Source: Nitrospirota bacterium
GTDB lineage: Bacteria; Nitrospirota; Thermodesulfovibrionia; Thermodesulfovibrionales; UBA9159
Length of the DNA: 64,000 nt
Reading direction: 5' to 3'
Assembly (NCBI GenBank): GCA_023475105.1
Contig: JAMCWJ010000024.1
Span: forward strand, 1-64,000
Shown here: positions 1 through 64,000 of the stretch, in pieces
How positions within the stretch are numbered: the first letter of the stretch is position 1
How the letters are laid out: every line of letters starts with the position of its first letter
The notes under the pieces: model-generated
Database searches by the model: none
Told to the model about the DNA's origin: nothing
What the model saw: only the letters and a program-made list of their open reading frames with translations
Translations under genes and position numbers: made by a program

Positions 1-791
1 CCTTCCCTTCCGGTCTTTCCGAAGACCAGCAGCCTTTTCTGAAGGGGCGTCTTCACCTCTTCCTCCCCCTGGAGCATCTGCGCGATCCCGCCGAGTTCCG
101 TATCCATGCCGGTTGCGACTACAATGCCCGTGCCGCGGCCGTATGAGACCGTGGTTCCTCTATACGCCATATTCCTTCTGTCGCCGAGAGGAATCATCTC
201 CTCTGAAAGCGCCGCTGCATGTTTTTCGACAGGTATGGACTCCCCGGTAAGAGCCGCTTCATTCACTTTCAGCTGCGCCGCCTCTGAAAGTCTCATATCG
301 GCGGGCACTGCCGCGCCCGCCTCAAGCACTATGACGTCTCCGGGAACAATCTCTGCCGCCTGTATGCGCGCCGTGCTGCCGTCTCTCAATGCAAGGGCCG
401 ATGGCGCGCCCATCTTCTTGAGGGCCGCCATCGCTTTTTCCGCCTTGTACTCCTGGACAAAACCTATGACGGCATTGAGCACTACGATCACCACAATGGC
501 TATGGTGTCCGAGACCTCGCCGATCAGGCCGGAGACGACTGCCGCCGCTATCAGGACAAGGATCATGAAGTCCCTGAACTGCTCGAGAAACAGGAGGAAG
601 GGCCCGGTCCTCTTCTTTTCGATAAGTTCATTCGGACCGAATTCTGCAAGCCTCTTCTTCGCCTCTTCTTCGGAAAGACCGGAAGGGAAGGTCTTCAGTT
701 TTTGCATCACGGCGTCAATTTCGCTCTGGTGCCAGTGCATCGCATCCTTCTTCCCGGTGAACGCCGGAGGCGTCGCTTCCGCAGACTTCAT
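1..791 (-). CDS. P-type cation-transporting ATPase (Ca2+/Mn2+ type), N-terminal part
   Basis: The start of a P-type ATPase that moves divalent cations across the inner membrane, cut by the window edge after about 263 residues. Visible in order: the cation-ATPase N-terminal domain (MHWHQ...[19 protein letters not shown]), two membrane segments (around [12 protein letters not shown] and [15 protein letters not shown]) and the actuator domain with its LTGES loop. The DKTGT phosphorylation site lies outside. The start was chosen because GAAGGG lies about 9 bases before the ATG; a second Met at MHWHQ is possible. A Mn2+ riboswitch upstream suggests a manganese (or Mn/Ca) exporter. Confidence 0.9.
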
Positions 792-820
792 GCTGATACC
801 CTTCTTCCCTTTCTTTGAAT

Positions 821-866
821 AAAAAGACCTTTGCCACGACAGCGCTTCCGTCACAGCAAAGGTCTT
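821..866 (-). terminator. Riboswitch-controlled intrinsic terminator before the P-type ATPase
   Basis: An 11-bp stem, AAGACCTTTGC (856-866) with GCAAAGGTCTT (824-834), is followed by a T run, read on the minus strand. Its 5' arm is also the 3' strand of riboswitch helix P1, so the two structures exclude each other. Mn2+-stabilised P1 should prevent termination and switch the ATPase on. Confidence 0.85.
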
Positions 867-961
867 GCTTGTTAGATTTCCTAACCTGCGGCGCCGGTCT
901 GTCCGCCTCACGCGGATTGACGTATTGACGACAGCCGCCGATCCAGCTACTCCCCTTTACG
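856..961 (-). promoter_or_regulatory. yybP-ykoY manganese riboswitch
   Basis: The minus strand carries the signature elements of this class: AAAGGGGAGTAGC at the 5' side, TCGTCAATACG in the core, and GGTTAGG...AGCAAGACCTTTGC at the 3' side. GTAAAGG pairs with CCTTTGC to form P1. The family binds Mn2+ and usually controls Mn exporters, including P-type ATPases. The expected transcription start falls at the first bases of the aptamer. Confidence 0.92.
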
Positions 962-967
962 CTATTT

Positions 968-996
968 ACTTTACCTGCTTTGGCGAGCGATGTCAA
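968..996 (-). promoter_or_regulatory. Sigma-70 promoter of the Mn riboswitch/ATPase unit
   Basis: On the minus strand, TTGACA (991-996) is separated by exactly 17 bases from TAAAGT (968-973). The start site would be near 961, directly at the riboswitch. Confidence 0.8.
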
Positions 997-1012
997 ATGA
1001 GGTTCAGAGCCA

Positions 1013-1125
1013 AATCCACCATCGACTCTGCGTGGGGATGCATCCGAACGGTTTCAGCGGGCCGCAGGCCCGGTGCCTCGGAGCGCAGCGAGATGAGAAA
1101 GAATGCCGTCCTCACGCAGGCATCG
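1013..1125. repeat. Dispersed intergenic repeat, copy A
   Basis: About 113 bp that match 6823-6946 in several blocks: AATCCACCATCGACTCTG, GTGGGGATGC, TTTCAGCGG, CCCGGTGCCTCGGAGCG and ATGCCGTCCTCACGCAGG. Both copies lie between genes and both arms are conserved while the centre varies in length. No coding sense was recognised. Confidence 0.8.
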
Positions 1126-1194
1126 GTTCAATTGACGGTAGTTCATGAAGAAGCGGAAGCACCCTCGTCGTAAATGAGTAAGACCCCGGAGGGG

Positions 1195-1866
1195 TCACTC
1201 CAGTTCTTCAAGTGCCTTTTCGGCTTCTTCCCGTATCACCGGGTCCGTATCGCCGGTCGCGGCCCCGGCGAGGAAAGGGTACGCCCTGCGATCCCGTATC
1301 CTCCCGAGCGCCTTCACCGCGCTCAGTCTGACCGTAAGACTCTTGTCATCGAGCGCAGCGATCAGGGCAGGCAGGGTCCTCCGGTCCCCGATCTCCCCGA
1401 GAGACCTGATGATCGCTTCCTTGAGAAAGAAGTCCTCTCTCTCCAGCTTATAGAGAAGGGCATAGACTATCCGCGAATCATTCCTGAAGTTTCCGAGCGC
1501 CGTGATCGCGTTCCACTTCAGCGCGGGACAATCCGCGGTGAAGGAGTCGTCGTTCATCACCTTCATCAAAAGGTCTGCGGCCAGGGGATTGGCGATCTCG
1601 CCGAGCAGGCGCATCGCGACGATCTGGAGCTCCCAGTCGTCGCGCCTCTCCTCCACGATCTTCATAAGCCTTTCGACCGTGGTTTCGTCCTTTATCTCCC
1701 GGATCGTGGCAGGCACAGGCCGGTACTCCCATGCTCCCGAATTCACGACCTTCGCAAAGAGCTGCCTCACGTCCCCCGCAACTGCCGTTCCCTCCAAAAA
1801 ACCAAGAAGCATAATGAGCGCAACCACCGGCACGCCTGCGCGTGCCGCCACATCCCGCATCTTCAC
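1195..1866 (-). CDS. Exported HEAT-repeat protein
   Basis: A secreted protein of about 220 residues with a Sec signal peptide (hydrophobic core VVALIMLLGF, likely cleavage after TAVA). It is followed by HEAT-type alpha-helical repeats seen as recurring LGEIANPLAADLL, LGNFRNDSR, LGEIGDRRTLPALIAAL and LGRIRDRRAYPFL units. Such repeats form protein-binding scaffolds; the partner is unknown. The GTG start gives a GTGA overlap with the stop of the V-ATPase D gene; the ATG two codons later is an alternative. It is the last gene of a three-gene overlapping operon. Confidence 0.82.
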   Translation of the reverse strand: MKMRDVAARAGVPVVALIMLLGFLEGTAVAGDVRQLFAKVVNSGAWEYRPVPATIREIKDETTVERLMKIVEERRDDWELQIVAMRLLGEIANPLAADLLMKVMNDDSFTADCPALKWNAITALGNFRNDSRIVYALLYKLEREDFFLKEAIIRSLGEIGDRRTLPALIAALDDKSLTVRLSAVKALGRIRDRRAYPFLAGAATGDTDPVIREEAEKALEELE

Positions 1867-2495
1867 GAAATGGCCTCCTCCTGTCTCATGTTTTTGAACT
1901 GTTTCAGGCGATAGTACGATTCCCTCTCCCGTTCGCCGATATATTGCGCAATGGCCCTTATCCGCATCCCGAGGTCCGGAAGGATCCTCTCTTCGAGGAC
2001 CCGGATCCTCCGCGTTGTCTTCAGGATCTCTTCGCCGAGCCTCTTGAGCTTGCTTTCGAACTCGGCGATCTCGATCATCGCTTCGACGATCTTTTCGAAG
2101 AGCTGGAGGCATTCCTCCAGGTGTGGACTTGTCGAGAGGTAGTCGTATCCCCTCTCGTCCGGCCTTCGCACCGGCGAGTCATGCGTGATCACATCCTTGT
2201 ATTTCAGGCCCCAGATGCTCCTTTCGGTGATCTCCACTCCTATCTCCCGCCTTGCGGCGCACGCAACCGACTCCACCCCGTCCTTCCCCTCGTGCCCGAG
2301 ACTCAGGGCAAGTTCTCCTATCGCCTTGCCGTAAGCCTTCCGGATATCCTCTCTCGACCTGAGGAAAGGCGCGGTCGTCGCGAGAAACTCCCTCATGAGC
2401 GCCTGTCTCCTCGCTTTCAGGATGCCGATGCTGTTGTGTATCGAATGTGCCTTTTCCCTGAGCAGCAGCAGGTTTGTCCTGGTGGGATGTATCAT
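1863..2495 (-). CDS. V-type ATP synthase subunit D (orphan)
   Basis: A 210-residue homologue of the central-stalk subunit D (NtpD/AtpD) of V/A-type ATPases. The N-terminal helix carries the family pattern PTRTNLLLLREK...LLK-like KARRQALM, and the C-terminal helix carries RRIRVLEERILPDLGMRIRAI...ERERESYYRLKQFK. The length matches the family. The gene starts inside the helicase stop (ATGA overlap) and runs into the HEAT gene (GTGA overlap). No other V-ATPase subunit is in the window, although subunit D normally sits among A, B and F genes. It may belong to a split cluster or have been recruited for another role. Confidence 0.88.
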   Translation of the reverse strand: MIHPTRTNLLLLREKAHSIHNSIGILKARRQALMREFLATTAPFLRSREDIRKAYGKAIGELALSLGHEGKDGVESVACAARREIGVEITERSIWGLKYKDVITHDSPVRRPDERGYDYLSTSPHLEECLQLFEKIVEAMIEIAEFESKLKRLGEEILKTTRRIRVLEERILPDLGMRIRAIAQYIGERERESYYRLKQFKNMRQEEAIS

Positions 2496-4537
2496 GTCGG
2501 ATCCTGCTCCTTCGGTTCGAGCAAATCGATGACGCGTTTCAGAAGGGACTCTTTGTCATACAAGCGCGGACCCTCCTCGTATTCGCGCTCCTTCCTCTCC
2601 GGCCCCGTCTCCGGAACGCCGTACGCCGACAGCTTCGCCATAACGTTCGGAACGTCGACGAAGCGCGAGATCTTATTGAATTGCGTGATCCCTCCTCTGT
2701 AGCCTTCGTGATGGAGCGACAGGAAGAGACGGTTCTTCGCCCGGGTAATGCCGACGTAGAAAAGCCGTTGTTCCTCTTCTATCTCTTCCTCATGGTCGAG
2801 CGAAAAAGCTACCGGAAGGACTCCGTCCATCAGTCCGATCAGAAATACGCAGTCCCATTCGAGGCCCTTCGCAGAGTGGATCGTCGAAAGGGTGAGCGGT
2901 CTCTCATCATCCGGCGTCGAAGGCTCGACCCTCCAGACTCCCCGTTCAGGCGGCTCCACGGCGAAGTCCTCGAGGAGGTCCTCCAGCGAAGGGTACCTCA
3001 TCGAGACCTGCCGCAGGGTTTCGAGATCGTTCAGCCTGAGGTGCCAGTCGTCGAAGCGGTCCTTCAGAAGGGGCACGTAGTAATCGAGGACGACGCCGAA
3101 CTGTTCACCCGTATTCAGCGCCTGACCGTGCACTGCCCTCAGGAGCGCACCGAGCCTTTCGAGCCCCTCCGAATACCGGTGGCCCCTTGCATACCTCCGG
3201 AAGACGCCCTCCAGGATTTCGCTGAAGGAAACACATCTGAGGATCTCTTCCGTCAGATGCCCGGAGGTCCTCGGTCCGATGCCCTCGATAAGCGTCAGGA
3301 CCCTGCTCCAGGCAAGTTCATCCGCTGGGTTTACGAGCACCTTCAGATGGGACATCACGTCCTTTACATGGGCCGTTTCATAGAACTTCAAGCCGCCGAA
3401 GACCTCGAAAGGGATGTTCCTGCCGCTCAACTCCGCCTGAAGGGGGATCGAGAGATACTGGGAACGGAAGAGCACGCTCTGCTGTCCGAAGGCGACGCCC
3501 TCATCCCTCAGTCTCTTGATCTTCTCTGCGATCCACCCGGCCTCCTCATGGGCATCCCTGAAGAAAAGGAGAGAGGGTTTTTCACCCGTCTGCTTTTTTG
3601 CCGAGACGAGGCACTTCGAATACTTGTTTTTCATGTTTTCGAGGACCGCATTCGCCACGTCCAGGACGGCCTGGGTGCTCCGGTAATTCTCCTCCAGCTT
3701 GATGATCGTGCATTCCGGGAACTTCTTCGGAAACTCCATGATATTTTCGTGCGATGCCCCCCTGAACCCGTAGATGCTTTGCGCGTCGTCGCCGACGATC
3801 ATGATGTTCCTGCGGCTTGACGCTATGAGAGCGGCAATCTCCCCCTGCAGCCTGTTCGTGTCCTGATACTCGTCGACCATCACGTACCTGAATTTACGGG
3901 AAAGGCGCTCCCGTATCGCCTCGTTCTCGAGAAGCAACCTGAGATAGACGAGGAGGTCGTCGTAGTCGAGGTAATTCTTCCCGATCTTGTAAGCTGTATA
4001 CTCTTTTCTCAGCTCACCGATATCCGCTGCGTACTCCAGAAAATGCGGGTATTCCTTCTTCAGGACTTCCGAGATGGGTATCCCCTTGTTCACGGACATG
4101 CTGATGATCGCCCTGAGAGTGTCTTTCTTGGGATAGTGCTTCTCTTTTTCGTAGAGCCCCAGTTTCGTCGCGCAGCGATAGACCGCCTCCGCCGCATCTC
4201 CCTCATCCAGGAGCGAGAACGATTCCGTGAGTCCCATCGTTTTGGCATAGCGCTTCAACTGCTTATAGGCGAAAGAGTGGAACGTCCCGCCTTCGACGTC
4301 CTTGCACCTGGGATCGTGCTTTACGGCGCGCGATATCATCTCGCGCGCCGCGCTCCTCGTAAAGGTCAGCAGCAGGATCGAATGGGGATTGACCTTCTTC
4401 TCGACGAGATACAGGACGCGATACTCGATCACCCTCGTCTTGCCGGAGCCGGCGCCCGCGATAACCAGGAGAGGGCCTTCGGTCGTCGTGACCGCGGCAA
4501 ACTGCGAGGGGTTGAGCTGTCTTTTCAGATCGACCAT
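2492..4537 (-). CDS. UvrD/Rep/PcrA-family ATP-dependent DNA helicase
   Basis: A 681-residue superfamily 1A 3'-5' helicase for DNA repair or replication restart. Motifs in order: Walker A GAGSGKTRVIEYR near the N-terminus, the DExx box VMVDEYQDTN, motif III VGDDAQSIYGFRGA, motif IV EENYRST, motif V STIHSAKGLEWDCVFLIG and motif VI EEQRLFYVGITRAK. It is slightly shorter than typical UvrD/PcrA (about 720-740). It is first in an operon with the V-ATPase D homologue and the HEAT protein. Confidence 0.95.
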   Translation of the reverse strand: MVDLKRQLNPSQFAAVTTTEGPLLVIAGAGSGKTRVIEYRVLYLVEKKVNPHSILLLTFTRSAAREMISRAVKHDPRCKDVEGGTFHSFAYKQLKRYAKTMGLTESFSLLDEGDAAEAVYRCATKLGLYEKEKHYPKKDTLRAIISMSVNKGIPISEVLKKEYPHFLEYAADIGELRKEYTAYKIGKNYLDYDDLLVYLRLLLENEAIRERLSRKFRYVMVDEYQDTNRLQGEIAALIASSRRNIMIVGDDAQSIYGFRGASHENIMEFPKKFPECTIIKLEENYRSTQAVLDVANAVLENMKNKYSKCLVSAKKQTGEKPSLLFFRDAHEEAGWIAEKIKRLRDEGVAFGQQSVLFRSQYLSIPLQAELSGRNIPFEVFGGLKFYETAHVKDVMSHLKVLVNPADELAWSRVLTLIEGIGPRTSGHLTEEILRCVSFSEILEGVFRRYARGHRYSEGLERLGALLRAVHGQALNTGEQFGVVLDYYVPLLKDRFDDWHLRLNDLETLRQVSMRYPSLEDLLEDFAVEPPERGVWRVEPSTPDDERPLTLSTIHSAKGLEWDCVFLIGLMDGVLPVAFSLDHEEEIEEEQRLFYVGITRAKNRLFLSLHHEGYRGGITQFNKISRFVDVPNVMAKLSAYGVPETGPERKEREYEEGPRLYDKESLLKRVIDLLEPKEQDPT

Positions 4538-4637
4538 CGTCTCCCGGATACGTGCATTTCCTTTCGCTTTTCAGTCACTATCATTCTATCACAGTTGGGA
4601 GTGAGGAGAATCCCCGGGGGCGATTCAGGGGATGAGG

Positions 4638-4844
4638 CTATTCGGCGCAGCGCAAACCGACATCGTCGTCCATGCGGGTCGGATGTCGATATCCACGCCG
4701 TGCTGCCCGGACACCATCGTAAACGTTAAATTTCCATCCGCCGCCGCGCAGGACGCGATAGGGAGATCCCTTCGACGGCCCCCAGGAAATCCAGTCGAGC
4801 TCTTCTTGCCATGCCTCCGTCTCTGCTACGGTTATGAAGGAACG
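4638..4844 (-). pseudogene. C-terminal remnant of a formylglycine-generating-enzyme (SUMF1) family protein
   Basis: One reading frame gives FITVAETEAW...SWGPSKGSPYRVLRGGGW...RAARRGYRHPT...DDVGLRCAE and then a stop. The RVLRGGxW...R.A.R......D.VG.R pattern is the C-terminal signature of FGE-sulfatase domains. The frame is closed upstream by a stop at 4845-4847 and no N-terminal part exists, so this is a degraded fragment. A longer overlapping frame (4726-4971) has no family character. Confidence 0.72.
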
Positions 4845-4977
4845 CTACCAAGCTGAACGAGTAAGTCAATCTAATCAAGTACGTTCCCTCAGGCTGGCGC
4901 TCCCCGATCAGGCTCCAAAGCTCCTCTTGTTCCGCGGTTGCCGCCTTCTCTATCTTCTCCGCGGAATCCACAAACTG

Positions 4978-5376
4978 CTATTCTTGCCATTTATCGGTGT
5001 TCTTGTAGTACCTCATCCTTTTCAGCCCGGTAATCCACGAAAGAAGCATGCTCACGATACTCACGATTATAGCGCCCCAGAAGGCGGACCAGAAACCGCT
5101 TATGCGAAACCCGAGGTTGAAGGTGCCGGAGAGCGCCGCGGTAAGCTCGAGCATCAGCGTATTGATTATGAGCGTAAAGAGGCCGAGGGTGAGCACGATG
5201 AAGGGGATGGTGAAGAACTGCACGAGCGGCTTTATGATCGAATTCACTATGCCGAAGACCGCGCCGACGATGATCATTTTCCACCACTCGCCCGAGAAGG
5301 TGATACCGTCCACCAGCTTCACCGCAACCACGATCGAAAGCGCATTGATCATCACCCTCAAGATCAGATAAGACAT
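4978..5376 (-). CDS. Phage-holin-family (4_2 superfamily) integral membrane protein
   Basis: A 132-residue membrane protein with about four hydrophobic segments and the family motifs VDGITFSGEW, GAVFGIVNSIIKPLVQFFTIPFIVLTLGLF and INTLMLELTA. Despite the name, chromosomal members (YvlD-like) are not linked to lysis; some are tied to envelope stress. The C-terminus is a short basic cytoplasmic tail. It stands alone downstream of pgk on the same strand. Confidence 0.88.
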   Translation of the reverse strand: MSYLILRVMINALSIVVAVKLVDGITFSGEWWKMIIVGAVFGIVNSIIKPLVQFFTIPFIVLTLGLFTLIINTLMLELTAALSGTFNLGFRISGFWSAFWGAIIVSIVSMLLSWITGLKRMRYYKNTDKWQE

Positions 5377-5447
5377 ATCACGCCCATGCCTTCATAGTCC
5401 GGAATATGATGAAACGATGAATTTCGCGCGGTCATCTCCCGGCAAGA

Positions 5448-6767
5448 CTACTTTCTGTTCTCAACGGCCGTTTTCGACTCCATGAGAGCCTGGACCGGCT
5501 TTAAGGCATAGGGGTCGCCCTGCTCTATCGCCGTAAGGACCGTTCCCCCTCCCGTGAAGAAGTAATACTGCGCATCATCCATCACGGAAAGATACAGCCC
5601 GGGGCAAAGGTCTTTGAACTCCTGCAGGGTATCTCCTCCTCCGTACATCTTCATCCCATGCCTGTTGCTGTCGATCGTATGGTCGAGGGCCTGGGAACCC
5701 GCGCTAAAATGTGGCGTATATCCCATCACCGCATTCACGAATATCGTCTCTGCGCCGCCGATCGCCTCCGCAACCTCGGGGTCTTCGAAAGAACTGGGGT
5801 CGATGTCGAGGATATATCCGTAAGAACTGCCCGGTCTGAAGTCTTTCACGCATATGGTCCTGTACCCGCCCTCCATCTTTCCTTCGATCGTATCCGATTC
5901 GACGATGCAGGGAAGCTCCACGATCTTCTTGTGCCCTGCGTCCTTTTCGACAAGCTCTTTTGCGAGGACGATATCTTCTGCGCTGACGCCTTTGATCCTT
6001 ATGTCATATTTTGCACAGAGGTACGTATTATAGATTACCCCGCCGAGGATCAGACGGTCCACTTTCTCGTAAATCGCGTAGAGAGGCCTTATTTTCGTGT
6101 CGTACTTTGCGCCCGCCACCACCGCGACGAAAGGCCGCGCCGGGTTCAGCACGCTGCTCAGATTCATGATCTCCTGCTGCATGAGAAAGCCCGCGCAGGA
6201 GGGAAGATAGCGGGTAATGTTATAGGTGGAAGCGTGGGCCTGCCAGGAGCCGAAGGCGTCGTTCACGTAAATATCGGCCAGTCCCGCAAGCTGAAGGCTG
6301 AACGTTTCCCTCGGTTCCCCCCCTGCCTCCTCGCCCGCGAACCACCGCGTGTTCGGAAGATAGATGCCTCCGATCTTCCTTTCCCTCAACTCCCGAATCG
6401 CCAGGTTGATTGAGGTATCGATCCCGGTGATGCCCTTTTCAGGGTCTGCAGCAAACCTCGGGATATGGAATTTCGTATGGAGCTTCTGCTCCAGATACCG
6501 GACAATCGCCTCGACGGACTCCTCCTGTCTGCAGCTGATCTTTCCCGTCTTCTTGTCCTTCGGCCTTCCGATATGGGTCATCATGATCGGCCTGCCTCCC
6601 CGTTCGACGATATGGAAAAGCGTGCCGAGGGTGCGGTCGATCCGGTATGGGTCGCGTATCTCCCCGCCTTTCACCACATTATGGTCGAACCGAACCAGGA
6701 CAATTTTCCCGTTCAGGTCGGCGTCCTGGATCAGCGGCAAGTCTCGGTGAAGGCAACCCGGTTTCAT
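5448..6767 (-). CDS. pgk: Phosphoglycerate kinase, divergent type
   Basis: A 439-residue PGK that interconverts 1,3-bisphosphoglycerate and 3-phosphoglycerate with ADP/ATP. It is recognised by the N-terminal substrate region (VLVRFDHNVVKGGEI, MMTHIGRPKDKKTG), VYVNDAFGSWQAHAST (usual VNDAFG.AHR.HAS), VAGAKYDTKI (usual GGAKVSDKI), FVNAVMGYTPH and the glycine-rich GGGDT and TGGGTVLTAIE. Several positions depart from the canonical sequence: FDHN replaces VDFN and KYDTK replaces KVSDK. It is longer than the usual 390-400 residues. It may be a specialised paralogue. Confidence 0.85.
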   Translation of the reverse strand: MKPGCLHRDLPLIQDADLNGKIVLVRFDHNVVKGGEIRDPYRIDRTLGTLFHIVERGGRPIMMTHIGRPKDKKTGKISCRQEESVEAIVRYLEQKLHTKFHIPRFAADPEKGITGIDTSINLAIRELRERKIGGIYLPNTRWFAGEEAGGEPRETFSLQLAGLADIYVNDAFGSWQAHASTYNITRYLPSCAGFLMQQEIMNLSSVLNPARPFVAVVAGAKYDTKIRPLYAIYEKVDRLILGGVIYNTYLCAKYDIRIKGVSAEDIVLAKELVEKDAGHKKIVELPCIVESDTIEGKMEGGYRTICVKDFRPGSSYGYILDIDPSSFEDPEVAEAIGGAETIFVNAVMGYTPHFSAGSQALDHTIDSNRHGMKMYGGGDTLQEFKDLCPGLYLSVMDDAQYYFFTGGGTVLTAIEQGDPYALKPVQALMESKTAVENRK

Positions 6768-6822
6768 CTCTACTCAAAGTATCACGAATGCATGGGCGAA
6801 TGTCAAGGCAGGGGACCACCCG

Positions 6823-6946
6823 AATCCACCATCGACTCTGGGTGGGGATGCGTTCGAACGATTTCAGCGGCCGTATCATCTTTCAGGTGCAGAGGCCCGG
6901 TGCCTCGGAGCGAAGCGAGAATAAATGCCGTCCTCACGCAGGTATC
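6823..6946. repeat. Dispersed intergenic repeat, copy B
   Basis: Second copy of the element at 1013-1125, with an extra stretch in the middle (CGTATCATCTTTCAGGTG). It lies between the start of pgk and the end of cusA, again outside genes. Same orientation as copy A. Confidence 0.8.
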
Positions 6947-7092
6947 AGTCTAAAGGTCAAAAGTCTCTCTTTTATCGGCGCTCCCGCAGGCGTTGTTCCG
7001 TTGGGCCATCGGGCAAAAGAAGCTTACAGCAGACCAGCCGTTCAGACCACCTCTGAAAGGCCAGCTCATGCTCGAGAACGGCGACAACCATC

Positions 7093-10000
7093 TTATGCAT
7101 CAGCCTCTTCTCCCTGCGCCCGGTTTTTCAGTCCCCTGCCCTTCCAGAGCATATAAATAGCGGGGTAGATTACCAGCGTCAGAATGGTAGAGGTGATTAC
7201 ACCGCCAATCATCGGCGCGGCAATCCTCTGCATAACATCGGAGCCTGCGCCGGTGCTGAACATGACGGGCACGAGACCGGCGAGGATGACGCTGACGGTC
7301 ATCATCTTCGGTCGCAACCTTTTCACTGCACCATACATCACCGCATCCCGGAGGTCATCAATACTGTTCAAACGTCCTTCATTTTTCCACTGTTTGTAGG
7401 CAAGATCAAGATAAAGGAGCATCACGACCCCGGTTTCGGCAGCCAGTCCTGCAAGGGCAATTATCCCAACCCAGACGGCAATGCTCATGTTGTAACCGAG
7501 AATATAAAGATACCAGAATGAGCCCACAAGAGAAAACGGGAGGGCGGAAAGGACTATCAGTGTCTCAGGGATGGACTTCGTGTTGAAGTAGATAAGAACA
7601 AAGATAATGAGTACGGTTAGAGGGATAACGACTTTCAGCCTTTCCTGGGTCTTCACAAGGTATTCATACTCACCGCTCCACTCAAGGCGGTACCCGGCAG
7701 GGATCTTCAGCGCGGAAACCCTCTTTTTTGCCTCATCCACATATCCCCCCACGTCCCTTCCAGTAAAGTCAATAAATACATAAGATGCGAGCAGGCCGGC
7801 CTCGCTCTTAATGGCTGTCGGGCCCCTAACAATCTTTATTTCTACAAGCTCGCCAAGGGGAACCTGAGCCGAACCAATAGATGAAGGAAGCAGGGAGTAG
7901 GCGGTACCTCCTCCGCTCATGGGGCCGGCTCCGGCCTGCAAAGGCATTCCTGAAACAGGCTGGGCTGCGGCCATTCCCATCACGGGTATGAGAACCCTCT
8001 TTAGCCTGGCGATGGTGTCACGTAACTCCCTCGCATATCTTACATTGACGGGATACCTTTCCCTGCCCTCCACGGTCGTAGTGAGGTTCATCCCTCCGAG
8101 GGCGGACTGTATTACCTCCTGAACATCATCTACGGTCAAACCATAGCGTGCCACCTCTTCACGTTTGATCTTGAAATCAAGGAAATAACCCGTCGTCACT
8201 CTTTCCGCATAGGCGCTTCTCGTGCCCCGAATATCTTTTACAGCGTCCTCTATTTCGAAGCCTATCCTCTCGATCTCTTCGATCTTCGGACCCAGAACCT
8301 TGACGCCCACGGGAGTCCTTATGCCGGTCGAGAGCATATCGGTCCTTGCCTTAATGGGCATCGTAAAGGAGTTCGCAACACCCGGGATCTGCAAGGCATC
8401 ATTCATCTCGTTCTTGAGCTTCTCCACGTCCATACCCTTCCTCCACTCCTTTTCGGGCTTGAGATTCACCACAGTCTCGAACATCTCCAGCGGCGCCGGG
8501 TCCGTAGCGGTCTCAGCTCTGCCTGCCTTTCCGAAGACCTGCGCAACCTCGGGTATCTTCTTCAATATCTTGTCCTGCATCTGAAGGAGATCCGTCACCA
8601 CAGAGATCGAAGGAGGCGGCACCGTGACGGGCATGTAGAGGAGTGTCCCCTCGTAAAGGGGGGGCATGAATTCAGAGCCGAGTTTGATAAACGGATAGGT
8701 GGTAACTGCCAGGGCTATTATTGCCAGTACGATAACTGACTTTCTGAACCTTAGGGCAAGTTTAACAAAGGGCTCGTAAACTTTGTGAAGGAGGATGCCT
8801 ACGGGATTCTTTTCTTCAGGTCTTATTTTGCCCCGGATGAAGAGGGTCATCAAGACAGGCGTCAGGGTTATGGCTAGAAGAGATGAGAAAAGCATGGCAA
8901 AGGTCTTTGTGTACGCCAGCGGCTTGAAGAGTCTCCCTGCCTGTGCCTGGAGGGTGAAGACAGGAAGGAACCCGACTGTTATCACGAGGAGGGCAAAGAA
9001 AAGAGACGGACCGACTTCCTTCGCCGCGTCGATGATCACCTCTATCCTCGGACATCGCTTTGCATCCGCAAGACAATACCAGTCTTGCAGCTTTTTATGA
9101 GCATTCTCGACCATGATGATCGACGCATCCACCATCGCTCCTATGGCGATTGCAATGCCGCTCAGACTCATGATGTTCGAAGTGACCTTGAGGTAGTACA
9201 TAAGTATGAATGAGATAATGATCGCTACAGGGAGCGTCAGGATGACCACCAGGGCACTTGGAAGATGAAACAGAAATACAATGCAGACCACGCTCACAGC
9301 TATGGATAGCTTTATAATCTCTTCCCTGAGCGTATCGATGGAACGGTGTATCAGGTCAGACCTGTCATAGGTGACGACAACCTTCATCCCCTTGGGCAGG
9401 CTCGGCTCGATATCATTCCTGATCTTCTCCTTTACCCTATCAATAACGTTCAGGACATTCTCGCCGAATCTGATAACTACGATGCCCCCGGCCACTTCTC
9501 CCTTGCCGTCGAGTTCCGCGATACCCCTCCGTATCTCGGGCCCGAGTTGTACATTGGCAACATCCTTCAGAAAGATCGGCGTCCCGGCGCCATTGGTCCC
9601 TACGGCAATGTCCTCGATGTCCTTAACGCTTCTTATATACCCCCGGCCTCTCAGCATGTATTCGACACCCGAGAATTCGAGCACCCTTCCCTCTACGTCC
9701 TTATTGCTCTTTTTCACCGCTTCCATCACCTTCATAAGAGGAAGGTTATACGCGAGAAGGCGGTTCGGGTCTATCGTTATCTGATACTGTTTTACAAACC
9801 CGCCGATACTCGCCACCTGCGAGACCCCCGGAACGCTCTCCAGGGCAAGCTTTAGGTTGTAATCCTGCACCGTGCGAAGTTGGGAAAGATCATACTGGCC
9901 CGATTCATCGACTACCGCATAAGAAAAACCCCACCCTACTCCCGTCGCATCAGGTCCCAGCACAGGGTTGACTTCCGCGGGGATCTTATTCTTCACGGCC

Positions 10001-10344
10001 TGGAGATATTCGAGCACCCTGCTCCTGGCCCAGTAGATATCGGTCCCCTCTTCGAAGATCACGTAGATGAAGGAACTTCCCAGATAAGAAAAGCCTCGCA
10101 CCGCCTTGACCCTCGGAGCTGCAAGTAATGTGGCAGAGATGGGATAAGTAATCTGGTCTTCAACAAGGTCAGGACTTCTCCCAGTCCATTCGGTGAAGAC
10201 GATCACCTGTGGGTCGCTCAGATCGGGCAACGCGTCGAGGGGGGTGTTTTTCAGCGATAGATATCCCCAAATGCATAAGAAAAAGACAAAAAGGAAGATA
10301 ATGAACTTGTTCCTGGCGCTGTATTCAATGATCTTCGCGATCAC
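7093..10344 (-). CDS. cusA: CusA-type heavy-metal RND efflux pump, inner-membrane subunit
   Basis: A 1083-residue HME-RND transporter driven by the proton gradient, the pump of a tripartite Cu(I)/Ag(I) system. It shows the N-terminal TM1 and the family sequence NTPLDALPDLSDPQVI, the porter-domain repeat after about residue 570, and the TM4 region ending IAIGAMVDASIIMVENAH. An insert near residues 790-815 is rich in Met and Gly (PVMGMAAAQPVSGMPLQAGA), fitting methionine-based copper capture. The stop of cusB lies immediately before its ATG. Metal choice is inferred from CusA similarity and Met content; Zn/Co (CzcA) is less likely. Confidence 0.93.
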   Translation of the reverse strand: MIAKIIEYSARNKFIIFLFVFFLCIWGYLSLKNTPLDALPDLSDPQVIVFTEWTGRSPDLVEDQITYPISATLLAAPRVKAVRGFSYLGSSFIYVIFEEGTDIYWARSRVLEYLQAVKNKIPAEVNPVLGPDATGVGWGFSYAVVDESGQYDLSQLRTVQDYNLKLALESVPGVSQVASIGGFVKQYQITIDPNRLLAYNLPLMKVMEAVKKSNKDVEGRVLEFSGVEYMLRGRGYIRSVKDIEDIAVGTNGAGTPIFLKDVANVQLGPEIRRGIAELDGKGEVAGGIVVIRFGENVLNVIDRVKEKIRNDIEPSLPKGMKVVVTYDRSDLIHRSIDTLREEIIKLSIAVSVVCIVFLFHLPSALVVILTLPVAIIISFILMYYLKVTSNIMSLSGIAIAIGAMVDASIIMVENAHKKLQDWYCLADAKRCPRIEVIIDAAKEVGPSLFFALLVITVGFLPVFTLQAQAGRLFKPLAYTKTFAMLFSSLLAITLTPVLMTLFIRGKIRPEEKNPVGILLHKVYEPFVKLALRFRKSVIVLAIIALAVTTYPFIKLGSEFMPPLYEGTLLYMPVTVPPPSISVVTDLLQMQDKILKKIPEVAQVFGKAGRAETATDPAPLEMFETVVNLKPEKEWRKGMDVEKLKNEMNDALQIPGVANSFTMPIKARTDMLSTGIRTPVGVKVLGPKIEEIERIGFEIEDAVKDIRGTRSAYAERVTTGYFLDFKIKREEVARYGLTVDDVQEVIQSALGGMNLTTTVEGRERYPVNVRYARELRDTIARLKRVLIPVMGMAAAQPVSGMPLQAGAGPMSGGGTAYSLLPSSIGSAQVPLGELVEIKIVRGPTAIKSEAGLLASYVFIDFTGRDVGGYVDEAKKRVSALKIPAGYRLEWSGEYEYLVKTQERLKVVIPLTVLIIFVLIYFNTKSIPETLIVLSALPFSLVGSFWYLYILGYNMSIAVWVGIIALAGLAAETGVVMLLYLDLAYKQWKNEGRLNSIDDLRDAVMYGAVKRLRPKMMTVSVILAGLVPVMFSTGAGSDVMQRIAAPMIGGVITSTILTLVIYPAIYMLWKGRGLKNRAQGEEADA

Positions 10345-11619
10345 TTACTTGACAACCCCCTTCAGTTTTGCCTCCGAGTCAATAAGGAAGTTGGCCGCAG
10401 AAGCGATCTTCTCTTTCTCCTTAAGACCCTTCAGGACCTCGACCAGCCCTTCGGCCCGTAGCCCGAGGGTCACCTCCCTCGGCTCGAAATATCCCTCACC
10501 CTTGTCAACATAGACGATTTGTCTCATTCCCGTATCTATGACCGCATCTTCCGGAATGGCGAGCCTCCTGCCCATATTGATCTTCAGTTCGACATCGGTG
10601 AACATCTGGGGTTTGAGCTGTCCGCCCGGATTGGGAATGGAAAATCTCACCTTAGCGGTCCTTGTTTCGCCGGAAAGCGTGGGATAGACATAATCAATCC
10701 GCGATGTAAACTCCCTGCCCGGAAAATAACTGAGACTGATCTTTGCCGTCTCACCGGTCTTTATTAAAGGTAATTCATATTCATAAATATCAGCAATGAT
10801 CCAGATTGTAGAGAGATCGGCAACGTCAAAGAGCTTTTCTCCGGGCATTACGCGCGTTCCCTTAAATACCATCTTTTGCACGACATAGCCGTTCACCGGG
10901 CTGTATATGGTGAGCGTTCGTATGGGTTTGCCGGTCTCCTCTACCCTTTTGATCTCCTCGTCGGATATATCCCAAAGTTTCAGCCGCTGCCGTGCCGCCT
11001 CCACTATCCTATCGGCATCATTCGAGAGCATATCGGAAACGGAAGGACTCACCCCCTTTTCATTCCCCCCCTTGCCAGGGGGCGTATTGCTTTTCTTTGC
11101 CCATCTCAGGACATTTATGAACTCCTGCTGCGTCGCATAAAGCTCCGGGCTGTAAAACTCGGCAAGGGGCGCCCCTTCCTTTACATACAATCCCGTGTAA
11201 TCCACATACAGTTTTTCAATCCATCCCTCGAATTTTGTGTTTACCGTGGCAAGCCTCTTTTCGTCATATTCGATGCGCCCCACCGTCCTGACGATTTTGT
11301 GGAGGGGTCTTACTGCCACTTCCACGGTCTTGACGCCGATCAACTGCTGCTTTTCGAGAGGAATTTCTACTGTAGGTGCTTCTTCAGCACTTTCTTGTTC
11401 CTTTGGTTGCGCTTTCGTCTGCTCCCCCGGAGGCTGGGGTTGTGACATGCCGGGCATTCCAGGCATTTCGCCACGTCCAGGATCGGCAGCAGGCTGTTGG
11501 GTCGTTGGTTCCTTTCCCGGAAGCCTATTTACGAAACCCGATCTCGAAAGATAAAATAAAATTCCGGCGAGGCTAACGAATCCGACAACGAGTATAACGA
11601 TGAAGTTTCTTTTCTTCAT
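10345..11619 (-). CDS. cusB: CusB-type periplasmic adaptor (membrane fusion protein)
   Basis: A 424-residue adaptor that links the CusA pump to the outer-membrane channel. It has an N-terminal anchor (FIVILVVGFVSLAGILFYL), a Met/Pro/Gln-rich linker (GEMPGMPGMSQPQPPG) likely to bind Cu(I), a hairpin around ATQQEFINVL, a barrel-sandwich half (YSPVNGYVVQKMV, GTRVMPGEKLFDVADLSTIW) and a C-terminal membrane-proximal domain. A low-complexity insert (NTPPGKGGNEKG) sits in the hairpin. It lies directly between the channel and pump genes. Confidence 0.92.
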   Translation of the reverse strand: MKKRNFIVILVVGFVSLAGILFYLSRSGFVNRLPGKEPTTQQPAADPGRGEMPGMPGMSQPQPPGEQTKAQPKEQESAEEAPTVEIPLEKQQLIGVKTVEVAVRPLHKIVRTVGRIEYDEKRLATVNTKFEGWIEKLYVDYTGLYVKEGAPLAEFYSPELYATQQEFINVLRWAKKSNTPPGKGGNEKGVSPSVSDMLSNDADRIVEAARQRLKLWDISDEEIKRVEETGKPIRTLTIYSPVNGYVVQKMVFKGTRVMPGEKLFDVADLSTIWIIADIYEYELPLIKTGETAKISLSYFPGREFTSRIDYVYPTLSGETRTAKVRFSIPNPGGQLKPQMFTDVELKINMGRRLAIPEDAVIDTGMRQIVYVDKGEGYFEPREVTLGLRAEGLVEVLKGLKEKEKIASAANFLIDSEAKLKGVVK

Positions 11620-11621
11620 GT

Positions 11622-12953
11622 TTATTTGCCTCCCAATCGAGAATCCTGAATTCCTGTCACTGCTTCAATTCTTGCTACTGCCTTTTCCCTCTCGACAAAT
11701 TGCTTCCAGTACAAGGTCTCGAAGTCGAGAAGCGCCTTAAGCCTGTTTATCACGGTTATCGCCTCGATCTTCCCCGTAACATAGCCGGCAATGGCTAATT
11801 CAAAATCCTGATAGGTCTTCGGGATCAATCCCTTCTTGTACAAATCCATCAAAATCTCTGCCGTCTTGAGCATGGAATAATTGTCTCTTATATTGGAAGA
11901 GAGCATCAATTTAGTCGATTCAAGCTCATTCCTCGTCTCTGACAGGGAAGCCCTTGCCTCATTCACCGCCTGCCTCTGTTTGGTCTTGTAAAAGATCGGG
12001 ATATTGATTGCAGTTGTAAGGCTCCACATATCCTCAAACTGCCCGCCACCCCTGTTGAAGTAGCCCGCATTGACAGTGAAATCAGGATAATATTCCAGTT
12101 CAGCCATCTTCACCTTTGCCTCAGCAGCCCCGATCATCCTCTCTCTCGCTTTTATTTCAGGCGAATTCTCGTAGGCGATATTGACCAGTTCTTCCATAGT
12201 GCGTCCATATGGCATATATGACGGCTCTACAGGTCTTCCGAGGGGGGAATTGACATCCCTTCCGATCGTGGTGTTAAGCATCGCCTCAAAGGACTGGATC
12301 TTCTGCCTCTGCATTTCTTCCTTCTCGAGAAGCATATATTTCTCTGTCTGGGCCATCAACACCTCCTGCTGGGGACCCATGCCGGAGGAGTATCTCGCTA
12401 TGGCGGCATCTTCTATCCTCGAAAAGAGAGCAGTTGTATCCTTGAGGATGTCGATATCCTTGTATGCAAAAAAGAGATCATAGTAAAGCTCCTTGACCTT
12501 TGCAGTTACCTTTAGTTTCAAGGACTGATAAGAGGCGCCCAGGCTCTCTGACTCCTTTGCAGCCATCTCGCCTTTTGTGGAAAGTTTTCCCGGGAAAGGG
12601 AACATCTGGGAAGCACTGAACATCCACTGGGCCATCTGCATCTTCCCATAGGAGTACTCCTTCCATCCTTCGTTCTGATATCCGAACATGAACATTGGAT
12701 CTGGAAGGCTCTTTGCCTGGGGGATTCTATATTGCGAGGCAGAAACCTTATACTGAGAAGCGAGGATTTCAGGACTCTTTTGCAGCGCCTCATTGATCAG
12801 CGCCTGAAGGTCCAGATCTTCGGCATACACAGTGCTCGCCGCAAATAAAACAGAGCAGAGAACAATGAAGCGGAGAAACGGTGTGGCGGCAAAACGCCCA
12901 AAAAGAGTGATCTCCCCTCCCCGCGACCCCGACACTCCGTATCTCCATATCAT
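11622..12953 (-). CDS. TolC/CusC-like outer-membrane efflux protein
   Basis: A 443-residue outer-membrane factor, the exit duct of the tripartite pump. It has a signal peptide (FIVLCSVLFAASTVYA) and two outer-membrane-efflux repeats typified by LINEALQKSPEILASQYK near the N-terminus and LVNIAYENSPEIKARERM in the second half. The start is uncertain: the first ATG follows the previous stop by 4 bases but has no clear Shine-Dalgarno sequence. Last channel component of the cus operon. Confidence 0.9.
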   Translation of the reverse strand: MIWRYGVSGSRGGEITLFGRFAATPFLRFIVLCSVLFAASTVYAEDLDLQALINEALQKSPEILASQYKVSASQYRIPQAKSLPDPMFMFGYQNEGWKEYSYGKMQMAQWMFSASQMFPFPGKLSTKGEMAAKESESLGASYQSLKLKVTAKVKELYYDLFFAYKDIDILKDTTALFSRIEDAAIARYSSGMGPQQEVLMAQTEKYMLLEKEEMQRQKIQSFEAMLNTTIGRDVNSPLGRPVEPSYMPYGRTMEELVNIAYENSPEIKARERMIGAAEAKVKMAELEYYPDFTVNAGYFNRGGGQFEDMWSLTTAINIPIFYKTKQRQAVNEARASLSETRNELESTKLMLSSNIRDNYSMLKTAEILMDLYKKGLIPKTYQDFELAIAGYVTGKIEAITVINRLKALLDFETLYWKQFVEREKAVARIEAVTGIQDSRLGGK

Positions 12954-12957
12954 AGTT

Positions 12958-13347
12958 CTATTTCACATCTACCGTGAATTTCGCAGTGGAAGTCTTGCCT
13001 GCCCTTGTAACTTTCACCGCTATGTTCCAGGAACCGGCCATGGACGGCTTCATAGTAGCCCTATATCCATCCCCTTTTAATTCAGCATTCGCCTTATAGT
13101 TGGCCGCAGGCATTCCGGGCATTGGAGGCATGCTGTATTCCAAAACCACTTTCGCATCCTTGGCGTGATGACCTGAACCGTCGGTCACCTCGATGCTCAC
13201 GTTGTTATCGCCAACAATCGGTGGGTTCTTGTCGATCTTCACCGCCACATTATATTCGCCTGCCTTCTTGGTAACCTCATAGTCCCTTGCGTAAGCGATA
13301 CCTGCGACCAGGAGCATCACCAAAGTAACTATAGCAACCCTTTTCAT
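12958..13347 (-). CDS. Exported YtkA/FixH-like immunoglobulin-fold protein
   Basis: A 129-residue periplasmic protein: signal peptide (VTLVMLLVAGIAYA) and then a single beta-sandwich domain with the YtkA/FixH patterns NPPIVGDNNVSIEV, VVLEYSMPPMPGMPAANY and MAGSWNIAVKV. The MPPMPGMP stretch is a plausible Cu(I)-binding Met motif. AGGAGG precedes the ATG. It sits between the selenoprotein gene and the channel, so it is probably an accessory or chaperone of the copper pump. Confidence 0.85.
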   Translation of the reverse strand: MKRVAIVTLVMLLVAGIAYARDYEVTKKAGEYNVAVKIDKNPPIVGDNNVSIEVTDGSGHHAKDAKVVLEYSMPPMPGMPAANYKANAELKGDGYRATMKPSMAGSWNIAVKVTRAGKTSTAKFTVDVK

Positions 13348-13371
13348 GTTATCCTCCTTTTCGTTTTTACT

Positions 13372-13779
13372 CTAGCGTTTATATTCTTTTTCGACCATCT
13401 CCCGGATTTTTTTCACAGGATAGCCTTTTTTGTACAGCTCGAAGGCCCTCCGGGCCTCCCCCTGACAAATATCTCACATCGCTGCATGCTTGTCAACGTA
13501 ACAACTGAGGAGACTCTTGTGTCTGAAAACCGGCGACTCCTCACATTGACAAAAGCAGTAGATACTGTCGAGCACCCAGGGGATCTCCTTCGCTATTGCG
13601 TACGCCTCTTTCGCACGGGGATCTCCTAACATCCTTGGATCCAAGGTGGCTCCGTTTTCGCCTCTCCTCAGTGATTCGTCTTTCCGGCCTGTCGCTCCCT
13701 TCTGCGCCGCTTCCATGGCCGCCGCGAAGAAAAGCAACGACAGGCATAGCGCCGTGAAGCCGATGTACTGTCGTTTCAT
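13372..13779 (-). CDS. Probable selenoprotein, PCYCGC/CYCXC-like family, with in-frame UGA
   Basis: A 135-residue exported protein if UGA at 13474-13476 is read as selenocysteine. Signal peptide (FTALCLSLLFFAAAMEA), then SIYCFCQCEESP and HKSLLSCYVDKHAAM, then the UGA, then DICQGEARRAFELYKKGYP and KKIREMVEKEYKR up to a TAG. The part after the UGA has normal coding character and completes the family's C-terminal helix, giving a U-x2-C redox-type motif where I recall relatives having Cys. A hairpin in the right place downstream fits a bacterial SECIS. Function is not established; a thiol/selenol redox or metal-trafficking role is inferred. First gene of the cus operon. The alternative is a 101-residue truncated protein. 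Confidence 0.8.
13441..13459 (-). other. Candidate bacterial SECIS hairpin
   Basis: Read on the minus strand, an 8-bp stem (13452-13459 with 13441-13448, one G-U pair) is capped by the loop GGA (13449-13451). The loop begins 22 bases after the UGA and has G in its first positions, as known bacterial SECIS loops do. It lies inside the coding sequence, as expected in bacteria. Confidence 0.7.
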
Positions 13780-13796
13780 CTCGTCACCTCCCTCAA

Positions 13797-13839
13797 ATTA
13801 TAAAAATAGCTTATAGTAACAATTTGAATAAATTATGAA
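13797..13839 (-). promoter_or_regulatory. Promoter of the selenoprotein-cus operon with 11-bp TTCATA repeats
   Basis: On the minus strand TTCATA (13834-13839) and TTCAAA (13823-13828) are 11 bp apart, the spacing of OmpR/PhoB-type response-regulator sites. Candidate -10 elements are TATAAG (13810-13815) and TATAAT (13797-13802). The array recurs before five other transcription units here. Confidence 0.6.
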
Positions 13840-13906
13840 TTTTTCCAGCACTTTTTCATTTTATTCAATTTCGATCATTGGAAGAGCGCCGCGGCTAGCG
13901 AAACAA

Positions 13907-14308
13907 TCAGATATCGTCCGATATATCGGGGCTCAGGTAAGTTCCGAAAGCGGCCACGCCGGAAATAGCGGGCACGAGATCCTCGTAGATACAGTCCTTA
14001 AGCAGGAAAGCTGATGCTCCCGCCTTGAACACTTCGGAGACAAAGCGCCGGTCCGAGTACATTGACAGCGCAATAACCCTGATGCCTGGAAGTTCGGCAA
14101 CTATCTGCCGGATGGTCTCGATCCCGTTCAAGTCAGGCATTGTGGTACCCATAATGACGATGTCAGGGAATAGCTCCTTGACCAATCGTACCGCCACCCT
14201 TCCATCCTCTGCCTCGGATATGACTTTGATTTCAGGGTGCCTATCGAGCAGTGTTCGGAGACATTCCCGCATAATCTTAGAGTCATCCGCCAGGAGTACC
14301 CTTAGCAT
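13907..14308 (-). CDS. Degenerate stand-alone receiver domain (NarL/FixJ-like)
   Basis: About 133 residues forming one response-regulator receiver domain: acidic pair LLADDS near the start, T/S region ALSMYSD and the conserved Lys in FLLKD. The usual phospho-acceptor (IVIMD) reads IVIMG here, so the key Asp is Gly. The protein stops at YLSPDISDDI where a LuxR-type DNA-binding domain would normally begin. It is probably a phosphorylation-independent or decayed regulator. The ATG was chosen over a GTG three codons earlier because AAAGG lies about 8 bases before it. Confidence 0.82.
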   Translation of the reverse strand: MLRVLLADDSKIMRECLRTLLDRHPEIKVISEAEDGRVAVRLVKELFPDIVIMGTTMPDLNGIETIRQIVAELPGIRVIALSMYSDRRFVSEVFKAGASAFLLKDCIYEDLVPAISGVAAFGTYLSPDISDDI

Positions 14309-14390
14309 TACGTACACCTTTCAGCCGGGTTAACCGGCACAAAACCATTCCAAAACGAAGAGAAAAGGCAACCCTTTACACCCGGGATGT

Positions 14391-14621
14391 CTAAGCCCAC
14401 ACCAGTATCCTTTCCCCTCTTCTCTTCAATTCGTCCGACACGCGCTCGGCCACCTCCAGGACATCTCCGGCCCCGTAGGTCATCCTTTTGCCTTCGACGC
14501 AGAAAGTTATCTCTTCGCAGAGCATGATCTCCCTGGTAGCTGTCCTCGCTTTCGTTGCTCTGCCCAAAAGGACCTTCAGCACCTGACTCCTGCCGATGAC
14601 CTGTTCATAACAACGCGTCAT
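14391..14621 (-). CDS. Small protein of unknown function
   Basis: 76 residues, not recognised. The C-terminal half (EITFCVEGKRMTYGAGDVLEVAERVSDELKRRGERILVWA region) looks like a short beta-hairpin followed by a helix; two Cys occur. No signal peptide. The case for a real gene is the good coding character and a close match to the ECF-type promoter directly upstream, which also precedes other local genes. Confidence 0.55.
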   Translation of the reverse strand: MTRCYEQVIGRSQVLKVLLGRATKARTATREIMLCEEITFCVEGKRMTYGAGDVLEVAERVSDELKRRGERILVWA

Positions 14622-14661
14622 GGAAAAAACTCCCTCCCGCTATCGCTGCTTTCTTTGTTTT

Positions 14662-14687
14662 GACGAAGCTGACTTGAAAAGGTTACA
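14662..14687 (-). promoter_or_regulatory. ECF-sigma-type promoter
   Basis: Minus strand TGTAACC (14681-14687), 15 bases, CGTC (14662-14665). The same elements at the same or one-base-different spacing occur before the local ECF sigma operon and three other genes. Confidence 0.65.
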
Positions 14688-14740
14688 TAAGTTATTCTCA
14701 TCTCTTCCGTTCAAAAGTGATCAGAACCCTGTCCATTCAG

Positions 14741-14890
14741 ATGATGTACATGTCTCACCTTATGCAGAGAGGAAATGTATCCAGAGGAAAAATACCGGTG
14801 CTTCAGCAAAGGATGCACCTGGCGGAAAAAAGGATTGAGACAATACAAGCGAAGACGGATTCTCTCAAGGAGATACTTAAAGAGAGCTGA
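14741..14890 (+). CDS. Possible 49-residue helical protein
   Basis: A short frame giving MMYMSHLMQR..., with a strongly helical, charged C-terminus (HLAEKRIETIQAKTDSLKEI) that could form a coiled coil. Not recognised. There is no convincing ribosome-binding site, so it is tentative. It lies divergently from the 14391-14621 gene. Confidence 0.3.
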   Translation: MMYMSHLMQRGNVSRGKIPVLQQRMHLAEKRIETIQAKTDSLKEILKES

Positions 14891-14967
14891 TCAGGCTCAC
14901 CCCCAACGCCGCCCGACACGGAAACTAGGCGGCCCGGCTTACCTCAAGTGCCCCGGATAAGCCTCCC

Positions 14968-15378
14968 TCAATGACTATGGTGTCCTTTCTCCGGCGCCTG
15001 TTCCTGCGAACCAATGTTGGATCTTCCCTTTTCCATTTTCTCGATATATTTCTCAGGGTCTTTCTTGAATTCTTCAAGGCAGTCTGTGCAACAAAAGGCG
15101 TAGATCTTTCCCTTGTATTCGTATGTCACCTTTGTCTTTTCATCAATCCCCTCGCCACTTACCGGACATATCGAGTTCCCTGCCTCCTCTGCTTTGTTCC
15201 CTTCCGGAGAGGCCTTTGCTTTCTCTGCGCCGGCCTCTTTCTCGTGTTCCGCGTGCGCCGTCTGCAAGTAACTTTTCTCAAGTCTTCTTTCTTCACCGCT
15301 CAGTGCAGAAAAAGAAAGGCCGTTTACCCCGATTACGCCCACCACTGCAACCACAACAACCGTCATTTTCTTAAGCAT
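14968..15378 (-). CDS. Exported YHS/TRASH-domain metal-binding protein
   Basis: About 136 residues: signal/anchor (MTVVVVAVVGVIGVNGLSF), a Lys/Glu/Ala-rich linker, then a YHS/TRASH-type domain with ICPVSGEGIDEKTKVTYEYKG and FCCTDCLEEFKKDPEKYI, and a His-ending tail (KGHHSH). Cys residues in CPV and FCCTDC are the usual copper/zinc ligands. The ATG (MLKK) was chosen because AAGGAGG is 6 bases upstream, while the earlier ATG abuts that site. A periplasmic metal chaperone or sensor role fits the nearby cus operon but is inferred. Confidence 0.88.
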   Translation of the reverse strand: MLKKMTVVVVAVVGVIGVNGLSFSALSGEERRLEKSYLQTAHAEHEKEAGAEKAKASPEGNKAEEAGNSICPVSGEGIDEKTKVTYEYKGKIYAFCCTDCLEEFKKDPEKYIEKMEKGRSNIGSQEQAPEKGHHSH

Positions 15379-15888
15379 GCTCATCCTCCTTAATCTTTCC
15401 CTCGCCCTGTGCATTCCTTTATCAGAATCGCCCGGCCCTGAATAAAGAGCTCTTTTTTCTTTACAATATAAAATTTAGTATATAAAACTATCAACAGAAA
15501 TTTATCACCTTACGGAGGTGCTTTTCCGTAACCTGATCCATACTGCCCTTCTCCCTGCGTACCGGCAGTTCGTTACCCTTCTCATTTCATCCGTCTTCCG
15601 GCGTTCTGTAATCGTTTTGTGAAATATTTCTCATGGGTCCGCCGAGCACAGGCATCTACCTGTCGTTCCTCGCGACACTTCCGGCCTGGACCTTTCCGGG
15701 GAAGAACTATTTCAAATTGTCTTCACAATCTTGTGTTACAATTGCATACAGACTGTAGAGATAGCAAAAATCGCTTCGCTCTGAAGCCCGGTGGCAGCGG
15801 GAAGAGATGGAGATGCTGCCGCGAGGACGTTCCTTGCGGAAAAGAGAATTCAAAGATTATCCACGTGATGGCGCCTTCGCCAAGAACG
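15379..15888. other. Intergenic region without recognised genes
   Basis: About 510 bp between divergent genes. The left part is AT-rich (TTTATATACTAAATTTTATA on the minus strand) and probably holds the YHS-gene promoter. On the plus strand GTTACC-N14-CGTC near 15573-15596 resembles the local ECF-type promoter but is one base short in spacing. No coding sequence or RNA family was recognised. Confidence 0.4.
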
Positions 15889-16176
15889 ATGTTTAAGCGA
15901 TATCACACTCAGATTACCTTTCTCCTCGCGGGAGTTTTTGTCGGGTTCCTCCTGTTTCATCCGTACGCCATGTTCGTATATTCGATGACGAATCTGGAGG
16001 GTCACGGCGCCGCAGAAACTCATTTTTATTGGAAAGACCTCTTTCCCGTTGTCCGGACTACCTTCACCTCCCCGATGCTCCCTATGGCCGTTTCTTTTGC
16101 CTTCTTTAACGGCGTTATCGGCCTGTTGATCGGCATTTTGATTGAGAAAAAAAGAAATTGGAGCAAAAGAAGATAG
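15889..16176 (+). CDS. Small two-TM membrane protein
   Basis: 95 residues with two membrane helices (ITFLLAGVFVGFLLFHPYAMFVY and MAVSFAFFNGVIGLLIGILI) and a basic C-terminal tail, so both ends are probably cytoplasmic. Not recognised. Its end overlaps the next gene by 19 bases, so the two are translationally coupled. An upstream in-frame ATG at 15868 is possible. Confidence 0.65.
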   Translation: MFKRYHTQITFLLAGVFVGFLLFHPYAMFVYSMTNLEGHGAAETHFYWKDLFPVVRTTFTSPMLPMAVSFAFFNGVIGLLIGILIEKKRNWSKRR

Positions 16177-16466
16177 CCGTCGAAACTCTGCACAGGCTCA
16201 TGGTCACACTGTCCCATTATTTGCTGAACGCAAATACTATAATAGGCGGCATGGCCGGACGGTGCAAACGGACGGCCCCTGAGAAGGATATCCTCTGCTC
16301 TGCCGTCATACTGGAAGAGGCAAAAAGAATAGATGCCGTCGTAAAAGCCTTAAAAGAGCTCACCGAGATTAAGACTGCCGATTACACCGCCAAGGGTAAA
16401 GCGCTGATGATAGACGTCGCCGGGCAGCTCGAGGCCCGGTTAAGTAAGACAGAGAGGAAAAACTGA
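16158..16466 (+). CDS. DHp-like (histidine-kinase dimerisation) fragment protein
   Basis: 102 residues from a TTG start. The segment LHRLMVTLSHYLLNANTIIGG resembles the H-box helix of sensor kinases (LSHxxxNxL), followed by a second helix (ILEEAKRIDAVVKALKELTE), as in a four-helix-bundle dimerisation domain. There is no ATPase domain, so it cannot be a kinase alone. Coupled to the preceding membrane protein, it may form the remains of, or a partner for, a two-component sensor. Confidence 0.6.
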   Translation: MEQKKIAVETLHRLMVTLSHYLLNANTIIGGMAGRCKRTAPEKDILCSAVILEEAKRIDAVVKALKELTEIKTADYTAKGKALMIDVAGQLEARLSKTERKN

Positions 16467-16498
16467 GGGAACAGGGGCCGAAAGTTATATGCCAGGAG

Positions 16499-17770
16499 TC
16501 ATTTCCTTCCGCACAACTCGCAGGGGACCTTTTCCGGGGTCTTCCGCGCATCGGACGTTGACAGCTCGTCCTTCAGAGACTTATATGCGAGCTTCGGGCG
16601 ATACGAACGGTCGAAGATGAGGGCGCTATCCGCCCCCGAAAAGTACTCTGGAATCCAAGAATAACGGTCGGTGAAACCCCAGATAACGAAAGCCTTGCAG
16701 CCTGGCGCGGACAGGCATGCCGCCAGCATGCCGCGATAAATGCCGGCCTGTCTCGAAAGCTTTTCCTCCGTCGGCAGGCCGTCTATTCTCACATCCATCT
16801 CAGTGATGTGCACCTCCAGTCCGAGCGCTGAAAGACGCCTTATATTGACGGCGACAGCCCCGGGATCAGGATAGCTATCCAGGCTCACGTGGAGCTGCAT
16901 GCCTACGCCGTGTATGGGTACGCCGCGTCGCACAAGGTCCCGCACCAATGCATAGACCGCATCGGATTTTCCCCCCTGCCCTTCGGCATTGTAATCGTTG
17001 TAGAAGAGCTTTGCGTCCGGATCTGCCTCGTGCGCCCACCGAAAGGCCAGCTCAATATATCCCGGCCCGATATGCCGCATCCAGATATTCTTCTTCAAGG
17101 ACCCGTCTTCATCGATAGCTTCGTTCACCACGTCCCAGGCGGCAATCCGGCCGCGATAGCGACCCACCACTGTCCTGATGTGTTCCCGAAGGACACTGAT
17201 CAACTCATCGCGCTTCCATCCCTGCGCCGTCAACCAGAAGGGCAGGCGGTCAAAAGGCAATTGCTCTGAAATGGAAGAAACCGGTTCCCATACCAGTGTG
17301 TGGCCTCGCACCTGCGACCCATTGGCCTCAGCCGGCGCAACGATTGCATCGGCCTCGCTGAAGTCATAATGATATCTGCACTGGTGCACTGCCCCGAATT
17401 TCATCGCATCCTTTGGAGTGAGGATGCCGAATTCGCGTGCGAGTGTAACATTGTAAAGTGCGTCATTCATCATCGGTTTAGCTGCGACGGCGGTCCCAAT
17501 CTGTAGGTCCCTCGCCCGGGCGATAGTACGCAGGGACAACTGAGAGTTCGGCGCCTTCATGAGCGCCATACAGTGTTCACAGCTCCTCGTTGCCTGGCTC
17601 CCCATACAGGAGTGATGATCGCCTGGGCCACTCTGCGCACAGAACCTACATGTGCTGCCTCCTCCCGAGCACGTCATTTTGCCGTCTCTCTCCCCGGAAG
17701 CAATCGCGAAAGTGTCGTTTCCGATTCCCGTTGCAAGAATAATGAAAAAGAATACAACGATTCTCAACAC
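16499..17770 (-). CDS. Glycoside hydrolase family 10 endo-1,4-beta-xylanase, exported
   Basis: About 423 residues. It has a signal peptide (VVFFFIILATGIGNDTFA), a Cys/His-rich segment (CSGGGSTCRFCAQSGPGDHH and CMGSQATRSCEHC) not usual in GH10, then the catalytic barrel: VRGHTLVWE, the acid/base Glu in WDVVNEAIDE, VGMQLHVS, the nucleophile Glu in VHITEMDVR and FVIWGFTDRYSWIP. The protein ends CELCGRK. It should hydrolyse beta-1,4-xylan-type chains, perhaps in biofilm or capsule here. The GTG start sits before the signal peptide. The Cys-rich N-terminus may bind metal or anchor the enzyme. Confidence 0.9.
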   Translation of the reverse strand: MLRIVVFFFIILATGIGNDTFAIASGERDGKMTCSGGGSTCRFCAQSGPGDHHSCMGSQATRSCEHCMALMKAPNSQLSLRTIARARDLQIGTAVAAKPMMNDALYNVTLAREFGILTPKDAMKFGAVHQCRYHYDFSEADAIVAPAEANGSQVRGHTLVWEPVSSISEQLPFDRLPFWLTAQGWKRDELISVLREHIRTVVGRYRGRIAAWDVVNEAIDEDGSLKKNIWMRHIGPGYIELAFRWAHEADPDAKLFYNDYNAEGQGGKSDAVYALVRDLVRRGVPIHGVGMQLHVSLDSYPDPGAVAVNIRRLSALGLEVHITEMDVRIDGLPTEEKLSRQAGIYRGMLAACLSAPGCKAFVIWGFTDRYSWIPEYFSGADSALIFDRSYRPKLAYKSLKDELSTSDARKTPEKVPCELCGRK

Positions 17771-17884
17771 TAGCTGGCCGCCTCTTCTTTCGGATATTTT
17801 TTGGCTCTGAAGTATTCCTTCCGAAACATACAAAGGGTCCCTTCAATTGAATGGACATCTCCTGTTTGGCAAAATCCCCTTTCC

Positions 17885-17973
17885 GTCATTCCCGCAGTGT
17901 GTCGGGCGGGAATCCAGGGAGTTTTGAACCCGTCGGATGCCCGACTAATCCGCCCTGGCGGGACGGGCATGAC
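17885..17973. repeat. REP-like intergenic inverted repeat
   Basis: GTCATTCCCGC at the left and GCGGGACGGGCATGAC at the right, with internal complementary C-rich and G-rich arms, form nested hairpins. It resembles the CGTCATTCCCGC...GGAATCC repeats common between genes in many Gram-negative genomes. A related element is at 27991-28048. The rest of the 260-bp gap shows nothing else. Confidence 0.6.
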
Positions 17974-18032
17974 AGACAATAGAAAAGCATGTCTCTATTA
18001 TTTCGACAACTTTGGTAACGATGAGGAGCACT

Positions 18033-18296
18033 TCACTCGACAATCGGCAAGAACCGCTCCACACATGCAGGACATATGCCGTGGGTAGCCCATTCTCCCG
18101 GGACTTCTTCGTAAAGTTCCGGGAGAACCCAGGAGCCCTTGGCGTCGCGTATCCTTTTGCACCAGGCGCAGACCGCAACAAAAGCGTCCGGTCTTTCTCT
18201 CGTGGAGGGAATGCCTTCGCTCCCGGTAAGATTCTGCCTTTCCAGTAAGAAATCTTCTCCAATACGATCTGCTGCTTCTCTTTGAAATCTCAACAT
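18033..18296 (-). CDS. Small protein with the CxWCKRIRD...HGICPxC zinc-type motif
   Basis: 87 residues. VCAWCKRIRDAKGSWV followed by THGICPACVERF is the four-Cys module usually found at the C-terminus of PAS sensor or response-regulator proteins; here it stands alone with a short basic N-terminus. Probably a metal-binding or redox element. Its ATG lies inside the end of the tiny membrane-protein gene upstream, so it is coupled to it. Confidence 0.7.
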   Translation of the reverse strand: MLRFQREAADRIGEDFLLERQNLTGSEGIPSTRERPDAFVAVCAWCKRIRDAKGSWVLPELYEEVPGEWATHGICPACVERFLPIVE

Positions 18297-18400
18297 CGGC
18301 GTTCTTCCCAATAAACACCGGCACAGGACATGACAAGTGACAATGCGATGAATGTCCCGAACAGTAATGAAAGACTGACTCCGATCACCGTCATCTTCAC
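18290..18400 (-). CDS. 36-residue single-TM membrane peptide
   Basis: GTG start 8 bases after AAAGGAG. One hydrophobic helix (VIGVSLSLLFGTFIALSLVM), then SCAGVYWEERRC and stop. Overlaps the following Cys-motif gene by 7 bases. Function unknown; it could tether its partner to the membrane. An ECF-like promoter lies just upstream. Confidence 0.6.
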   Translation of the reverse strand: MKMTVIGVSLSLLFGTFIALSLVMSCAGVYWEERRC

Positions 18401-18423
18401 ATGAGAAACTCCTTTAATGTTTA

Positions 18424-18450
18424 GACGATCGGACGCAAAAAAGGGTAACA
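18424..18450 (-). promoter_or_regulatory. ECF-sigma-type promoter (variant)
   Basis: Minus strand TGTTACC (18444-18450), 16 bases, CGTC (18424-18427), with GATCGTCTAA at the -10 as in the promoter at 23830-23855. Confidence 0.5.
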
Positions 18451-18613
18451 AACCCGACAGAGCGGATTTTTATAAAGGCGGGGTGATTTCCCGACGAACC
18501 TTGTTTAGAGCCTTTCTCTTATGACGTTTCGGGGCAATGAAAAAGTGAGAAACCGGACCGCCGGTTATCAGAGAATTAAACCAAGTCGCCAAATGACCGC
18601 CTGTCAGGACAGG

Positions 18614-19399
18614 CTAGTAGCTGTAACTTATTCCCAGCGTATAGATGTTGTTCGTATTGGCCGTGTCAGGGATGTTCGAACCGTTATATTGGCGGGAATA
18701 CCCGGCGTACGCGTACACCTTTCTTGCCACCTCCCTTGCGATGGCCGCGGAAATGGTGTGAAACCTGTTTCGAAAGTCAGCCGGTTCTTCATATTTGCGA
18801 TAAAGGTAACTGTAGCCGAGATTAATCATTGTCTTCGGAGCAACCAGATAGCCGGTCCAAAGACCCAGTAAATGACCCTGATAGCTGAAGATATCGGAGC
18901 TGGCGTTGTTGTTCTCGTATGCATACCCTTCTTTTATCCAGAACCTTGATGTGAGCTGTTGTCTCACTTCGAAGCTGCCCCCCAGCGCGCTGCTGCTGCG
19001 GCCTGTCTCCTTGTATTCCTTTCTCGCCCCTCCCAGAGCAACTTCGGCCGACACCACGTCACTGAATTTCCTGTGAATGCCGGCTCTTGCGCCGATGATC
19101 ACGGCATTGAGGTCGCTGTTTTTCCGGTAGAGATAGCCTGCCGCATCGCCTCTTATGAACAGATAGGTGCCCTGCCCAACCTCGGTATATCCCCCTCCCG
19201 AGGCCGAGAGGATGGTATAAAAATCTCCCTTCCTGCCGATGTCCGCCGCTGAAGCGGTTATGTTGTCTTCGTACACCCCTCTGAAATCAATGTCCAGAAG
19301 TAATGCGCTCATCGCATTTGCGGGAACAATGAAAAATGTCACTACAAATACAAGACAGGAGACTATAGGATTTGACAGCCGCCCGAACCCCACAATCAT
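18614..19399 (-). CDS. Outer-membrane beta-barrel protein
   Basis: About 261 residues: signal peptide (VSCLVFVVTFFIVPANA) then alternating amphipathic strands rich in Tyr and Gly (GYLYRKNSD, MINLGYSYLYRKYEE, VYAYAGYSRQYNG), ending in GISYSY, a typical C-terminal barrel strand. It resembles surface beta-barrels of about 10-12 strands; no substrate is evident. It is last in the ECF sigma operon, suggesting an envelope-stress target. A GTG about nine codons upstream is an alternative start. Confidence 0.75.
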   Translation of the reverse strand: MIVGFGRLSNPIVSCLVFVVTFFIVPANAMSALLLDIDFRGVYEDNITASAADIGRKGDFYTILSASGGGYTEVGQGTYLFIRGDAAGYLYRKNSDLNAVIIGARAGIHRKFSDVVSAEVALGGARKEYKETGRSSSALGGSFEVRQQLTSRFWIKEGYAYENNNASSDIFSYQGHLLGLWTGYLVAPKTMINLGYSYLYRKYEEPADFRNRFHTISAAIAREVARKVYAYAGYSRQYNGSNIPDTANTNNIYTLGISYSY

Positions 19400-19430
19400 G
19401 CGGCCGCCGGAAATACGGTCATGCACCTCA

Positions 19431-20372
19431 TTAACGGCATGGTGTGCCCATTCCTCCTCCGCCTGCGCCGTGATGCGTTCCCATTCCGGGCATAGTATGA
19501 AATGTCGAGCCGCTTCCCATTCCAAAACCGCTTCCCTGCATCGGGCCACCACCCATTCCCTTGCTCCATGACCCCATAGTGCCGTTGTTCATCATCGAAT
19601 CCATTCCATTCACGATATCTTCCATCTTCATGCCATCCTTCATTTCATGCGCCATTCCCCGTTCCATGATCAGCATCTCCTTTTCGGAATAACCTTTGTC
19701 TATTGCCTTGTCGATCAATTTCGATGCGCGCTCCAGGGGCATCCCCATCTCGACAAACGTAGCCATGGTATTGATCGACGCATTGAAGGTCGTGAACGAT
19801 GCTCGCTTCCTGGCGGCCTTCAATCCCATCTTTGTGATCGTATCTTCCGGGATCGCTCTTTCGAGGGCCCTGGCGACGGTTTGCGTGCCCTCCTCCCTGT
19901 ATGATCTCTTGTCCGCCTTTATGCCGCTTTTCTCAATGCGGTATACGATTTTCTCCGCCATAGCAAGCTTTTCGACCAGGCGCCGGCTGAAAGCAGATAT
20001 CTTTTCCGGGGGGACTCCCTTCGAAAGGCCCTGTTGCACTCTGTCAAGCACCGGCCTGACAGGGAGATTCCGTTCCCGTGCACTGGCAGGAATAGCGATG
20101 AACTCTTCTATCGTTTTGCTCTCCATGCCTCTCGCGAGGCCTCTTTTCACGATCACCGCCACATCTGCCGACGGGAGCCCCGCGTTCACCGCATCAGAGG
20201 CCCTCTTCAGAAGGCCCGCCTTTTCTTCCTGAGACAACGGCGCCTTCTCAATCGAAACCTTTATCTCTTCAAAATCTTTTCCGCCGGTTCCTGCCATGGA
20301 GGCCCTGCTGATCATGACGAAACTGACTGTCATCAAGACCAAAAGGAATGTCCTTGAAGCGCTCATTTTCAT
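19431..20372 (-). CDS. Exported helical protein with Met/Gly/His-rich tail
   Basis: 313 residues: signal peptide (FLLVLMTVSFVMISRASMAG), a long helical region of repeated short helices (LLKRASDAVNAGLPSADV, GLSKGVPPEKISAF, DKAIDKGYSEKEML) and a C-terminal tail rich in Gly, Met and His (GMGGGPMQGSGFGMGSG...GTHHGAGGGG). The tail could bind Cu(I)/Ag(I). Not assigned to a named family. Third gene of the sigma operon; its start overlaps the anti-sigma stop by 4 bases. Confidence 0.75.
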   Translation of the reverse strand: MKMSASRTFLLVLMTVSFVMISRASMAGTGGKDFEEIKVSIEKAPLSQEEKAGLLKRASDAVNAGLPSADVAVIVKRGLARGMESKTIEEFIAIPASARERNLPVRPVLDRVQQGLSKGVPPEKISAFSRRLVEKLAMAEKIVYRIEKSGIKADKRSYREEGTQTVARALERAIPEDTITKMGLKAARKRASFTTFNASINTMATFVEMGMPLERASKLIDKAIDKGYSEKEMLIMERGMAHEMKDGMKMEDIVNGMDSMMNNGTMGSWSKGMGGGPMQGSGFGMGSGSTFHTMPGMGTHHGAGGGGMGTPCR

Positions 20373-21019
20373 AAACTGACCCTCAGCACCGAATTCTTGT
20401 TCCCAAAGCCATCATCATAGGACAACTCGGCATTCGGGTCCGTCACCCAGGCTTCTCCATTCACGACAAACATGTAATGATATGTTCCCGGCTCTAAGGG
20501 AATCTCCAACGTCCAGATGCCGTTGCTCTCTTTTTTCATCAAACCCTTTTCTATACTCCACTTATTGAAATCTCCCGCCAAAGAGACTTTTCCTGCCTTG
20601 GGCGCATAAAAGCTTATGACCACTGTTCTTGTCGCTTTATCGAGAGAAGCCCGGTGTGAAACGATCTCACCCTTCTTCTGCATTTCGAAAAACGCTCCTG
20701 CCGCGATCACCACGAGGCACAGTGCCGCCAAAGCCGACGCCAGATTCCATCTCAAGACCCTTGCCCCAAGGAAGAAACTTGAGACTCTCTTTCTGAAAGA
20801 GACCTTGGGAGAAGGCAATCTCTTCATCACCTGAGAGGTAAACTCCGGAGGGACGGCCAGTCTTTCGGCCGACTCCACCATGTCGACAACGCTGCGCAGG
20901 TCATCGAACTCTCCTTTCAAGAGGGGGGCGGAATTCACCCGGTCGAGAAGATCCCTCCTCTCTTCAGGGGACAATTCTCCGTCCAGAAGTTCGTGGATGA
21001 GCTGTGTTTCTTTATCCAT
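20369..21019 (-). CDS. Membrane-bound anti-sigma factor fused to a CBM48/AMPK-type glycan-binding domain
   Basis: About 216 residues. The N-terminus (LIHELLDGELSPEERRDLL) resembles the zinc-less anti-sigma helical domain that binds ECF sigma factors. One TM helix (WNLASALAALCLVVIAAGAFF) is followed by an exported domain with VVISFYAPKAGKVSLAGDFN and WTLEIPLEPGTYHYMFVVNG, typical of AMPK1/CBM48 carbohydrate-binding folds. Its ATG overlaps the sigma gene. The layout suggests that an envelope glycan or glycan-like ligand modulates release of the sigma factor; the ligand is unknown. Confidence 0.82.
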   Translation of the reverse strand: MDKETQLIHELLDGELSPEERRDLLDRVNSAPLLKGEFDDLRSVVDMVESAERLAVPPEFTSQVMKRLPSPKVSFRKRVSSFFLGARVLRWNLASALAALCLVVIAAGAFFEMQKKGEIVSHRASLDKATRTVVISFYAPKAGKVSLAGDFNKWSIEKGLMKKESNGIWTLEIPLEPGTYHYMFVVNGEAWVTDPNAELSYDDGFGNKNSVLRVSL

Positions 21020-21563
21020 TCGAGACGCCCGCCTCAAGCAGGAATTTCTTGAGCATTTCCCTCGCTCTGTACGTGCGAACCTTGAGGGCATTCGCACTCA
21101 CGCCCAATATCGATTCCATTTCCTTATAATCCAGCCCTCCGATGTGCTTCAGGACAATTACCTCCCGGTAATCTTCGGGCAACGCCCCAAGGGCAGTCTG
21201 CAGGGTCTGACCTAACTGTTTCCGATACAACAAATCTTGAGGATCAGGCGCTTTCGAGGGAAGGATTTCCGACACCTCATCCAACAGGACGTCGGGCTTT
21301 CTGCCTCTCAGATAATCTCTGCATTTGTTGACGGTAATGCGGTAAAGCCATGTGGAGAATTTAGAATCGCTTCTGAATCTTTTCAGACCGTCGTATGCAG
21401 AAAGAAAGCTCTCCTGCGAGATGTCATGAGCAGCATCCCTGTCCCCGATCATCCTGCATGCGACATTATATACCATTTCCTGATACCTTTCGACAAGAAT
21501 GGCATATGCCTCTGAATTGCCGCCCCTGCACTGCTCGATAAGAGAATATTCTTCTGCCTGCAT
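21012..21563 (-). CDS. ECF-family RNA polymerase sigma factor (RpoE-like)
   Basis: 183 residues with sigma2 (AYAILVERYQEMVYNVACRM...DAAHDISQESFLSAY) and sigma4 (LPEDYREVIVLKHIGGLDYKEMESILGVS...ALKVRTYRAREMLKK) regions joined by a short linker. It directs polymerase to special promoters in response to envelope signals. It is first in an operon with its predicted anti-sigma. A candidate autoregulatory promoter lies just upstream. Confidence 0.95.
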   Translation of the reverse strand: MQAEEYSLIEQCRGGNSEAYAILVERYQEMVYNVACRMIGDRDAAHDISQESFLSAYDGLKRFRSDSKFSTWLYRITVNKCRDYLRGRKPDVLLDEVSEILPSKAPDPQDLLYRKQLGQTLQTALGALPEDYREVIVLKHIGGLDYKEMESILGVSANALKVRTYRAREMLKKFLLEAGVSNG

Positions 21564-21584
21564 TATTGCCCATTCTCTCGATGA

Positions 21585-21611
21585 GACGAGTGATTACGCG
21601 AAAAAGTTACA
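21585..21611 (-). promoter_or_regulatory. ECF-type autoregulatory promoter of the sigma operon
   Basis: Minus strand TGTAACT (21605-21611), 16 bases, CGTC (21585-21588); the start site would be about 15 bases before the sigma ATG. It matches TGTAACC-N15-CGTC seen elsewhere here. Confidence 0.6.
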
Positions 21612-21621
21612 CCCTGAAACA

Positions 21622-22017
21622 TCACTGTTTGATCGAAACTACCGAGTTCTTCCCCCCCAGTCCGTCATCCACAAAGGGTACCGTAGGGTCCAACACCCAT
21701 TTTGCTCCATCGATCAGAAAGAGATATTCATAACGGCCTTCAGGGAGGGGGATTGTTATTTGCCACATGCCATCGCTATCGGGTCCTGAAAGGACATCTT
21801 TTTCGGGGTCCCATTGATTGAAACTCCCGGCAATGGCGACCTTTTTTGCATCCTTTGCTTCCAAGGCGAATCTTACACCGTCCTCGACGCGCTCAGGTCC
21901 GGCATATTTCACGCTGCAGCCGGCGATGAGAATACCGGCAAACAGCACCACCGGAAAAAAGCCGACAACGAGAGAGGAAAGGCCAGGAGAAAGTCCCGTT
22001 TTCCCTTTGAATTGCAT
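21622..22017 (-). CDS. Lipoprotein with CBM48/AMPK-type domain
   Basis: About 131 residues: lipoprotein signal with lipobox LIAGC, then one CBM48-like beta-sandwich (RFALEAKDAKKVAIAGSFNQW, WQITIPLPEGRYEYLFLIDG, WVLDPTVPFVDDGLGGKNSVV). The fold and sequence closely match the exported domain of the anti-sigma factor next door, so the two may bind the same ligand or each other. ATG 22017 was chosen over 22026 because the -10 hexamer TATAAT covers the latter; the mRNA may be nearly leaderless. Confidence 0.82.
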   Translation of the reverse strand: MQFKGKTGLSPGLSSLVVGFFPVVLFAGILIAGCSVKYAGPERVEDGVRFALEAKDAKKVAIAGSFNQWDPEKDVLSGPDSDGMWQITIPLPEGRYEYLFLIDGAKWVLDPTVPFVDDGLGGKNSVVSIKQ

Positions 22018-22024
22018 ACTGTCC

Positions 22025-22055
22025 ATTATACAAATCTATGTGAAGAGATTATGAA
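22025..22055 (-). promoter_or_regulatory. Promoter with 11-bp TTCATA repeats (CBM48 lipoprotein)
   Basis: Minus strand TTCATA (22050-22055) and TTCACA (22039-22044), 11 bp apart, followed by a consensus TATAAT (22025-22030). Confidence 0.65.
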
Positions 22056-22087
22056 GAGGGATGATTTCAGACACCCATTGAAAGCCG

Positions 22088-22126
22088 GGAATATGGTATG
22101 CCCCGCCGCTAAGCGGGGCATATTCC
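22088..22126. repeat. Strong palindrome, possible bidirectional terminator
   Basis: ATGCCCCGC/GCGGGGCAT with an outer GGAATATG/CATATTCC pair. It lies just after the stop of the Gly/Met repeat gene and before the lipoprotein promoter region. No T run follows on either strand. Confidence 0.5.
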
Positions 22127-22181
22127 ATGAAGAATATTCCTTTCCAAAGCGAGATGTTTTGAAGAGTCTCGCCGGGAAGCT

Positions 22182-22484
22182 TTAGTTCCCCGTGCCGGGA
22201 CCCATGTGGCCTGTTCCCGAGCCCGAGCCCATGCCCGTGCCGGGACCCATGTGGCCTGTTCCCGAGCCCGAGCCCATGCCCGTGCCGGGACCCATGTGGC
22301 CTGTTCCTGAGCCCGAGCCCATGCCGGTGCCGGGACCCATGTGGCCTGTTCCCGAGCCCGAGCCCATGCCGGTGCCGGGGCCCATCTGACCGCCACCCAT
22401 CATCCCGAACGCTGCTGTTCCGGCAACAAGGACGAATACAAATACGAGCATCAATCCCATCGATATGTTCCTCATCTGTCTCAC
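22182..22484 (-). CDS. Exported Gly/Ser/Met/His repeat peptide
   Basis: 100 residues: signal peptide (GLMLVFVFVLVAGTAAFG), then GMMGGGQM and a 15-residue unit (GPGTGMGSGSGTGHM) repeated four times. Each repeat offers Met and His side chains, suggesting a disordered Cu/Ag-binding or surface peptide. Good Shine-Dalgarno before the ATG and an ECF-type promoter upstream. The copy number is likely to vary between strains. Confidence 0.72.
   Translation of the reverse strand: MRQMRNISMGLMLVFVFVLVAGTAAFGMMGGGQMGPGTGMGSGSGTGHMGPGTGMGSGSGTGHMGPGTGMGSGSGTGHMGPGTGMGSGSGTGHMGPGTGN
22192..22386. repeat. 45-bp tandem repeat array (4 units plus a partial)
   Basis: Units begin GTGCCGGGACCCATGTGGCC at 22192, 22237, 22282 and 22327, with a partial unit at 22372. 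Units differ by one or two bases. The period is a multiple of 3, so unit gain or loss keeps the frame of the surrounding gene. Confidence 0.95.
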
Positions 22485-22538
22485 CTCCTTTCCTGTTGAT
22501 CTTCGAGCTTTCTTCGGCTCATCACTTCCCGTTATTAA

Positions 22539-22564
22539 GACGAACAGAAATCAATAAGGTTACA
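22539..22564 (-). promoter_or_regulatory. ECF-sigma-type promoter
   Basis: Minus strand TGTAACC (22558-22564), 15 bases, CGTC (22539-22542), about 55 bases before the Gly/Met repeat gene. Confidence 0.68.
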
Positions 22565-22619
22565 ACCTTATTTCCCACCCTTGCACCCTTCGCAGAAGCA
22601 TTCCTTTTTCAATCCGTCC

Positions 22620-23669
22620 TTACCGGATGGTCCCGTTGGATGCATTGAGTTTATCAATGAGGGCTCCCATATCCTGGACTGTCACCCCGGACTTATTCAT
22701 CGGAGACTGGATAAATTTCATCATTGCTGCAGCCAATCCGGTCGTGCCTGCGTCAGCAGGCAGTAAACCTCCGCCTCCCGTAACAGCGCCTGCGGCTTTG
22801 CTGACGCCCATCATGCCCCCTCCCGGCGTAGTTCCATCCATCATGCCTCCGCCAGGCGTGCCACCGTTCATGCCGCCACCAGGTGTCGTGCCTCCCATCA
22901 TGCCTCCGCCCATTTCAATGCCTGTGCTTCCCATCATGCCGTCCATATGTCCGTCCGCCACATCATTCATCATAGCGGAAACCATATTCGAGGAATCAGC
23001 CATCCCCATCGTGTCGGCATACTGGGACATGGCTGCTATCGTCATCCCGTAGTTCTTCATGTTTTGATCGGCCCCTTGTCCCGCATTCTGGAGCAAAGGA
23101 TTCATGGGAGGCGTAGAGAGAATGTCGTTTACGGAAAAATATTGGGCGATTGCGTTGTTGGCCGACATGATATTTGTTGTCGTCATACCGCCTGCCATAA
23201 ACTGCGCCATGTTCTGCGCCATTGAGGTGAGAGGGGTCATCTGTATCCCGCTCATCATGGAACCCGCGGTCATGAAGGGAATCACAGAGGTCAAACTGTC
23301 ATTCTGGCCCATGTTCATGCTTATGCCGGTGGCCTCATCCATGTAACTCCCTCCGGTCATCCGGAGCATCATTGGGCCGGAGTAATCACCCACCTGAACA
23401 GAGAATCTGCCCTGCGCGTCAGTCATTCCCGTGCCGATTTGTCCCCCCATAGTCCCGTTGGGGTTGATCGAAAATGCTGTTACCGTGCCATTGGCCACAG
23501 GTCCCTTAACGGCCGTACCGCTCACCGTGCCGCTTACACCGGGCGTGCTGCCGCCCCCTTCAACCACAGCGCTTCCGTTCCCTCCTCCTCCACAACCGGC
23601 AACCACAATCAGAAATAAGCCTAAAACTGCCCGAAAAAGCGCCATTTTCAACTTCCTCCTCGCTTCCAT
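22620..23669 (-). CDS. Met-rich lipoprotein with carboxypeptidase-regulatory-like domain (paralogue 1)
   Basis: 349 residues. Lipobox VVAGC followed by a glycine stretch; a beta-sandwich domain (GTAVKGPVANGTVTAFSINPNG ... GRFSVQVGDYSGPMMLRMTGG); an all-helical Met/Ala/Asn-rich region (LTSMAQNMAQFMAGGMTTTN, GMTIAAMSQYADTMGM); then an MMGGTTPGGGM-type repeat tail. The end (FIQSPMNKSGVTVQDMGALI) is shared with the paralogue at 28933. Over forty Met residues suggest a Cu(I)/Ag(I) sponge or Met-oxidation sink at the envelope; this is inferred. Confidence 0.78.
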   Translation of the reverse strand: MEARRKLKMALFRAVLGLFLIVVAGCGGGGNGSAVVEGGGSTPGVSGTVSGTAVKGPVANGTVTAFSINPNGTMGGQIGTGMTDAQGRFSVQVGDYSGPMMLRMTGGSYMDEATGISMNMGQNDSLTSVIPFMTAGSMMSGIQMTPLTSMAQNMAQFMAGGMTTTNIMSANNAIAQYFSVNDILSTPPMNPLLQNAGQGADQNMKNYGMTIAAMSQYADTMGMADSSNMVSAMMNDVADGHMDGMMGSTGIEMGGGMMGGTTPGGGMNGGTPGGGMMDGTTPGGGMMGVSKAAGAVTGGGGLLPADAGTTGLAAAMMKFIQSPMNKSGVTVQDMGALIDKLNASNGTIR

Positions 23670-23829
23670 ACCATACCTCCTTGTTGAAGTGTAACAAGCT
23701 CACGCAGGAAAATCTATCCGGTAAACACAGCATTTTTGTGCGGATCACGAAAGTGCGGCAGGGCTGTCCCCGGTAATCATCTTAAGGATTTTCCTCCTTT
23801 TCTTTTCGCATTTTTTCTTTTTCATCTTA

Positions 23830-23855
23830 GACGATCAGAGGTTGAAATGGTTACA
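23830..23855 (-). promoter_or_regulatory. ECF-sigma-type promoter
   Basis: Minus strand TGTAACC (23849-23855), 15 bases, CGTC (23830-23833). It implies a 5' leader of about 150 bases before the Met-rich lipoprotein; nothing structured was recognised in that leader. Confidence 0.62.
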
Positions 23856-23919
23856 GTATGAAAACCGTTCGCACATTGGGCAGGCGTCGACGCGTCATTG
23901 GGTGTCTGTCCTTCGTCGG

Positions 23920-23962
23920 CAGCGTCGCCCTCCGCCCCTTTTCGGACCGAAGGGCGACGCTG
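23920..23962. repeat. 12-bp inverted repeat after the OsmC gene
   Basis: CAGCGTCGCCCT (23920-23931) and AGGGCGACGCTG (23951-23962) can form a strong stem. There is no T run, so it is at best a terminator-like or transcript-stabilising hairpin between osmC and the lipoprotein promoter. Confidence 0.55.
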
Positions 23963-24054
23963 AACTATCATACCGGGAAGCGGCAACGTGAACCGCCTTA
24001 CGACCCGACTTCACAACCCTTTCGAGAGCTAAAAGCAGAAGGCTCCCTTCGTGG

Positions 24055-24594
24055 CTACCGGACCTCCAAAGCCGTATCGATCTTCACAGGTCTTGAGAGC
24101 GTCAATCCTACGGGGGATGTGCTCACCACATGCTTATGGAGTTCCCGGAGTTTCTTCTCGTCGACATCCGCCTTGATCTTCACTTTTGCCGTGATGTTCT
24201 TGAATCCGGGGAGTCTGTCCATGTGGAGCTTCTCCGGCGGTTCGAGACCAAGAAAACCGGGCAGATCTATCTCTCCTTCAAGGTCGATCTTGATGTCATC
24301 GATCTTTATTCCCCTCACCGCTGCGTTCATGGCATACCCTATGCTAAGACATGCCCCGTATGCCTGAAGTACCATCTCGACCGGGTTGGCCGCGGTGTTT
24401 GTCCCGCAGAGCATCTCGGGCTCATCCGCGGTGAGAGTGAAATCCCTTGAGCACGTCTCGACCTTAAAGCCGCCCTTCCAGGTTGTCGATGCCTTCCATA
24501 CGGTGCGCCCCACCTCCCAGTTCTGTTTGACTGTCTCGACCACCTTCATCAATTTCTCCGGGTCAAGCCCGTTAATTGCCGTCGCCACTGTCAT
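24055..24594 (-). CDS. OsmC/Ohr-family peroxide-detoxification protein
   Basis: 179 residues. Family pattern around the reactive Cys: NPVEMVLQAYGACLSIGYAMNAAV, preceded by a beta-rich half (WKGGFKVETCSRDFTLTADEP...CGTNTAANP) and followed by the helix and strand DDIKIDLEGEIDL. OsmC proteins reduce organic hydroperoxides through a Cys pair; one Cys is clear and the second is less certain. Predicted to be transcribed from a sigma-54 promoter under the regulator encoded next to it. Confidence 0.88.
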   Translation of the reverse strand: MTVATAINGLDPEKLMKVVETVKQNWEVGRTVWKASTTWKGGFKVETCSRDFTLTADEPEMLCGTNTAANPVEMVLQAYGACLSIGYAMNAAVRGIKIDDIKIDLEGEIDLPGFLGLEPPEKLHMDRLPGFKNITAKVKIKADVDEKKLRELHKHVVSTSPVGLTLSRPVKIDTALEVR

Positions 24595-24639
24595 AGTCGT
24601 TACCTCCTTATTTGTTTTTTTCTTTCTGCCGACGGTTAA

Positions 24640-24655
24640 AGCAATTTGTTTGCCA
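24640..24655 (-). promoter_or_regulatory. Sigma-54 promoter of the OsmC gene
   Basis: Minus strand TGGCAAACAAATTGCT: GG and GC are exactly 10 bases apart, as in the -24/-12 consensus TGGCAC-N5-TTGCW. It lies about 46 bases before the OsmC ATG. Confidence 0.78.
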
Positions 24656-24803
24656 GAAGATTTCTACTCTATGAGGACAGAGGAGAAATAACTCGGTCTT
24701 TTTATTTAAATGTCTTCAAATTACAAGGGATTATCAGGATGATCCCGATACCTGAATCAGCCGACCTTGCGGCAGACAGCGCGATTCTACTCACATAATC
24801 AGT

Positions 24804-24816
24804 TTGCAAAATGCAA
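24804..24816. promoter_or_regulatory. Enhancer palindrome (UAS 1) for the sigma-54 activator
   Basis: TTGCAAAATGCAA, a near-perfect palindrome repeated identically at 24891-24903, 87 bp away. About 150 bp upstream of the sigma-54 promoter, a normal enhancer distance. Confidence 0.7.
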
Positions 24817-24890
24817 TCCGGTTATGCCGGACAGAACATCGCAAAAGTCGAAAATGGCTGCAGTGCTTGATAAAGGAGGAATGACGTCAA

Positions 24891-24903
24891 TTGCAAAATG
24901 CAA
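24891..24903. promoter_or_regulatory. Enhancer palindrome (UAS 2)
   Basis: Identical to UAS 1 (TTGCAAAATGCAA). It abuts the stop codon of the regulator gene. Two identical sites fit cooperative binding of an NtrC-type oligomer. Confidence 0.7.
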
Positions 24904-26409
24904 TCACAGAAGGAACTGATACTTTTTTAACTTCCTCCATAAGGTGGCAGGGTCGAGGCCAAGAAGGCCGGACGCTTTCTTTTTGTTGCCTTGAGCAATA
25001 TTGAGAACCTTCAGAATATGCTCCCTTTCCATGCTCTCCAGCGTCCAATTCCTCTTTGCATTGTTGGAGTCGGCGCCTGTTATCTCCGCCGGGAGGTCTT
25101 CTCTTGTCAGCTCATCGCTTTCCGCAATGACCAGGGCCCTCTCAATAACATGCTCAAGCTCCCTGATGTTCCCCGGCCAACCGTGGTTTATGAGGACATC
25201 CATAGCATCCTCAGAGACCCTCCTGATATTCTTCCCCATCTTTTTGTTGAATTTATTGATGAAAAATCTCACAAGAAGAGAGATATCCTCGACTCTCTCC
25301 CGGAGCGGAGGAAGAGGGATTTTTATCACATTCAATCGGTAAAAGAGGTCTTCCCTGAAGAGCTTCGATTTCACCGCTTCTTCAAGATCCTGGTTCGTCG
25401 CTGCAATGATCCTTACGTCAACGCTCACGGGACGGGGGCTGCCTACTTTGAGAAATGTTCCGTCCTGAAGCGCCCTCAGGAGCTTGACTTGAAGACCCTT
25501 GGACATGGCCTCTACCTCATCGAGGAATACCGTGCCGCCGTCCCCCGCCTCAAAAAGTCCCATCTTATCGGCGTTGGCTCCCGTAAAAGCTCCCTTGGTG
25601 TATCCGAAGAGTTCCGACTCCAGGAGCGTCTCCGGAATCGCGGCACAGTTCACCGCAACAAATGGCTTGTCTTTTCTCAAACTGTTGAAATGTATGGCCC
25701 GGGCGATCAGCTCTTTCCCCGTGCCGCTTTCCCCGCAAATAAGGATGCTTGAGGTGACGCCGGTCACCTTCCTGACCACCCTGAGGACTTCCGCCATCCT
25801 CGGACTATTCGCAATGATACCCTGAAAGTCGTGGTACCTCAGCGAGACTTCTGCTTCCCTTCTTATGTTTTCGAATATACGTGCATTTTCTATTGCAAGA
25901 CCAATGGGCTGTGTTGCAGCCCGAAGGATATCGAGAAGCTCCCTGTCGAGCAAGTACGGGGCGTGGGTGATGGTACATAAAACACCGACGACTTTTCCTT
26001 TTGCTCTCAAAGGCAGGCCGGCGTAAAATTCCATTCCCTCTCTTCTCAGCACTTCCCTGGTAAACCGCGTGTCCTCCGATGCCTTCTCAAGGATAATTAC
26101 CTCCTGATCGCATTGGGCAATGTTGCCGCACATACATTCACCGACCCTGACCTTTTTCTCACAGAGATTCCTCACGACTTCTCCGGAGAGATTCTTAAAA
26201 GCTACGGGGATCATCTCCAGGGTCACATCATTTATGACATAGATGACTCCTGCATCCACCCCCATAAAGTCGAGTATCATTCTGAGAACGTCGTCGAGAA
26301 TCGCTCCTAAATCGAGAGACTTTCCGACAGTGAGGGCGATATCGTAAAGGATGGAGAGTTTCTTGTTCTGTTTCTCCAGTGCCTGTGGAGTTGAGCGTCT
26401 TCCAACCAC
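24904..26409 (-). CDS. Sigma-54-dependent transcriptional activator (GAF-AAA+-Fis)
   Basis: 501 residues. N-terminal GAF sensor domain (about 25-180, with Cys in VGECMCGNIAQCDQE), central AAA+ domain with Walker A GESGTGKE, the sigma-54-contact loop GAFTGA, Walker B GGTVFLDEVE and the arginine-finger region FREDLFYRLNV, and a C-terminal Fis-type helix-turn-helix (GNKKKASGLLGLDPATLWRKL). The Cys-containing GAF domain could sense redox or metals, NorR/FhlA-like, but the ligand is unknown. It probably controls the downstream OsmC gene through two palindromes. GTG start. Confidence 0.95.
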   Translation of the reverse strand: MVGRRSTPQALEKQNKKLSILYDIALTVGKSLDLGAILDDVLRMILDFMGVDAGVIYVINDVTLEMIPVAFKNLSGEVVRNLCEKKVRVGECMCGNIAQCDQEVIILEKASEDTRFTREVLRREGMEFYAGLPLRAKGKVVGVLCTITHAPYLLDRELLDILRAATQPIGLAIENARIFENIRREAEVSLRYHDFQGIIANSPRMAEVLRVVRKVTGVTSSILICGESGTGKELIARAIHFNSLRKDKPFVAVNCAAIPETLLESELFGYTKGAFTGANADKMGLFEAGDGGTVFLDEVEAMSKGLQVKLLRALQDGTFLKVGSPRPVSVDVRIIAATNQDLEEAVKSKLFREDLFYRLNVIKIPLPPLRERVEDISLLVRFFINKFNKKMGKNIRRVSEDAMDVLINHGWPGNIRELEHVIERALVIAESDELTREDLPAEITGADSNNAKRNWTLESMEREHILKVLNIAQGNKKKASGLLGLDPATLWRKLKKYQFLL

Positions 26410-26507
26410 GTGTTTATTGTACCATCTTTCGCTCCTGTGTTGATTCGGATGCGAGGCCGGACCTCATCCGCATGTACAAGCGGTTTCGAACTCTCTTTCT
26501 ATAGAAA

Positions 26508-26557
26508 TTCATACTTTCTTCATAAAACTTTCAAAGTATCTTCATAGATTCTTGATA
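26508..26557 (+). promoter_or_regulatory. Five 11-bp TTCATA direct repeats
   Basis: TTCATA 26508, TTCATA 26519, TTCAAA 26530, TTCATA 26541 and TTGATA 26552 follow each other with an exact 11-bp period, one helical turn each, before the small Cys protein gene. This is the best example of the array found before six transcription units here. Confidence 0.8.
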
Positions 26558-26612
26558 TCCTAATGTCGTGATCAGATTACATGACATTCGCCATGGAAGG
26601 AGGTGACACAAG

Positions 26613-26852
26613 ATGAAAACAATGTTTATCGTAGTGACGGCTGTCCTTTTCACCCTTGGCTTTGCCGGTCTCAGCTTTTCAGAGGATATGGCCGGCATGA
26701 ACCATGCGAACCATGCCGGTCAGAAAACATGCGGCATCGCCAATTGCTGCGAGCAGCACAAAGAGTCGCTGACAAAGGACTCTCAGAGCAAGAGTCAGGA
26801 AGGAAACGTATCGTGGAGCAGTATCACAACGCTCCAGCCGACCCCGGAATAG
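26613..26852 (+). CDS. Small exported protein with KTCGIxNCC motif
   Basis: 79 residues. Signal peptide (FIVVTAVLFTLGFAGLSFS), a Met/His segment (DMAGMNHANHAG), then QKTCGIANCCEQHKE and a hydrophilic tail. The CGIxNCC motif also occurs in the divergent gene at 28328. Probably binds a soft metal or forms disulfides. AAGGAGGTGACACAAG precedes the ATG. Confidence 0.75.
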   Translation: MKTMFIVVTAVLFTLGFAGLSFSEDMAGMNHANHAGQKTCGIANCCEQHKESLTKDSQSKSQEGNVSWSSITTLQPTPE

Positions 26853-26865
26853 GAACGACCTGAGA

Positions 26866-26902
26866 GGCAATTCCCGGCAATCGAAGCTTCCCGGGAATTG
26901 CC
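26866..26902 (+). terminator. Terminator-like hairpin
   Basis: GGCAATTCCCGG (26866-26877) pairs perfectly with CCGGGAATTGCC (26891-26902), 14 bases after the stop of the small Cys protein. The following bases are only moderately T-rich. Confidence 0.6.
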
Positions 26903-26948
26903 CCGCTTCTTTCGAAAAGCCACGCAGGGAGGAAGGCCATATCGAGGC

Positions 26949-27206
26949 TCAGTGTCCGCTTCGGATCTTTTTCCCGAGATGCAAGAGATACCCCCTCGCC
27001 GCAAGCGCTGCTTTGGCGCCCTCGCCGGAGGCTGCGATTATTCTCTTCCCAAAAGCATCTGTGACGTCCCCCGCGGCGAATATCCCTTGACGGAAAGTCG
27101 AGCAGTCAGCATTCACAATGATTTCTCCACGGTCATTGCATTCCACGAGATGCGACACGAGAGCGGAATTGGGCCGAAGCCCGATCGCGATGCATACCCC
27201 TTTCAA
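26949..27206 (-). pseudogene. C-terminal fragment of a thioredoxin-reductase/AhpF-like flavoprotein
   Basis: About 85 residues match the end of TrxR-type enzymes: VCIAIGLRPNS, then IFAAGDVTDAFGKRI and an alpha helix (SGEGAKAALAARGYLL). The FAD-binding N-terminus, NADPH domain and CxxC are missing, and no start signal precedes it. It looks like a deletion remnant between two small-protein genes. Confidence 0.75.
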
Positions 27207-27301
27207 GAGCCGGCATATTCCAGCTCCGGAATCCCAACACCCACTCTTTCACTTCTTCCGATCGAAGTGTCTGCGATACATGACCGTGCAGAGCACACTC
27301 C

Positions 27302-27703
27302 CTACTCAGGCCTCATCCTCAACTTTTCTATCGATTCCCTTGCGGCCTTCATTTTTTCGTGCATCTTCCCGACCGTCGCCTGATCCATACTTCCCTTCTC
27401 CATATGCGTCGCCATCTCGTTCATCTGGGCGGCCATGTCGCGCATAATCCTTCCCATTTCATCCATCGTCCGATGTTCTGTAATCGTTCTGTGGCCCATG
27501 GGATGGGCCATCTTCTCCAGTAATTCATCCATCTGACTCATCATCCCCGTCATGTTTTGCAACATTTCCCTGCTCATCATCTGCCCTTTTTCCATACCGC
27601 CCTTCTGGCCTTCCATCACACCGCCTGTATCGCCTTTTTGAGCAAGACTATACGGCACGAGCAATCCCAATATCAATAAACCGGTTAAGAATACTTCTTT
27701 CAT
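27302..27703 (-). CDS. Exported Met/His-rich helical protein
   Basis: 133 residues. Signal peptide (LTGLLILGLLVPYSLA) then a long helical, Met-rich chain (MSREMLQNMTGMMSQMDELL, MGRIMRDMAAQMNEMATHM) resembling periplasmic copper-binding helical proteins. AAAGGAGGATAAC precedes the ATG. No named family assigned; copper or silver buffering is the likely role given its surroundings. Confidence 0.72.
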   Translation of the reverse strand: MKEVFLTGLLILGLLVPYSLAQKGDTGGVMEGQKGGMEKGQMMSREMLQNMTGMMSQMDELLEKMAHPMGHRTITEHRTMDEMGRIMRDMAAQMNEMATHMEKGSMDQATVGKMHEKMKAARESIEKLRMRPE

Positions 27704-27980
27704 TGTTATCCTCCTTTGCGTAAAATATGGTTAGCATCATCGCGCGACTTCCGTGTCGCCGGCTTCTTCGTAAGCTTCCTGATCGTGTGGGCGGTATGTG
27801 ACATGGTTGAAATTGTAACCGCTTCCTCCTGATAGTCCAGAGGGCTTATCGCCCTTTCCTTCTTCGATCTGCCATGGTCGACGAGGGACACGAACAGCCG
27901 GTCTTCTTTCTTTCAATTTTCTTGACGCGCTGCTGGTCAGCCATATGGACAACAGTCGTTGCGCTTAACTAATACGTTCG

Positions 27981-28068
27981 TTAGTAGGATGTCATTCCCG
28001 CTTGTCGGGAATCCTTCTTAAGAGAGACTCCGGTCAAGCCGGAGTGACATTCAAAGGTATCCTACTTA
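27981..28068. repeat. REP/MITE-like element with nested inverted repeats
   Basis: Outer arms TTAGTAGGAT and ATCCTACTTA (9 of 10 complementary) enclose GTCATTCCCGC/TCGGGAATCC and CTCCGGTCAAGCCGGAGTGAC hairpins. The GTCATTCC core matches the REP-like element at 17885-17973. It sits in a gene-poor gap (27704-28327) where I see no other convincing feature. Confidence 0.55.
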
Positions 28069-28327
28069 TGTTCCCCTTAGTAACTAAAGCGGAGGGGATA
28101 TGCCGATGCCGAGGATTGTGGGCATAGTCGGCAAATAGGCTCACGTCTTCAGAACAAAAACTCTTCCACATTCTATCAGAGCGGCAATAAGTAGTCCATC
28201 GCAACAATTGCAGCCTTCTGTGTCACAAAGACTCCAACTCCCATAGCCGCTCGTAAATACCCGGGAGAGGGATTCACTCCTTGTGGAGTTTATCCCTCTC
28301 TTCAGATTTCCTTCAGCGTTCAGTCCC

Positions 28328-28588
28328 TCATCTGTCGGTCGGCAGGTCAATGCCGTTTATCTGGAGTTTTTCACGAAATCCCAGACTCCATTGCTCGGAC
28401 GCTTCCGCCTTCCCTTTTGAAACCTGCTCTTTCCCCTTTACCTGGGCAGGGCAGCAGTTCGGGATCCCACAGGTCTTTACATCGTTCTGGTTCATGGCAA
28501 AGTTGGCCTTCTCCCCCGCGAAACCAAAACTTGCGACGCCAAGGCCAAGCAAAAGCGACGCCAATATCGCGATTCCCTTCATCTTCAT
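28328..28588 (-). CDS. Small exported protein with KTCGIxNCC motif (second member)
   Basis: 86 residues. Signal peptide (GIAILASLLLGLGVASFGFA), then DVKTCGIPNCCPAQVKGK and a hydrophilic tail. It shares the KTCGIxNCC motif with the gene at 26613 but little else. Start chosen at MKMKG because GAGGTG lies just upstream. Preceded by a four-unit 11-bp repeat array. Confidence 0.75.
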   Translation of the reverse strand: MKMKGIAILASLLLGLGVASFGFAGEKANFAMNQNDVKTCGIPNCCPAQVKGKEQVSKGKAEASEQWSLGFREKLQINGIDLPTDR

Positions 28589-28657
28589 TACACCTCCTCT
28601 CATCCGTGGGAAACCGTGCCCACTTTCTCGCTCTTTAGCACAGATTATCAGATGTTC

Positions 28658-28695
28658 TTGAGGAAATTATGGAGAATAAATGAAGACATTGTGAA
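28658..28695 (-). promoter_or_regulatory. 11-bp direct-repeat array before the second KTCGIxNCC gene
   Basis: On the minus strand TTCAC, TTCAT, TCCAT and CTCAA start 11 bp apart (28691-28695, 28680-28684, 28669-28673, 28658-28662). A GATAAT-like -10 lies about 10 bases further on. Degenerate version of the TTCATA array. Confidence 0.55.
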
Positions 28696-28863
28696 GAAAT
28701 CAGATACCTCGCGTCGTTTATCCGTCTCAGGGGAAAAAGTCTTCTCCATACAAGACGTCAAGCAGCATCACTGCAGCACGTTGTACTATCTTATCTCCAA
28801 ACGTCCGGTATGGCATAGGACACCACCCAGAGATGGGCAAATAGCAAGAGGTACTGTAAAGCA

Positions 28864-28900
28864 GAAGAGGGCAAATCCCACGCGTGGATTGCCCTCCTCT
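28864..28900 (-). terminator. Terminator-like hairpin after the second Met-rich lipoprotein
   Basis: Minus strand AGGAGGGCAATCCACGCG with its complement GGGATTTGCCCTCTTCT forms a long imperfect stem, followed by a weak T stretch. It lies about 30 bases after the lipoprotein stop. Confidence 0.5.
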
Positions 28901-28932
28901 GTTAAACCTAATCTACGGCGACGTAGTTCCCC

Positions 28933-29838
28933 CTATTGGATGACCCCGTTGGATGTCATGAGTTTATTGATCAGACTCTGCATATCCTGGACGGTAAGAC
29001 CGGACTTATTCATCGGAGATTGAATAAAGTCCTGCATAGCATTAGCCATTCCGTTTGTCCCGGCGCCCGGAGACATCACGGTCCCCCCCATCATGCCTCC
29101 GCCCATCATTACCTGGCTGTTCCCCATCATGCCGTTCATGTGCCCGTCGGATGCGTCGTTCATCATCGCCGTGACCATACCGGACGAAAAAGGCATTCCT
29201 GTCCCCTTTGCCAACTGTGACATTGCGGCTATCGCCATCCCATAATCTTTCATGTTCTGATCTGCCGCACTTCCCGCACCCGGTGTCAAAGGGTCCATCG
29301 GGCCTACGTGCAGGATGTCATTTACCATAAAGTAATTGCCGACCGCAGCGTTGGCCGTTGCGATGTTAGCGGCCGTCATCCCTCCCGGCATCCCTTGCGC
29401 CATTGTTTGCGCCATGGAAGTCATGGGTGTCATCCGAATTCCACTTACAGTTTCCCCGGAAGATATCGAAGGAATAACCGAAGTCATCATGTCGCCTGCC
29501 TGCATGGGCATCGTGGTGCCTGTTGCCTCATCCATATAAGTTCCGCCTGTCATCTGAAGCATTACCGCGCCGGAGTAATCACCTATCGCCATTGTGAAAT
29601 TCCCTTGCCCGTCAGTTTGCGCGCTCCCTATCTGTCCGCCTTTCGCTCCGTTATTCACGGCATATGCCGTAACCGTCGCGCCGGCCACAGGTCCCTTGAA
29701 AGTCATGCCGCTAATGCTCCCACTGGCAGCGGGCGGAGTGGTTGTCCCGCCTCCTCCTCCGCCACACCCGAAAAAGGAAACTGATAGTATCAAGAGCCCC
29801 AAAGTAAGCAATTTCCGTGACATTCTGATCGCTTTCAT
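28933..29838 (-). CDS. Met-rich lipoprotein with carboxypeptidase-regulatory-like domain (paralogue 2)
   Basis: 301 residues, built like the 22620 gene: lipobox SFFGC plus a glycine run, beta-sandwich (GMTFKGPVAGATVTAYAVNNG ... GNFTMAIGDYSGAVMLQMTGG), Met/Ala helical region (MTSMAQTMAQGMPGGMTAAN) and the shared end FIQSPMNKSGLTVQDMQSLI. It lacks the longer MMGG-repeat tail of paralogue 1. AGAGG precedes the ATG by 8 bases. Probably in one transcript with the two genes upstream. Confidence 0.78.
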   Translation of the reverse strand: MKAIRMSRKLLTLGLLILSVSFFGCGGGGGGTTTPPAASGSISGMTFKGPVAGATVTAYAVNNGAKGGQIGSAQTDGQGNFTMAIGDYSGAVMLQMTGGTYMDEATGTTMPMQAGDMMTSVIPSISSGETVSGIRMTPMTSMAQTMAQGMPGGMTAANIATANAAVGNYFMVNDILHVGPMDPLTPGAGSAADQNMKDYGMAIAAMSQLAKGTGMPFSSGMVTAMMNDASDGHMNGMMGNSQVMMGGGMMGGTVMSPGAGTNGMANAMQDFIQSPMNKSGLTVQDMQSLINKLMTSNGVIQ

Positions 29839-29962
29839 TTCCGTAACCTCTTCTTCCTCTCCGCATTCTCACTTTTTGTCGACGGGTGGTCCTTCCGCCC
29901 AAACAAGCTCATGTATGCCGCCGCCGCTGCACCATCAATCGGTGGCCCACCCGTCGTTTCCC

Positions 29963-30445
29963 CTATCTGCCCATGTGCCCCATGTGTCCCATGCGGCCCA
30001 TCGGATCTTCTTCCCTGGGACTGTCCCAGTACCTTTCTCTCTCCCATCTCTTCCAGTTCCTCGTCAGCTGACCATAGGCTATCCTTCTGCCCCCGTGCGA
30101 CATGCCGCGGTAGTCGTGCGGCAGTCCCATCAAAGCACGGGGAACGCCCGAGGAGGGAAGGTAAGCCCATCGTCCATTGTAAGAGCGGGCTCTGTACCAC
30201 CCTCCTTCGTAAGGACGATACCAGTATCCGTGATAAAACAAGATGTCAACATCGGTGTCGGGAGCATAGTACACGTAGCTTCCCGGTATCACTACAACAG
30301 AAGGGGGAGCAGGAAGCACTAACGCCGGCAGGGGGATGTTTATCCCGATATTTACATGAACGCCTGCGCTGCTTCGGGCCGAAAGTCCTGTCAGAATCAG
30401 CAGCAGGGATCCGGCGACCGCCAATAATACCTTTCCTCTTTTCAT
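29963..30445 (-). CDS. Exported Tyr/Trp/Arg-rich protein of unknown function
   Basis: 160 residues. Signal peptide (VLLAVAGSLLLILTGLSA), then VHVNIGINIPLPALVLPAPP, a tyrosine/tryptophan-rich middle (YVYYAPDTD, LFYHGYWYRPYEGGWYRA) and LMGLPHDYRGMSH, ending in MGRMGHMGHMGR. It resembles the YxWGxW/DUF-type outer-surface proteins of several proteobacteria. The Met-Gly-His end could bind Cu/Ni. AAGGAGAGCACG precedes the ATG. Confidence 0.7.
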   Translation of the reverse strand: MKRGKVLLAVAGSLLLILTGLSARSSAGVHVNIGINIPLPALVLPAPPSVVVIPGSYVYYAPDTDVDILFYHGYWYRPYEGGWYRARSYNGRWAYLPSSGVPRALMGLPHDYRGMSHGGRRIAYGQLTRNWKRWERERYWDSPREEDPMGRMGHMGHMGR

Positions 30446-30459
30446 CGTGCTCTCCTTGT

Positions 30460-30594
30460 TTATGACTGAATGTAATTGAAGACGGACGAGGCGATATCAA
30501 GTCCTGCAAGGCTTCTTCTTGACATCGCCCCACCGAATTTCAAAAGACCCAGGACAAACACTGTTCCCAAAGTGACGACTAACTCTTTCCTCAT
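30460..30594 (-). CDS. 44-residue small hydrophobic protein
   Basis: A short protein (MRKELVVTLGTVFVLGLLKF...) with one hydrophobic helix and a polar C-terminus. Start selected because GAGAGGTG lies 6 bases upstream. 14 bases before the next gene, so cotranscribed. Function unknown. Confidence 0.6.
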   Translation of the reverse strand: MRKELVVTLGTVFVLGLLKFGGAMSRRSLAGLDIASSVFNYIQS

Positions 30595-30616
30595 TTGACT
30601 CACCTCTCTGCTTTTT

Positions 30617-30634
30617 CTCCGCACAAGTGCGGAG
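30617..30634. other. Perfect 18-bp palindrome in the 5' leader
   Basis: CTCCGCACAAGTGCGGAG has two 8-base complementary arms and a 2-base centre. It lies between the predicted transcription start and the ribosome-binding site of the 44-residue gene, so it could be an operator or an mRNA-stabilising hairpin. Confidence 0.6.
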
Positions 30635-30642
30635 TATCCGGT

Positions 30643-30674
30643 ACTATACAGTTGCAAAATGAAGAACTTGTGAA
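30643..30674 (-). promoter_or_regulatory. Promoter with 11-bp repeats
   Basis: Minus strand TTCACA (30669-30674) and TTCATT (30658-30663), 11 bp apart, then TATAGT (30643-30648) as -10. Confidence 0.55.
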
Positions 30675-30839
30675 TTTGGGATTAATTTTTCTTCATCGAA
30701 GTTTTAAAGCAAGGATAACGGAATGCCTGCCCCGATGATCGGAAAGATCACTCATACGGTAATCTTCCCACGTAATTCCGGTATTGACAAGCGTTTACGC
30801 TGATTTAGAAAAGGGGGAGGGGATCAGAAGCAGGGAAGC

Positions 30840-31178
30840 TCAGTAAATCGATCTGATCCTTCCTGTCTTGAGATCGAGCAGGACTCTGTCGACGACGACA
30901 CCATTCCTTGAGATGTCCGCTTCCATGAACCTTTCTTTCGGTCTGATCACAAGGACGCGCAGACCTTTCTTCCCATAATACGACCTGAGCGCGCCCACAG
31001 CCTGCTGATACGACACCTGGTGATTGCAATACCCATACGTTCCGCAAATCTCGCAATGCTCGCCGTAGAAAGTTATTATCGGCTTGCTGATCGTCTCTGC
31101 ATAGACCTGAGAGGCGACAACAACGCCCAAAGCAATTATCAGGAGAACCGGGAGAACCGGTCGTATATTTTCCCTCAT
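30840..31178 (-). CDS. Exported small Cys-containing protein of unknown function
   Basis: 112 residues. Signal peptide (VLPVLLIIALGVVVASQVYA), then FYGEHCEICGTYGYCNHQ, a C-x2-C-x5-C cluster near the mature N-terminus, followed by an alpha/beta region (VGALRSYYGKKGLRVLVIRPKERF) and a final beta-hairpin. It may be a thiol-redox or metal carrier with a thioredoxin-like look, but no family was confirmed. Confidence 0.7.
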   Translation of the reverse strand: MRENIRPVLPVLLIIALGVVVASQVYAETISKPIITFYGEHCEICGTYGYCNHQVSYQQAVGALRSYYGKKGLRVLVIRPKERFMEADISRNGVVVDRVLLDLKTGRIRSIY

Positions 31179-31183
31179 GGCTT

Positions 31184-31215
31184 ACTTTAGCAGCTAACTT
31201 TGAAGAAAATATGAA
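31184..31215 (-). promoter_or_regulatory. Promoter with 11-bp TTCATA repeats
   Basis: Minus strand TTCATA (31210-31215) and TTCAAA (31199-31204), 11 bp apart, then TAAAGT (31184-31189) only 5 bases before the ATG, so the message is probably near-leaderless. Confidence 0.55.
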
Positions 31216-31519
31216 ATCCGCTCTTCCCTTTCCGGCCGGTCACTTTACGCAGTTCTCGAAATCTGTTAATATTCTTAGGCTGAAGCGCGGTTTCAGAGCG
31301 GACACTGAGACCTTCAGCAGAGGAGGGAAGTTGATAGTCGCGGGAGGAATGCTCGGAATCCTTGCGGTCCCTTCAAACCCGGTCGCATCCCGCTTCGGAT
31401 TCGAAAGGGAAGAGTTTTTTGAACTTGAAGCCCCGGAAACGGAAAGAAAACCGGTAAAGGTCGGTTTCTCGCAGCCTTTGGAAGAACCCGGACAGCGGTT
31501 ATGGATCATAGAGGAATGA
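31211..31519 (+). CDS. Small hypothetical protein upstream of crp-like gene
   Basis: Up to 102 residues; a hydrophobic stretch (GGKLIVAGGMLGILAVPSNPV) is followed by an acidic, aromatic segment (FGFEREEFFELEAPETERK). Not recognised. The first ATG lacks a ribosome site and lies in the divergent promoter; a TTG at 31331 after AGAGGAGG is a likely true start (about 62 residues). Overlaps the regulator gene's start. Confidence 0.5.
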   Translation: MKSALPFPAGHFTQFSKSVNILRLKRGFRADTETFSRGGKLIVAGGMLGILAVPSNPVASRFGFEREEFFELEAPETERKPVKVGFSQPLEEPGQRLWIIEE

Positions 31520-32229
31520 AGCAGCAGGCCGAAATATCCGATGGCCGCTTGCTCGAGGGCTTTTTCAAGCGGCTGACCTTCCTTGCGACCCTCTCGGAGA
31601 GACAGATGGCCAATTTAATAAAGGACTTTTCTCTGTTCCGCGTCGGAAAAGGGGATGTGGTTTTCCACCAGTCCGACCACAGCGCCGACCTCTACATCGT
31701 CATCGAAGGGTCTGCCAAGGCCTCCCTTATAAACGAGGAAGGGCAGGAACTGATACTCGCCACTTTCCAAAAAGGGGACTTTTTCGGCGAGATGAGTCTC
31801 CTCGATGGAAGGCCGAGATCTGCGACCATAACCGCCGCAGAGGATTCTTTGCTTGCGGTGCTAAAACGGGAGAAATTCCTTCATTCGGTGAAGGAGGACC
31901 CGATCATCGCGATAGATCTCCTCTCTGCCCTCGTCCGGAGGCTCAGGATGACCGATGAGATGATGGAATCGATCGCCTTCCTCGACGTGAGTCAGCGTCT
32001 CCTCAGGCTCTTCCAGCAATTGGCGGAGAAAGAGGGGGAGAAAAGAAAAGACGGCTTTTCCAGGGTGAGAAAGCTCACGCACCGGGAACTCGCCGCCCGC
32101 ACAGGATCATCACGGGAAGCGGTCACGAAGGCCTTGAAGGTGCTCTCCTTCAGAAATCTGGTGAAAGAAGAAAAGGACTGCCTGTGGGTCTCTCCTGATG
32201 CGACAGAGACCGTCTCGAGGATGCCCTAG
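31501..32229 (+). CDS. Crp/Fnr-family transcriptional regulator
   Basis: 242 residues. N-terminal cyclic-nucleotide-binding barrel with GDFFGEMSLLDGRPRSATI (the Glu/Arg/Ser pattern of cNMP-binding members), central dimer helix and a C-terminal winged helix (THRELAARTGSSREAVTKAL). No N-terminal Cys cluster, so it is not FNR-like; a CRP-type ligand is more likely. Start is either this ATG or the ATG at 31516, which overlaps the preceding stop (ATGA). It may regulate the budA-ade genes that follow on the same strand. Confidence 0.93.
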   Translation: MDHRGMKQQAEISDGRLLEGFFKRLTFLATLSERQMANLIKDFSLFRVGKGDVVFHQSDHSADLYIVIEGSAKASLINEEGQELILATFQKGDFFGEMSLLDGRPRSATITAAEDSLLAVLKREKFLHSVKEDPIIAIDLLSALVRRLRMTDEMMESIAFLDVSQRLLRLFQQLAEKEGEKRKDGFSRVRKLTHRELAARTGSSREAVTKALKVLSFRNLVKEEKDCLWVSPDATETVSRMP

Positions 32230-32241
32230 AGGGGAACGGCG

Positions 32242-33060
32242 ATGCGGAAAGCGAGGAATGGACTGGCGATAAAGGGGCGCGCGGGAGCTTTTCTGCGCAT
32301 TGCGGCAGTCCTGCTTGTTGCGGGTCTTCTTTCCGCCTGTGCGGAGGTCAAAGAAACTAAGGACACTCTTTTCCAGACCTCCACGATCAATGCATTGCTT
32401 GAAGGAGTATACGACGGGACCCTCACGTACGGCGAGCTGAAAAAACATGGGGATACCGGGATAGGGACATTTGATGCCCTTGACGGCGAGATGATCGGAT
32501 TCAATGGAATGTTTTATGAGATAAAGGCGGACGGCGTCGCTTACGCCGTGGACGACTCCATGAAGACACCCTTTGCGGCAGTGACTTTCTTTGAGCCGGA
32601 CAAATCCACGGCAATCGGTTCGTTGCCGGATTACAAGGCCCTGGAAGAGTATCTCGACCGCCAACTGCCTACGAAGAACATCCCTTATGCCATAAGAATT
32701 GAAGGGACTTTTTCTTACGTCAAAACGAGAAGCGTTCCCGCACAGAAAAAACCCTACCCTCCTCTCGTTGAGGTGGTGAAGAACCAGCCTGTCTTCGAGT
32801 TCCATACTGTGAGAGGTACAATTGTCGGATTTCGCCTTCCGGAATATATGAAGGGCCTGAACGTACCCGGATACCATCTCCACTTCCTCACCGAAGATAA
32901 GAAGGCAGGGGGACACCTGCTTGAGTGCAGCATACGGAAGGCAAGAGTGGAGATCGACTTCCTCACAAAGATCTCTCTTGCGCTGCCTGAACAGGCTGAG
33001 TTTTACAAGATAGATTTGTCAAAGGAAAAGCAGGGAGAAGTCGAACGTGTGGAGAAATGA
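32242..33060 (+). CDS. budA: Alpha-acetolactate decarboxylase, lipoprotein form
   Basis: 272 residues. The enzyme converts 2-acetolactate to acetoin with a zinc ion. Family sequence QTSTINALLEGVYDGTLTYGE, GIGTFDALDGEMIGF, TPFAAVTFF and the metal-site HLHF and GGHLLEC with its three His residues. Unusually it begins with a lipoprotein signal (RIAAVLLVAGLLSAC), so the enzyme would sit in the envelope. AGGGG lies 9 bases before the ATG; the stop overlaps the next ATG. Confidence 0.9.
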   Translation: MRKARNGLAIKGRAGAFLRIAAVLLVAGLLSACAEVKETKDTLFQTSTINALLEGVYDGTLTYGELKKHGDTGIGTFDALDGEMIGFNGMFYEIKADGVAYAVDDSMKTPFAAVTFFEPDKSTAIGSLPDYKALEEYLDRQLPTKNIPYAIRIEGTFSYVKTRSVPAQKKPYPPLVEVVKNQPVFEFHTVRGTIVGFRLPEYMKGLNVPGYHLHFLTEDKKAGGHLLECSIRKARVEIDFLTKISLALPEQAEFYKIDLSKEKQGEVERVEK

Positions 33061-34700
33061 TGGAGCAAGTCCGGTCCGTCTCGGGGAATATCGTTGATCT
33101 CGCCACGGAGGAGATTTACCCCGGCACGCTCGAGATAAACGACGACAGGATAACGAACATAAGGAGGGACAAGTCCCCTTATGACACGTATATCCTTCCC
33201 GGTCTAATCGATTCCCATATCCATATCGAGAGCTCTATGCTCGCGCCCTCGGAATTTGCGCGAATCGCCTGCATCCACGGCACAGTTGCAGCTGTCTCGG
33301 ATCCTCATGAGATCGCCAACGTCCTCGGGATAGAAGGGGTAGACTTCATGGTGAGAAACGGACGGTCCGTGCCCTTCAAGTTCTTTTTCAGCGCCCCTTC
33401 CTGCGTCCCGGCAACACCTTTCGAAACCTCGGGCGCTTCGCTGGGGCTTCGGGAGACAGAGGAGCTTCTGAAAAGAGACGAGATAAAGTATCTGGGCGAG
33501 GTGATGAACTTTCCCGGTGTCCTCGCAAATGATCCGGAAGTGATGGGAAAGGTCAGGATCGCAACAGGCCTCGACAAGAAAGTGGACGGTCACGCACCGG
33601 GCCTTCGCGGCAATGACCTGAGAAAATACGTCGAAGCGGGCATATCGACGGACCATGAATGCCTCAGCAGGGAAGAGGCGAGAGAAAAACTGGGCTGCGG
33701 AATGAAGATCATGATCAGGGAAGGCTCTGCCGCGCGGAACTTCGACGACCTTGCCCCGCTCATCGAAGAGCATCCCGAGGGCTGTATGTTCTGCTGCGAC
33801 GATCTGCACCCGCATGATCTGATCGGGGGACAGATCAACTCTCTCGTGAAAAAGGCCCTCGCTGCGGGCCTCGACCGCATGAAAGTGCTGAGGTGCGCCT
33901 GCATGAACCCCGTGCTGCACTATGGTCTGGAATTGGGACTCCTCCAAACAGGCGATTTTGCCGATTTTATCGTGATCGACGACTTTGCGCGCTTTACGGT
34001 ATTGAAAACCGTCATCAACGGAAAACTCGTTTCGGCGGACGGGAAGACGTTCATACCGAAAGTGAAGACTGAAGCGCTGAATAATTTCAGCACGGACAGA
34101 AAAAGGCCTTCCGACTTTCTTCTGAAGGAGAAGGGCGGCAGGTTGCAGCTGATCGAGGCCTTTGACGGTCAGCTGATTACGGGAAGAACGTTTGCCCGGC
34201 CCAAAGTCGAGAGGGGATTCGTCGTTTCCGATCCCGGGGCCGACATCCTGAAAATCGCGGTCGTGAACCGCTATCGGGACAGGCCCCCGGCAACAGGTTT
34301 CATAAAGGGGTTCGGGCTGAAAAGGGGAGCGCTCGCTTCGTCCGTTGCTCACGATTCGCACAACATCGTCGCTGTGGGGGTGGACGACGAAGACCTCTGT
34401 AGGGCAGTCAACCTCGTGATCGCACAGAAGGGCGGATTGGCCGCGGTCTGCGGTGAGAGAGAAGAACTCCTCCCTCTGCCGCTGGCAGGGATAATGTCCT
34501 CTGAAGACGGGTACGAGGTGGCGGAACGCTATTCAGCGCTCGACAGAATGGCAAAGGAACTCGGTTCCTCGTTAAGCGCCCCCTTTATGACCCTCTCGTT
34601 CATGGCGCTTCTTGTGATTCCGACAATCAAGCTCAGCGATAAAGGGCTGTTCGACGGAGAGAGGTTTGAGTTTATAGATCTCTTTGAAACGGCAGACTAA
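33057..34700 (+). CDS. ade: Adenine deaminase
   Basis: 547 residues of the amidohydrolase superfamily; deaminates adenine to hypoxanthine for purine salvage (hpt lies in the same window). Metal motif PGLIDSHIHIESSML, the later KVDGHAPGLRG and TDHECLSREEAREKL, and the C-terminal lobe with FGLKRGALASSVAHDSHN. Length agrees with the Ade family. Starts in the budA stop (ATGA). Its end overlaps the convergent fabD end by 3 bases. Confidence 0.95.
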   Translation: MMEQVRSVSGNIVDLATEEIYPGTLEINDDRITNIRRDKSPYDTYILPGLIDSHIHIESSMLAPSEFARIACIHGTVAAVSDPHEIANVLGIEGVDFMVRNGRSVPFKFFFSAPSCVPATPFETSGASLGLRETEELLKRDEIKYLGEVMNFPGVLANDPEVMGKVRIATGLDKKVDGHAPGLRGNDLRKYVEAGISTDHECLSREEAREKLGCGMKIMIREGSAARNFDDLAPLIEEHPEGCMFCCDDLHPHDLIGGQINSLVKKALAAGLDRMKVLRCACMNPVLHYGLELGLLQTGDFADFIVIDDFARFTVLKTVINGKLVSADGKTFIPKVKTEALNNFSTDRKRPSDFLLKEKGGRLQLIEAFDGQLITGRTFARPKVERGFVVSDPGADILKIAVVNRYRDRPPATGFIKGFGLKRGALASSVAHDSHNIVAVGVDDEDLCRAVNLVIAQKGGLAAVCGEREELLPLPLAGIMSSEDGYEVAERYSALDRMAKELGSSLSAPFMTLSFMALLVIPTIKLSDKGLFDGERFEFIDLFETAD

Positions 34701-35626
34701 GGTCCGACCTGCGACAGCGTCGCTTCGAGGCTCTTCATATCTTCGACATTCAGTGTCTTCGCCTCCGGCATTATCCTCCTCACTAACCCCGAGAGGACCT
34801 TGCCCGGCCCGACCTCCACAAACGTATGTATGCCGGAATCAGCGATGACATTGATCGAATCTTCCCACAACAGAGGACTGTTCAGCTGGCGTACCAGCGA
34901 GGCCTTTATACTGTCGGTGCTGTTCAGAAACATAGCACCCGCATTGTTCACGACAGGAATCGAGGGATTTCTGAACTCCACCCTGCCGAGCAACTCGCCG
35001 AGTCTTTCGGACGCGCCCACCATAAGCGTGCAGTGAGACGGAACACTCACCGCCAGGGCGATGGCCCTTTTGGCTCCCGCCTCTCTCGCGCGTTTCATCG
35101 CCTCCTCGACCGCTTCCCTCTCTCCGGCAATCACGATCTGGCCGGGGCTGTTGTAATTTGCAGGAGCCGCATATCCCGACCGGAGGGACAAGCATATCTC
35201 ATCGATCTGCTCCCTCTTCAACCCCAGAATCGCGGCCATGAGTCCCCTGCCCTGAGGAACCGCCTCCTGCATGAATTCCCCCCTCTTCTCGGTAAGCTTC
35301 ACGGCGTCCCCGAAGGCAAGAACCCCTGCGGCCACGAGGGCGGAATATTCCCCGAGGCTGTGGCCTGCAACGACGGAAGGGGTCACTCCCTTTGAAGAGA
35401 GCACCCTGTGGATAGCGATGCTTGCCGTGAGAATGCAGGGTTGCGTCCTGAAGGTCCTGTTGAGTTCTTCCACCGGTCCCTCAAAAGACAACCGGACCAG
35501 ATTATACCCGAGGGCATCAGTTGCTTCCCGGAACGTCTCCTTTGCCTCTTCGAAATTCTCATATATCTCTTTTCCCATCCCCACATACTGGGAACCCTGA
35601 CCGGGGAAGACAAAGCAGAGCTTCAT
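34697..35626 (-). CDS. fabD: Malonyl-CoA:ACP transacylase
   Basis: 309 residues. Transfers malonyl from CoA to acyl carrier protein to start fatty-acid elongation. N-terminal FPGQGSQYVGMG, nucleophile Ser in VAGHSLGEYSAL, the conserved QEAVPQGRG loop and catalytic His in SVPSH. Stands apart from other fab genes here and faces ade. Confidence 0.96.
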   Translation of the reverse strand: MKLCFVFPGQGSQYVGMGKEIYENFEEAKETFREATDALGYNLVRLSFEGPVEELNRTFRTQPCILTASIAIHRVLSSKGVTPSVVAGHSLGEYSALVAAGVLAFGDAVKLTEKRGEFMQEAVPQGRGLMAAILGLKREQIDEICLSLRSGYAAPANYNSPGQIVIAGEREAVEEAMKRAREAGAKRAIALAVSVPSHCTLMVGASERLGELLGRVEFRNPSIPVVNNAGAMFLNSTDSIKASLVRQLNSPLLWEDSINVIADSGIHTFVEVGPGKVLSGLVRRIMPEAKTLNVEDMKSLEATLSQVGP

Positions 35627-35838
35627 TTATCTTCTCTCCTGCATGCAATGAGACATCACGATGACCTGACGCAGGACACGCCGTCGAAAAATTCTTGTAC
35701 GACATCTTATAAAAGAAAACCCTTGAGAGAATTGGCGAAAAAGGTTGATCCTGAACAAGAGGAGGCATGCCATATAATTATCCTGTCGATTAGAAGAATT
35801 TTGAGACAAATGTCCCGCGTCTCTTCTTTTCACGTGCA

Positions 35839-37032
35839 TCAGCTCTTTGCTTCCTTTATTTTCTTTATCAGCAGCGGCACGATTTCATACACATCGCCTA
35901 CAATCCCGAATTTGGCGACGTTGAAGATAGGCGCGTCCGGGTTTTTGTTGATCGCTATGATTATGTCCGAGGACTGCATGCCCACAAGATGCTGGACCGC
36001 ACCCGATATGCCGCAGGCGAAATAAATTTTGGGGCAGACCGTCTTCCCCGTCTGCCCGACCTGGTGCCGATAGGGTATCCATCCTTCGTCCACAGCAGCC
36101 CTCGAAGCGCCGACAGCGCCGCCCAGGACCTCTGCGAGTTCTTCGAGGAGCCGGAATCCCTTCGCGTCGCCGAGCCCTCTCCCTCCGGACACGATGATGT
36201 CCGCCTCCTGGAGGTTCACCGTCACCTCCGACACTTCCTGAACGGTATCAAGGACTTTCGTACGTGAAGAGAGGCCTTCCGCTTCGACGTGGACGATTTC
36301 TCCGGACCTGCTCTCGTCATAGTCGCCTCGTTTCATCACCCTCGGCCTTACCGTTGCCATCTGCGGCCTGCTGTTGGGGCACAGGATCGTCGCCATGATG
36401 TTCCCGCCGAAGGCCGGCCGTATTTGGAGAAGGTTGCCGGAGTCGGCGTCTATGTCGAGAGCGGTGCAATCCGCAGTCAGACCTGTTCTCAGTCCGGCTG
36501 CAACCCTCGGGAAAAAAGAGCGCCCTACGGCTGTCGCTCCTGTGAGGACTATCTCGGGCCTGTGTTCCCGGATAAGCAGCGAAAGAAGGTCGGCGCAGGG
36601 CTCATCGTTGAACCGCTCAAAGACGGGACTGACGGAAAGGAATACCCTGTCGGCGCCCCATCTCACAAGTTCCCGGGCCTCGGACTCAGAGGCGCCAAAA
36701 AGGATCGCAGTAAGCTGTGCGCGCCTCTCATCGGCAAGTCGCCTCCCGGCGCCCAGGAGTTCATACGCAACGGAAGCGACCTTGCCCCCTCTTTGCTCGG
36801 CGAAAATCCATATTCCCGAATAATCGTCCTTGTGTGCCTCCGGCGCCGTCTCCCCTGCCTCGTGTACCTCCCTGATCGCCCCCTCGGGACAAACGCCGAG
36901 GCATGCCCTGCAGAGCTGACAGTATTCGGTGATGAGCGCCTTACCTTCCTTTATGACGATCGCGCTGAACGGGCAGGAAGCGATACAGGTTTCGCAGCCT
37001 GTGCACGTTTCACCGCTCACCACTATACGCAT
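35839..37032 (-). CDS. etfA: Electron-transfer flavoprotein alpha subunit with N-terminal 2[4Fe-4S] ferredoxin domain
   Basis: 397 residues. Residues about 1-60 form a ferredoxin: CTGCETCIASCP and CQLCRACLGVCP. The rest is EtfA with the FAD-binding C-terminus (SGGRGLGD, GASRAAVDEGWIPYRHQVGQTGK, YFACGISGAVQHL, INKNPDAPIF). Such fusions occur in anaerobes, where they link acyl-CoA dehydrogenases to low-potential carriers. Its ATG overlaps the end of etfB by 10 bases. An acyl-CoA dehydrogenase gene is 9 kb away. Confidence 0.95.
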   Translation of the reverse strand: MRIVVSGETCTGCETCIASCPFSAIVIKEGKALITEYCQLCRACLGVCPEGAIREVHEAGETAPEAHKDDYSGIWIFAEQRGGKVASVAYELLGAGRRLADERRAQLTAILFGASESEARELVRWGADRVFLSVSPVFERFNDEPCADLLSLLIREHRPEIVLTGATAVGRSFFPRVAAGLRTGLTADCTALDIDADSGNLLQIRPAFGGNIMATILCPNSRPQMATVRPRVMKRGDYDESRSGEIVHVEAEGLSSRTKVLDTVQEVSEVTVNLQEADIIVSGGRGLGDAKGFRLLEELAEVLGGAVGASRAAVDEGWIPYRHQVGQTGKTVCPKIYFACGISGAVQHLVGMQSSDIIIAINKNPDAPIFNVAKFGIVGDVYEIVPLLIKKIKEAKS

Positions 37033-37805
37033 TTAAGCCCCCTCAGTTCCCGGACCAGCGCATCAGTCTGCTGCTCCGCGTTCCCTTCCAGCATCTTTCT
37101 GTCCTTTTTTGCCTGCGGCGCAAAGATGTTCTTTACCTGCGTCGGAGAACCCTGCAACCCTATCTTGCCGGGGTCTGCATCCACGTCCGAAGAAGTCCAT
37201 CGCGTAATAACCGCTTTTTTCGCAGCCATCTTTCCCTTGAGGGAGGGAAGCCTCGGCTGGTTGAGTTCCCTCACCACAGTGAGCAAAACCGGGAGAGATG
37301 ATTCCACAATGTCATATCCCTCATCCATCAACCTCTGGACCCTGATCGCTCCGGGCCGAATGTCCTCAATCTTTCTCACGTACGAAACATGGGGAATGTC
37401 CAGGAATTCGGCGATCTCCGGGCCGACCTGCGCAGTATCGCCGTCAATCGCCTGCTTTCCGCAGATCACAATATCGGCGCCGAGCTTCCCGATGGCGCGT
37501 GAAAGAGTATACGACGTCGCCCAGGTATCCGAACCCGCGAAACCCCTGTCTGTGAGAAGGACAGCTTCGTCGGCTCCTGTCGCGAGAGCCTCCCTCAGAA
37601 TCATTTCAGCCTGAGGCGGTCCCATGGTGACGACCGTAACAGCGCCCGCCGCCTTCTCTTTGATCTGAAGGGCCGCCTCGAGGGCATGCATATCATAGGG
37701 GTTTATGATACTGGTCACACCGTCCCGTATGAGGGTATTTGTTTCGGGATTGATCCTCACCTCCGCGGTATCGGGGACCTGCTTCATGCACACAACTATC
37801 TTCAC
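37023..37805 (-). CDS. etfB: Electron-transfer flavoprotein beta subunit
   Basis: About 260 residues, partner of EtfA. Family patterns KIVVCMKQVPDT, INPYDMHALEAAL, VVTMGPPQAEMILREALA, GADEAVLLTDRGFAGSDTWATSY and ICGKQAIDGDTAQVGPEIAE. The GTG start was chosen since GGAGGAATACAAAGC precedes it; an earlier in-frame ATG is not supported. The transposon lies about 110 bp upstream, just beyond the -35 element. Confidence 0.95.
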   Translation of the reverse strand: MKIVVCMKQVPDTAEVRINPETNTLIRDGVTSIINPYDMHALEAALQIKEKAAGAVTVVTMGPPQAEMILREALATGADEAVLLTDRGFAGSDTWATSYTLSRAIGKLGADIVICGKQAIDGDTAQVGPEIAEFLDIPHVSYVRKIEDIRPGAIRVQRLMDEGYDIVESSLPVLLTVVRELNQPRLPSLKGKMAAKKAVITRWTSSDVDADPGKIGLQGSPTQVKNIFAPQAKKDRKMLEGNAEQQTDALVRELRGLKCV

Positions 37806-37869
37806 GCTTTGTATTCCTCCGCAGTCAAAGGACTCGATCTTCATTACCGGCAGCGCGCCGCAAACAAAT

Positions 37870-37898
37870 ATTATACGACGCCGGTATGGTGAAGTAAA
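37870..37898 (-). promoter_or_regulatory. Promoter of etfBA
   Basis: Minus strand TTTACT (37893-37898), 17 bases, TATAAT (37870-37875). The transposon inserted only 16 bp beyond the -35, so upstream control sites may have been displaced. Confidence 0.65.
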
Positions 37899-37905
37899 GG
37901 CAAAG

Positions 37906-37913
37906 GGCTTTCC
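37906..37913. repeat. 8-bp target-site duplication, left
   Basis: GGCTTTCC immediately outside the left terminal inverted repeat; identical to 41388-41395. Confidence 0.85.
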
Positions 37914-37944
37914 GGTAGTGGGTCAGTTTGAAATACTTAGGGTA

Positions 37945-37973
37945 TTGCCATGCTTGAGCGGACATGCTACACT
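37945..37973 (+). promoter_or_regulatory. Promoter of the histone-like gene (leaderless)
   Basis: TTGCCA (37945-37950), 17 bases, TACACT (37968-37973); the ATG is only 5 bases further, so transcription should begin at the start codon. The spacer contains TGCTTGAGCGG, also found in the transposase promoter. Confidence 0.65.
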
Positions 37974-37978
37974 AAAGC

Positions 37979-38206
37979 ATGGAAAAGAAGAGAAAGAAAA
38001 CACCCTCAGATGTTAGTCAGCTTGCTAAGTTCATAGTAGATCAAACCACAGGAGAACCAGCAAAAGAAAAGAACCTTGCCGCCGTTGCCCTAGGTCGCCT
38101 CGGTGGATTGAAGGGCGGCAGGGCAAGGGCAGAGAAGCTATCGGCGAAGAAACGGAAGGCTATAGCGCAAAAGGCCGCTAAAGCTCGTTGGTCTAAGAAA
38201 CAGTAG
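37979..38206 (+). CDS. Small basic histone-H1-like protein
   Basis: 75 residues, Lys/Arg/Ala-rich. The middle reads KNLAAVALGRLGGLKGGRAR and the end KRKAIAQKAAKARW, a pattern shared with many short bacterial proteins annotated as histone H1-like or RNA-binding. The same GGxARAExLSxxKRKxIAxKAAxARW block opens the next gene. It probably binds nucleic acid. First gene of the transposon. Confidence 0.8.
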   Translation: MEKKRKKTPSDVSQLAKFIVDQTTGEPAKEKNLAAVALGRLGGLKGGRARAEKLSAKKRKAIAQKAAKARWSKKQ

Positions 38207-38262
38207 AGTCCCCGCATTCATTGTTATATTTCCCGTTGTAATTGCAAGCACAAAAATACCTC

Positions 38263-38297
38263 TTGACTTTTATGCTTGCACCTTCTATACTGCAAGC
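38263..38297 (+). promoter_or_regulatory. Promoter and operator of the P63C gene
   Basis: TTGACT (38263-38268), 17 bases, TATACT (38286-38291). GCTTGCA (38274-38280) and TGCAAGC (38291-38297) form an inverted repeat around the -10; TGCAAGC recurs at 38243-38249 and 38316-38322. This looks like an autoregulatory operator. Confidence 0.65.
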
Positions 38298-38322
38298 AGA
38301 AACACTTAATGGAGGTGCAAGC

Positions 38323-39342
38323 ATGGAAGACAAGAAAGATAAGAAGGCTAAGGGCGGGCACGCGAGGGCTGAGGCTTTATCACCGGAGAAAAGAAAAGAA
38401 ATTGCAAGTAAGGCAGCATTAGCTCGCTGGAATGCAGATGTGCCAAAAGCAGAGTATGAAGGATTAGTTAAGATAGGGGATAAAACATTAGCTGCTGCTG
38501 TTCTACCGAACGGGAAAAGAGTATTAACACAATCTGCATTCTTAATAACTCTTGGTCGATCCCGCACACCAAAGGCTGGGACGGGGGTATTAAGCACTGT
38601 CGACGGAATACCCTTTTTTCTACAAGCTGAAGCATTAAAACCGTTTATTTCCGAAGAGTTGTTGGTGTCGACTACTCCCATATTCTTTCTTACAAAGAGT
38701 GGTAAGAAAATGGTCGGATATGATGCTCAATTACTCCCCATGGTGGCAGAAGTATATTTGAGAATGAGGGATAGCTATTTGTCAAAGGGCAAAAAAGTCC
38801 CACGACAATATGAGCACATTATTAGAGCTTGCGATATCGTAATGCGAGGACTTGCACATGTGGGAATCATAGCTCTTGTTGATGAAGCAACAGGGTATCA
38901 GGACATCAGAGATAGGATAGCTCTCCAAAAAATATTAGATAAATACTTAACGGATGAATGGGCAAAGTGGACGAAAACTTTTCCCGATGATTACTACAAA
39001 GAATTGTTTAGGCTCAAGAGTGTACCCTATCCTCCCGTGCCGTCTTCCACGAAGAAGCCAGGTTATGTAGGCCATTGGACAAATGACGTTATATATTCCC
39101 GCTTAGCTCCTGGTGTGTTAGAAGCGTTAAAGAAGAAGAATCCTCGTCTTCCTTCCGGCAATCGGGCAAGAAAATACTTCCAATATTTGACGAACGATTA
39201 TGGGCATCCCGAATTAAAAGATTTGCTTTCCAACGTCATTTTTTTGATGAAGGGATGTATAAGCTGGGATGATTTCAAGACTCGCTTGGATAAGGCTAAG
39301 CCCAAATATGGCAAGACCCTATCTCTTGATTTTCATGATTAA
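38323..39342 (+). CDS. P63C-domain protein with N-terminal histone-like segment
   Basis: 339 residues. Residues 1-40 repeat the basic block of the previous gene (GGHARAEALSPEKRKEIASK AALARW in two pieces). The rest matches the P63C domain first seen in phage proteins: GRSRTPKAGTG, IPFFLQAEALKPFI, GYDAQLLPMVAEVYL, IRACDIVMRGLAHVGIIALVDEATGYQ and FPDDYYKELFRL. The biochemical role of P63C is unknown. Start chosen by GGAGGTGCAAGC before the ATG. A passenger gene of the transposon. Confidence 0.85.
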   Translation: MEDKKDKKAKGGHARAEALSPEKRKEIASKAALARWNADVPKAEYEGLVKIGDKTLAAAVLPNGKRVLTQSAFLITLGRSRTPKAGTGVLSTVDGIPFFLQAEALKPFISEELLVSTTPIFFLTKSGKKMVGYDAQLLPMVAEVYLRMRDSYLSKGKKVPRQYEHIIRACDIVMRGLAHVGIIALVDEATGYQDIRDRIALQKILDKYLTDEWAKWTKTFPDDYYKELFRLKSVPYPPVPSSTKKPGYVGHWTNDVIYSRLAPGVLEALKKKNPRLPSGNRARKYFQYLTNDYGHPELKDLLSNVIFLMKGCISWDDFKTRLDKAKPKYGKTLSLDFHD

Positions 39343-39353
39343 TAAAATAATGC

Positions 39354-39382
39354 TTGACACTGCTTGAGCGGTCAAGTATAAT
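39354..39382 (+). promoter_or_regulatory. Consensus sigma-70 promoter of the transposase (leaderless)
   Basis: TTGACA (39354-39359), exactly 17 bases, TATAAT (39377-39382), then 6 bases to the ATG. The spacer contains CTTGAGCGGTCAAG, a palindrome likely to bind a repressor. Confidence 0.8.
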
Positions 39383-39388
39383 ATAATC

Positions 39389-40213
39389 ATGAATAAGCTC
39401 AATATAGAAAAACAGAAGCAAGTCATAGCCGCATTGGTAGAAGGAAACTCCATTCGTGCTACTGTCCGTATGACCAGCGTTGCAAAGAATACCGTTGTAA
39501 AATTGCTTGCCGACATTGGCAAGGCGTGCGCTGAATATCAGGACAAGGCTTTCCGTGATCTTTCCTGTAAGCGCATTGAGTGTGACGAGATATGGTCTTT
39601 CTGCTATGCAAAAGAAAAGAATGTGCCAGAGGACAAGAGAGGTCACTTCGGTTTCGGAGATGTCTGGACCTTCACGGCGATCTGCGCTGATTCAAAACTC
39701 GTTCCTTCTTGGCATATCGGCAGAAGAGATTTACAGAATGCTACGATCTTCATGCGTGATCTCTCAGGCCGTCTCAAGAATAGAGTACAATTAACAACAG
39801 ACGGTCATAGGATGTATCTTGATGCTGTAGAGTGGACATTCGGCAAGGATGTTGATTTCAGTCAGCTTGTAAAGATTTACGGTGTACCACAAGAAGGCGA
39901 AAAGCGGTATAGTCCGGCTAAGTGCCTTGGAGAAGAAAAGCACAGAATCATCGGCAATCCTGACATGAAAAAAGTATCAACAAGCTACGTCGAAAGACAG
40001 AACCTTACCATGCGCATGAACATGAGAAGATTTACCAGACTTACTAATGCTTTCTCAAAGAAAGTAGAGAACCTGAGCCATGCCGTAGCCCTTCACTTTA
40101 TGTACTATAACTTCTGCCGAGTGCATCAGACGCTCAGGGTGACACCTGCAATGGAGGCGAAAGTTACAGATCATGTGTGGACTATTGAGGAAATTCTTTA
40201 TCTATATGGGTAA
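39389..40213 (+). CDS. IS1-like DDE transposase
   Basis: 274 residues in a single frame, without the IS1 frameshift. N-terminal helix-turn-helix (GNSIRATVRMTSVAKNTVVKL), then catalytic Asp in RIECDEIWSF, the second Asp in LTTDGHRMY and Glu in STSYVERQNLTMRM, the arrangement of the IS1 group. C-terminal HxxYNFCRxHxTLRxTPAMEA pattern. It should cut at the 17-bp ends and leave 8-bp duplications. All three catalytic residues are present, so it is probably active. Confidence 0.92.
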   Translation: MNKLNIEKQKQVIAALVEGNSIRATVRMTSVAKNTVVKLLADIGKACAEYQDKAFRDLSCKRIECDEIWSFCYAKEKNVPEDKRGHFGFGDVWTFTAICADSKLVPSWHIGRRDLQNATIFMRDLSGRLKNRVQLTTDGHRMYLDAVEWTFGKDVDFSQLVKIYGVPQEGEKRYSPAKCLGEEKHRIIGNPDMKKVSTSYVERQNLTMRMNMRRFTRLTNAFSKKVENLSHAVALHFMYYNFCRVHQTLRVTPAMEAKVTDHVWTIEEILYLYG

Positions 40214-40562
40214 GAATTGCTTTAAGATTCTCTTTTATCATGGTTTGAATAATCTGTTCGTGTTTATAGTCACATTTATAATATATTGCAATAAATACAA
40301 CCCGTTGCTTTTCTTCATTCAACATCCACAGTAAGCGCAACCCGTCTCTTTTACTTGTGCGATATTCTTTTAATCCAAGTCGTAGCTTTCTTATGTGTGT
40401 ATTTTGACCAAGCCCTGGGACTCTAACGCCTTGAATGGGATTGCTTATTATGGACGCTATTATCTTGTCAGATTCAGTTTTAGACTTGTGGAATTTCCCG
40501 CTGAAAAGATAATCGTATTGCTTATTAAAACACGTAGCACGAAACGGTTCAGCGAAGGGCAT
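40182..40562 (-). CDS. RelE/ParE-like toxin
   Basis: 126 residues. FSGKFHKSKTESDKIIASII, GVRVPGLGQNTHIRKLRLGL and KRDGLRLLWML...VVFIAIYYKCDY follow the RelE/YoeB-type fold (two helices then a four-stranded sheet with basic residues). Probably an mRNA interferase or gyrase-type toxin. Overlaps the upstream gene by 14 bases, the usual toxin-antitoxin layout, and its end overlaps the convergent transposase end by 32 bases. Confidence 0.75.
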   Translation of the reverse strand: MPFAEPFRATCFNKQYDYLFSGKFHKSKTESDKIIASIISNPIQGVRVPGLGQNTHIRKLRLGLKEYRTSKRDGLRLLWMLNEEKQRVVFIAIYYKCDYKHEQIIQTMIKENLKAILTHIDKEFPQ

Positions 40563-40992
40563 GCTGATTCATTTTTTCAGATATCGAGTGGGCGAGTTCT
40601 TTTATTTCTATATCGGATGCAATCCAATAATTCTCAAGCTTATCCTCAAACTGCTCTACCACATTATTTTCCCATCTCAAAACAAATTGAGGGAATTTAG
40701 TTTGTTCTTTTCTACGAATGACTTCATTCCATGTGGTAACAACATTCTCTAATTTGCTTTTAAACTCAAAGGTGACATCACAGTTTGCATCACAACGATA
40801 GCAAAGTGCGTCCATCTTTTTCATGCTTCGCAGTAATCTCTGACTCAATACAAGAAGAATTAGAGATCGTGTAAATATACCTGAAAAAGATAAGGATACA
40901 GCGACAGATCTGCCCAAGGAAGCTATAACTTCGCTATCAGCAGATATCTTTGCCTGCAAAGCTTTATATTCATCTACTGTGATTGTGCTCAT
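40549..40992 (-). CDS. Protein of unknown function upstream of the toxin (putative antitoxin or partner)
   Basis: 147 residues with an alpha-helical start, a short hydrophobic stretch (LSFSGIFTRSLILLVLSQRLL), CYRCDANCD and a C-terminal helix (DIEIKELAHSISEKM). Position and overlap suggest a toxin partner, but it is large for an antitoxin and lacks a recognisable DNA-binding domain. AGAGGAATC precedes the ATG. Confidence 0.6.
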   Translation of the reverse strand: MSTITVDEYKALQAKISADSEVIASLGRSVAVSLSFSGIFTRSLILLVLSQRLLRSMKKMDALCYRCDANCDVTFEFKSKLENVVTTWNEVIRRKEQTKFPQFVLRWENNVVEQFEDKLENYWIASDIEIKELAHSISEKMNQHALR

Positions 40993-41057
40993 GATTCCTC
41001 TCTTTGAGTGGTGGGGATAGCATGAGCGTCGCCATTCACTTGTGCTATCATGATTTC

Positions 41058-41086
41058 ATTATGACGACAGAAAAGGCATTTGTCAA
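41058..41086 (-). promoter_or_regulatory. Promoter of the toxin pair
   Basis: Minus strand TTGACA (41081-41086), 17 bases, CATAAT (41058-41063), about 65 bases before the first gene of the pair. Confidence 0.6.
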
Positions 41087-41387
41087 CATATTTTTTCACA
41101 TTTGTCAAGCAGTTTTTATCTTATTTTAAAATCTACTTTAAGATTATACACTTTTGTTTGATGAACTTAGGACACTACCGAACAAATGATACATTTGATA
41201 CATTCAGACCCTGAACATATCATTTATCGGCATATCATCTTATCATGTGACATCGTATCTTACACTACCTATCCTCCTAAAATACCCCGTCATAGTTCTG
41301 GATATTTTAGGCGGCGATCTCTCAAGTAGTTCAGATAATCTCGGCAAGAAGAAAAAATCGGCAGGTTTCCCAAACTGACCCACTACC

Positions 41388-41395
41388 GGCTTTCC
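41388..41395. repeat. 8-bp target-site duplication, right
   Basis: GGCTTTCC immediately outside the right terminal inverted repeat; identical to the left copy. A further GGCTTTCC-like unit follows, so the target was locally repetitive. Confidence 0.85.
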
Positions 41396-41432
41396 GGCTT
41401 TCCGGCTCTCCCTCTCGCCGGGCCGAGAAGAC

Positions 41433-41461
41433 TTGACAATCCCCGACGGATTGTTTAGTAT
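41433..41461 (+). promoter_or_regulatory. Promoter of the GEMM riboswitch unit
   Basis: TTGACA (41433-41438), 17 bases, TAGTAT (41456-41461), about 60 bases before the aptamer. Confidence 0.7.
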
Positions 41462-41519
41462 GACTCTCAGCAGTAAAGAACGGATCGCCGAACGGTTCTT
41501 TGACACCGCGGAAAAAGGA

Positions 41520-41626
41520 TGTTTCCGAAAAGGTAAACTCTGGGTAACCAGGGGGCGCAAAGCCAAAGGGTCCCCTCGGGCCGGGTCTCGACGGCCCAGG
41601 AGGACAGCCGTGCTGCCGAAGAAACA
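41520..41626 (+). promoter_or_regulatory. GEMM (c-di-GMP-I) riboswitch
   Basis: Family landmarks in order: P1 strand TGTTTC, GGTAAAC, a hairpin CTCTGG-GTAA-CCAGGG with GNRA loop, GGGGCGCAAAGCC, GGGTCC...GGAC, AGCCGTGCTGCCG, and P1 return GAAACA. The base at the position that selects ligand (G three before AAAC) is G, predicting c-di-GMP rather than cGAMP. Located between a good promoter and a terminator, upstream of a secreted-protein gene. Confidence 0.9.
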
Positions 41627-41657
41627 GCGCTTGTCTGGAATTTGCCTTTCACATGAT

Positions 41658-41692
41658 AAGCCTGTTTCCCTCTAAGGAAACAGGCTTTTTTG
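41658..41692 (+). terminator. Riboswitch expression-platform terminator
   Basis: AAGCCTGTTTCC (41658-41669) pairs with GGAAACAGGCTT (41676-41687), followed by a T run. CTGTTTC in its left arm can instead pair with GAAACAG (41621-41627), which includes the riboswitch P1 return strand; ligand binding should therefore favour termination. Confidence 0.85.
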
Positions 41693-41721
41693 TTGGCGAA
41701 CCGAACCTTGAAAGGAGGTGA

Positions 41722-41811
41722 ATGCCCTTTCCGAACGCAGGTCGGGAAAGAAAGTGTTCTTGTCGCGTCGGGACATTTTGTAGGGTGACTATCCATTTCC
41801 GGAAGCTTTGA
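41722..41811 (+). CDS. Possible 29-residue peptide after the terminator
   Basis: ATG directly after AAAGGAGGTGA; the peptide is basic with three Cys (RKCSCRVGTFCRV). The ribosome site is excellent but spacing is tight (about 3-4 bases). It may be a leader peptide or merely mark a structured leader. Confidence 0.3.
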   Translation: MPFPNAGRERKCSCRVGTFCRVTIHFRKL

Positions 41812-41881
41812 ATCCGCCGGCCCATATGGGCGCCATGGTAGGCGGGGGAGCTAGTGGCGCAACCAGCCGACTTACTTCAAA
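41804..41881 (+). other. Structured leader segment of unknown type
   Basis: TTTGAA/TTCAAA close a region that contains CCGCC...GGCGG, GCCCATATGGGC and TGG-CGCAA-CCA hairpins, just before the secreted-protein ribosome site. It does not match a riboswitch class I can name. Confidence 0.4.
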
Positions 41882-41908
41882 CTTGAGTATATAAGTAAGG
41901 AGGCTCAA

Positions 41909-42583
41909 ATGAAAAGACTTGTTTCCGTATGTTGCATCGCAGCGATCGTCCTTATGTTCACTTCTTTGTCCCCGGCAAAGATGAAAATGCCGTCTCCTCC
42001 GGGACAAAACCCCGCCCCTCCGACACAGCCTCCGCCTGCGGAGGGGGACGGTGTGATAAATGCCTGTTATAAGAACGTCAACGGACAACTCAGGATTGTA
42101 GGCGATCCCTCCCAGTGCCTGCCGAGTGAATCGGCCATCTCCTGGAACGCGACAAGACTTCAGGGTCCTTCGGGAGTCGTCGCAACCTCCGTTTTGAGCG
42201 GAGCCGTAGAGGCGATCGCGGGCGGAGCGACCGCCTGGGTATTCGCCGGGCCGACTGCGAGCGTCATGACGACGGAATCCCAGAGAATCACCGGAGTGGC
42301 TGAGGCGCCCCTTGGCACGACGGCAACGGACAGTGCCGCTTCTTTCCTGTATGACCTTTGCTACAGAGCGGGCGGCAGTTCGGATGTTCCGGTAAGTTTT
42401 GCCGGTGCGAATTCTTCTGTGGGGCAGGTGAGCGCTGCGACGGGCCGCCTTCCTTTCCCCGCAGCGGGATCGATAGTGCCAGGCGCCGGGACATGGGAGG
42501 TCGGCTTCTGCGTCCTCAACTCGGGTTCAGCCGCCCTTGACATGAACGACTTTCTGAACGGCTGGGTCATGGTGACGGAATAA
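41909..42583 (+). CDS. Secreted surface protein with collagen-tail-like C-terminal domain
   Basis: 224 residues. Signal peptide (LVSVCCIAAIVLMFTSLSPA), Pro/Met spacer (MKMPSPPGQNPAPPTQPPP), then INACYKNVNGQLRIVGDPSQCLPSESAISWN, a two-Cys motif typical of environmental collagen-like or adhesin proteins, and a beta-rich domain ending in DFLNGWVMVTE. Likely a surface or biofilm component, which fits c-di-GMP control. TAAGGAGGCTCAA precedes the ATG. Confidence 0.8.
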   Translation: MKRLVSVCCIAAIVLMFTSLSPAKMKMPSPPGQNPAPPTQPPPAEGDGVINACYKNVNGQLRIVGDPSQCLPSESAISWNATRLQGPSGVVATSVLSGAVEAIAGGATAWVFAGPTASVMTTESQRITGVAEAPLGTTATDSAASFLYDLCYRAGGSSDVPVSFAGANSSVGQVSAATGRLPFPAAGSIVPGAGTWEVGFCVLNSGSAALDMNDFLNGWVMVTE

Positions 42584-42851
42584 AAATAGACCCAGCAACG
42601 AGTGAAAAAGGGGGACGGGGAAAACGGCTTGTGAGTTTCTCCCCTCCCCCGCCTTTCCCGCGGTCGCCCCCCTAGCCCCCTCCTGCGCACAGGACGTTCC
42701 ACTCCCTGGAAGCAACGCCTTGCAATTGTTCCCCGCTGTGTTAGGCTTTATTTATATCGAACAGGCAAAGGAAGCGAACGGCCTTTACAGACGGTCGTGC
42801 GCGGCGATGCCGTGGTATCATATCGTAAACTACTTGAGGGGAGGTAGTGAC

Positions 42852-43706
42852 ATGAAGGCAGGATTCATCGGTCTCGGTCATCTCGGCAAATCGATGGCGA
42901 AGAGGCTGATCTCTGAAGGCGTGGAGCTCATCGTATGGAACCGTACAAAGGAAAAGGCCTCGGACCTCGGTGCGCGCATAGCGGACAGCCCTGCTGCGGT
43001 TCTCTCGGAAGTCGATATCCTCTTCCTGAACCTCTTCGACACTGACGCCGTCGAAGGGGTCATTTCCGGCAAAGACGGGCTTCTTGCGGGTGACTGCGGA
43101 GGAAAGAGCGTCGTCGATACGACGAGCAACCATTTCGCGCGCGTTGCCCATTTTCATCAGCTCTTCAGGGAACACGGCGGCGCCTATCTCGAGTCCCCGG
43201 TGCTCGGCAGCGTGATCCCGGCATTGCAGGGCGCTCTCACGGTCCTGGTAAGCGGCGAGAAAGAGGTCTTCGAAAAGGCGCTTCCTTATCTCGAAAAACT
43301 CGGAAAGAACATCTTCTATCTCGGGAAGCCGGGGCTTGCGACTAAAATGAAGCTCATCAATAACCTCGTTCTCGGTTCATTCATGGCGACTCTCGCAGAG
43401 GCGATCGCCTTCGGCGAACATGCTGATATCCCGAAATCAGAGGTAATCGATATCCTCGCGGCCGGGGCCGGAAACTCGGCCGTCCTGAATGCGAAAAAGG
43501 AAAAGCTTCTCAAGGAAGACTTTTCCACTCATTTTTCCTCATCCCTGATTTACAAGGATCTCCACTATCTCCAGGACCTGGCGAGAGTGTTGAAAAGGCC
43601 CCTCTTTACCGGAAGTGTGGCGAAAGAGCTTTTCAGTCTCACCTTCAGCAAAGGGACGGACACCCTCGATTTTTCGGTAATCTACCGCATCATGAAAGAA
43701 CTATAG
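42852..43706 (+). CDS. NAD(P)-dependent beta-hydroxyacid dehydrogenase family protein
   Basis: 284 residues. Rossmann motif GFIGLGHLGKSMAKRL, the substrate motif VVDTTSNHFARV (DxS/T region), YLESPVLGSVIPALQGALTVLVSG and catalytic Lys in ATKMKLINNLVLG. Related to 3-hydroxyisobutyrate dehydrogenase and succinic semialdehyde (glyoxylate) reductases; substrate not determinable. GGGAGGTAGTGAC precedes the ATG. Confidence 0.9.
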   Translation: MKAGFIGLGHLGKSMAKRLISEGVELIVWNRTKEKASDLGARIADSPAAVLSEVDILFLNLFDTDAVEGVISGKDGLLAGDCGGKSVVDTTSNHFARVAHFHQLFREHGGAYLESPVLGSVIPALQGALTVLVSGEKEVFEKALPYLEKLGKNIFYLGKPGLATKMKLINNLVLGSFMATLAEAIAFGEHADIPKSEVIDILAAGAGNSAVLNAKKEKLLKEDFSTHFSSSLIYKDLHYLQDLARVLKRPLFTGSVAKELFSLTFSKGTDTLDFSVIYRIMKEL

Positions 43707-43713
43707 CGCGTCG

Positions 43714-44397
43714 ATGAGCAGAGCGGAACAGCTCCCGCTTCCTTTGGAGCGGGACGAGATGCAGTTGAAGGGGTATTTCGAGAAGGCGACAGCACGCACG
43801 GTCTCTCTGACCATGACCGACAACTCCACGAGCCTCCTGTCCGTCAGGGAGAAAGGAGCTCTTCTCTTTGTGCGGCTTCACCGGATCTTTCTCGACGCGG
43901 GGGAAGACGTGATCGGGGAGATAGCGCAGTTTCTCATAAGACAAAGGGGAAAGACACCCCTTTTAAGGAGCTTTCTGAGAAGGAACGAAGGCAGGATGGG
44001 GAAAAAACCGCCCCGGAAAATACGCCTTGCTACCGCAGGCAGACATCATGACCTTCGCGAAATCTTCGATGCCGTCAACGACGCATACTTCGGAGGCAGA
44101 ATACGCTCGGCCGTTACCTGGGGGACGGGAAGCAGCAGGTCTGCAGTGAGGAAAAGGACCCTCGGGAGCTACAGCAGGCATACGCGGGTCATCAGGGTAA
44201 ATCCTGTCCTCGACCGAAGGAAGGTACCGCGGTATTTTGTCGAGTTTGTCGTATACCACGAGATGCTCCATGCCGATACGGAGACCATGGAGAAGAACGG
44301 CAGAAGGTTGGTGCACTCGAAAGAATTCAGGCGGCGCGAGAAGGCATTCCGGGACTATCACAAGGCGATTGCCTGGGAGCGCAAGGGGAGATTCTGA
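43714..44397 (+). CDS. SprT/YgjP-like zinc metalloprotease-family protein
   Basis: 227 residues. The motif VVYHEMLHADTE contains HExxH, with a later His near LVHSKEFRRREK as possible third ligand, the layout of SprT-like domains. The N-terminal third is basic and helical. SprT-type proteins act on DNA-protein crosslinks in eukaryotes; bacterial roles are unclear. It starts 7 bases after the dehydrogenase stop, so cotranscribed. Confidence 0.8.
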   Translation: MSRAEQLPLPLERDEMQLKGYFEKATARTVSLTMTDNSTSLLSVREKGALLFVRLHRIFLDAGEDVIGEIAQFLIRQRGKTPLLRSFLRRNEGRMGKKPPRKIRLATAGRHHDLREIFDAVNDAYFGGRIRSAVTWGTGSSRSAVRKRTLGSYSRHTRVIRVNPVLDRRKVPRYFVEFVVYHEMLHADTETMEKNGRRLVHSKEFRRREKAFRDYHKAIAWERKGRF

Positions 44398-44419
44398 TCG
44401 AAAGCAACGGGTGAAGTAT

Positions 44420-44560
44420 CCGTTTTGAAAGACCTGAGACCTGCCCCAGCGACTGGCGCTTTCGCCAAGAAAGACAGGTAAATTTGCGGAACTGCAATAA
44501 AAGGCTGAGAGCGAAATCCCGCTAAATCACAGCGTTGATCTCAGGCATTAAATTTGCTAA
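44420..44560 (+). other. Structured leader region
   Basis: Contains CCTGCCCC...GACAGG enclosing GGCG-CTTT-CGCC, then CTGAGAGCG...CGCT and CTCAG complementary arms. It precedes the Cys-rich small gene by about 50 bases and may be its 5' untranslated leader. No named RNA family recognised. Confidence 0.35.
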
Positions 44561-44603
44561 TTCTGATAACAATTAACAATATCTTTGCAAGTTGGAGGTA
44601 ACA

Positions 44604-44828
44604 ATGTGCACGAAGGATCCCGACGAACAAAAAATGTGTCCTTTCACCCTTGAACCATCCGTCGACTGCCGTCTCCGTAGCGCCTATACGCTGAAAGGAC
44701 TATGCCCCTACACCATGGAAGTCTGCTCACTCCGCACAGGGAATACCCTCAAACCTGTCCCCCCGACTGCCTTTTTTTCGAGTCCCGCAGTCTTCACCTC
44801 ATGGAAAACACGAGCGCTTCGGGTGTAG
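44604..44828 (+). CDS. Small Cys-rich protein, possibly frameshifted
   Basis: 74 residues from an ATG behind TTGGAGGTAACA. Cys pattern MCTKDP, KMCPFTLEPSVDCRL, KGLCPYTMEVC suggests metal binding. After LKPVPPTA the composition changes; another frame continues as QTCPPDCLFFESRS to 44935, so a one-base frameshift near 44745 may split a longer Cys-rich protein. Not recognised. Confidence 0.55.
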   Translation: MCTKDPDEQKMCPFTLEPSVDCRLRSAYTLKGLCPYTMEVCSLRTGNTLKPVPPTAFFSSPAVFTSWKTRALRV

Positions 44829-45014
44829 AGAGAACCCTGATGCCTGTCTCTGCTCTGACGGCCGGAACTTGTCCTGTTTCCCGCAGAGGTAGCCGCATTG
44901 TCGGCCGCAAGAAACTGATTGACAGATTCTTCTGAAAAGGTTTATTGTCATAGAAAAAAGGGGAGGATAAACGGACCGCCTTCGCTTATCCCGAGGTGTC
45001 ATTGTCAGTATTCG

Positions 45015-45056
45015 AGAGGAGGGTTATACATGAATAGAGGAGGGTTATACATGAAT
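45015..45056 (+). repeat. Tandem duplication of ribosome-binding site and start codon
   Basis: The 21-bp unit AGAGGAGGGTTATACATGAAT occurs twice head-to-tail (split for length: it is AGAGGAGGG then TTATACATGAAT). Each copy has a Shine-Dalgarno site and an ATG; both ATGs are in frame with the lipoprotein. Confidence 0.95.
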
Positions 45057-45788
45057 AAAGGAAGGGTCGTGCTTCTCGTGCTTGCAGCATCGTGCATGCT
45101 CCTGCTCCTGGGATGCGCATCGGGAGACAAGAAATTCGCACAAAAGGATCTCTCCGCACTTGAACCCGTAAAAGTCTGCCGCACTGAAACCCCTCACATC
45201 ATGAAGAGCAGCGGGACGGAGACTGCATTGCTTGCGCTCGTCACGTTGGCAGCACCCGGAGGGACAGCCCTCCTGGTAGTGGGCGACGAATATGCGAAGG
45301 CACGGGGTTCGGGCACGCAGACGCAGATCCCCGATTTCGGATTCCTCGTCATGGACAAGTTCCTGACGCGCCTCAGGAACGAGAAGGCAGACTGGTCGGC
45401 GTTCACCGTTATCAAGGAGCCGTTAAAGGATCTCCCGGAGAAATGCACCGTAATAGAGTTCAAGGTCAACAGACTCGCCTACGGATCGCTCGACCTCACA
45501 AGGGGCGGAATCGTGCTCGAACGCGGCCTGAATAAGGGAGTGATAAGCAAAGGATTCCTGAGCAAGACCACCGTAACCATGAAGGACGCCGAGGGAGAGA
45601 CGCTCTGGCAAAAAAGCTACCTTTATCTTTCGGAAAACTTCGACCGGGAGATGTCCATGGAAGAACTGGAGGCGAATCAGTTCGATCTGCTGAAAGACGA
45701 GATGGATTTTGCCGCGGACAAGACAGCAGCGGATTTTGTCGAGGACCTGACGAGAGCGCCCAAAGAAGTCGCCAAGGTCAAGGAATAA
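45051..45788 (+). CDS. Lipoprotein of unknown function
   Basis: About 245 residues from the second ATG. Lipobox LLLGC after MLLLL; mature part has a small hydrophobic hairpin (ALLALVTLAAPGGTALLVV) and a mixed alpha/beta domain (DFGFLVMDKFLTRL, CTVIEFKVNRLAYG, TVTMKDAEGETLWQKSYLYL). Not assigned. The first ATG at 45030 would add seven residues before the signal. Convergent with the acyl-CoA dehydrogenase. Confidence 0.78.
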   Translation: MNKGRVVLLVLAASCMLLLLGCASGDKKFAQKDLSALEPVKVCRTETPHIMKSSGTETALLALVTLAAPGGTALLVVGDEYAKARGSGTQTQIPDFGFLVMDKFLTRLRNEKADWSAFTVIKEPLKDLPEKCTVIEFKVNRLAYGSLDLTRGGIVLERGLNKGVISKGFLSKTTVTMKDAEGETLWQKSYLYLSENFDREMSMEELEANQFDLLKDEMDFAADKTAADFVEDLTRAPKEVAKVKE

Positions 45789-45821
45789 CGGCGCCCTTGC
45801 CGCATCCGACAATCGGGCGGG

Positions 45822-46979
45822 TTACTTCTTCTTTGCCGCCTCTTTGATCAACGCTTGACCTATGACATTTCTTTGTATCTGATTGGTGCCTTCATAAATC
45901 TGCAGGATCTTTGCGTCCCGCATCATCTTTTCGACAGGATATTCCCTCATATATCCGGAGCCGCCCATCACCTGTACTGCGTTCGTGGTGACACGCATCC
46001 CGACATCGGTCGCAAAGACCTTCGCAATCGCGGACTCCTTCGAGACGTCCCTCGCCCCACCGTCGATATAGCGGGCCACTGAATAGACGAGAGACCGCGC
46101 AGCTTCGATCTCCGTCGCCATGTCGGCAAGCATGTGCTGGACCGCCTGAAAACTGATGATCGGATGACCGAACTGAACTCGCTGCCGCGCAAACTTCACG
46201 GCTTCATCAAAGGCACCCTGGGCGACACCGACGCCCTGCGCTCCCACACCCGTCCTCGAACTGTCGAGAGTCCTCATCGCAACGATAAACCCATACCCTT
46301 CCTTCCCGATGATATTCTCCTTCGGGACTCTGCAGTTATCGAAGATGAGTTCCCTTGTCACTGAAGCCCTGATACCCATTTTCCTCTCTTTTTTTCCGAA
46401 ATGAAAGCCGGGAGTGCCTTTCTCCACGACGAGGGCAGAGGCGCCGCGGGGTCCCTTAGCCCTGTCGCTGATGGCGATGATGGTGTAGATCTCAGCCTCC
46501 CCCCCGTTCGTAATCCACTGTTTGGTCCCGTTCAGCATGTACTCGTTCCCCTCGAGGCGCGCGGTCGTCTGAATACCGGCTGCATCGCTCCCCGCCCCCG
46601 CCTCGGTCAACCCGAAAGCGACAAGACGCTTGCCCGCTGCGATATCCGGCAGGTATCTCCTTTTCTGATCTTCACTGCCAAAGAGCAGAATCGGAAATGT
46701 GCCGAGGGCGTTAGCGGCATAGGAAGTAGAAACGCCAAGGCAGGCCCTTGAAAGTTCTTCTACTGCAATACACAGTTCGAGACAGCCCTTTCCGAGTCCA
46801 CCGTATTCCTCCGGGATGAAGAGACCGAAGAGATCCGACTGGGCAAGCACCTTCATGATTTCCCAGGGAAACTCCTCTTTTTCATCCAGTTCTTCCCTCA
46901 CAGGGACAATCTTCTCCTCAGCGATCTGTCGCGCCAGATCCCTGATCATGGTCTGCTCTTCCGTCAGAAAATAGTCCAT
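45822..46979 (-). CDS. Acyl-CoA dehydrogenase (short-chain/butyryl-CoA type)
   Basis: 385 residues. FAD enzyme introducing a double bond into acyl-CoA. FGLTEAGAGSDAAGIQTTA, WITNGGEAEIYTIIA, the C-terminal catalytic Glu in IYEGTNQIQRNVI and GGSGYMREYPVEKMMRDAK are diagnostic. The length and the active-site region fit the butyryl-CoA class. It probably passes electrons to the EtfBA pair. Confidence 0.95.
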   Translation of the reverse strand: MDYFLTEEQTMIRDLARQIAEEKIVPVREELDEKEEFPWEIMKVLAQSDLFGLFIPEEYGGLGKGCLELCIAVEELSRACLGVSTSYAANALGTFPILLFGSEDQKRRYLPDIAAGKRLVAFGLTEAGAGSDAAGIQTTARLEGNEYMLNGTKQWITNGGEAEIYTIIAISDRAKGPRGASALVVEKGTPGFHFGKKERKMGIRASVTRELIFDNCRVPKENIIGKEGYGFIVAMRTLDSSRTGVGAQGVGVAQGAFDEAVKFARQRVQFGHPIISFQAVQHMLADMATEIEAARSLVYSVARYIDGGARDVSKESAIAKVFATDVGMRVTTNAVQVMGGSGYMREYPVEKMMRDAKILQIYEGTNQIQRNVIGQALIKEAAKKK

Positions 46980-47004
46980 TTATCTATCCCTCCAAAGGAC
47001 GAAT

Positions 47005-47199
47005 CTAATTTTCTTTGTGAGCGTAGATTGTAACAGAAAAACCCGCAGTTTTGAAAGAATGCCGCAAATCGAGCCGCACCGCTCCGTCAGAAACAGCGGC
47101 CGGGTCATACTGCCCGCCGCAGATCGCGGCGAAGTCCGCGGCCCTTCTCTCCACATCCCGGGGCAGTCCGGGACAGGGCCGGCCCCCGTCAATCTTCAT
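47005..47199 (-). CDS. Small protein of unknown function
   Basis: 64 residues; the ATG overlaps the queD stop by 11 bases. Cys in GGRPCPGLPRDVERRA and FAAICGGQY, and a beta-strand-like end (FKTAGFSVTIYAHKE). Not recognised. Coding character is fair, coupling to queD is good. Confidence 0.45.
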   Translation of the reverse strand: MKIDGGRPCPGLPRDVERRAADFAAICGGQYDPAAVSDGAVRLDLRHSFKTAGFSVTIYAHKEN

Positions 47200-47560
47200 A
47201 GTATGTTGCAGAAGCGGTATCCGATTCCCAGACGGTCACCGCATTCAGCTGAAGATTCTCGTTATTGATCTTCTTCCTCAGGGAGTCGAATATCCACTTG
47301 GCGATATTCTCCGATGAAGGGCTCTTTTCCGTGAAGGGAAAAACCTCGTTGAGGTAGGAGTGGTCGAGCGGGGCGGTCACCTCATTCGTGATACGCTTCA
47401 GTTCGTGAAAGTCGATGGCAAGATCGATCTCGTTCAGTTTCTCCGCAGAAACATGGATCTGGACCTTCCAGTTGTGACCGTGCAAGTGTTCGCACTTCCC
47501 CTGGTATCCGCGCAACTGGTGTGCCGCAGAAAAGGTCGTTTCTATCATAAGTTCAAACAT
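47189..47560 (-). CDS. queD: 6-carboxytetrahydropterin synthase
   Basis: 123 residues. Zinc enzyme of queuosine biosynthesis acting on dihydroneopterin triphosphate. SAAHQLRGYQGKCEHLHGHNW contains the zinc His residues and catalytic Cys; the C-terminal VTVWESDTASATY has the conserved Glu. Length matches QueD. GAGAGGAGAACT precedes the ATG. Confidence 0.94.
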   Translation of the reverse strand: MFELMIETTFSAAHQLRGYQGKCEHLHGHNWKVQIHVSAEKLNEIDLAIDFHELKRITNEVTAPLDHSYLNEVFPFTEKSPSSENIAKWIFDSLRKKINNENLQLNAVTVWESDTASATYYED

Positions 47561-47776
47561 AGTTCTCCTCTCATCTCGTCGCCCCGCCGCGCAACCGGGA
47601 TATGTTCCTCGGAACGAACAGAAAAGCCCGCACCGGCAGGGCCTGAACAAAAAATACCGGTGCGTCCGCTCATCGCTTTTTCTTTGGCGGCCAAGCCGCC
47701 ATCAACGCCGGTCCGAAGAGGGAAGGACCCTGGCATTCGGGACAAAGCATCCCGGTCTCCCGGGAACGTACTTCCT

Positions 47777-48298
47777 CTATATGGTCTTTCTGAAGGCCGC
47801 GATATAGGGCAGGTTCCTGTACCTGTTGTCGTAGTCCAGGCCGTAACCGACAACAAACTCATTCGGAATCTGGAAACCCACATAGTCGAGGGGGATATCT
47901 ACAAGCCGCTTCTCTTTTTTGTCTAGCAGCGTGCAGATCTTCAGACTTCTCGGACGCTTCAGGAGCATGCGCTCACGTATGTGGTTCAGGGTTATCCCGG
48001 TGTCGACTATGTCCTCGACAAGCAGTACGTCTCTCTCCTTCACGTCCTCCCTCACATCATAATACACCTTCACCTCGCCCGTGGTAGACTCCTTCATATA
48101 ACTTCCGGCAACCACGAAATCCACCGTGAGGGGGACCTGTATCGCCCTCACAAGGTCGGACAGGAACATAAATGCGCCGCGCAGTATCCCGACGGCGAGA
48201 AGATTCTTCCCTTCGTAATCGTTTGAAATCACCTCTGCCAGTTCCCTCACCCTGCCCTGTATCTGCTCTACGGTAAAAATCGGTTTGCCGACGACCAT
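47777..48298 (-). CDS. hpt: Hypoxanthine phosphoribosyltransferase
   Basis: 173 residues. Salvages hypoxanthine/guanine with PRPP. PRPP motif LLVEDIVDTGITL, substrate region VGILRGAFMFLSDL and FVVAGSY, C-terminal DYVGFQIPNEFVVGYGLDY. GGGAGGAGGGTGT precedes the ATG. It completes the route from adenine via adenine deaminase encoded earlier in the window. Confidence 0.96.
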   Translation of the reverse strand: MVVGKPIFTVEQIQGRVRELAEVISNDYEGKNLLAVGILRGAFMFLSDLVRAIQVPLTVDFVVAGSYMKESTTGEVKVYYDVREDVKERDVLLVEDIVDTGITLNHIRERMLLKRPRSLKICTLLDKKEKRLVDIPLDYVGFQIPNEFVVGYGLDYDNRYRNLPYIAAFRKTI

Positions 48299-48352
48299 AC
48301 ACCCTCCTCCCTGACTTTGATGTACCATTATATCCCGATACGTTCTTTTTCC

Positions 48353-49816
48353 TCAACCTCCCAGAGCCCTCACAAGGGCTTCTGCTTTCTTCAGGGTCTC
48401 GGAATACTCCCGTCCGGGGTCCGAATCCGCAACTATTCCCGCGCCCGCCTGCGCATACGCATATCCACCCTTTATCACAAAGGTCCTGATGATGATATTC
48501 AGATCCATGGTCCCCGCGAACCCTATGTAACCCATGGAACCGGTGTAAGGCCCCCTCCTTACCGGTTCCAGCTCATCGATGATCTCCATGCATCTGACCT
48601 TCGGAACCCCCGTGATTGTGCCTCCGGGAAAGACTGCCCGTATCACGTCCAGACAGGTCTTGCTCTTCGAAAGCACCCCCTTCACATTTGAAACTATATG
48701 TATCACATGCGAATAATCCTCCGTTATCATAAGTTCATCGACTCTGACACTTCCGTACTCGGAGACCTTGCCGAGGTCGTTTCTCTCGAGATCGATCAGC
48801 ATTATGTGCTCCGCCCGTTCTTTCTCATTCAAAAGCAACTCGGCCCGCATCCTCTCATCTTCCCGAGAATTCATTCCCCTCGGCCTCGTACCGGCGATCG
48901 GACGCGTTTCGACAATTCCGTTCTTCACTTTTACGAGCCTCTCGGGGGAAGACCCGGCTATGGAGTAATCGCCGAAGTCGGCAAAGCACGCAAAGGGCGC
49001 GGGATTGATCGCCCTCAGTCTCCTGTAAAGACACCACGGACGATATCCCCCCATATAAGCGGAGATCCTTTGCGAAAGATTCGCCTGGAAGATATCCCCG
49101 GCCGCGATGTATTCTTTTGCCCTCTTCACCATCTCCACGTACTCCCTCTTTTTCATGCCGGGAACGATCTCGATGTTCCTCCCAAGGCGCTCCGCGCATC
49201 GAGAGGACTCTTTCCGTATCGGCGCTTCTGCCCTCCCGCGGATATCCCCCAGCGAAGCTTCTGCCTCGTCATACCACGACGACAGATCGGGGGCGGGTCC
49301 GCCTCTTACCCCGGGGCACACGACCGCCCACGCCTTCCGCCCCGCATGATCGAATGAGATCAGCCGGTCGGTGACGAACAGATGTGCGTCGGGGATATGA
49401 AGGTCGTCCGGGGTCGTCTTCGGCAGCTTCTCGAAATAATGGACGAAATCATAGCTGAGCAGTCCTGCCGCGCCCCCCTGAAATGGGGGGAGGTCCGGAT
49501 GCGGCATCTGCCGGTATGCCCTCAGGATCTCGCCTATTTTCTTGAGCGGCTTCTCACGGGACAGAGACCGGAGGACGCCGGAAGACTGCACCTCGACCAT
49601 GCCGTCCTTTACCCTGAGCACAGCTGCCGGCTCAAAACCGATAAAGGAGTAACGCGCGATGTTGCCGGGTCCCTTCACGCTCTCGAAAAGAAAGGAATGG
49701 CTCCCGGAAAAGGCATCGTAGAGCGAGTCTGGAGGACAGTACGGTATTTCTTTGTAAAGGGGGGGGATCAGCCCCGCTCCATTCCTGCAGGCATCGAGAA
49801 ACTTCTTCTTCGTCAT
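48353..49816 (-). CDS. Chorismate-utilising enzyme, anthranilate/aminodeoxychorismate synthase component I
   Basis: 487 residues, TrpE/PabB superfamily. Chorismate-binding core: IFQANLSQRISAYMGGY, SSPERLVKVKNGIVETRPIAGTRPRG, MLIDLERNDLGKV, VFPGGTITGVPKVRCMEII and RGPYTGSMGYIGF. The PIAGT signature is the anthranilate-synthase form; classical PabB has PIKGT with a nucleophilic Lys. No trp genes or glutaminase partner are adjacent, so assignment to folate or tryptophan synthesis remains open. Confidence 0.9.
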   Translation of the reverse strand: MTKKKFLDACRNGAGLIPPLYKEIPYCPPDSLYDAFSGSHSFLFESVKGPGNIARYSFIGFEPAAVLRVKDGMVEVQSSGVLRSLSREKPLKKIGEILRAYRQMPHPDLPPFQGGAAGLLSYDFVHYFEKLPKTTPDDLHIPDAHLFVTDRLISFDHAGRKAWAVVCPGVRGGPAPDLSSWYDEAEASLGDIRGRAEAPIRKESSRCAERLGRNIEIVPGMKKREYVEMVKRAKEYIAAGDIFQANLSQRISAYMGGYRPWCLYRRLRAINPAPFACFADFGDYSIAGSSPERLVKVKNGIVETRPIAGTRPRGMNSREDERMRAELLLNEKERAEHIMLIDLERNDLGKVSEYGSVRVDELMITEDYSHVIHIVSNVKGVLSKSKTCLDVIRAVFPGGTITGVPKVRCMEIIDELEPVRRGPYTGSMGYIGFAGTMDLNIIIRTFVIKGGYAYAQAGAGIVADSDPGREYSETLKKAEALVRALGG

Positions 49817-49848
49817 GGAACAGGTGCGCCGCAGTGCATCAGGCTCTC

Positions 49849-50568
49849 TTAGGCGGTCAGGATTTCTGCAGTAATCAGTTCGAGGGCCTTGAAGGGGTCG
49901 GGCTGGTTCAGCACCGCCCTTCCCAGGACGACATAGTCCGCCCCTTCCCTTATCGCCTCCCTCGGGGTCATCGTCCTTTTCTGGTCGTCAGGGGGGCTCC
50001 ATGAAGTCCTTATGCCGGGGGTCACGATCAGAAAGTTCTTTCCGAAATGGTTTCGCAGCATCGCCACTTCGTGCCCGGACGCGACGACCCCGTCCAGGCC
50101 CGCCTCGACGGAAAGCTTCGAAAGCTGCTTCACATGGGTCCTCAGACTATGCTGAATGCCCAACTCGCCTTTTAGGATTTCCTGGCTCAGACCGGTCAGG
50201 ACCGTCACACCGAGTATCTTCGGCCTCGGGATATTTTCCCTGAGACAAAACTCGACAACGGCCTCGCGGCATCTCCTCATCATCTCGGTCCCGCCCGACG
50301 CATGGACGTTGAACATGTGAACCCCGAGTCTTGCTGCGTTCAGCGCGGCCTTCGTCACCGTATTCGGAATATCGTGAAATTTAAGATCGAGAAAGACCTT
50401 CTTGCCTCTCTTGTGTATCTCCTCAACGACCGCAGGTCCTCCTGCTATGAAGAGTTCCAGGCCGACCTTGAAGACCTCCACATACTCCTTGAATCTTTCG
50501 ACAATGTCGAGCGCGTACGAGGCATCGGAGACGTCAAGGGCAACGATGATCTTTTCTTTCGCCGGCAT
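49849..50568 (-). CDS. pyrF: Orotidine-5'-phosphate decarboxylase
   Basis: 239 residues. Last step of UMP synthesis. N-terminal IIVALDVSDASYAL, catalytic VFLDLKFHDIPNTV, LTGLSQEILK and C-terminal VTPGIR...VVLGRAVLNQ. The start begins 1 base after the dcd stop, so the two pyrimidine genes form one transcript. Confidence 0.96.
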   Translation of the reverse strand: MPAKEKIIVALDVSDASYALDIVERFKEYVEVFKVGLELFIAGGPAVVEEIHKRGKKVFLDLKFHDIPNTVTKAALNAARLGVHMFNVHASGGTEMMRRCREAVVEFCLRENIPRPKILGVTVLTGLSQEILKGELGIQHSLRTHVKQLSKLSVEAGLDGVVASGHEVAMLRNHFGKNFLIVTPGIRTSWSPPDDQKRTMTPREAIREGADYVVLGRAVLNQPDPFKALELITAEILTA

Positions 50569-50569
50569 C

Positions 50570-51118
50570 CTACATCCTCGGCAGGGTAATGCCTCTCTGG
50601 GCCTGGTACTTTCCCGATTTATCGGCATACGAAATCTCACAAGGCTCGGCCCCCCCGAGAAAAATGAGCTGCGCGATCCCTTCGGTCGCATAAATCTTTG
50701 CAGGAAGGGGCGTGGTGTTCGAGATCTCGATCGTCACATGGCCCTCCCACTCGGGTTCGAGGGGCGTCACGTTCACGACGATCCCGCACCGGGCATAGGT
50801 GGACTTGCCGAGGCATATCACGAGAACATCCCTCGGGATCCTAAAGTATTCCACTGAATGGCCGAGGGCGAACGAGTTGGGTGGGACGATACAGACTTCA
50901 CCCTTGAAATCGACGAAGCTCCTCGGATCGAAATCCTTGGGGTCGACCACGGTCGTGTTGATATTCGTGAAGATCTTGAATTCGTTCGAAATGCGCATAT
51001 CATACCCGTAGGAGCTCACCCCCGAAGATATAACGCCCTCCCTCACCTGGCTTTCGACGAAGGGCTCTATCATACCCTTCGCCCCCATCTCCTTTATCCA
51101 GCGATCGCTTTTCACCAT
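50570..51118 (-). CDS. dcd: dCTP deaminase
   Basis: 182 residues. Converts dCTP to d[32 protein letters not shown] (in family order), [10 protein letters not shown] near the N-terminus and GIAQLIFLG toward the end. Start chosen by CGGAGGTAGTATCTGC before the ATG. Confidence 0.95.
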
Positions 51119-51427
51119 GCAGATACTACCTCCGTTGTCCGAACAGGTTACCATAAAGACTCCCCTGATGACAAGGAGTATGCAGCCCCGGACTTTCCGC
51201 TCTATCACCACACGCAGCGCTCATCGACATACGTTCATCGGCAGGCTATAATTGCGCACGCAACGGCGGCCTTTTGAGACGGAGTGTCAGGCATGCATAA
51301 CGTCAAGCTCCCGCGCGCTCCGAACAAAGAAAAGGGGAGTATGTATGAAACGCGCGGTCTTCACTGCAGCCCTTCCCGGCCGAGTCGAGGGACTTTCGCC
51401 TCGCACCGCTGCAGCCCGGCTCAGGCG
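51119..51427. other. Intergenic region with orphan plus-strand promoter
   Basis: On the plus strand TCGACA (51224-51229), 17 bases, TATAAT (51247-51252) is followed by AAAGGGGAGTATGT and an ATG at 51344, which opens a frame without family character that runs into the 3' end of the next gene. It may be the 5' remnant of a lost gene. Confidence 0.35.
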
Positions 51428-52807
51428 TCATTCCACTTCCTGCAGATTTCCGAGGGTCGCGATGATGAGCTCAGAAAGCGCCGGATGGATATGCATCGCC
51501 TTCCCGAGCTGCCACATGTCGAGGTCGTTCGCCATCGCGACAATCACCTCGTGAATGAGTATCGAGGCAGAGGGGCCCGCGATGTGGAATCCGATTATCT
51601 TTCCCGTCGATCGTTTCACGATCGCCTTTGCGAAACCCTCCTCTTCCGCCATCGCCTCGCCCCTGGCCACTTCCCTGTACTTTGCCTTTCCGACCAGGAG
51701 TTCGTGAAGACGATGCTGCCTTCCCGCCTCCTGTTCGGTCAAGCCGACCGAGGCGATCTCAGGCCGGGAAAAAACGGCGTGGGGGGCAGCCGAGTAATCC
51801 ATTTTCTCCCCCGCCTCGTGCACGGCATTGTCCCAGACAACGGCCGCTTCCCTGTTCGCAACGTGCCTGAACATCTTCCTGCCGACGGCATCACCGATCG
51901 CCCAGATATTCTTTTTTGTCGTTTCGAGATATTCGTTCACGACCACGTAATTCCGGTCGTCCGTCCGGACCCCCGTGTTTCCGACTTTCAAAAGGTCGGC
52001 ATTTGAGGCCCTCCCCGCGGCAACCAACACTTGTCCGGCGGTGACTTCGATCTCCTTTTGCGAAGTCCTCTCCTTCCCGATAAGGGTGTATCCGTCGCCG
52101 CTTTTCCCGATTTCCGTCACCTCTGTGTTCGTCCGGACCTCCATTCGCCGCGACAGCGTCGTCCTGAGCAGTTCGGATATTTCCGGCTCCTCTTCCGGAA
52201 CGAGCCTGCTGTTTCTCTGCAAAACGGTCACCCGGGAGCCCATACCTGCAAAAAAATGGGCGTATTCGGCTGCGATATACCCGCCACCCACAATGGCGAT
52301 GCTCTCCGGTCTTCTTTCGAGGGCCAGCACGGTCTCGTTCGTGAGAAAATCGACGGAATCAATACCCTTAATGGGAGGAAGGGAAGGCCGTGCTCCCGAG
52401 CAGATGAAGATCTTTTCTCCCTTTATCCTTTCGCCCCCAACCTCAAGGGTATAGTCTTTCACAAAATGTGCCTCGCCTTCGTAAAAATCCAACGCCTCGG
52501 CGCCACGGATTCCCTCCCGCACGTGACCTGCGCCTCTTTTCACCGTCTGTCGCATCCTTTTCATGACGAAGGGGAAATCGATATCTTTTATCCCCGCAGT
52601 AACACCCAGTTTTCCGGCCTCCACGATCTCGGCGACCAGGTCGGACGGATAGATGAGCATTTTCGAAGGGATACATCCAAGATTGAGGCAGGTCCCGCCG
52701 AGGGGGCCCTTATCGACGAGGGCAACGGAAAAACCGTGATCCAGCGCGTTCTCCACCAGGCTCAGTCCCGCTCCTGAACCGATCACGATGACGTCATACT
52801 CTTTCAT
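51428..52807 (-). CDS. Dihydrolipoamide-dehydrogenase-like pyridine nucleotide-disulfide oxidoreductase
   Basis: 459 residues. FAD motif VIVIGSGAGLS, redox Cys pair GGTCLNLGCIPSK, NAD motif AIVGGGYIAAEYAHF, second FAD motif NIWAIGDAVG and the C-terminal dimer motif HIHPALSEL with its catalytic His-Glu. The family covers lipoamide, mycothione and mercuric reductases; no 2-oxoacid dehydrogenase genes are near. The FAD motif has GSGAG rather than GGGPG, as in mycothione-reductase-like members. Exact substrate unknown. Confidence 0.92.
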   Translation of the reverse strand: MKEYDVIVIGSGAGLSLVENALDHGFSVALVDKGPLGGTCLNLGCIPSKMLIYPSDLVAEIVEAGKLGVTAGIKDIDFPFVMKRMRQTVKRGAGHVREGIRGAEALDFYEGEAHFVKDYTLEVGGERIKGEKIFICSGARPSLPPIKGIDSVDFLTNETVLALERRPESIAIVGGGYIAAEYAHFFAGMGSRVTVLQRNSRLVPEEEPEISELLRTTLSRRMEVRTNTEVTEIGKSGDGYTLIGKERTSQKEIEVTAGQVLVAAGRASNADLLKVGNTGVRTDDRNYVVVNEYLETTKKNIWAIGDAVGRKMFRHVANREAAVVWDNAVHEAGEKMDYSAAPHAVFSRPEIASVGLTEQEAGRQHRLHELLVGKAKYREVARGEAMAEEEGFAKAIVKRSTGKIIGFHIAGPSASILIHEVIVAMANDLDMWQLGKAMHIHPALSELIIATLGNLQEVE

Positions 52808-52856
52808 GGATTATCTCTCGCAAAGAATTTATGTAAAAACTTTTACGAACTCCTGA

Positions 52857-53486
52857 TTAACTCTGCGTCTCCGGCTCGTGCTCCTTCAGTCGCTGCCGCA
52901 GCCATTTGAGGATGTCGTCATAGGAAGGCGGAGTTACAAGGAATATCTCGATGTCCTCCGGCAGCTGGAGACGCACCCGGTCTTCGTCCCTCATGATGAG
53001 CAGGCCCGCCTCCCCCTGACCGAGACCTTCTCCTATCGCCCCTGCAGCATGCCTCAGCCGCTTCTCCGCCAGGTCCGTATAAAATCCGAAGACCTTGACA
53101 AAGACCTCCTTCGTCCTCACCACATTGAGACAGTTCGCCCAGTCGAGAAAAGGGGCGAGTATCTCCTCCTCTTCGACCGGAAGCAGGACGGCCCCCTCCT
53201 GCACTCTCCGTTTGACCATCCCGTGCACCTTTTCGTTAAGTTTCTCAAGGGCGGCAAGGGCCTCATCTCCCTGAGCGGAGATGCTTTCACAGAATATTTT
53301 CACTATCTTCCCGGCTCTCTCGAGCCCTGCGGTCTGGCGCTCCACCTCGTCCCAATACCTGTTCACAAGCCCGGTGTAATCATCGGGGGCATCCTTCAGC
53401 GGATAGACGTCCGCAACGCAATAGAGCTTTCTCTTTCCGGCGAAGCTTCCGGCGTCAGGTTTTTCCAGCTGTCCCAGTTCGGCCAT
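52857..53486 (-). CDS. Conserved hypothetical cytosolic protein
   Basis: 209 residues, no signal peptide or TM. An N-terminal beta-strand (KLYCVADVYPLKD), a long helical part (YWDEVERQTAGLERAGKIVK) and an acidic middle (PVEEEEILAPFLDWANCLN). The C-terminal YDDILKWLRQRLKEHEP is helical. I do not recognise the family. It stands alone between the flavoprotein and the aldolase. Confidence 0.7.
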   Translation of the reverse strand: MAELGQLEKPDAGSFAGKRKLYCVADVYPLKDAPDDYTGLVNRYWDEVERQTAGLERAGKIVKIFCESISAQGDEALAALEKLNEKVHGMVKRRVQEGAVLLPVEEEEILAPFLDWANCLNVVRTKEVFVKVFGFYTDLAEKRLRHAAGAIGEGLGQGEAGLLIMRDEDRVRLQLPEDIEIFLVTPPSYDDILKWLRQRLKEHEPETQS

Positions 53487-53668
53487 ATCGCCAGTTTCCT
53501 TTCTTCGGTGAAAATAAACCCCGATTTTGTTTAAAATAACTCACTTTCATAATACAATAAGATGCGAAGAAAATTAACCCGGAGGAATGACGACGGAAGA
53601 GGTTCGGCAATAATGAGATCTGAGCCGTGACTCAGGGTCGATGCATGCTTCCGCAAGGAGGATTGAAT

Positions 53669-54493
53669 ATGGATTTCGGAATGAAGAACAGGCTCTCGAG
53701 GATTTTCAGCCCCAGGACAGGGAGGACCGTGATGCTCGCTGTCGACCATGGATATTTTCAGGGTCCTACAACGGGCCTGAAGAACATGAAGGGGATTCTC
53801 CCCCTCATACCCCACGCGGACTGTCTGTTTGTGACGAGAGGTATAGTGCGCACCTCGATCGACCCGAGGACAGATACTTCGATCTGTCTCAGGGTATCGG
53901 GCGGGCCGAGCATACTGGGAGCGTTGTCGAACGAAGATATTATCGTATCGCTGGAGGAGGCGCTCCGGCTGAATGCCTCGGGAGTCGGCATGTCCATCTT
54001 CGTGGGCGCAGAGAATGAGGACAGGACGATCGCAAATCTCGGCAGATTGGTCAACGAGGCGGTGAGATACGGTATGCCTGTGCTCGCGATAACGGCCGTC
54101 GGCAAAGAGATGGTGCGGGACGCCCGCTACCTCGGGCTCGCATGCAGGATGGCGGCCGAGATCGGCGCACATTTTGTCAAGACCTATTACTGCGAGGACT
54201 TCGAAAGGGTCGTCGAAGGCTGCCCCGTACCGATTGTGATCGCCGGCGGCAAGAAGATCCCCGAGTGGGACGCCCTCCTGATGACGGAGAGCGCAATCAA
54301 GTCCGGCGCCTCCGGCGTCGACATGGGAAGGAACATCTTCCAGAGTGACAGTCCGGTCGGCATGATAAAGGCGGTGAAGTCCATCGTGCACAAGGGCGTT
54401 TCGGCAAAGGAGGCTTACAAGGTGTACCGGGGAAGTACGAAGACTTCCGTACCCGCGGAAGCTGAGGACGCAGATAAGATGGAAAAGGTGTAA
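53669..54493 (+). CDS. LsrF-like class I aldolase/thiolase family protein
   Basis: 274 residues. MLAVDHGYFQGPTTGL, LFVTRGIV, VGMSIFVGAENE, the Schiff-base Lys in FVKTYYCEDF and VIAGGKKIPEWDAL, GASGVDMGRNIFQ follow the LsrF / DhnA-type aldolase family. In enteric bacteria LsrF handles phosphorylated autoinducer-2; no lsr transporter is present, so the role here is probably another aldol or transaldol step. Paired with an alcohol dehydrogenase starting 5 bases later. Confidence 0.88.
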   Translation: MDFGMKNRLSRIFSPRTGRTVMLAVDHGYFQGPTTGLKNMKGILPLIPHADCLFVTRGIVRTSIDPRTDTSICLRVSGGPSILGALSNEDIIVSLEEALRLNASGVGMSIFVGAENEDRTIANLGRLVNEAVRYGMPVLAITAVGKEMVRDARYLGLACRMAAEIGAHFVKTYYCEDFERVVEGCPVPIVIAGGKKIPEWDALLMTESAIKSGASGVDMGRNIFQSDSPVGMIKAVKSIVHKGVSAKEAYKVYRGSTKTSVPAEAEDADKMEKV

Positions 54494-54498
54494 GGGAA

Positions 54499-55539
54499 TT
54501 GAAAGTAGCCGTATATTACAGCAACGACGACATAAGGATCGAGGAACGCCCCGTCCCGCGCATCTCCGACGGAGAAGTGCTTGTGAGAATGATGGCCTCG
54601 GGGATCTGCGGGACCGACGTTATGCAGTGGTACCGGCAGCAAAAAGCGCCCCGCGTCCTAGGCCACGAAATGGCAGGCGAGATTGTCGACGTCGGCGCAG
54701 ACGTCGATCGTTTCAGGAGGGGCGACAGAGTATTCGTATCCCACCATGTTCCCTGCTATGCGTGTCATTACTGCAGGGAGGGAAACTATACGGCCTGTGA
54801 AACCCTCCATACCGGGAATTACGAACCCGGAGGATTTTCGGAATATGTGAGGGTGCCGGCCCCGAATGTGAAGTTCGGGACCTTCCTGCTTCCCGACAGG
54901 CTCAGCTTCGAGGAGGCTACGATGATCGAGCCGCTGGCCTGCACGGTCCTCGGACAAAAGCAGTTCGCCCTGCAACGGGGACATACCGTCCTCGTGATCG
55001 GCTCAGGCGTGTCGGGATTGCTGCATATCCGAATGGCAAAATTACAGGGCGCGAGGGTGATTGCAACCGACATCGATCAGTACCGCCTGAACAAGGCTGC
55101 GGAATCCGGTGCGGACCATACGTTGCACGCCGGAGCATATTCCGCCGACGAACTGAGGAAGGTAAACGACGGCAGACTGGCCGAGTGCGTCATCGTCTGC
55201 GCGGGATCCAAACAGGCGGTTGATCACGCCGTCTCTTCCATCGACAGGAGGGGAAAGATACTTTTTTTTGCAGTGCCCGAGGGCGACATAGCCCTTCCCT
55301 CGGTACGGTGCTGGAGAGATGAGATAAGCGTGAGCTTCTCTTACGGCGCCGGTCCCTCCGAGTTGAAGGAAGCGATAGGATTGATCGCACAGGGCAGGCT
55401 CGATGTCAAGCCCTTGCTCACGCACAGACTCCCCCTTTCCGATGCCCGGGAAGGCTTCCGTCTTGTCGCGGCAGCACAGGAATCCCTCAAGGTAGTGCTG
55501 GTCCCCGACAGCGCCGCGACACAGGCCCTTCGGGAATAA
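54499..55539 (+). CDS. Zinc-dependent medium-chain alcohol dehydrogenase
   Basis: 346 residues from a TTG start. Catalytic zinc motif GICGTDVMQW and GHEMAGEIVDVG, structural zinc Cys set (CYACHYCREGNYTAC), Rossmann GSGVSGLLHIRMAKLQGARVIATD. Related to sorbitol/threonine dehydrogenases. Cotranscribed with the LsrF-like aldolase, suggesting a two-step pathway on a sugar or keto-phosphate; substrate unknown. Confidence 0.9.
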   Translation: MKVAVYYSNDDIRIEERPVPRISDGEVLVRMMASGICGTDVMQWYRQQKAPRVLGHEMAGEIVDVGADVDRFRRGDRVFVSHHVPCYACHYCREGNYTACETLHTGNYEPGGFSEYVRVPAPNVKFGTFLLPDRLSFEEATMIEPLACTVLGQKQFALQRGHTVLVIGSGVSGLLHIRMAKLQGARVIATDIDQYRLNKAAESGADHTLHAGAYSADELRKVNDGRLAECVIVCAGSKQAVDHAVSSIDRRGKILFFAVPEGDIALPSVRCWRDEISVSFSYGAGPSELKEAIGLIAQGRLDVKPLLTHRLPLSDAREGFRLVAAAQESLKVVLVPDSAATQALRE

Positions 55540-55566
55540 AAAAGGGGGAGGGGCAACGCCCCTCCC
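55536..55566 (-). terminator. Terminator of the usp-yeeE operon
   Basis: Minus strand GGGAGGGGC (55558-55566) pairs with GCCCCTCCC (55546-55554) through a 3-base loop, followed by CCTTTTTTATT. It lies 60 bases after the transporter stop. The stem could also stop the plus-strand adh transcript, but the T run favours the minus strand. Confidence 0.82.
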
Positions 55567-55625
55567 AGAGGAGGGTTGAGAATACAAGCCGCAATCGCTG
55601 CGGGAAACACCTGTCGTCCGCGCTG

Positions 55626-56723
55626 CTAGTCGTTCATAGGTTTAATAAACTTGAAATAGACCATCGTCCAGTTGCCGAGCATGATCGAAATGATCGCCAC
55701 GATGCTCGAAACCGCCATTGTCGAGAAACCCGTAACGCCGTGACCGAGATTGCATCCTCCGGCAATCACCGCACCGACTCCCATGAGTATACTTCCGAAA
55801 AAGACAGTGAGGAACTCCTTGGCCTGGGGTATCTTCCATTTGAATTCCTTGAGGGTCAAGGCGCTGACCAACGCGCCGAAGGGGACGGCAAAGATGAAGA
55901 AAACGCCCCACGTGCCCGTGAATATCCCCAAAAAACTGAATTCAGGAAAAGGCGAGTGGGAGCTCTTGTAGAGAACTGCGTTGAAGAACTCCCTGAGCGG
56001 CGTCGTGATCGCAAGCCCCCTCGGCATTCCTCCGAAATAGGAGGATACCCACCATGAGGCGACCGTAAGGAGTCCTATCAGAAGCCCCGTCAATCCCCAT
56101 GAAAAGGACTTCGAGTTCTTTCCGAAGCTCGGCTTTCCTTTGAAGACGAACGCCAGTACGGCGACCGAGAACAGACCGATCGTCGTCCATTTCACCACGG
56201 GACCGCTCCCGAAGAGGTCCCACAGTGCGGGATTTGTTTTCCCGGCGATCTCCATTTTGAAGCTCTTGAGGTACCGATACACAGGGCTCAGCATGCCTTC
56301 CGTGGTCATGACGATCCCGAAGAAGAAACCGATAATCGCCGTCATCGTAGAGACCTGGCCCTCTCCGATCCTGTAGACAATACCGCTAGCGCATCCGCCC
56401 GCAAGCACTATCCCCATCCCGAAGAGAAAGCCTCCGAGGATATTCGCGACGGGGACAAAGTTCTGCCTCATGAGCGCCACGCTGACATACGTACCCGTTT
56501 CCTGATCAAAGGCCTTGAGGAGGTTGAAATCATCGAGCAGGTTTGTCCCGATGACCGCCACGACCACGCAGAGCAGGTAAGCCCTGAAGAAGGTGAGGTC
56601 CTTCACGAATATGATGTCCCGAAATGCGGAGTTGAGACAGAACCGGCCCCTCTGGAGCACGTATCCGAGCATCAGACCGAGGGCGACCGCCGAGATCACC
56701 GAAAAGATATTACCTGATGACAT
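55626..56723 (-). CDS. YeeE/YedE-family sulfur-compound transporter (TsuA-like)
   Basis: 365 residues, about ten TM helices. LGYVLQRGRFCLNSAFRD with its Cys, GIVLAGGCASGIVYRIGEGQ and GAVIAGGCNLGHGVTGFSTMA are the repeated GGCxxG Cys motifs that pass thiosulfate in TsuA. Likely imports thiosulfate or a related sulfane-sulfur species. It begins within the fourth usp gene (14-base overlap). GGGAGGGAAGCGT precedes the ATG. Confidence 0.9.
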   Translation of the reverse strand: MSSGNIFSVISAVALGLMLGYVLQRGRFCLNSAFRDIIFVKDLTFFRAYLLCVVVAVIGTNLLDDFNLLKAFDQETGTYVSVALMRQNFVPVANILGGFLFGMGIVLAGGCASGIVYRIGEGQVSTMTAIIGFFFGIVMTTEGMLSPVYRYLKSFKMEIAGKTNPALWDLFGSGPVVKWTTIGLFSVAVLAFVFKGKPSFGKNSKSFSWGLTGLLIGLLTVASWWVSSYFGGMPRGLAITTPLREFFNAVLYKSSHSPFPEFSFLGIFTGTWGVFFIFAVPFGALVSALTLKEFKWKIPQAKEFLTVFFGSILMGVGAVIAGGCNLGHGVTGFSTMAVSSIVAIISIMLGNWTMVYFKFIKPMND

Positions 56724-57228
56724 ACGCTTCCCTCCCGCTCCATAGTCTTGCATGCTCGCCGCACCCATTGCCTTTCGCTATCAGGACCGGCACCTTCGCG
56801 CTTTTTTCCACCTCACGCGATGCACACCCTGTCAGATACCTCCTCCACCGCGACTTTCCGCTGCAGCCCACGATGATGAGATCGACCCCCTCTTCGTGCG
56901 CCGCCCTGAGGATTTCTTCCGACGGGTGGCCTTCCCTCACCATGGTTCGCACGTGTCCTACCCCCCCGCTTTCGAGTTCCTTCCTGTAATGCGCCAGGAC
57001 CTTTTCCGCTTTCCTGTCCAGCGCCTCCTTGTGCTCCGTGCCCCTGAGCGAGTCTTTCAGGGTCGTCATTTCGGCCTCTCCGAGCATCGCAGTCATCATA
57101 GAATTCCCTTCGAGTTGCTCCACATGCAACAGGATCACATCTTCGGGCGATGAGACCAGATTGCGGAACAACGACAGTATTTCCTTCGTCCCCTTCGGGC
57201 TGTCGACCGCCACCAATACCTTCTTCAT
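56710..57228 (-). CDS. Universal stress protein UspA-family (fourth of four)
   Basis: 172 residues, one Usp domain (KKVLVAVDSPKGTKEIL, DVILLHVEQLEGNSMM, VDLIIVGCSGKSRW). The ATP-binding pattern G-2x-G-9x-G(S/T) reads GCSGKSRWRRYLTGC, with Cys at the last position, so nucleotide binding is doubtful. A 14-base overlap couples it to the sulfur transporter. Confidence 0.92.
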   Translation of the reverse strand: MKKVLVAVDSPKGTKEILSLFRNLVSSPEDVILLHVEQLEGNSMMTAMLGEAEMTTLKDSLRGTEHKEALDRKAEKVLAHYRKELESGGVGHVRTMVREGHPSEEILRAAHEEGVDLIIVGCSGKSRWRRYLTGCASREVEKSAKVPVLIAKGNGCGEHARLWSGREAYVIR

Positions 57229-57294
57229 TGCTTTCCTCCTTCTGTTGGGATCATACATACGTTGTCATATCCCGCGAATGAAATCACCGGCACG

Positions 57295-57804
57295 TTACGG
57301 AATGATCGCGGCCTCTCTCAGACCGCAGGGCGCTTCTTCCTCATTACTCTTTGCCACAATCACCGGCACCCTCGAACTTCTTTCGACGTCCTTGCTGACG
57401 CATCCCGTAATGAGTCTGTTGAGCCCTTGTTTTCCGCTGCAACCGACGATCACGAGCTCGACATTCTCTTCCTCGGCCACCCTTGCTATTTCTTCCGAGG
57501 GAATTCCTTCGCGGACCATGGTCTTCACACAGATCAGGCCTCCGTGCTCAAATTTCTTCTTGTAATGGTTCAGGATCCTTTCGGCCTTTCGATCGAGCTC
57601 CTCCTTGTATTCCGTTCCCTGAAGCGATTCTTTCAAGGTCGACAGCTCTGCCTCTCCGAGCATGTCGATCATCAGGGATCTGCCCTCGAGCCTTTCGACG
57701 TGCAGGAGGATCACCTCTTCAGGAGGCCTTACCAAATTATCGAAAACCGATACCACTGATTCCGAAGCCTTCGTGTCGTCCACTGCCACCAATACCTTCT
57801 TCAT
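57295..57804 (-). CDS. Universal stress protein UspA-family (third of four)
   Basis: 169 residues. KKVLVAVDDTKASESV, EVILLHVERLEGRSLMIDML, ELVIVGCSGKQGLNRLITGC; again Cys replaces Ser/Thr at the end of the nucleotide motif. Soluble, no TM. Same operon as its paralogues, which share the LLHVERLEGRSLMIDMLGE block. Confidence 0.92.
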   Translation of the reverse strand: MKKVLVAVDDTKASESVVSVFDNLVRPPEEVILLHVERLEGRSLMIDMLGEAELSTLKESLQGTEYKEELDRKAERILNHYKKKFEHGGLICVKTMVREGIPSEEIARVAEEENVELVIVGCSGKQGLNRLITGCVSKDVERSSRVPVIVAKSNEEEAPCGLREAAIIP

Positions 57805-57830
57805 CGCTTTCTCCTTTGTTCTCCCGTTCT

Positions 57831-58418
57831 TCATTTATAAGGCAGAAAAACCTTCTCCAGAAGGATTCCCAAAACAAACATAAACAACACCAATACCGTC
57901 GCAAGCGATACTGCATAGTAGGCATCCCTCCAAAGAGACGTTTCTTCCCAAATGACAGGCTTTTTTGCGACGAGCACCGGCACTTTCGTCTTCTTTTCGA
58001 CATCTCTGGCGACGCTTCCGGAAATGAACCTGTTCAGGCCTTTGCGCGCGCTATGCCCGAGGATGATGAGTTCGACGTCTTCCTCTCTGGCAACCCTGAG
58101 GATTTCCTCGGCGGGAAGCCCATCCCTTATCACGGTCTTCACTCTGGTCGTACCTCTTTCTTCCAGTCTCCTTTTGCAGTAGCTGAGGATCTTTTCGGCT
58201 TTCTTGTCGAGTCTCTCCTTGTGCTCCGTTCCCTTCATTTGCTCTTTCAGGGTAGAGAGCTCCGCTTCGCCGAGCATGTCGATCATGAGCGACCGGCCCT
58301 CGAGCCTTTCGACGTGCAGGAGGATCACCTCTTCAGGAGGCCTCACCAGGTTACTGAAGACCGACAGGACATATTTCGACCCTCTCGTGTCATCCACTGC
58401 TACCAGTATCTTTTCCAT
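57831..58418 (-). CDS. UspA-family protein with C-terminal membrane anchor (second of four)
   Basis: 195 residues: Usp domain (EKILVAVDDTRGSKYVL...LIILGHSARKGLNRFISGSVA) followed by a single TM helix (AVSLATVLVLFMFVLGILL) and a short basic tail. The second glycine of the nucleotide motif is Ala (GHSA). The anchor would fix the stress domain at the cytoplasmic face of the membrane. Confidence 0.9.
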   Translation of the reverse strand: MEKILVAVDDTRGSKYVLSVFSNLVRPPEEVILLHVERLEGRSLMIDMLGEAELSTLKEQMKGTEHKERLDKKAEKILSYCKRRLEERGTTRVKTVIRDGLPAEEILRVAREEDVELIILGHSARKGLNRFISGSVARDVEKKTKVPVLVAKKPVIWEETSLWRDAYYAVSLATVLVLFMFVLGILLEKVFLPYK

Positions 58419-58470
58419 TGCCCTCTCCCGTGCGGGTGTCGGGAAGCCTTTGCGGATGCGGAACCATTCC

Positions 58471-59037
58471 TCACTTGAGAACAATACCCAGGAGGAAAAG
58501 ACCGAAGATGACCGCGGATGTGACCGAGACCGCGGCAAAGGCATCCCTCCACGTATAAGGTTCTTCGCAAATACTCGCCCTCTTGGCAACGAGAACAGGC
58601 ACCTTCGCCCTTTTTCCGACCTCGCTGCCGACGCTTCCTGCAATCATCCTGTCGAGGCCCTTTCTCCCGCTGTAGCCGAGGATGATCAGTTCCACTCCTT
58701 CTGAATCGGCGACGCTCAGGATCTCCTCTGCCGGGACTCCTTCTCTTATGATTGTCTTGATGCGGGAGGCGCCGATCTCTTTCAGTTCCCTTGTGTAATA
58801 AGCGAGAATCCTGCCGCCTTTCTCGTCTAACGCTTCCTTGCGTTCTGTTCCCCTTACCGCGTCCTTCAAGGTCGTCATTTCCGTTTCTCCGAGCATATCG
58901 ATCATCAATGACCTTCCCTCAAGCCTTTCGACGTGCAGAAGAACAATCTCTTCAGGACTCTGTACCGAATTGCAAAAGGTGGCAAGCACAGCCTTTGAAG
59001 CCTTTGTATCGTCTACCGCTATTAATACCTTCTTCAT
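58471..59037 (-). CDS. UspA-family protein with C-terminal membrane anchor (first of four)
   Basis: 188 residues: Usp domain with the only complete nucleotide motif of the set (GYSGRKGLDRMIAGS), then a TM helix (AAVSVTSAVIFGLFLLGIVL). First gene of the operon, 35 bases behind the predicted start from a sigma-54 promoter. Confidence 0.92.
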   Translation of the reverse strand: MKKVLIAVDDTKASKAVLATFCNSVQSPEEIVLLHVERLEGRSLMIDMLGETEMTTLKDAVRGTERKEALDEKGGRILAYYTRELKEIGASRIKTIIREGVPAEEILSVADSEGVELIILGYSGRKGLDRMIAGSVGSEVGKRAKVPVLVAKRASICEEPYTWRDAFAAVSVTSAVIFGLFLLGIVLK

Positions 59038-59082
59038 TTGTACCTCACCTGTTTAAGGGTTTCTCACTACTGTCAATTGCGT

Positions 59083-59098
59083 TGCAAGCACTATGCCA
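59083..59098 (-). promoter_or_regulatory. Sigma-54-type promoter of the usp operon
   Basis: Minus strand TGGCATAGTGCTTGCA: GG and GC are 10 bases apart, close to TGGCAC-N5-TTGCW. Confidence 0.72.
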
Positions 59099-59193
59099 TT
59101 CTTAAACGTTTTTAACTTATCAATTAGGGCAACTACTTACGGCTCAAGCTCAACTTAGAATTAGTGGCTGGCATGTTAAGCAGATAATTAGCG

Positions 59194-59235
59194 TTAAGAG
59201 TATTACTTAACATCATTAACACTGTTAATTAACAT
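59194..59235. promoter_or_regulatory. Candidate enhancer palindromes for the usp sigma-54 promoter
   Basis: GTTAAG (59194-59199) with CTTAAC (59207-59212), and the perfect palindrome TGTTAATTAACA (59224-59235), lie 100-150 bp upstream of the -24/-12 promoter in an AT-rich stretch with further GTTAA motifs. The divergent murC-like gene starts on the other side; the rest of this 356-bp gap shows nothing else. Confidence 0.5.
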
Positions 59236-59353
59236 GTTGTGATATGCAATATTCGAGAAACCAATTCTGTCCCTGCTCCGACGCCCATTGACCCTCGCGG
59301 CGACTTCATCCTAAAATACATCCAATATTCTCCATACATTCGAAAGGACATCC

Positions 59354-59398
59354 ATGCCGTCGGCCACAGCTGCGCACGGTGCGGCACAACCGGGGTGA
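59354..59398 (+). CDS. Possible 14-residue leader peptide
   Basis: AAAGGACATCC precedes an ATG that opens MPSATAAHGAAQPG and stops at TGA, which overlaps the GTG of the Mur ligase (GTGA). It supplies the ribosome site the ligase lacks, so it may act by translational coupling. Confidence 0.35.
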   Translation: MPSATAAHGAAQPG

Positions 59399-60789
59399 AA
59401 ATCTTTTTTTCCGGCATAGGCGGAAGCGGCGTTTCGGCGATCGCAACTTTTATGGCCGATAAAGGACATAGTGTCGTGGGTTCGGACAGGGCCTTTGACC
59501 GCCACCCCGGGCACCCTCTCTGTTCAGTCCTGAAAGCGAAAGGGATCTCTGTAGTGCCCCAGGACGGCAGCGGTATCGACCGTTCGTTCGACCTTGTAGT
59601 CTTCAGCACCGCCATCGAGCCGGACAGACCGGAGGTGCTGAAGGCGAAGACCCTCGAAATCCCGATGAAGACAAGACCGGAATTCCTCGCAGAGATCGTC
59701 TCGCGCTACCGGACGATTGGCGTTGCGGGAACAAGCGGAAAGTCGACCACATCGGGTTTGCTCGCCTTTCTGATGCAGGGACTCGGTCTGACGCCGAACC
59801 TGATCGGCGGAGGAAGGGTGAAACAGTTCAGGACGGAGACGAACCCGGGGAATTACCTCACCGGGGAGTCCGACTGGCTCGTAATAGAAGCCTGCGAATC
59901 CGACGGCTCGATCATAGATTACCGCCCACTCCATACGGTCCTTCTGAACCTTGACCTTGATCACCATTCCGTTGAGGAGACAGCCGGGATGTTCGGCGAA
60001 CTGATAAAGAACACGGAGGGCAGAATCGTCATGAATGCAGACGATCCGAACCTGAGAAGAATGGATATCGCACGTGCAGTAGGTTTCTCCATTGACCGCC
60101 CCTCCGCTTACAAGGCGGAGGAGGTCGTCTACAGACCGTTCGGTGCTGATTTTGTGATTGCGAGTTCCCCGGGATGTCCTTCATCTCCGCCGGCGCGGGC
60201 ACGGATGAGGGCGATGAGATTCAGCCTTGGCCTTCCGGGGAGGCACAATCTCTCCAACGCCCTTTCCTGCATCGCTTTGTTGTCGGAAATCGGGATCGAT
60301 CCCGGAGAAATCTCGGCGCTCCTCAGAGACTTCAGGGGAATCGAAAGGCGCTTTGACATCCTGCTCGACGACGGAAGAAGTCTCGTAATCGACGACTATG
60401 CCCACAACCCCCATAAGATAGCAGCCCTCATGGAAACGGCCGGGAGACTCAGGGACCGGGTCTGTTATATCTTTCAACCCCACGGCTTTGGGCCGACGAA
60501 AATGATGAAAAAGGAATATGTCGCCGTATTCCGTGAGAAGCTCAGGACCTCGGACCACCTTATCCTCCTTCCGATCTTTTACGAGGGCGGAACAGCAGCC
60601 AAAGACATTTCCAGCCGCGACCTTGCGGAGCTGATAGGGGCTGAAGGAAGATCCGTCGAGACAGTAGAGCAAAGGGAAGCTGTCCTGGAGAGGCTGGAAC
60701 AATGGGATGCCTGCGTCGTTTTCGGGGCGCGTGACGAGACACTCTCCGATTTCGCAAAGGAGATCGCAGAAAGACTCAGGAGGGACTGA
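59395..60789 (+). CDS. Mur ligase family protein, MurC/Mpl-like
   Basis: 464 residues. N-terminal nucleotide-sugar domain (FFSGIGGSGVSAIATFMADKGHSVVGSD), ATP-binding GVAGTSGKSTTSGLLAFL, metal/ligand site DLDHHSVEE, LPGRHNLSNALSCIALL and the C-terminal domain VIDDYAHNPHKIAALM. It adds an amino acid or peptide to a UDP-MurNAc-type substrate. Isolated from other cell-wall genes, so an Mpl-type recycling ligase or another amide ligase is possible. GTG start without its own ribosome site. Confidence 0.88.
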   Translation: MKIFFSGIGGSGVSAIATFMADKGHSVVGSDRAFDRHPGHPLCSVLKAKGISVVPQDGSGIDRSFDLVVFSTAIEPDRPEVLKAKTLEIPMKTRPEFLAEIVSRYRTIGVAGTSGKSTTSGLLAFLMQGLGLTPNLIGGGRVKQFRTETNPGNYLTGESDWLVIEACESDGSIIDYRPLHTVLLNLDLDHHSVEETAGMFGELIKNTEGRIVMNADDPNLRRMDIARAVGFSIDRPSAYKAEEVVYRPFGADFVIASSPGCPSSPPARARMRAMRFSLGLPGRHNLSNALSCIALLSEIGIDPGEISALLRDFRGIERRFDILLDDGRSLVIDDYAHNPHKIAALMETAGRLRDRVCYIFQPHGFGPTKMMKKEYVAVFREKLRTSDHLILLPIFYEGGTAAKDISSRDLAELIGAEGRSVETVEQREAVLERLEQWDACVVFGARDETLSDFAKEIAERLRRD

Positions 60790-60880
60790 ACACTTTCCGC
60801 CCTCTTCCTCCTGTTGCACAAACACTTCGATAGGCTCGTGCCGGCTCAGGCATTGCATCAGTCCGATAGGCAGGCACGCG

Positions 60881-60909
60881 TTGACAACAGCGCAAAGTCC
60901 TGCTATAAA
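60881..60909 (+). promoter_or_regulatory. Sigma-70 promoter of aspT-aspD
   Basis: TTGACA (60881-60886), 17 bases, TATAAA (60904-60909); the start site would be about 33 bases before the aspT ATG. Confidence 0.78.
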
Positions 60910-60948
60910 ATTAGCGACAGCTTATCTTTCCGCAAAAAAGGGGGTCAA

Positions 60949-62640
60949 ATGAATTGGATCATTACGTTATTCCGGCATTACCCCGAGCTCTCGATCTTTC
61001 TGACGCTTGCCCTCGGCTACTGGATCGGCAGCCTCAAAATCGGAAAGTTCAGCCTCGGCTCGGTGACGGGGGTGCTCCTTGTCGGCGTCGTGATCGGCCA
61101 GATGCAGATCACCATTTCTCCGAACGTAAAGTCGGTCTTTTCCCTGATGTTCCTCTTTGCCGTCGGTTACGGAGTCGGGCCCCAATTCTTTCGCGGTCTC
61201 AAGAGCGACGGCCTGCCCCAGGTCTATTTTGCGATCATTGTCTGCCTTTCATGTCTCTTCACCGCGTACGGAGCGGCAAGGATCGCCGGTTTCGATGTCG
61301 GCTCGGCCGCGGGTCTCCTGTCGGGCGCGTGCACGATCTCGGCAGTGATCGGCGTAGCTACTGATGCAATCAACCAGCTCGGCGTGGCCGCGGACCGGAA
61401 AGCCTCGCTCGTCAACCACATCCCTGTTGCCTACGCGGTTACTTACATCTTCGGCACTGCAGGGGTCGCCTGGTTTCTGGCATCGCTAGGGCCCAGGCTG
61501 CTCCGCGTGGACCTTGCGGAGGAATGCAGAAAACTGGAAAGCACGATGGGCGGCGGAGACACCGAACTTAACGTCTTCTCATGCGCGCGCAAGTTCGATG
61601 TCCGGGCTTACCGGGTCACAAACGAGAAACTCGCGAGCAAGACCGTTGCAGAGATTGAATCCCTCACCAAGGAATCCCGTGTCTTCATCGAGCGTATCAG
61701 GCACGACGGCAGCATCGCCGATGCGCAACCCGACGCCCTCGTCCATCTCGGCGACACCATAGTCGTCATGGCAAGACACGATCTCCTCATAGACAACGGC
61801 CACGAGTTCGGTCCGGAAGTCGAAGACTTCGCACTCCTCGACTTTCCGGCGGAGATGCTCGACGTCGTAATCACCAATAAAGCGCTCGCTGGCATGACCT
61901 TGAGGGAATTGGCGGAATGCGATGCCGGCCGCACCGAGGGGCGCGGCGTCTTCCTCCGGAAGCTCATCCGCGGAGGGCATGAGATGCCCTTCACCCTCGG
62001 CACGAAGATCGACCGCGGCGACGTCCTCGAGATATCGGGCGCCAAGCGCGACGTCGAACGGGCCGCGGCGAAAATGGGCTATGCCGACCGTGCTACGAAT
62101 GCGACCGACATGGTCTTCGTCGGCGCCGGCATTGTTTTGGGAGGAATCGTAGGGTCCCTCGCGATCAGGGTCGGAGGGATACCGCTGAGCCTCAGCACAA
62201 GCGGCGGCGCATTGATTGCCGGTCTGGTGTTCGGCTGGCTGCGGTCCGTGCACCGCACGTTCGGCCGCGTCCCTGCCCCTGCCTTGTGGGTCTTCAACAG
62301 CGTCGGTCTGACCGCTTTCATCGCCGTTGTCGGCATCACCTCGGGTCCGGGTTTTGTCGAAGGCATTAAGGAAGCCGGCCTAAGCCTCTTCGCCGCCGGC
62401 ATTGTGGTAACGATCTTGCCCATGATCATCGGACTCCTGATCGGCAAGTATTTCTTCAAAATGCATCCCGGGATTCTCCTCGGAGCCTGCGCGGGCGCAC
62501 GGACCACTACGGCGGCCCTCGGCATGATCCAGGATGCAGCAAAGAGCAAGGTGCCGGCCCTCGGCTACACAGTGACGTATGCTATCGGAAATACCCTGCT
62601 CACAATCTGGGGGTTGGTAATTGTCTTGCTTATGTCGTGA
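60949..62640 (+). CDS. aspT: Aspartate:alanine antiporter (AAEx family)
   Basis: 563 residues, two hydrophobic halves (LTLALGYWIGSLKIGKFSLGSVTGVLLVGVVIG; GIVLGGIVGSLAIRVGGIPLSL in the second half) flanking two soluble TrkA-C (RCK-C) domains (about 205-385). This is the AspT layout. The exchanger swaps aspartate in for alanine out; with cytoplasmic aspartate decarboxylation this consumes a proton and builds proton-motive force. AAAAGGGGGTCAA precedes the ATG. Cotranscribed with aspD. Confidence 0.93.
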   Translation: MNWIITLFRHYPELSIFLTLALGYWIGSLKIGKFSLGSVTGVLLVGVVIGQMQITISPNVKSVFSLMFLFAVGYGVGPQFFRGLKSDGLPQVYFAIIVCLSCLFTAYGAARIAGFDVGSAAGLLSGACTISAVIGVATDAINQLGVAADRKASLVNHIPVAYAVTYIFGTAGVAWFLASLGPRLLRVDLAEECRKLESTMGGGDTELNVFSCARKFDVRAYRVTNEKLASKTVAEIESLTKESRVFIERIRHDGSIADAQPDALVHLGDTIVVMARHDLLIDNGHEFGPEVEDFALLDFPAEMLDVVITNKALAGMTLRELAECDAGRTEGRGVFLRKLIRGGHEMPFTLGTKIDRGDVLEISGAKRDVERAAAKMGYADRATNATDMVFVGAGIVLGGIVGSLAIRVGGIPLSLSTSGGALIAGLVFGWLRSVHRTFGRVPAPALWVFNSVGLTAFIAVVGITSGPGFVEGIKEAGLSLFAAGIVVTILPMIIGLLIGKYFFKMHPGILLGACAGARTTTAALGMIQDAAKSKVPALGYTVTYAIGNTLLTIWGLVIVLLMS

Positions 62641-62676
62641 ACTTCACTATTGCACCGCCAACAAAAGGAGGATGAT

Positions 62677-64000
62677 ATGGCAGCGGAAAAGAATACGAAG
62701 ATATCGACGTCCCGCAGCGCCGAGCGGGAGTACCTCAAACTGAGCCCCTTCGAGCTGAAGGACAAACTGATCTCTCTCGCCTCCGGACATGCGAAAGCGA
62801 GCACGATGGCAATGTTGAACGCCGGCCGCGGCAATCCGAACTGGATCGCTACTACGCCGAGAGAGGCTTTTTTCACCCTGGGACGGTTTGCGATCGGGGA
62901 ATCGAAGCGCGTCTGGAGCGAACCTCACCTCGGAGGAATGCCCTCGCCAAAAGGCATCGCAAAACGATTCAGGGATTTTGCGATGCAGAACCCGCACGCG
63001 CCGGGAATCGACTTCCTCGGAGAGGCCTTCGCATACGGTGTCCGCAAGCTCGGCTTTGATGCGGATGCCTTTGTCCATGAGCTTACCGACAGCGTCATCG
63101 GCGACCAGTATCCCACGCCGGACCGGATGCTGAAACATACCGAGCGCATCGTCCACGAGTATCTCGCGCAGGAGATGTGCGCCTGCCGGCCTCCGGCGGG
63201 CAAATACGACCTCTTCGCGGTCGAGGGGGGCACGGCGGCCATGTGCTACATCTTCGACTCGCTCGTGGTGAACAAACTCCTCAACAGGGGAGACAAGATC
63301 GCGCTGGGCGTGCCGACTTTCACCCCGTACATCGAAATTCCGGAGCTGGATAAGTACGACTTCCGTGTAGTGGACATCTACGCGGATGAACTCGACTCCG
63401 GGGGGAAACATACGTGGCAGTACCCCGACTGGCAGATAACCAGACTCAGCGACCCGTCGATCAAGGCGCTGTTCATCGTCAACCCGAGCAATCCCCCTTC
63501 GGTCACCATACGGTCCGGTTCGATAACCCGCCTCATCGATATAGTGAAGAGCAGAAATCCGAACCTGATCATCATCACCGACGACGTTTACGGGACGTTT
63601 GTAGAGGGGTTTCGGTCACTCATGTCGGAACTGCCTCAAAACACGATCTGCGTCTACTCCTACTCGAAATACTTCGGCTGCACCGGATGGCGTCTCGGCG
63701 TTGTGGCCATACATGAAGACAATATCTTCGACCGGATGATAACCAAACTCCCCGAAACCGACAAGAAGGCGCTCGCGAAGCGCTACGGTTCCATTGCGCT
63801 CGACCCGGGGAAGCTGAAATTTATCGACCGCATGGTCGCCGACAGCCGCCAAGTCGCGCTCAATCATACCGCCGGCCTCTCCCTCCCTCAGCAGGCCCAG
63901 ATGACCCTGTTTTCCCTTTTTGCGTTGAATGACACGGAGAACAACTACAAGAAAGGCACCCGGAAAATCATCCACCGGCGTCTCGCTTCCCTGGCAAGGG
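62677..64000 (+). CDS. aspD: Aspartate 4-decarboxylase, N-terminal 441 residues
   Basis: PLP-dependent, fold-type I; releases the 4-carboxyl of L-aspartate to give alanine and CO2. KLSPFELKDKLISLA, AMLNAGRGNPNW, FAVEGGTAAMCYIFDSL, VNPSNPPSV, ITDDVYGTF and the PLP Lys in SYSKYFGCTGWRLG identify AspD within the aminotransferase superfamily. Cut by the window end (full proteins are about 530-550 residues). AAAGGAGG precedes the ATG by 5 bases. Directly follows aspT. Confidence 0.92.
   Translation, partial: MAAEKNTKISTSRSAEREYLKLSPFELKDKLISLASGHAKASTMAMLNAGRGNPNWIATTPREAFFTLGRFAIGESKRVWSEPHLGGMPSPKGIAKRFRDFAMQNPHAPGIDFLGEAFAYGVRKLGFDADAFVHELTDSVIGDQYPTPDRMLKHTERIVHEYLAQEMCACRPPAGKYDLFAVEGGTAAMCYIFDSLVVNKLLNRGDKIALGVPTFTPYIEIPELDKYDFRVVDIYADELDSGGKHTWQYPDWQITRLSDPSIKALFIVNPSNPPSVTIRSGSITRLIDIVKSRNPNLIIITDDVYGTFVEGFRSLMSELPQNTICVYSYSKYFGCTGWRLGVVAIHEDNIFDRMITKLPETDKKALAKRYGSIALDPGKLKFIDRMVADSRQVALNHTAGLSLPQQAQMTLFSLFALNDTENNYKKGTRKIIHRRLASLAR

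Follow-up and report, generated by a model that had tools for sequence, protein, structure and literature searches.

The selenoprotein family OS_HP4 has been known since 2007 and is credited to Zhang and Gladyshev in the account given by a 2026 review (PMC13188914), which lists it as "CYCXC family protein (hypothetical protein OS_HP4), PF13798, UxxC" and gives it a single selenocysteine (Sec). OS_HP4 has also been entered with UxxC elsewhere (PMC9312934), and NCBIfam holds the family as NF041379 (OS_HP4_CYCXC, "CYCXC family (seleno)protein"). For the PCYCGC domain, PF13798, no function is recorded in Pfam. In the literature that we searched, with partial coverage, we found no report tying the OS_HP4/CYCXC family to copper.

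Here, we describe a further member of this family, encoded in a 64,000-nucleotide (nt) stretch of Nitrospirota DNA (the window). A sequence-only reading of the window had presented the gene as a probable new selenoprotein, but NF041379/OS_HP4 was already a UxxC selenoprotein family in both of the sources above. Like the described family, the protein scores over the family cut-off, has a CxCxC motif, and carries one predicted Sec, in UxxC. It differs from OS_HP4 as known in coming from a member of the Nitrospirota rather than from the Olavius symbiont and in heading a ytkA-cusCBA operon, a context that we did not find described. What is less familiar is that, in this lineage, such genes repeatedly come first in a copper-export operon.

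Results

An in-frame UGA divides a CYCXC-family gene

The gene begins at an ATG at 13779 on the minus strand, preceded by a plausible ribosome-binding site (GGGAGGTGACGAG-ATG), and runs for 101 codons, ending ...HKSLLSCYVDKHAAM, to a UGA at 13476-13474 (Table 1). Past the UGA, the same frame continues for 33 further codons (DICQGEARRAFELYKKGYPVKKIREMVEKEYKR) to a TAG at 13374-13372. The sequence-only reading had the frame and coordinates right, with the strand left unnamed, and translation bears out its proposal that a UGA read as Sec yields U-x2-C (UDIC). Were the UGA the end of the gene, 126 bp would separate it from ytkA; from the TAG, the gap is 24 bp. A read-through scan of the window ranked 12 TGA candidates by hairpin energy, and those other than the OS_HP4 gene resemble frame noise when judged by eye.

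Table 1. Coordinates of the predicted selenoprotein gene, its elements, and the downstream operon genes in the window
Feature	Position	Strand	Basis or detail
CYCXC-family gene, predicted selenoprotein (OS_HP4, NF041379 / PF13798)	13372..13779	-	135 aa, predicted Sec at residue 102
In-frame UGA, predicted Sec102 of the UxxC motif	13474..13476	-	Translation; 69 aligned homologues, this one included, have UGA or Cys here
SECIS-like hairpin (candidate)	13441..13459	-	8-bp stem, 3-nt loop; MFE, recoding control, covariation
YtkA-like protein (PF13115), second operon gene	12958..13347	-	Pfam 50.4 bits
CusC-like outer-membrane efflux protein	11622..12953	-	PF02321 143.6 bits
CusB-like adaptor, Met-rich N-terminal segment (EMPGMPGM)	10345..11619	-	PF16576 264 bits
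CusA-like RND pump	7093..10344	-	TIGR00914 1102 bits, cut-off 701

Family membership depends on reading through the UGA. The NF041379 cut-off of 90 bits is cleared by the whole protein, at 119 bits, and missed by the form truncated at the UGA, at 74 bits. This difference of 45 bits upholds the earlier suggestion that read-through restores the family C-terminus. The PF13798 score likewise rises from 19.7 bits to 37.2 bits, above the gathering score of 25; the protein departs from that domain in having CFCQC in place of CYCGC and in placing the Sec in a later CxxC motif. Among 36 aligned homologues, the columns of the CFCQC and UDIC motifs are invariant as Cys or Sec, and six Cys/Sec and two His are invariant in all. 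The mature part comprises the CYCxC-type cluster, a further Cys, the two invariant His residues, and UxxC.

Homologues share the UGA or carry Cys in its place

One possibility is that the UGA is a true stop, in a pseudogene or through a sequencing error, with the downstream similarity a mere relic. Standard gene calling does end the open reading frame at the UGA. We compared the gene with homologues taken from a genome search and not from a scan of contigs, which returned a single relative, Nitrospirae MAG MnB_6, the closest named relative found. The OS_HP4 family was present in 82 of 396 genomes sampled from the phylum. Within the class, 231 genomes yielded 83 matches above the NF041379 cut-off: 77 contain a single in-frame TGA, one contains two, and five contain none, and no TAA or TAG was found in frame among the 83.

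When 69 homologues including this gene are aligned, the same UxxC/CxxC column holds Sec in 54 and Cys in 15, the alternation that the sequence-only reading had put forward as a check. Downstream codons are conserved as far as the family C-terminus, and we did not see homologues that end at this position and are followed by unrelated sequence. The recurrence of the same UGA in 77 other full-length members from the class, never with any other stop, argues against a stop or pseudogene, as do the retention of the following codons as protein, the conserved hairpin, and the complete Sec machinery described below. Because 78 UGAs are shared and an RNA structure accompanies them, we consider plain termination or gene decay extremely improbable.

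One genome of the set (G274) has four OS_HP4-type genes (loci L057 to L060): one with Sec, one with double Sec, and two with Cys. In the double-Sec gene (L059, 6113-6124), two in-frame TGAs nine bases apart turn UxxC into UxxU, and a hairpin with a GGUC loop lies downstream.

A conserved hairpin follows the UGA in Sec forms

Downstream of the UGA, positions 13459-13452 pair with 13448-13441 around a 3-nt loop (13451-13449). The stem lies 14 bases and the loop 22 bases from the UGA, so that the 8-bp hairpin and its spacing are as first noticed in the sequence. The 39-nt stretch has a minimum free energy (MFE) of -19.0 kcal/mol, a value reached by none of 2000 synonymous recodings drawn from local codon usage (mean, -8.2), and its z-score against dinucleotide shuffles is -2.69.

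In 51 Sec-form sequences, the hairpin keeps a fixed distance, and 94% of its pair cells are paired. Both sides have changed in three pairs, the covariation score is reached in 0 of 500 shuffles, and the signal is lost when the partner is slid by 1 to 3 columns. Mean MFE is -13.5 for Sec forms versus -7.1 for Cys forms (Mann-Whitney p 8e-8), and the recoding z-score is -1.7 versus -0.2; by these two comparisons, the conserved hairpin is absent from Cys forms. Its conservation and covariation in Sec forms agree with the expectation of a bacterial SECIS and point to a SECIS-like element beyond what chance would produce.

The genome encodes the machinery for selenocysteine

The genome carries selA, selB, selC, and selD, whose absence would have spoken against recoding. 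The selB and selA genes are adjacent on contig 35, a tRNA-Sec with a UCA anticodon lies on contig 63, and selD is on contig 31 (L047). The selD gene itself has one in-frame TGA, as would be expected if SelD is a selenoprotein in this genome.

We compared 41 genomes with a clear form, some of the Cys-form genomes being incomplete and kinship being ignored, and found full SelB in 22 of 23 Sec-form versus 5 of 18 Cys-form genomes (Fisher p 6e-6). SelB over the cut-off was not found in one Sec-form genome (G041, 96% complete), and a further genome (G111) stands outside the comparison with a codon that reads NGA. Because the genomes are related, neither these counts nor the cus linkage counts given below are independent.

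A different decoding of the UGA would have Cys inserted by a selC*-type tRNA-Cys. The genome does encode a 96-nt tRNA-Sec-like tRNA (contig 20; L009, 1501-1596) that scores above the Rfam tRNA-Sec cut-off and resembles the selC* tRNA-Cys reported from Nitrospirae and other groups; elsewhere, some such tRNAs carry UCA (PMC7609411). Its anticodon, however, is the Cys anticodon GCA, which makes insertion of Cys by this route unlikely, and the UCA tRNA that we found is tRNA-Sec. The absence of the hairpin from Cys-form homologues and the tracking of UGA forms by SelB also argue against Cys decoding, and we give it very little credence.

Taken together, the family score, the homologues, the RNA, and the machinery agree, and recoding is therefore strongly supported. 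On this sequence evidence, it is highly probable that the gene encodes a CYCXC/OS_HP4 protein in which the UGA is recoded to Sec.

The predicted selenoprotein gene heads a ytkA-cusCBA operon

The placement of the gene first in a cus operon holds up. On the same strand, it is followed directly by ytkA, cusC, cusB, and cusA, with gaps of 24, 4, 2, and 0 bp. For the CusB-like adaptor, the best NCBIfam subfamilies are CzcB/NccB and CusB, both under the cut-off. The nearest PDB structure to the CusA-like pump is E. coli CusA, with which it shares Met residues at aligned sites in the LLYMP, APLEM, and DMLSTGI motifs; we take these to be the Met triad M573/M623/M672 of E. coli CusA. These residues suggest that the pump is specific for Cu(I)/Ag(I).

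A YHS-domain protein is encoded upstream of the operon (window 14968-15414, minus strand), and at three other loci (L033, L036, and L053) the Sec gene is closely followed by a YHS gene. The SO_0444-family Cu/Zn efflux transporter and CopZ-like selenoproteins (PMC13188914) likewise occur near metal handling. Those families, however, are unrelated to CYCXC, and no Sec was seen in the pump here.

The link to copper is confined to a single subfamily

A tree of the 69 homologues, built on few columns and with many open forks, contains two supported Sec groups. Subfamily A, to which this gene belongs, is a Sec subfamily of 32 rows (SH-aLRT 99), and subfamily B has 22 rows, almost all Sec (SH-aLRT 98); besides these, 13 rows are Cys forms and two are unplaced. 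Among the subfamily A loci with enough sequence, cusC or cusB lies within 2.6 kb downstream in 17 of 31 and ytkA lies downstream in 14 of 31, the cus genes usually being reached via ytkA. Neither cusC nor cusB was found downstream at any of 20 subfamily B loci or 12 of the remaining Cys forms. Of 33 loci scanned, 6 have a gene for a redoxin/AhpC-TSA protein in the next position.

The copper link is thus real but partial, and belongs to one subfamily. On the poorly resolved tree, the cus link changes state at least six times. Since the link is missing from the other subfamily and from the Cys forms, the ancestral job of the family need not involve copper. The earlier reading had tied selenium to envelope copper handling; the evidence for that tie is gene order, which is conserved in subfamily A and not in the family as a whole.

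Discussion

The N-terminus of the predicted 135-residue protein resembles a signal sequence when judged by eye, and the protein is probably exported. A profile search of the PDB up to E=1 returned no solved relatives, and a two-sequence structure prediction gave a poor fold model (pLDDT 62). Ideas about its function draw instead on its residues and its neighbors. UxxC is a classical selenol redox pair, and a periplasmic redox role beside the pump is favored on that ground.

We propose that SelB carrying Sec-tRNA(UCA) would read the hairpin after the UGA and that Sec would be inserted at residue 102, so that a probably exported Sec protein would be made first in the ytkA-cusCBA operon. Its most likely role would be in selenol/thiol redox chemistry in the periplasm, where UxxC would form the active pair and would keep envelope thiols or Cu(I) reduced beside the pump that exports Cu(I)/Ag(I). 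We put the chances of such a redox role at roughly even.

Alternatively, the main task of a true selenoprotein here could be to bind Cu(I), as a chaperone or buffer passing copper on to CusCBA, with Sec as a metal ligand. The position at the head of ytkA-cusCBA-type operons in 17 of 31 loci of its own subfamily would fit this function, as would the six invariant Cys/Sec and two invariant His residues and the conserved Met motifs of CusA, and Sec has been proposed as a metal ligand in other selenoproteins (PMC13188914). However, UxxC is the usual redox motif, and these residues are retained in the other Sec subfamily, where no cus link was seen. We regard a mainly chaperone-like role as a serious but less probable alternative to the redox role favored above.

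More tentatively still, one OS_HP4 subfamily may have become part of the module for Cu(I) efflux in this Nitrospirota lineage, with the Sec protein acting as a partner of YtkA-CusCBA that reduces or donates Cu(I). If this is true, envelope copper handling depends on selenium in these bacteria. A gene that standard gene calling cuts short at its UGA here gives a family of unknown function a testable context, in that members of one subfamily recur as the first gene of copper-efflux operons. Should this link prove functional, how well these bacteria tolerate copper would be influenced by their supply of selenium.
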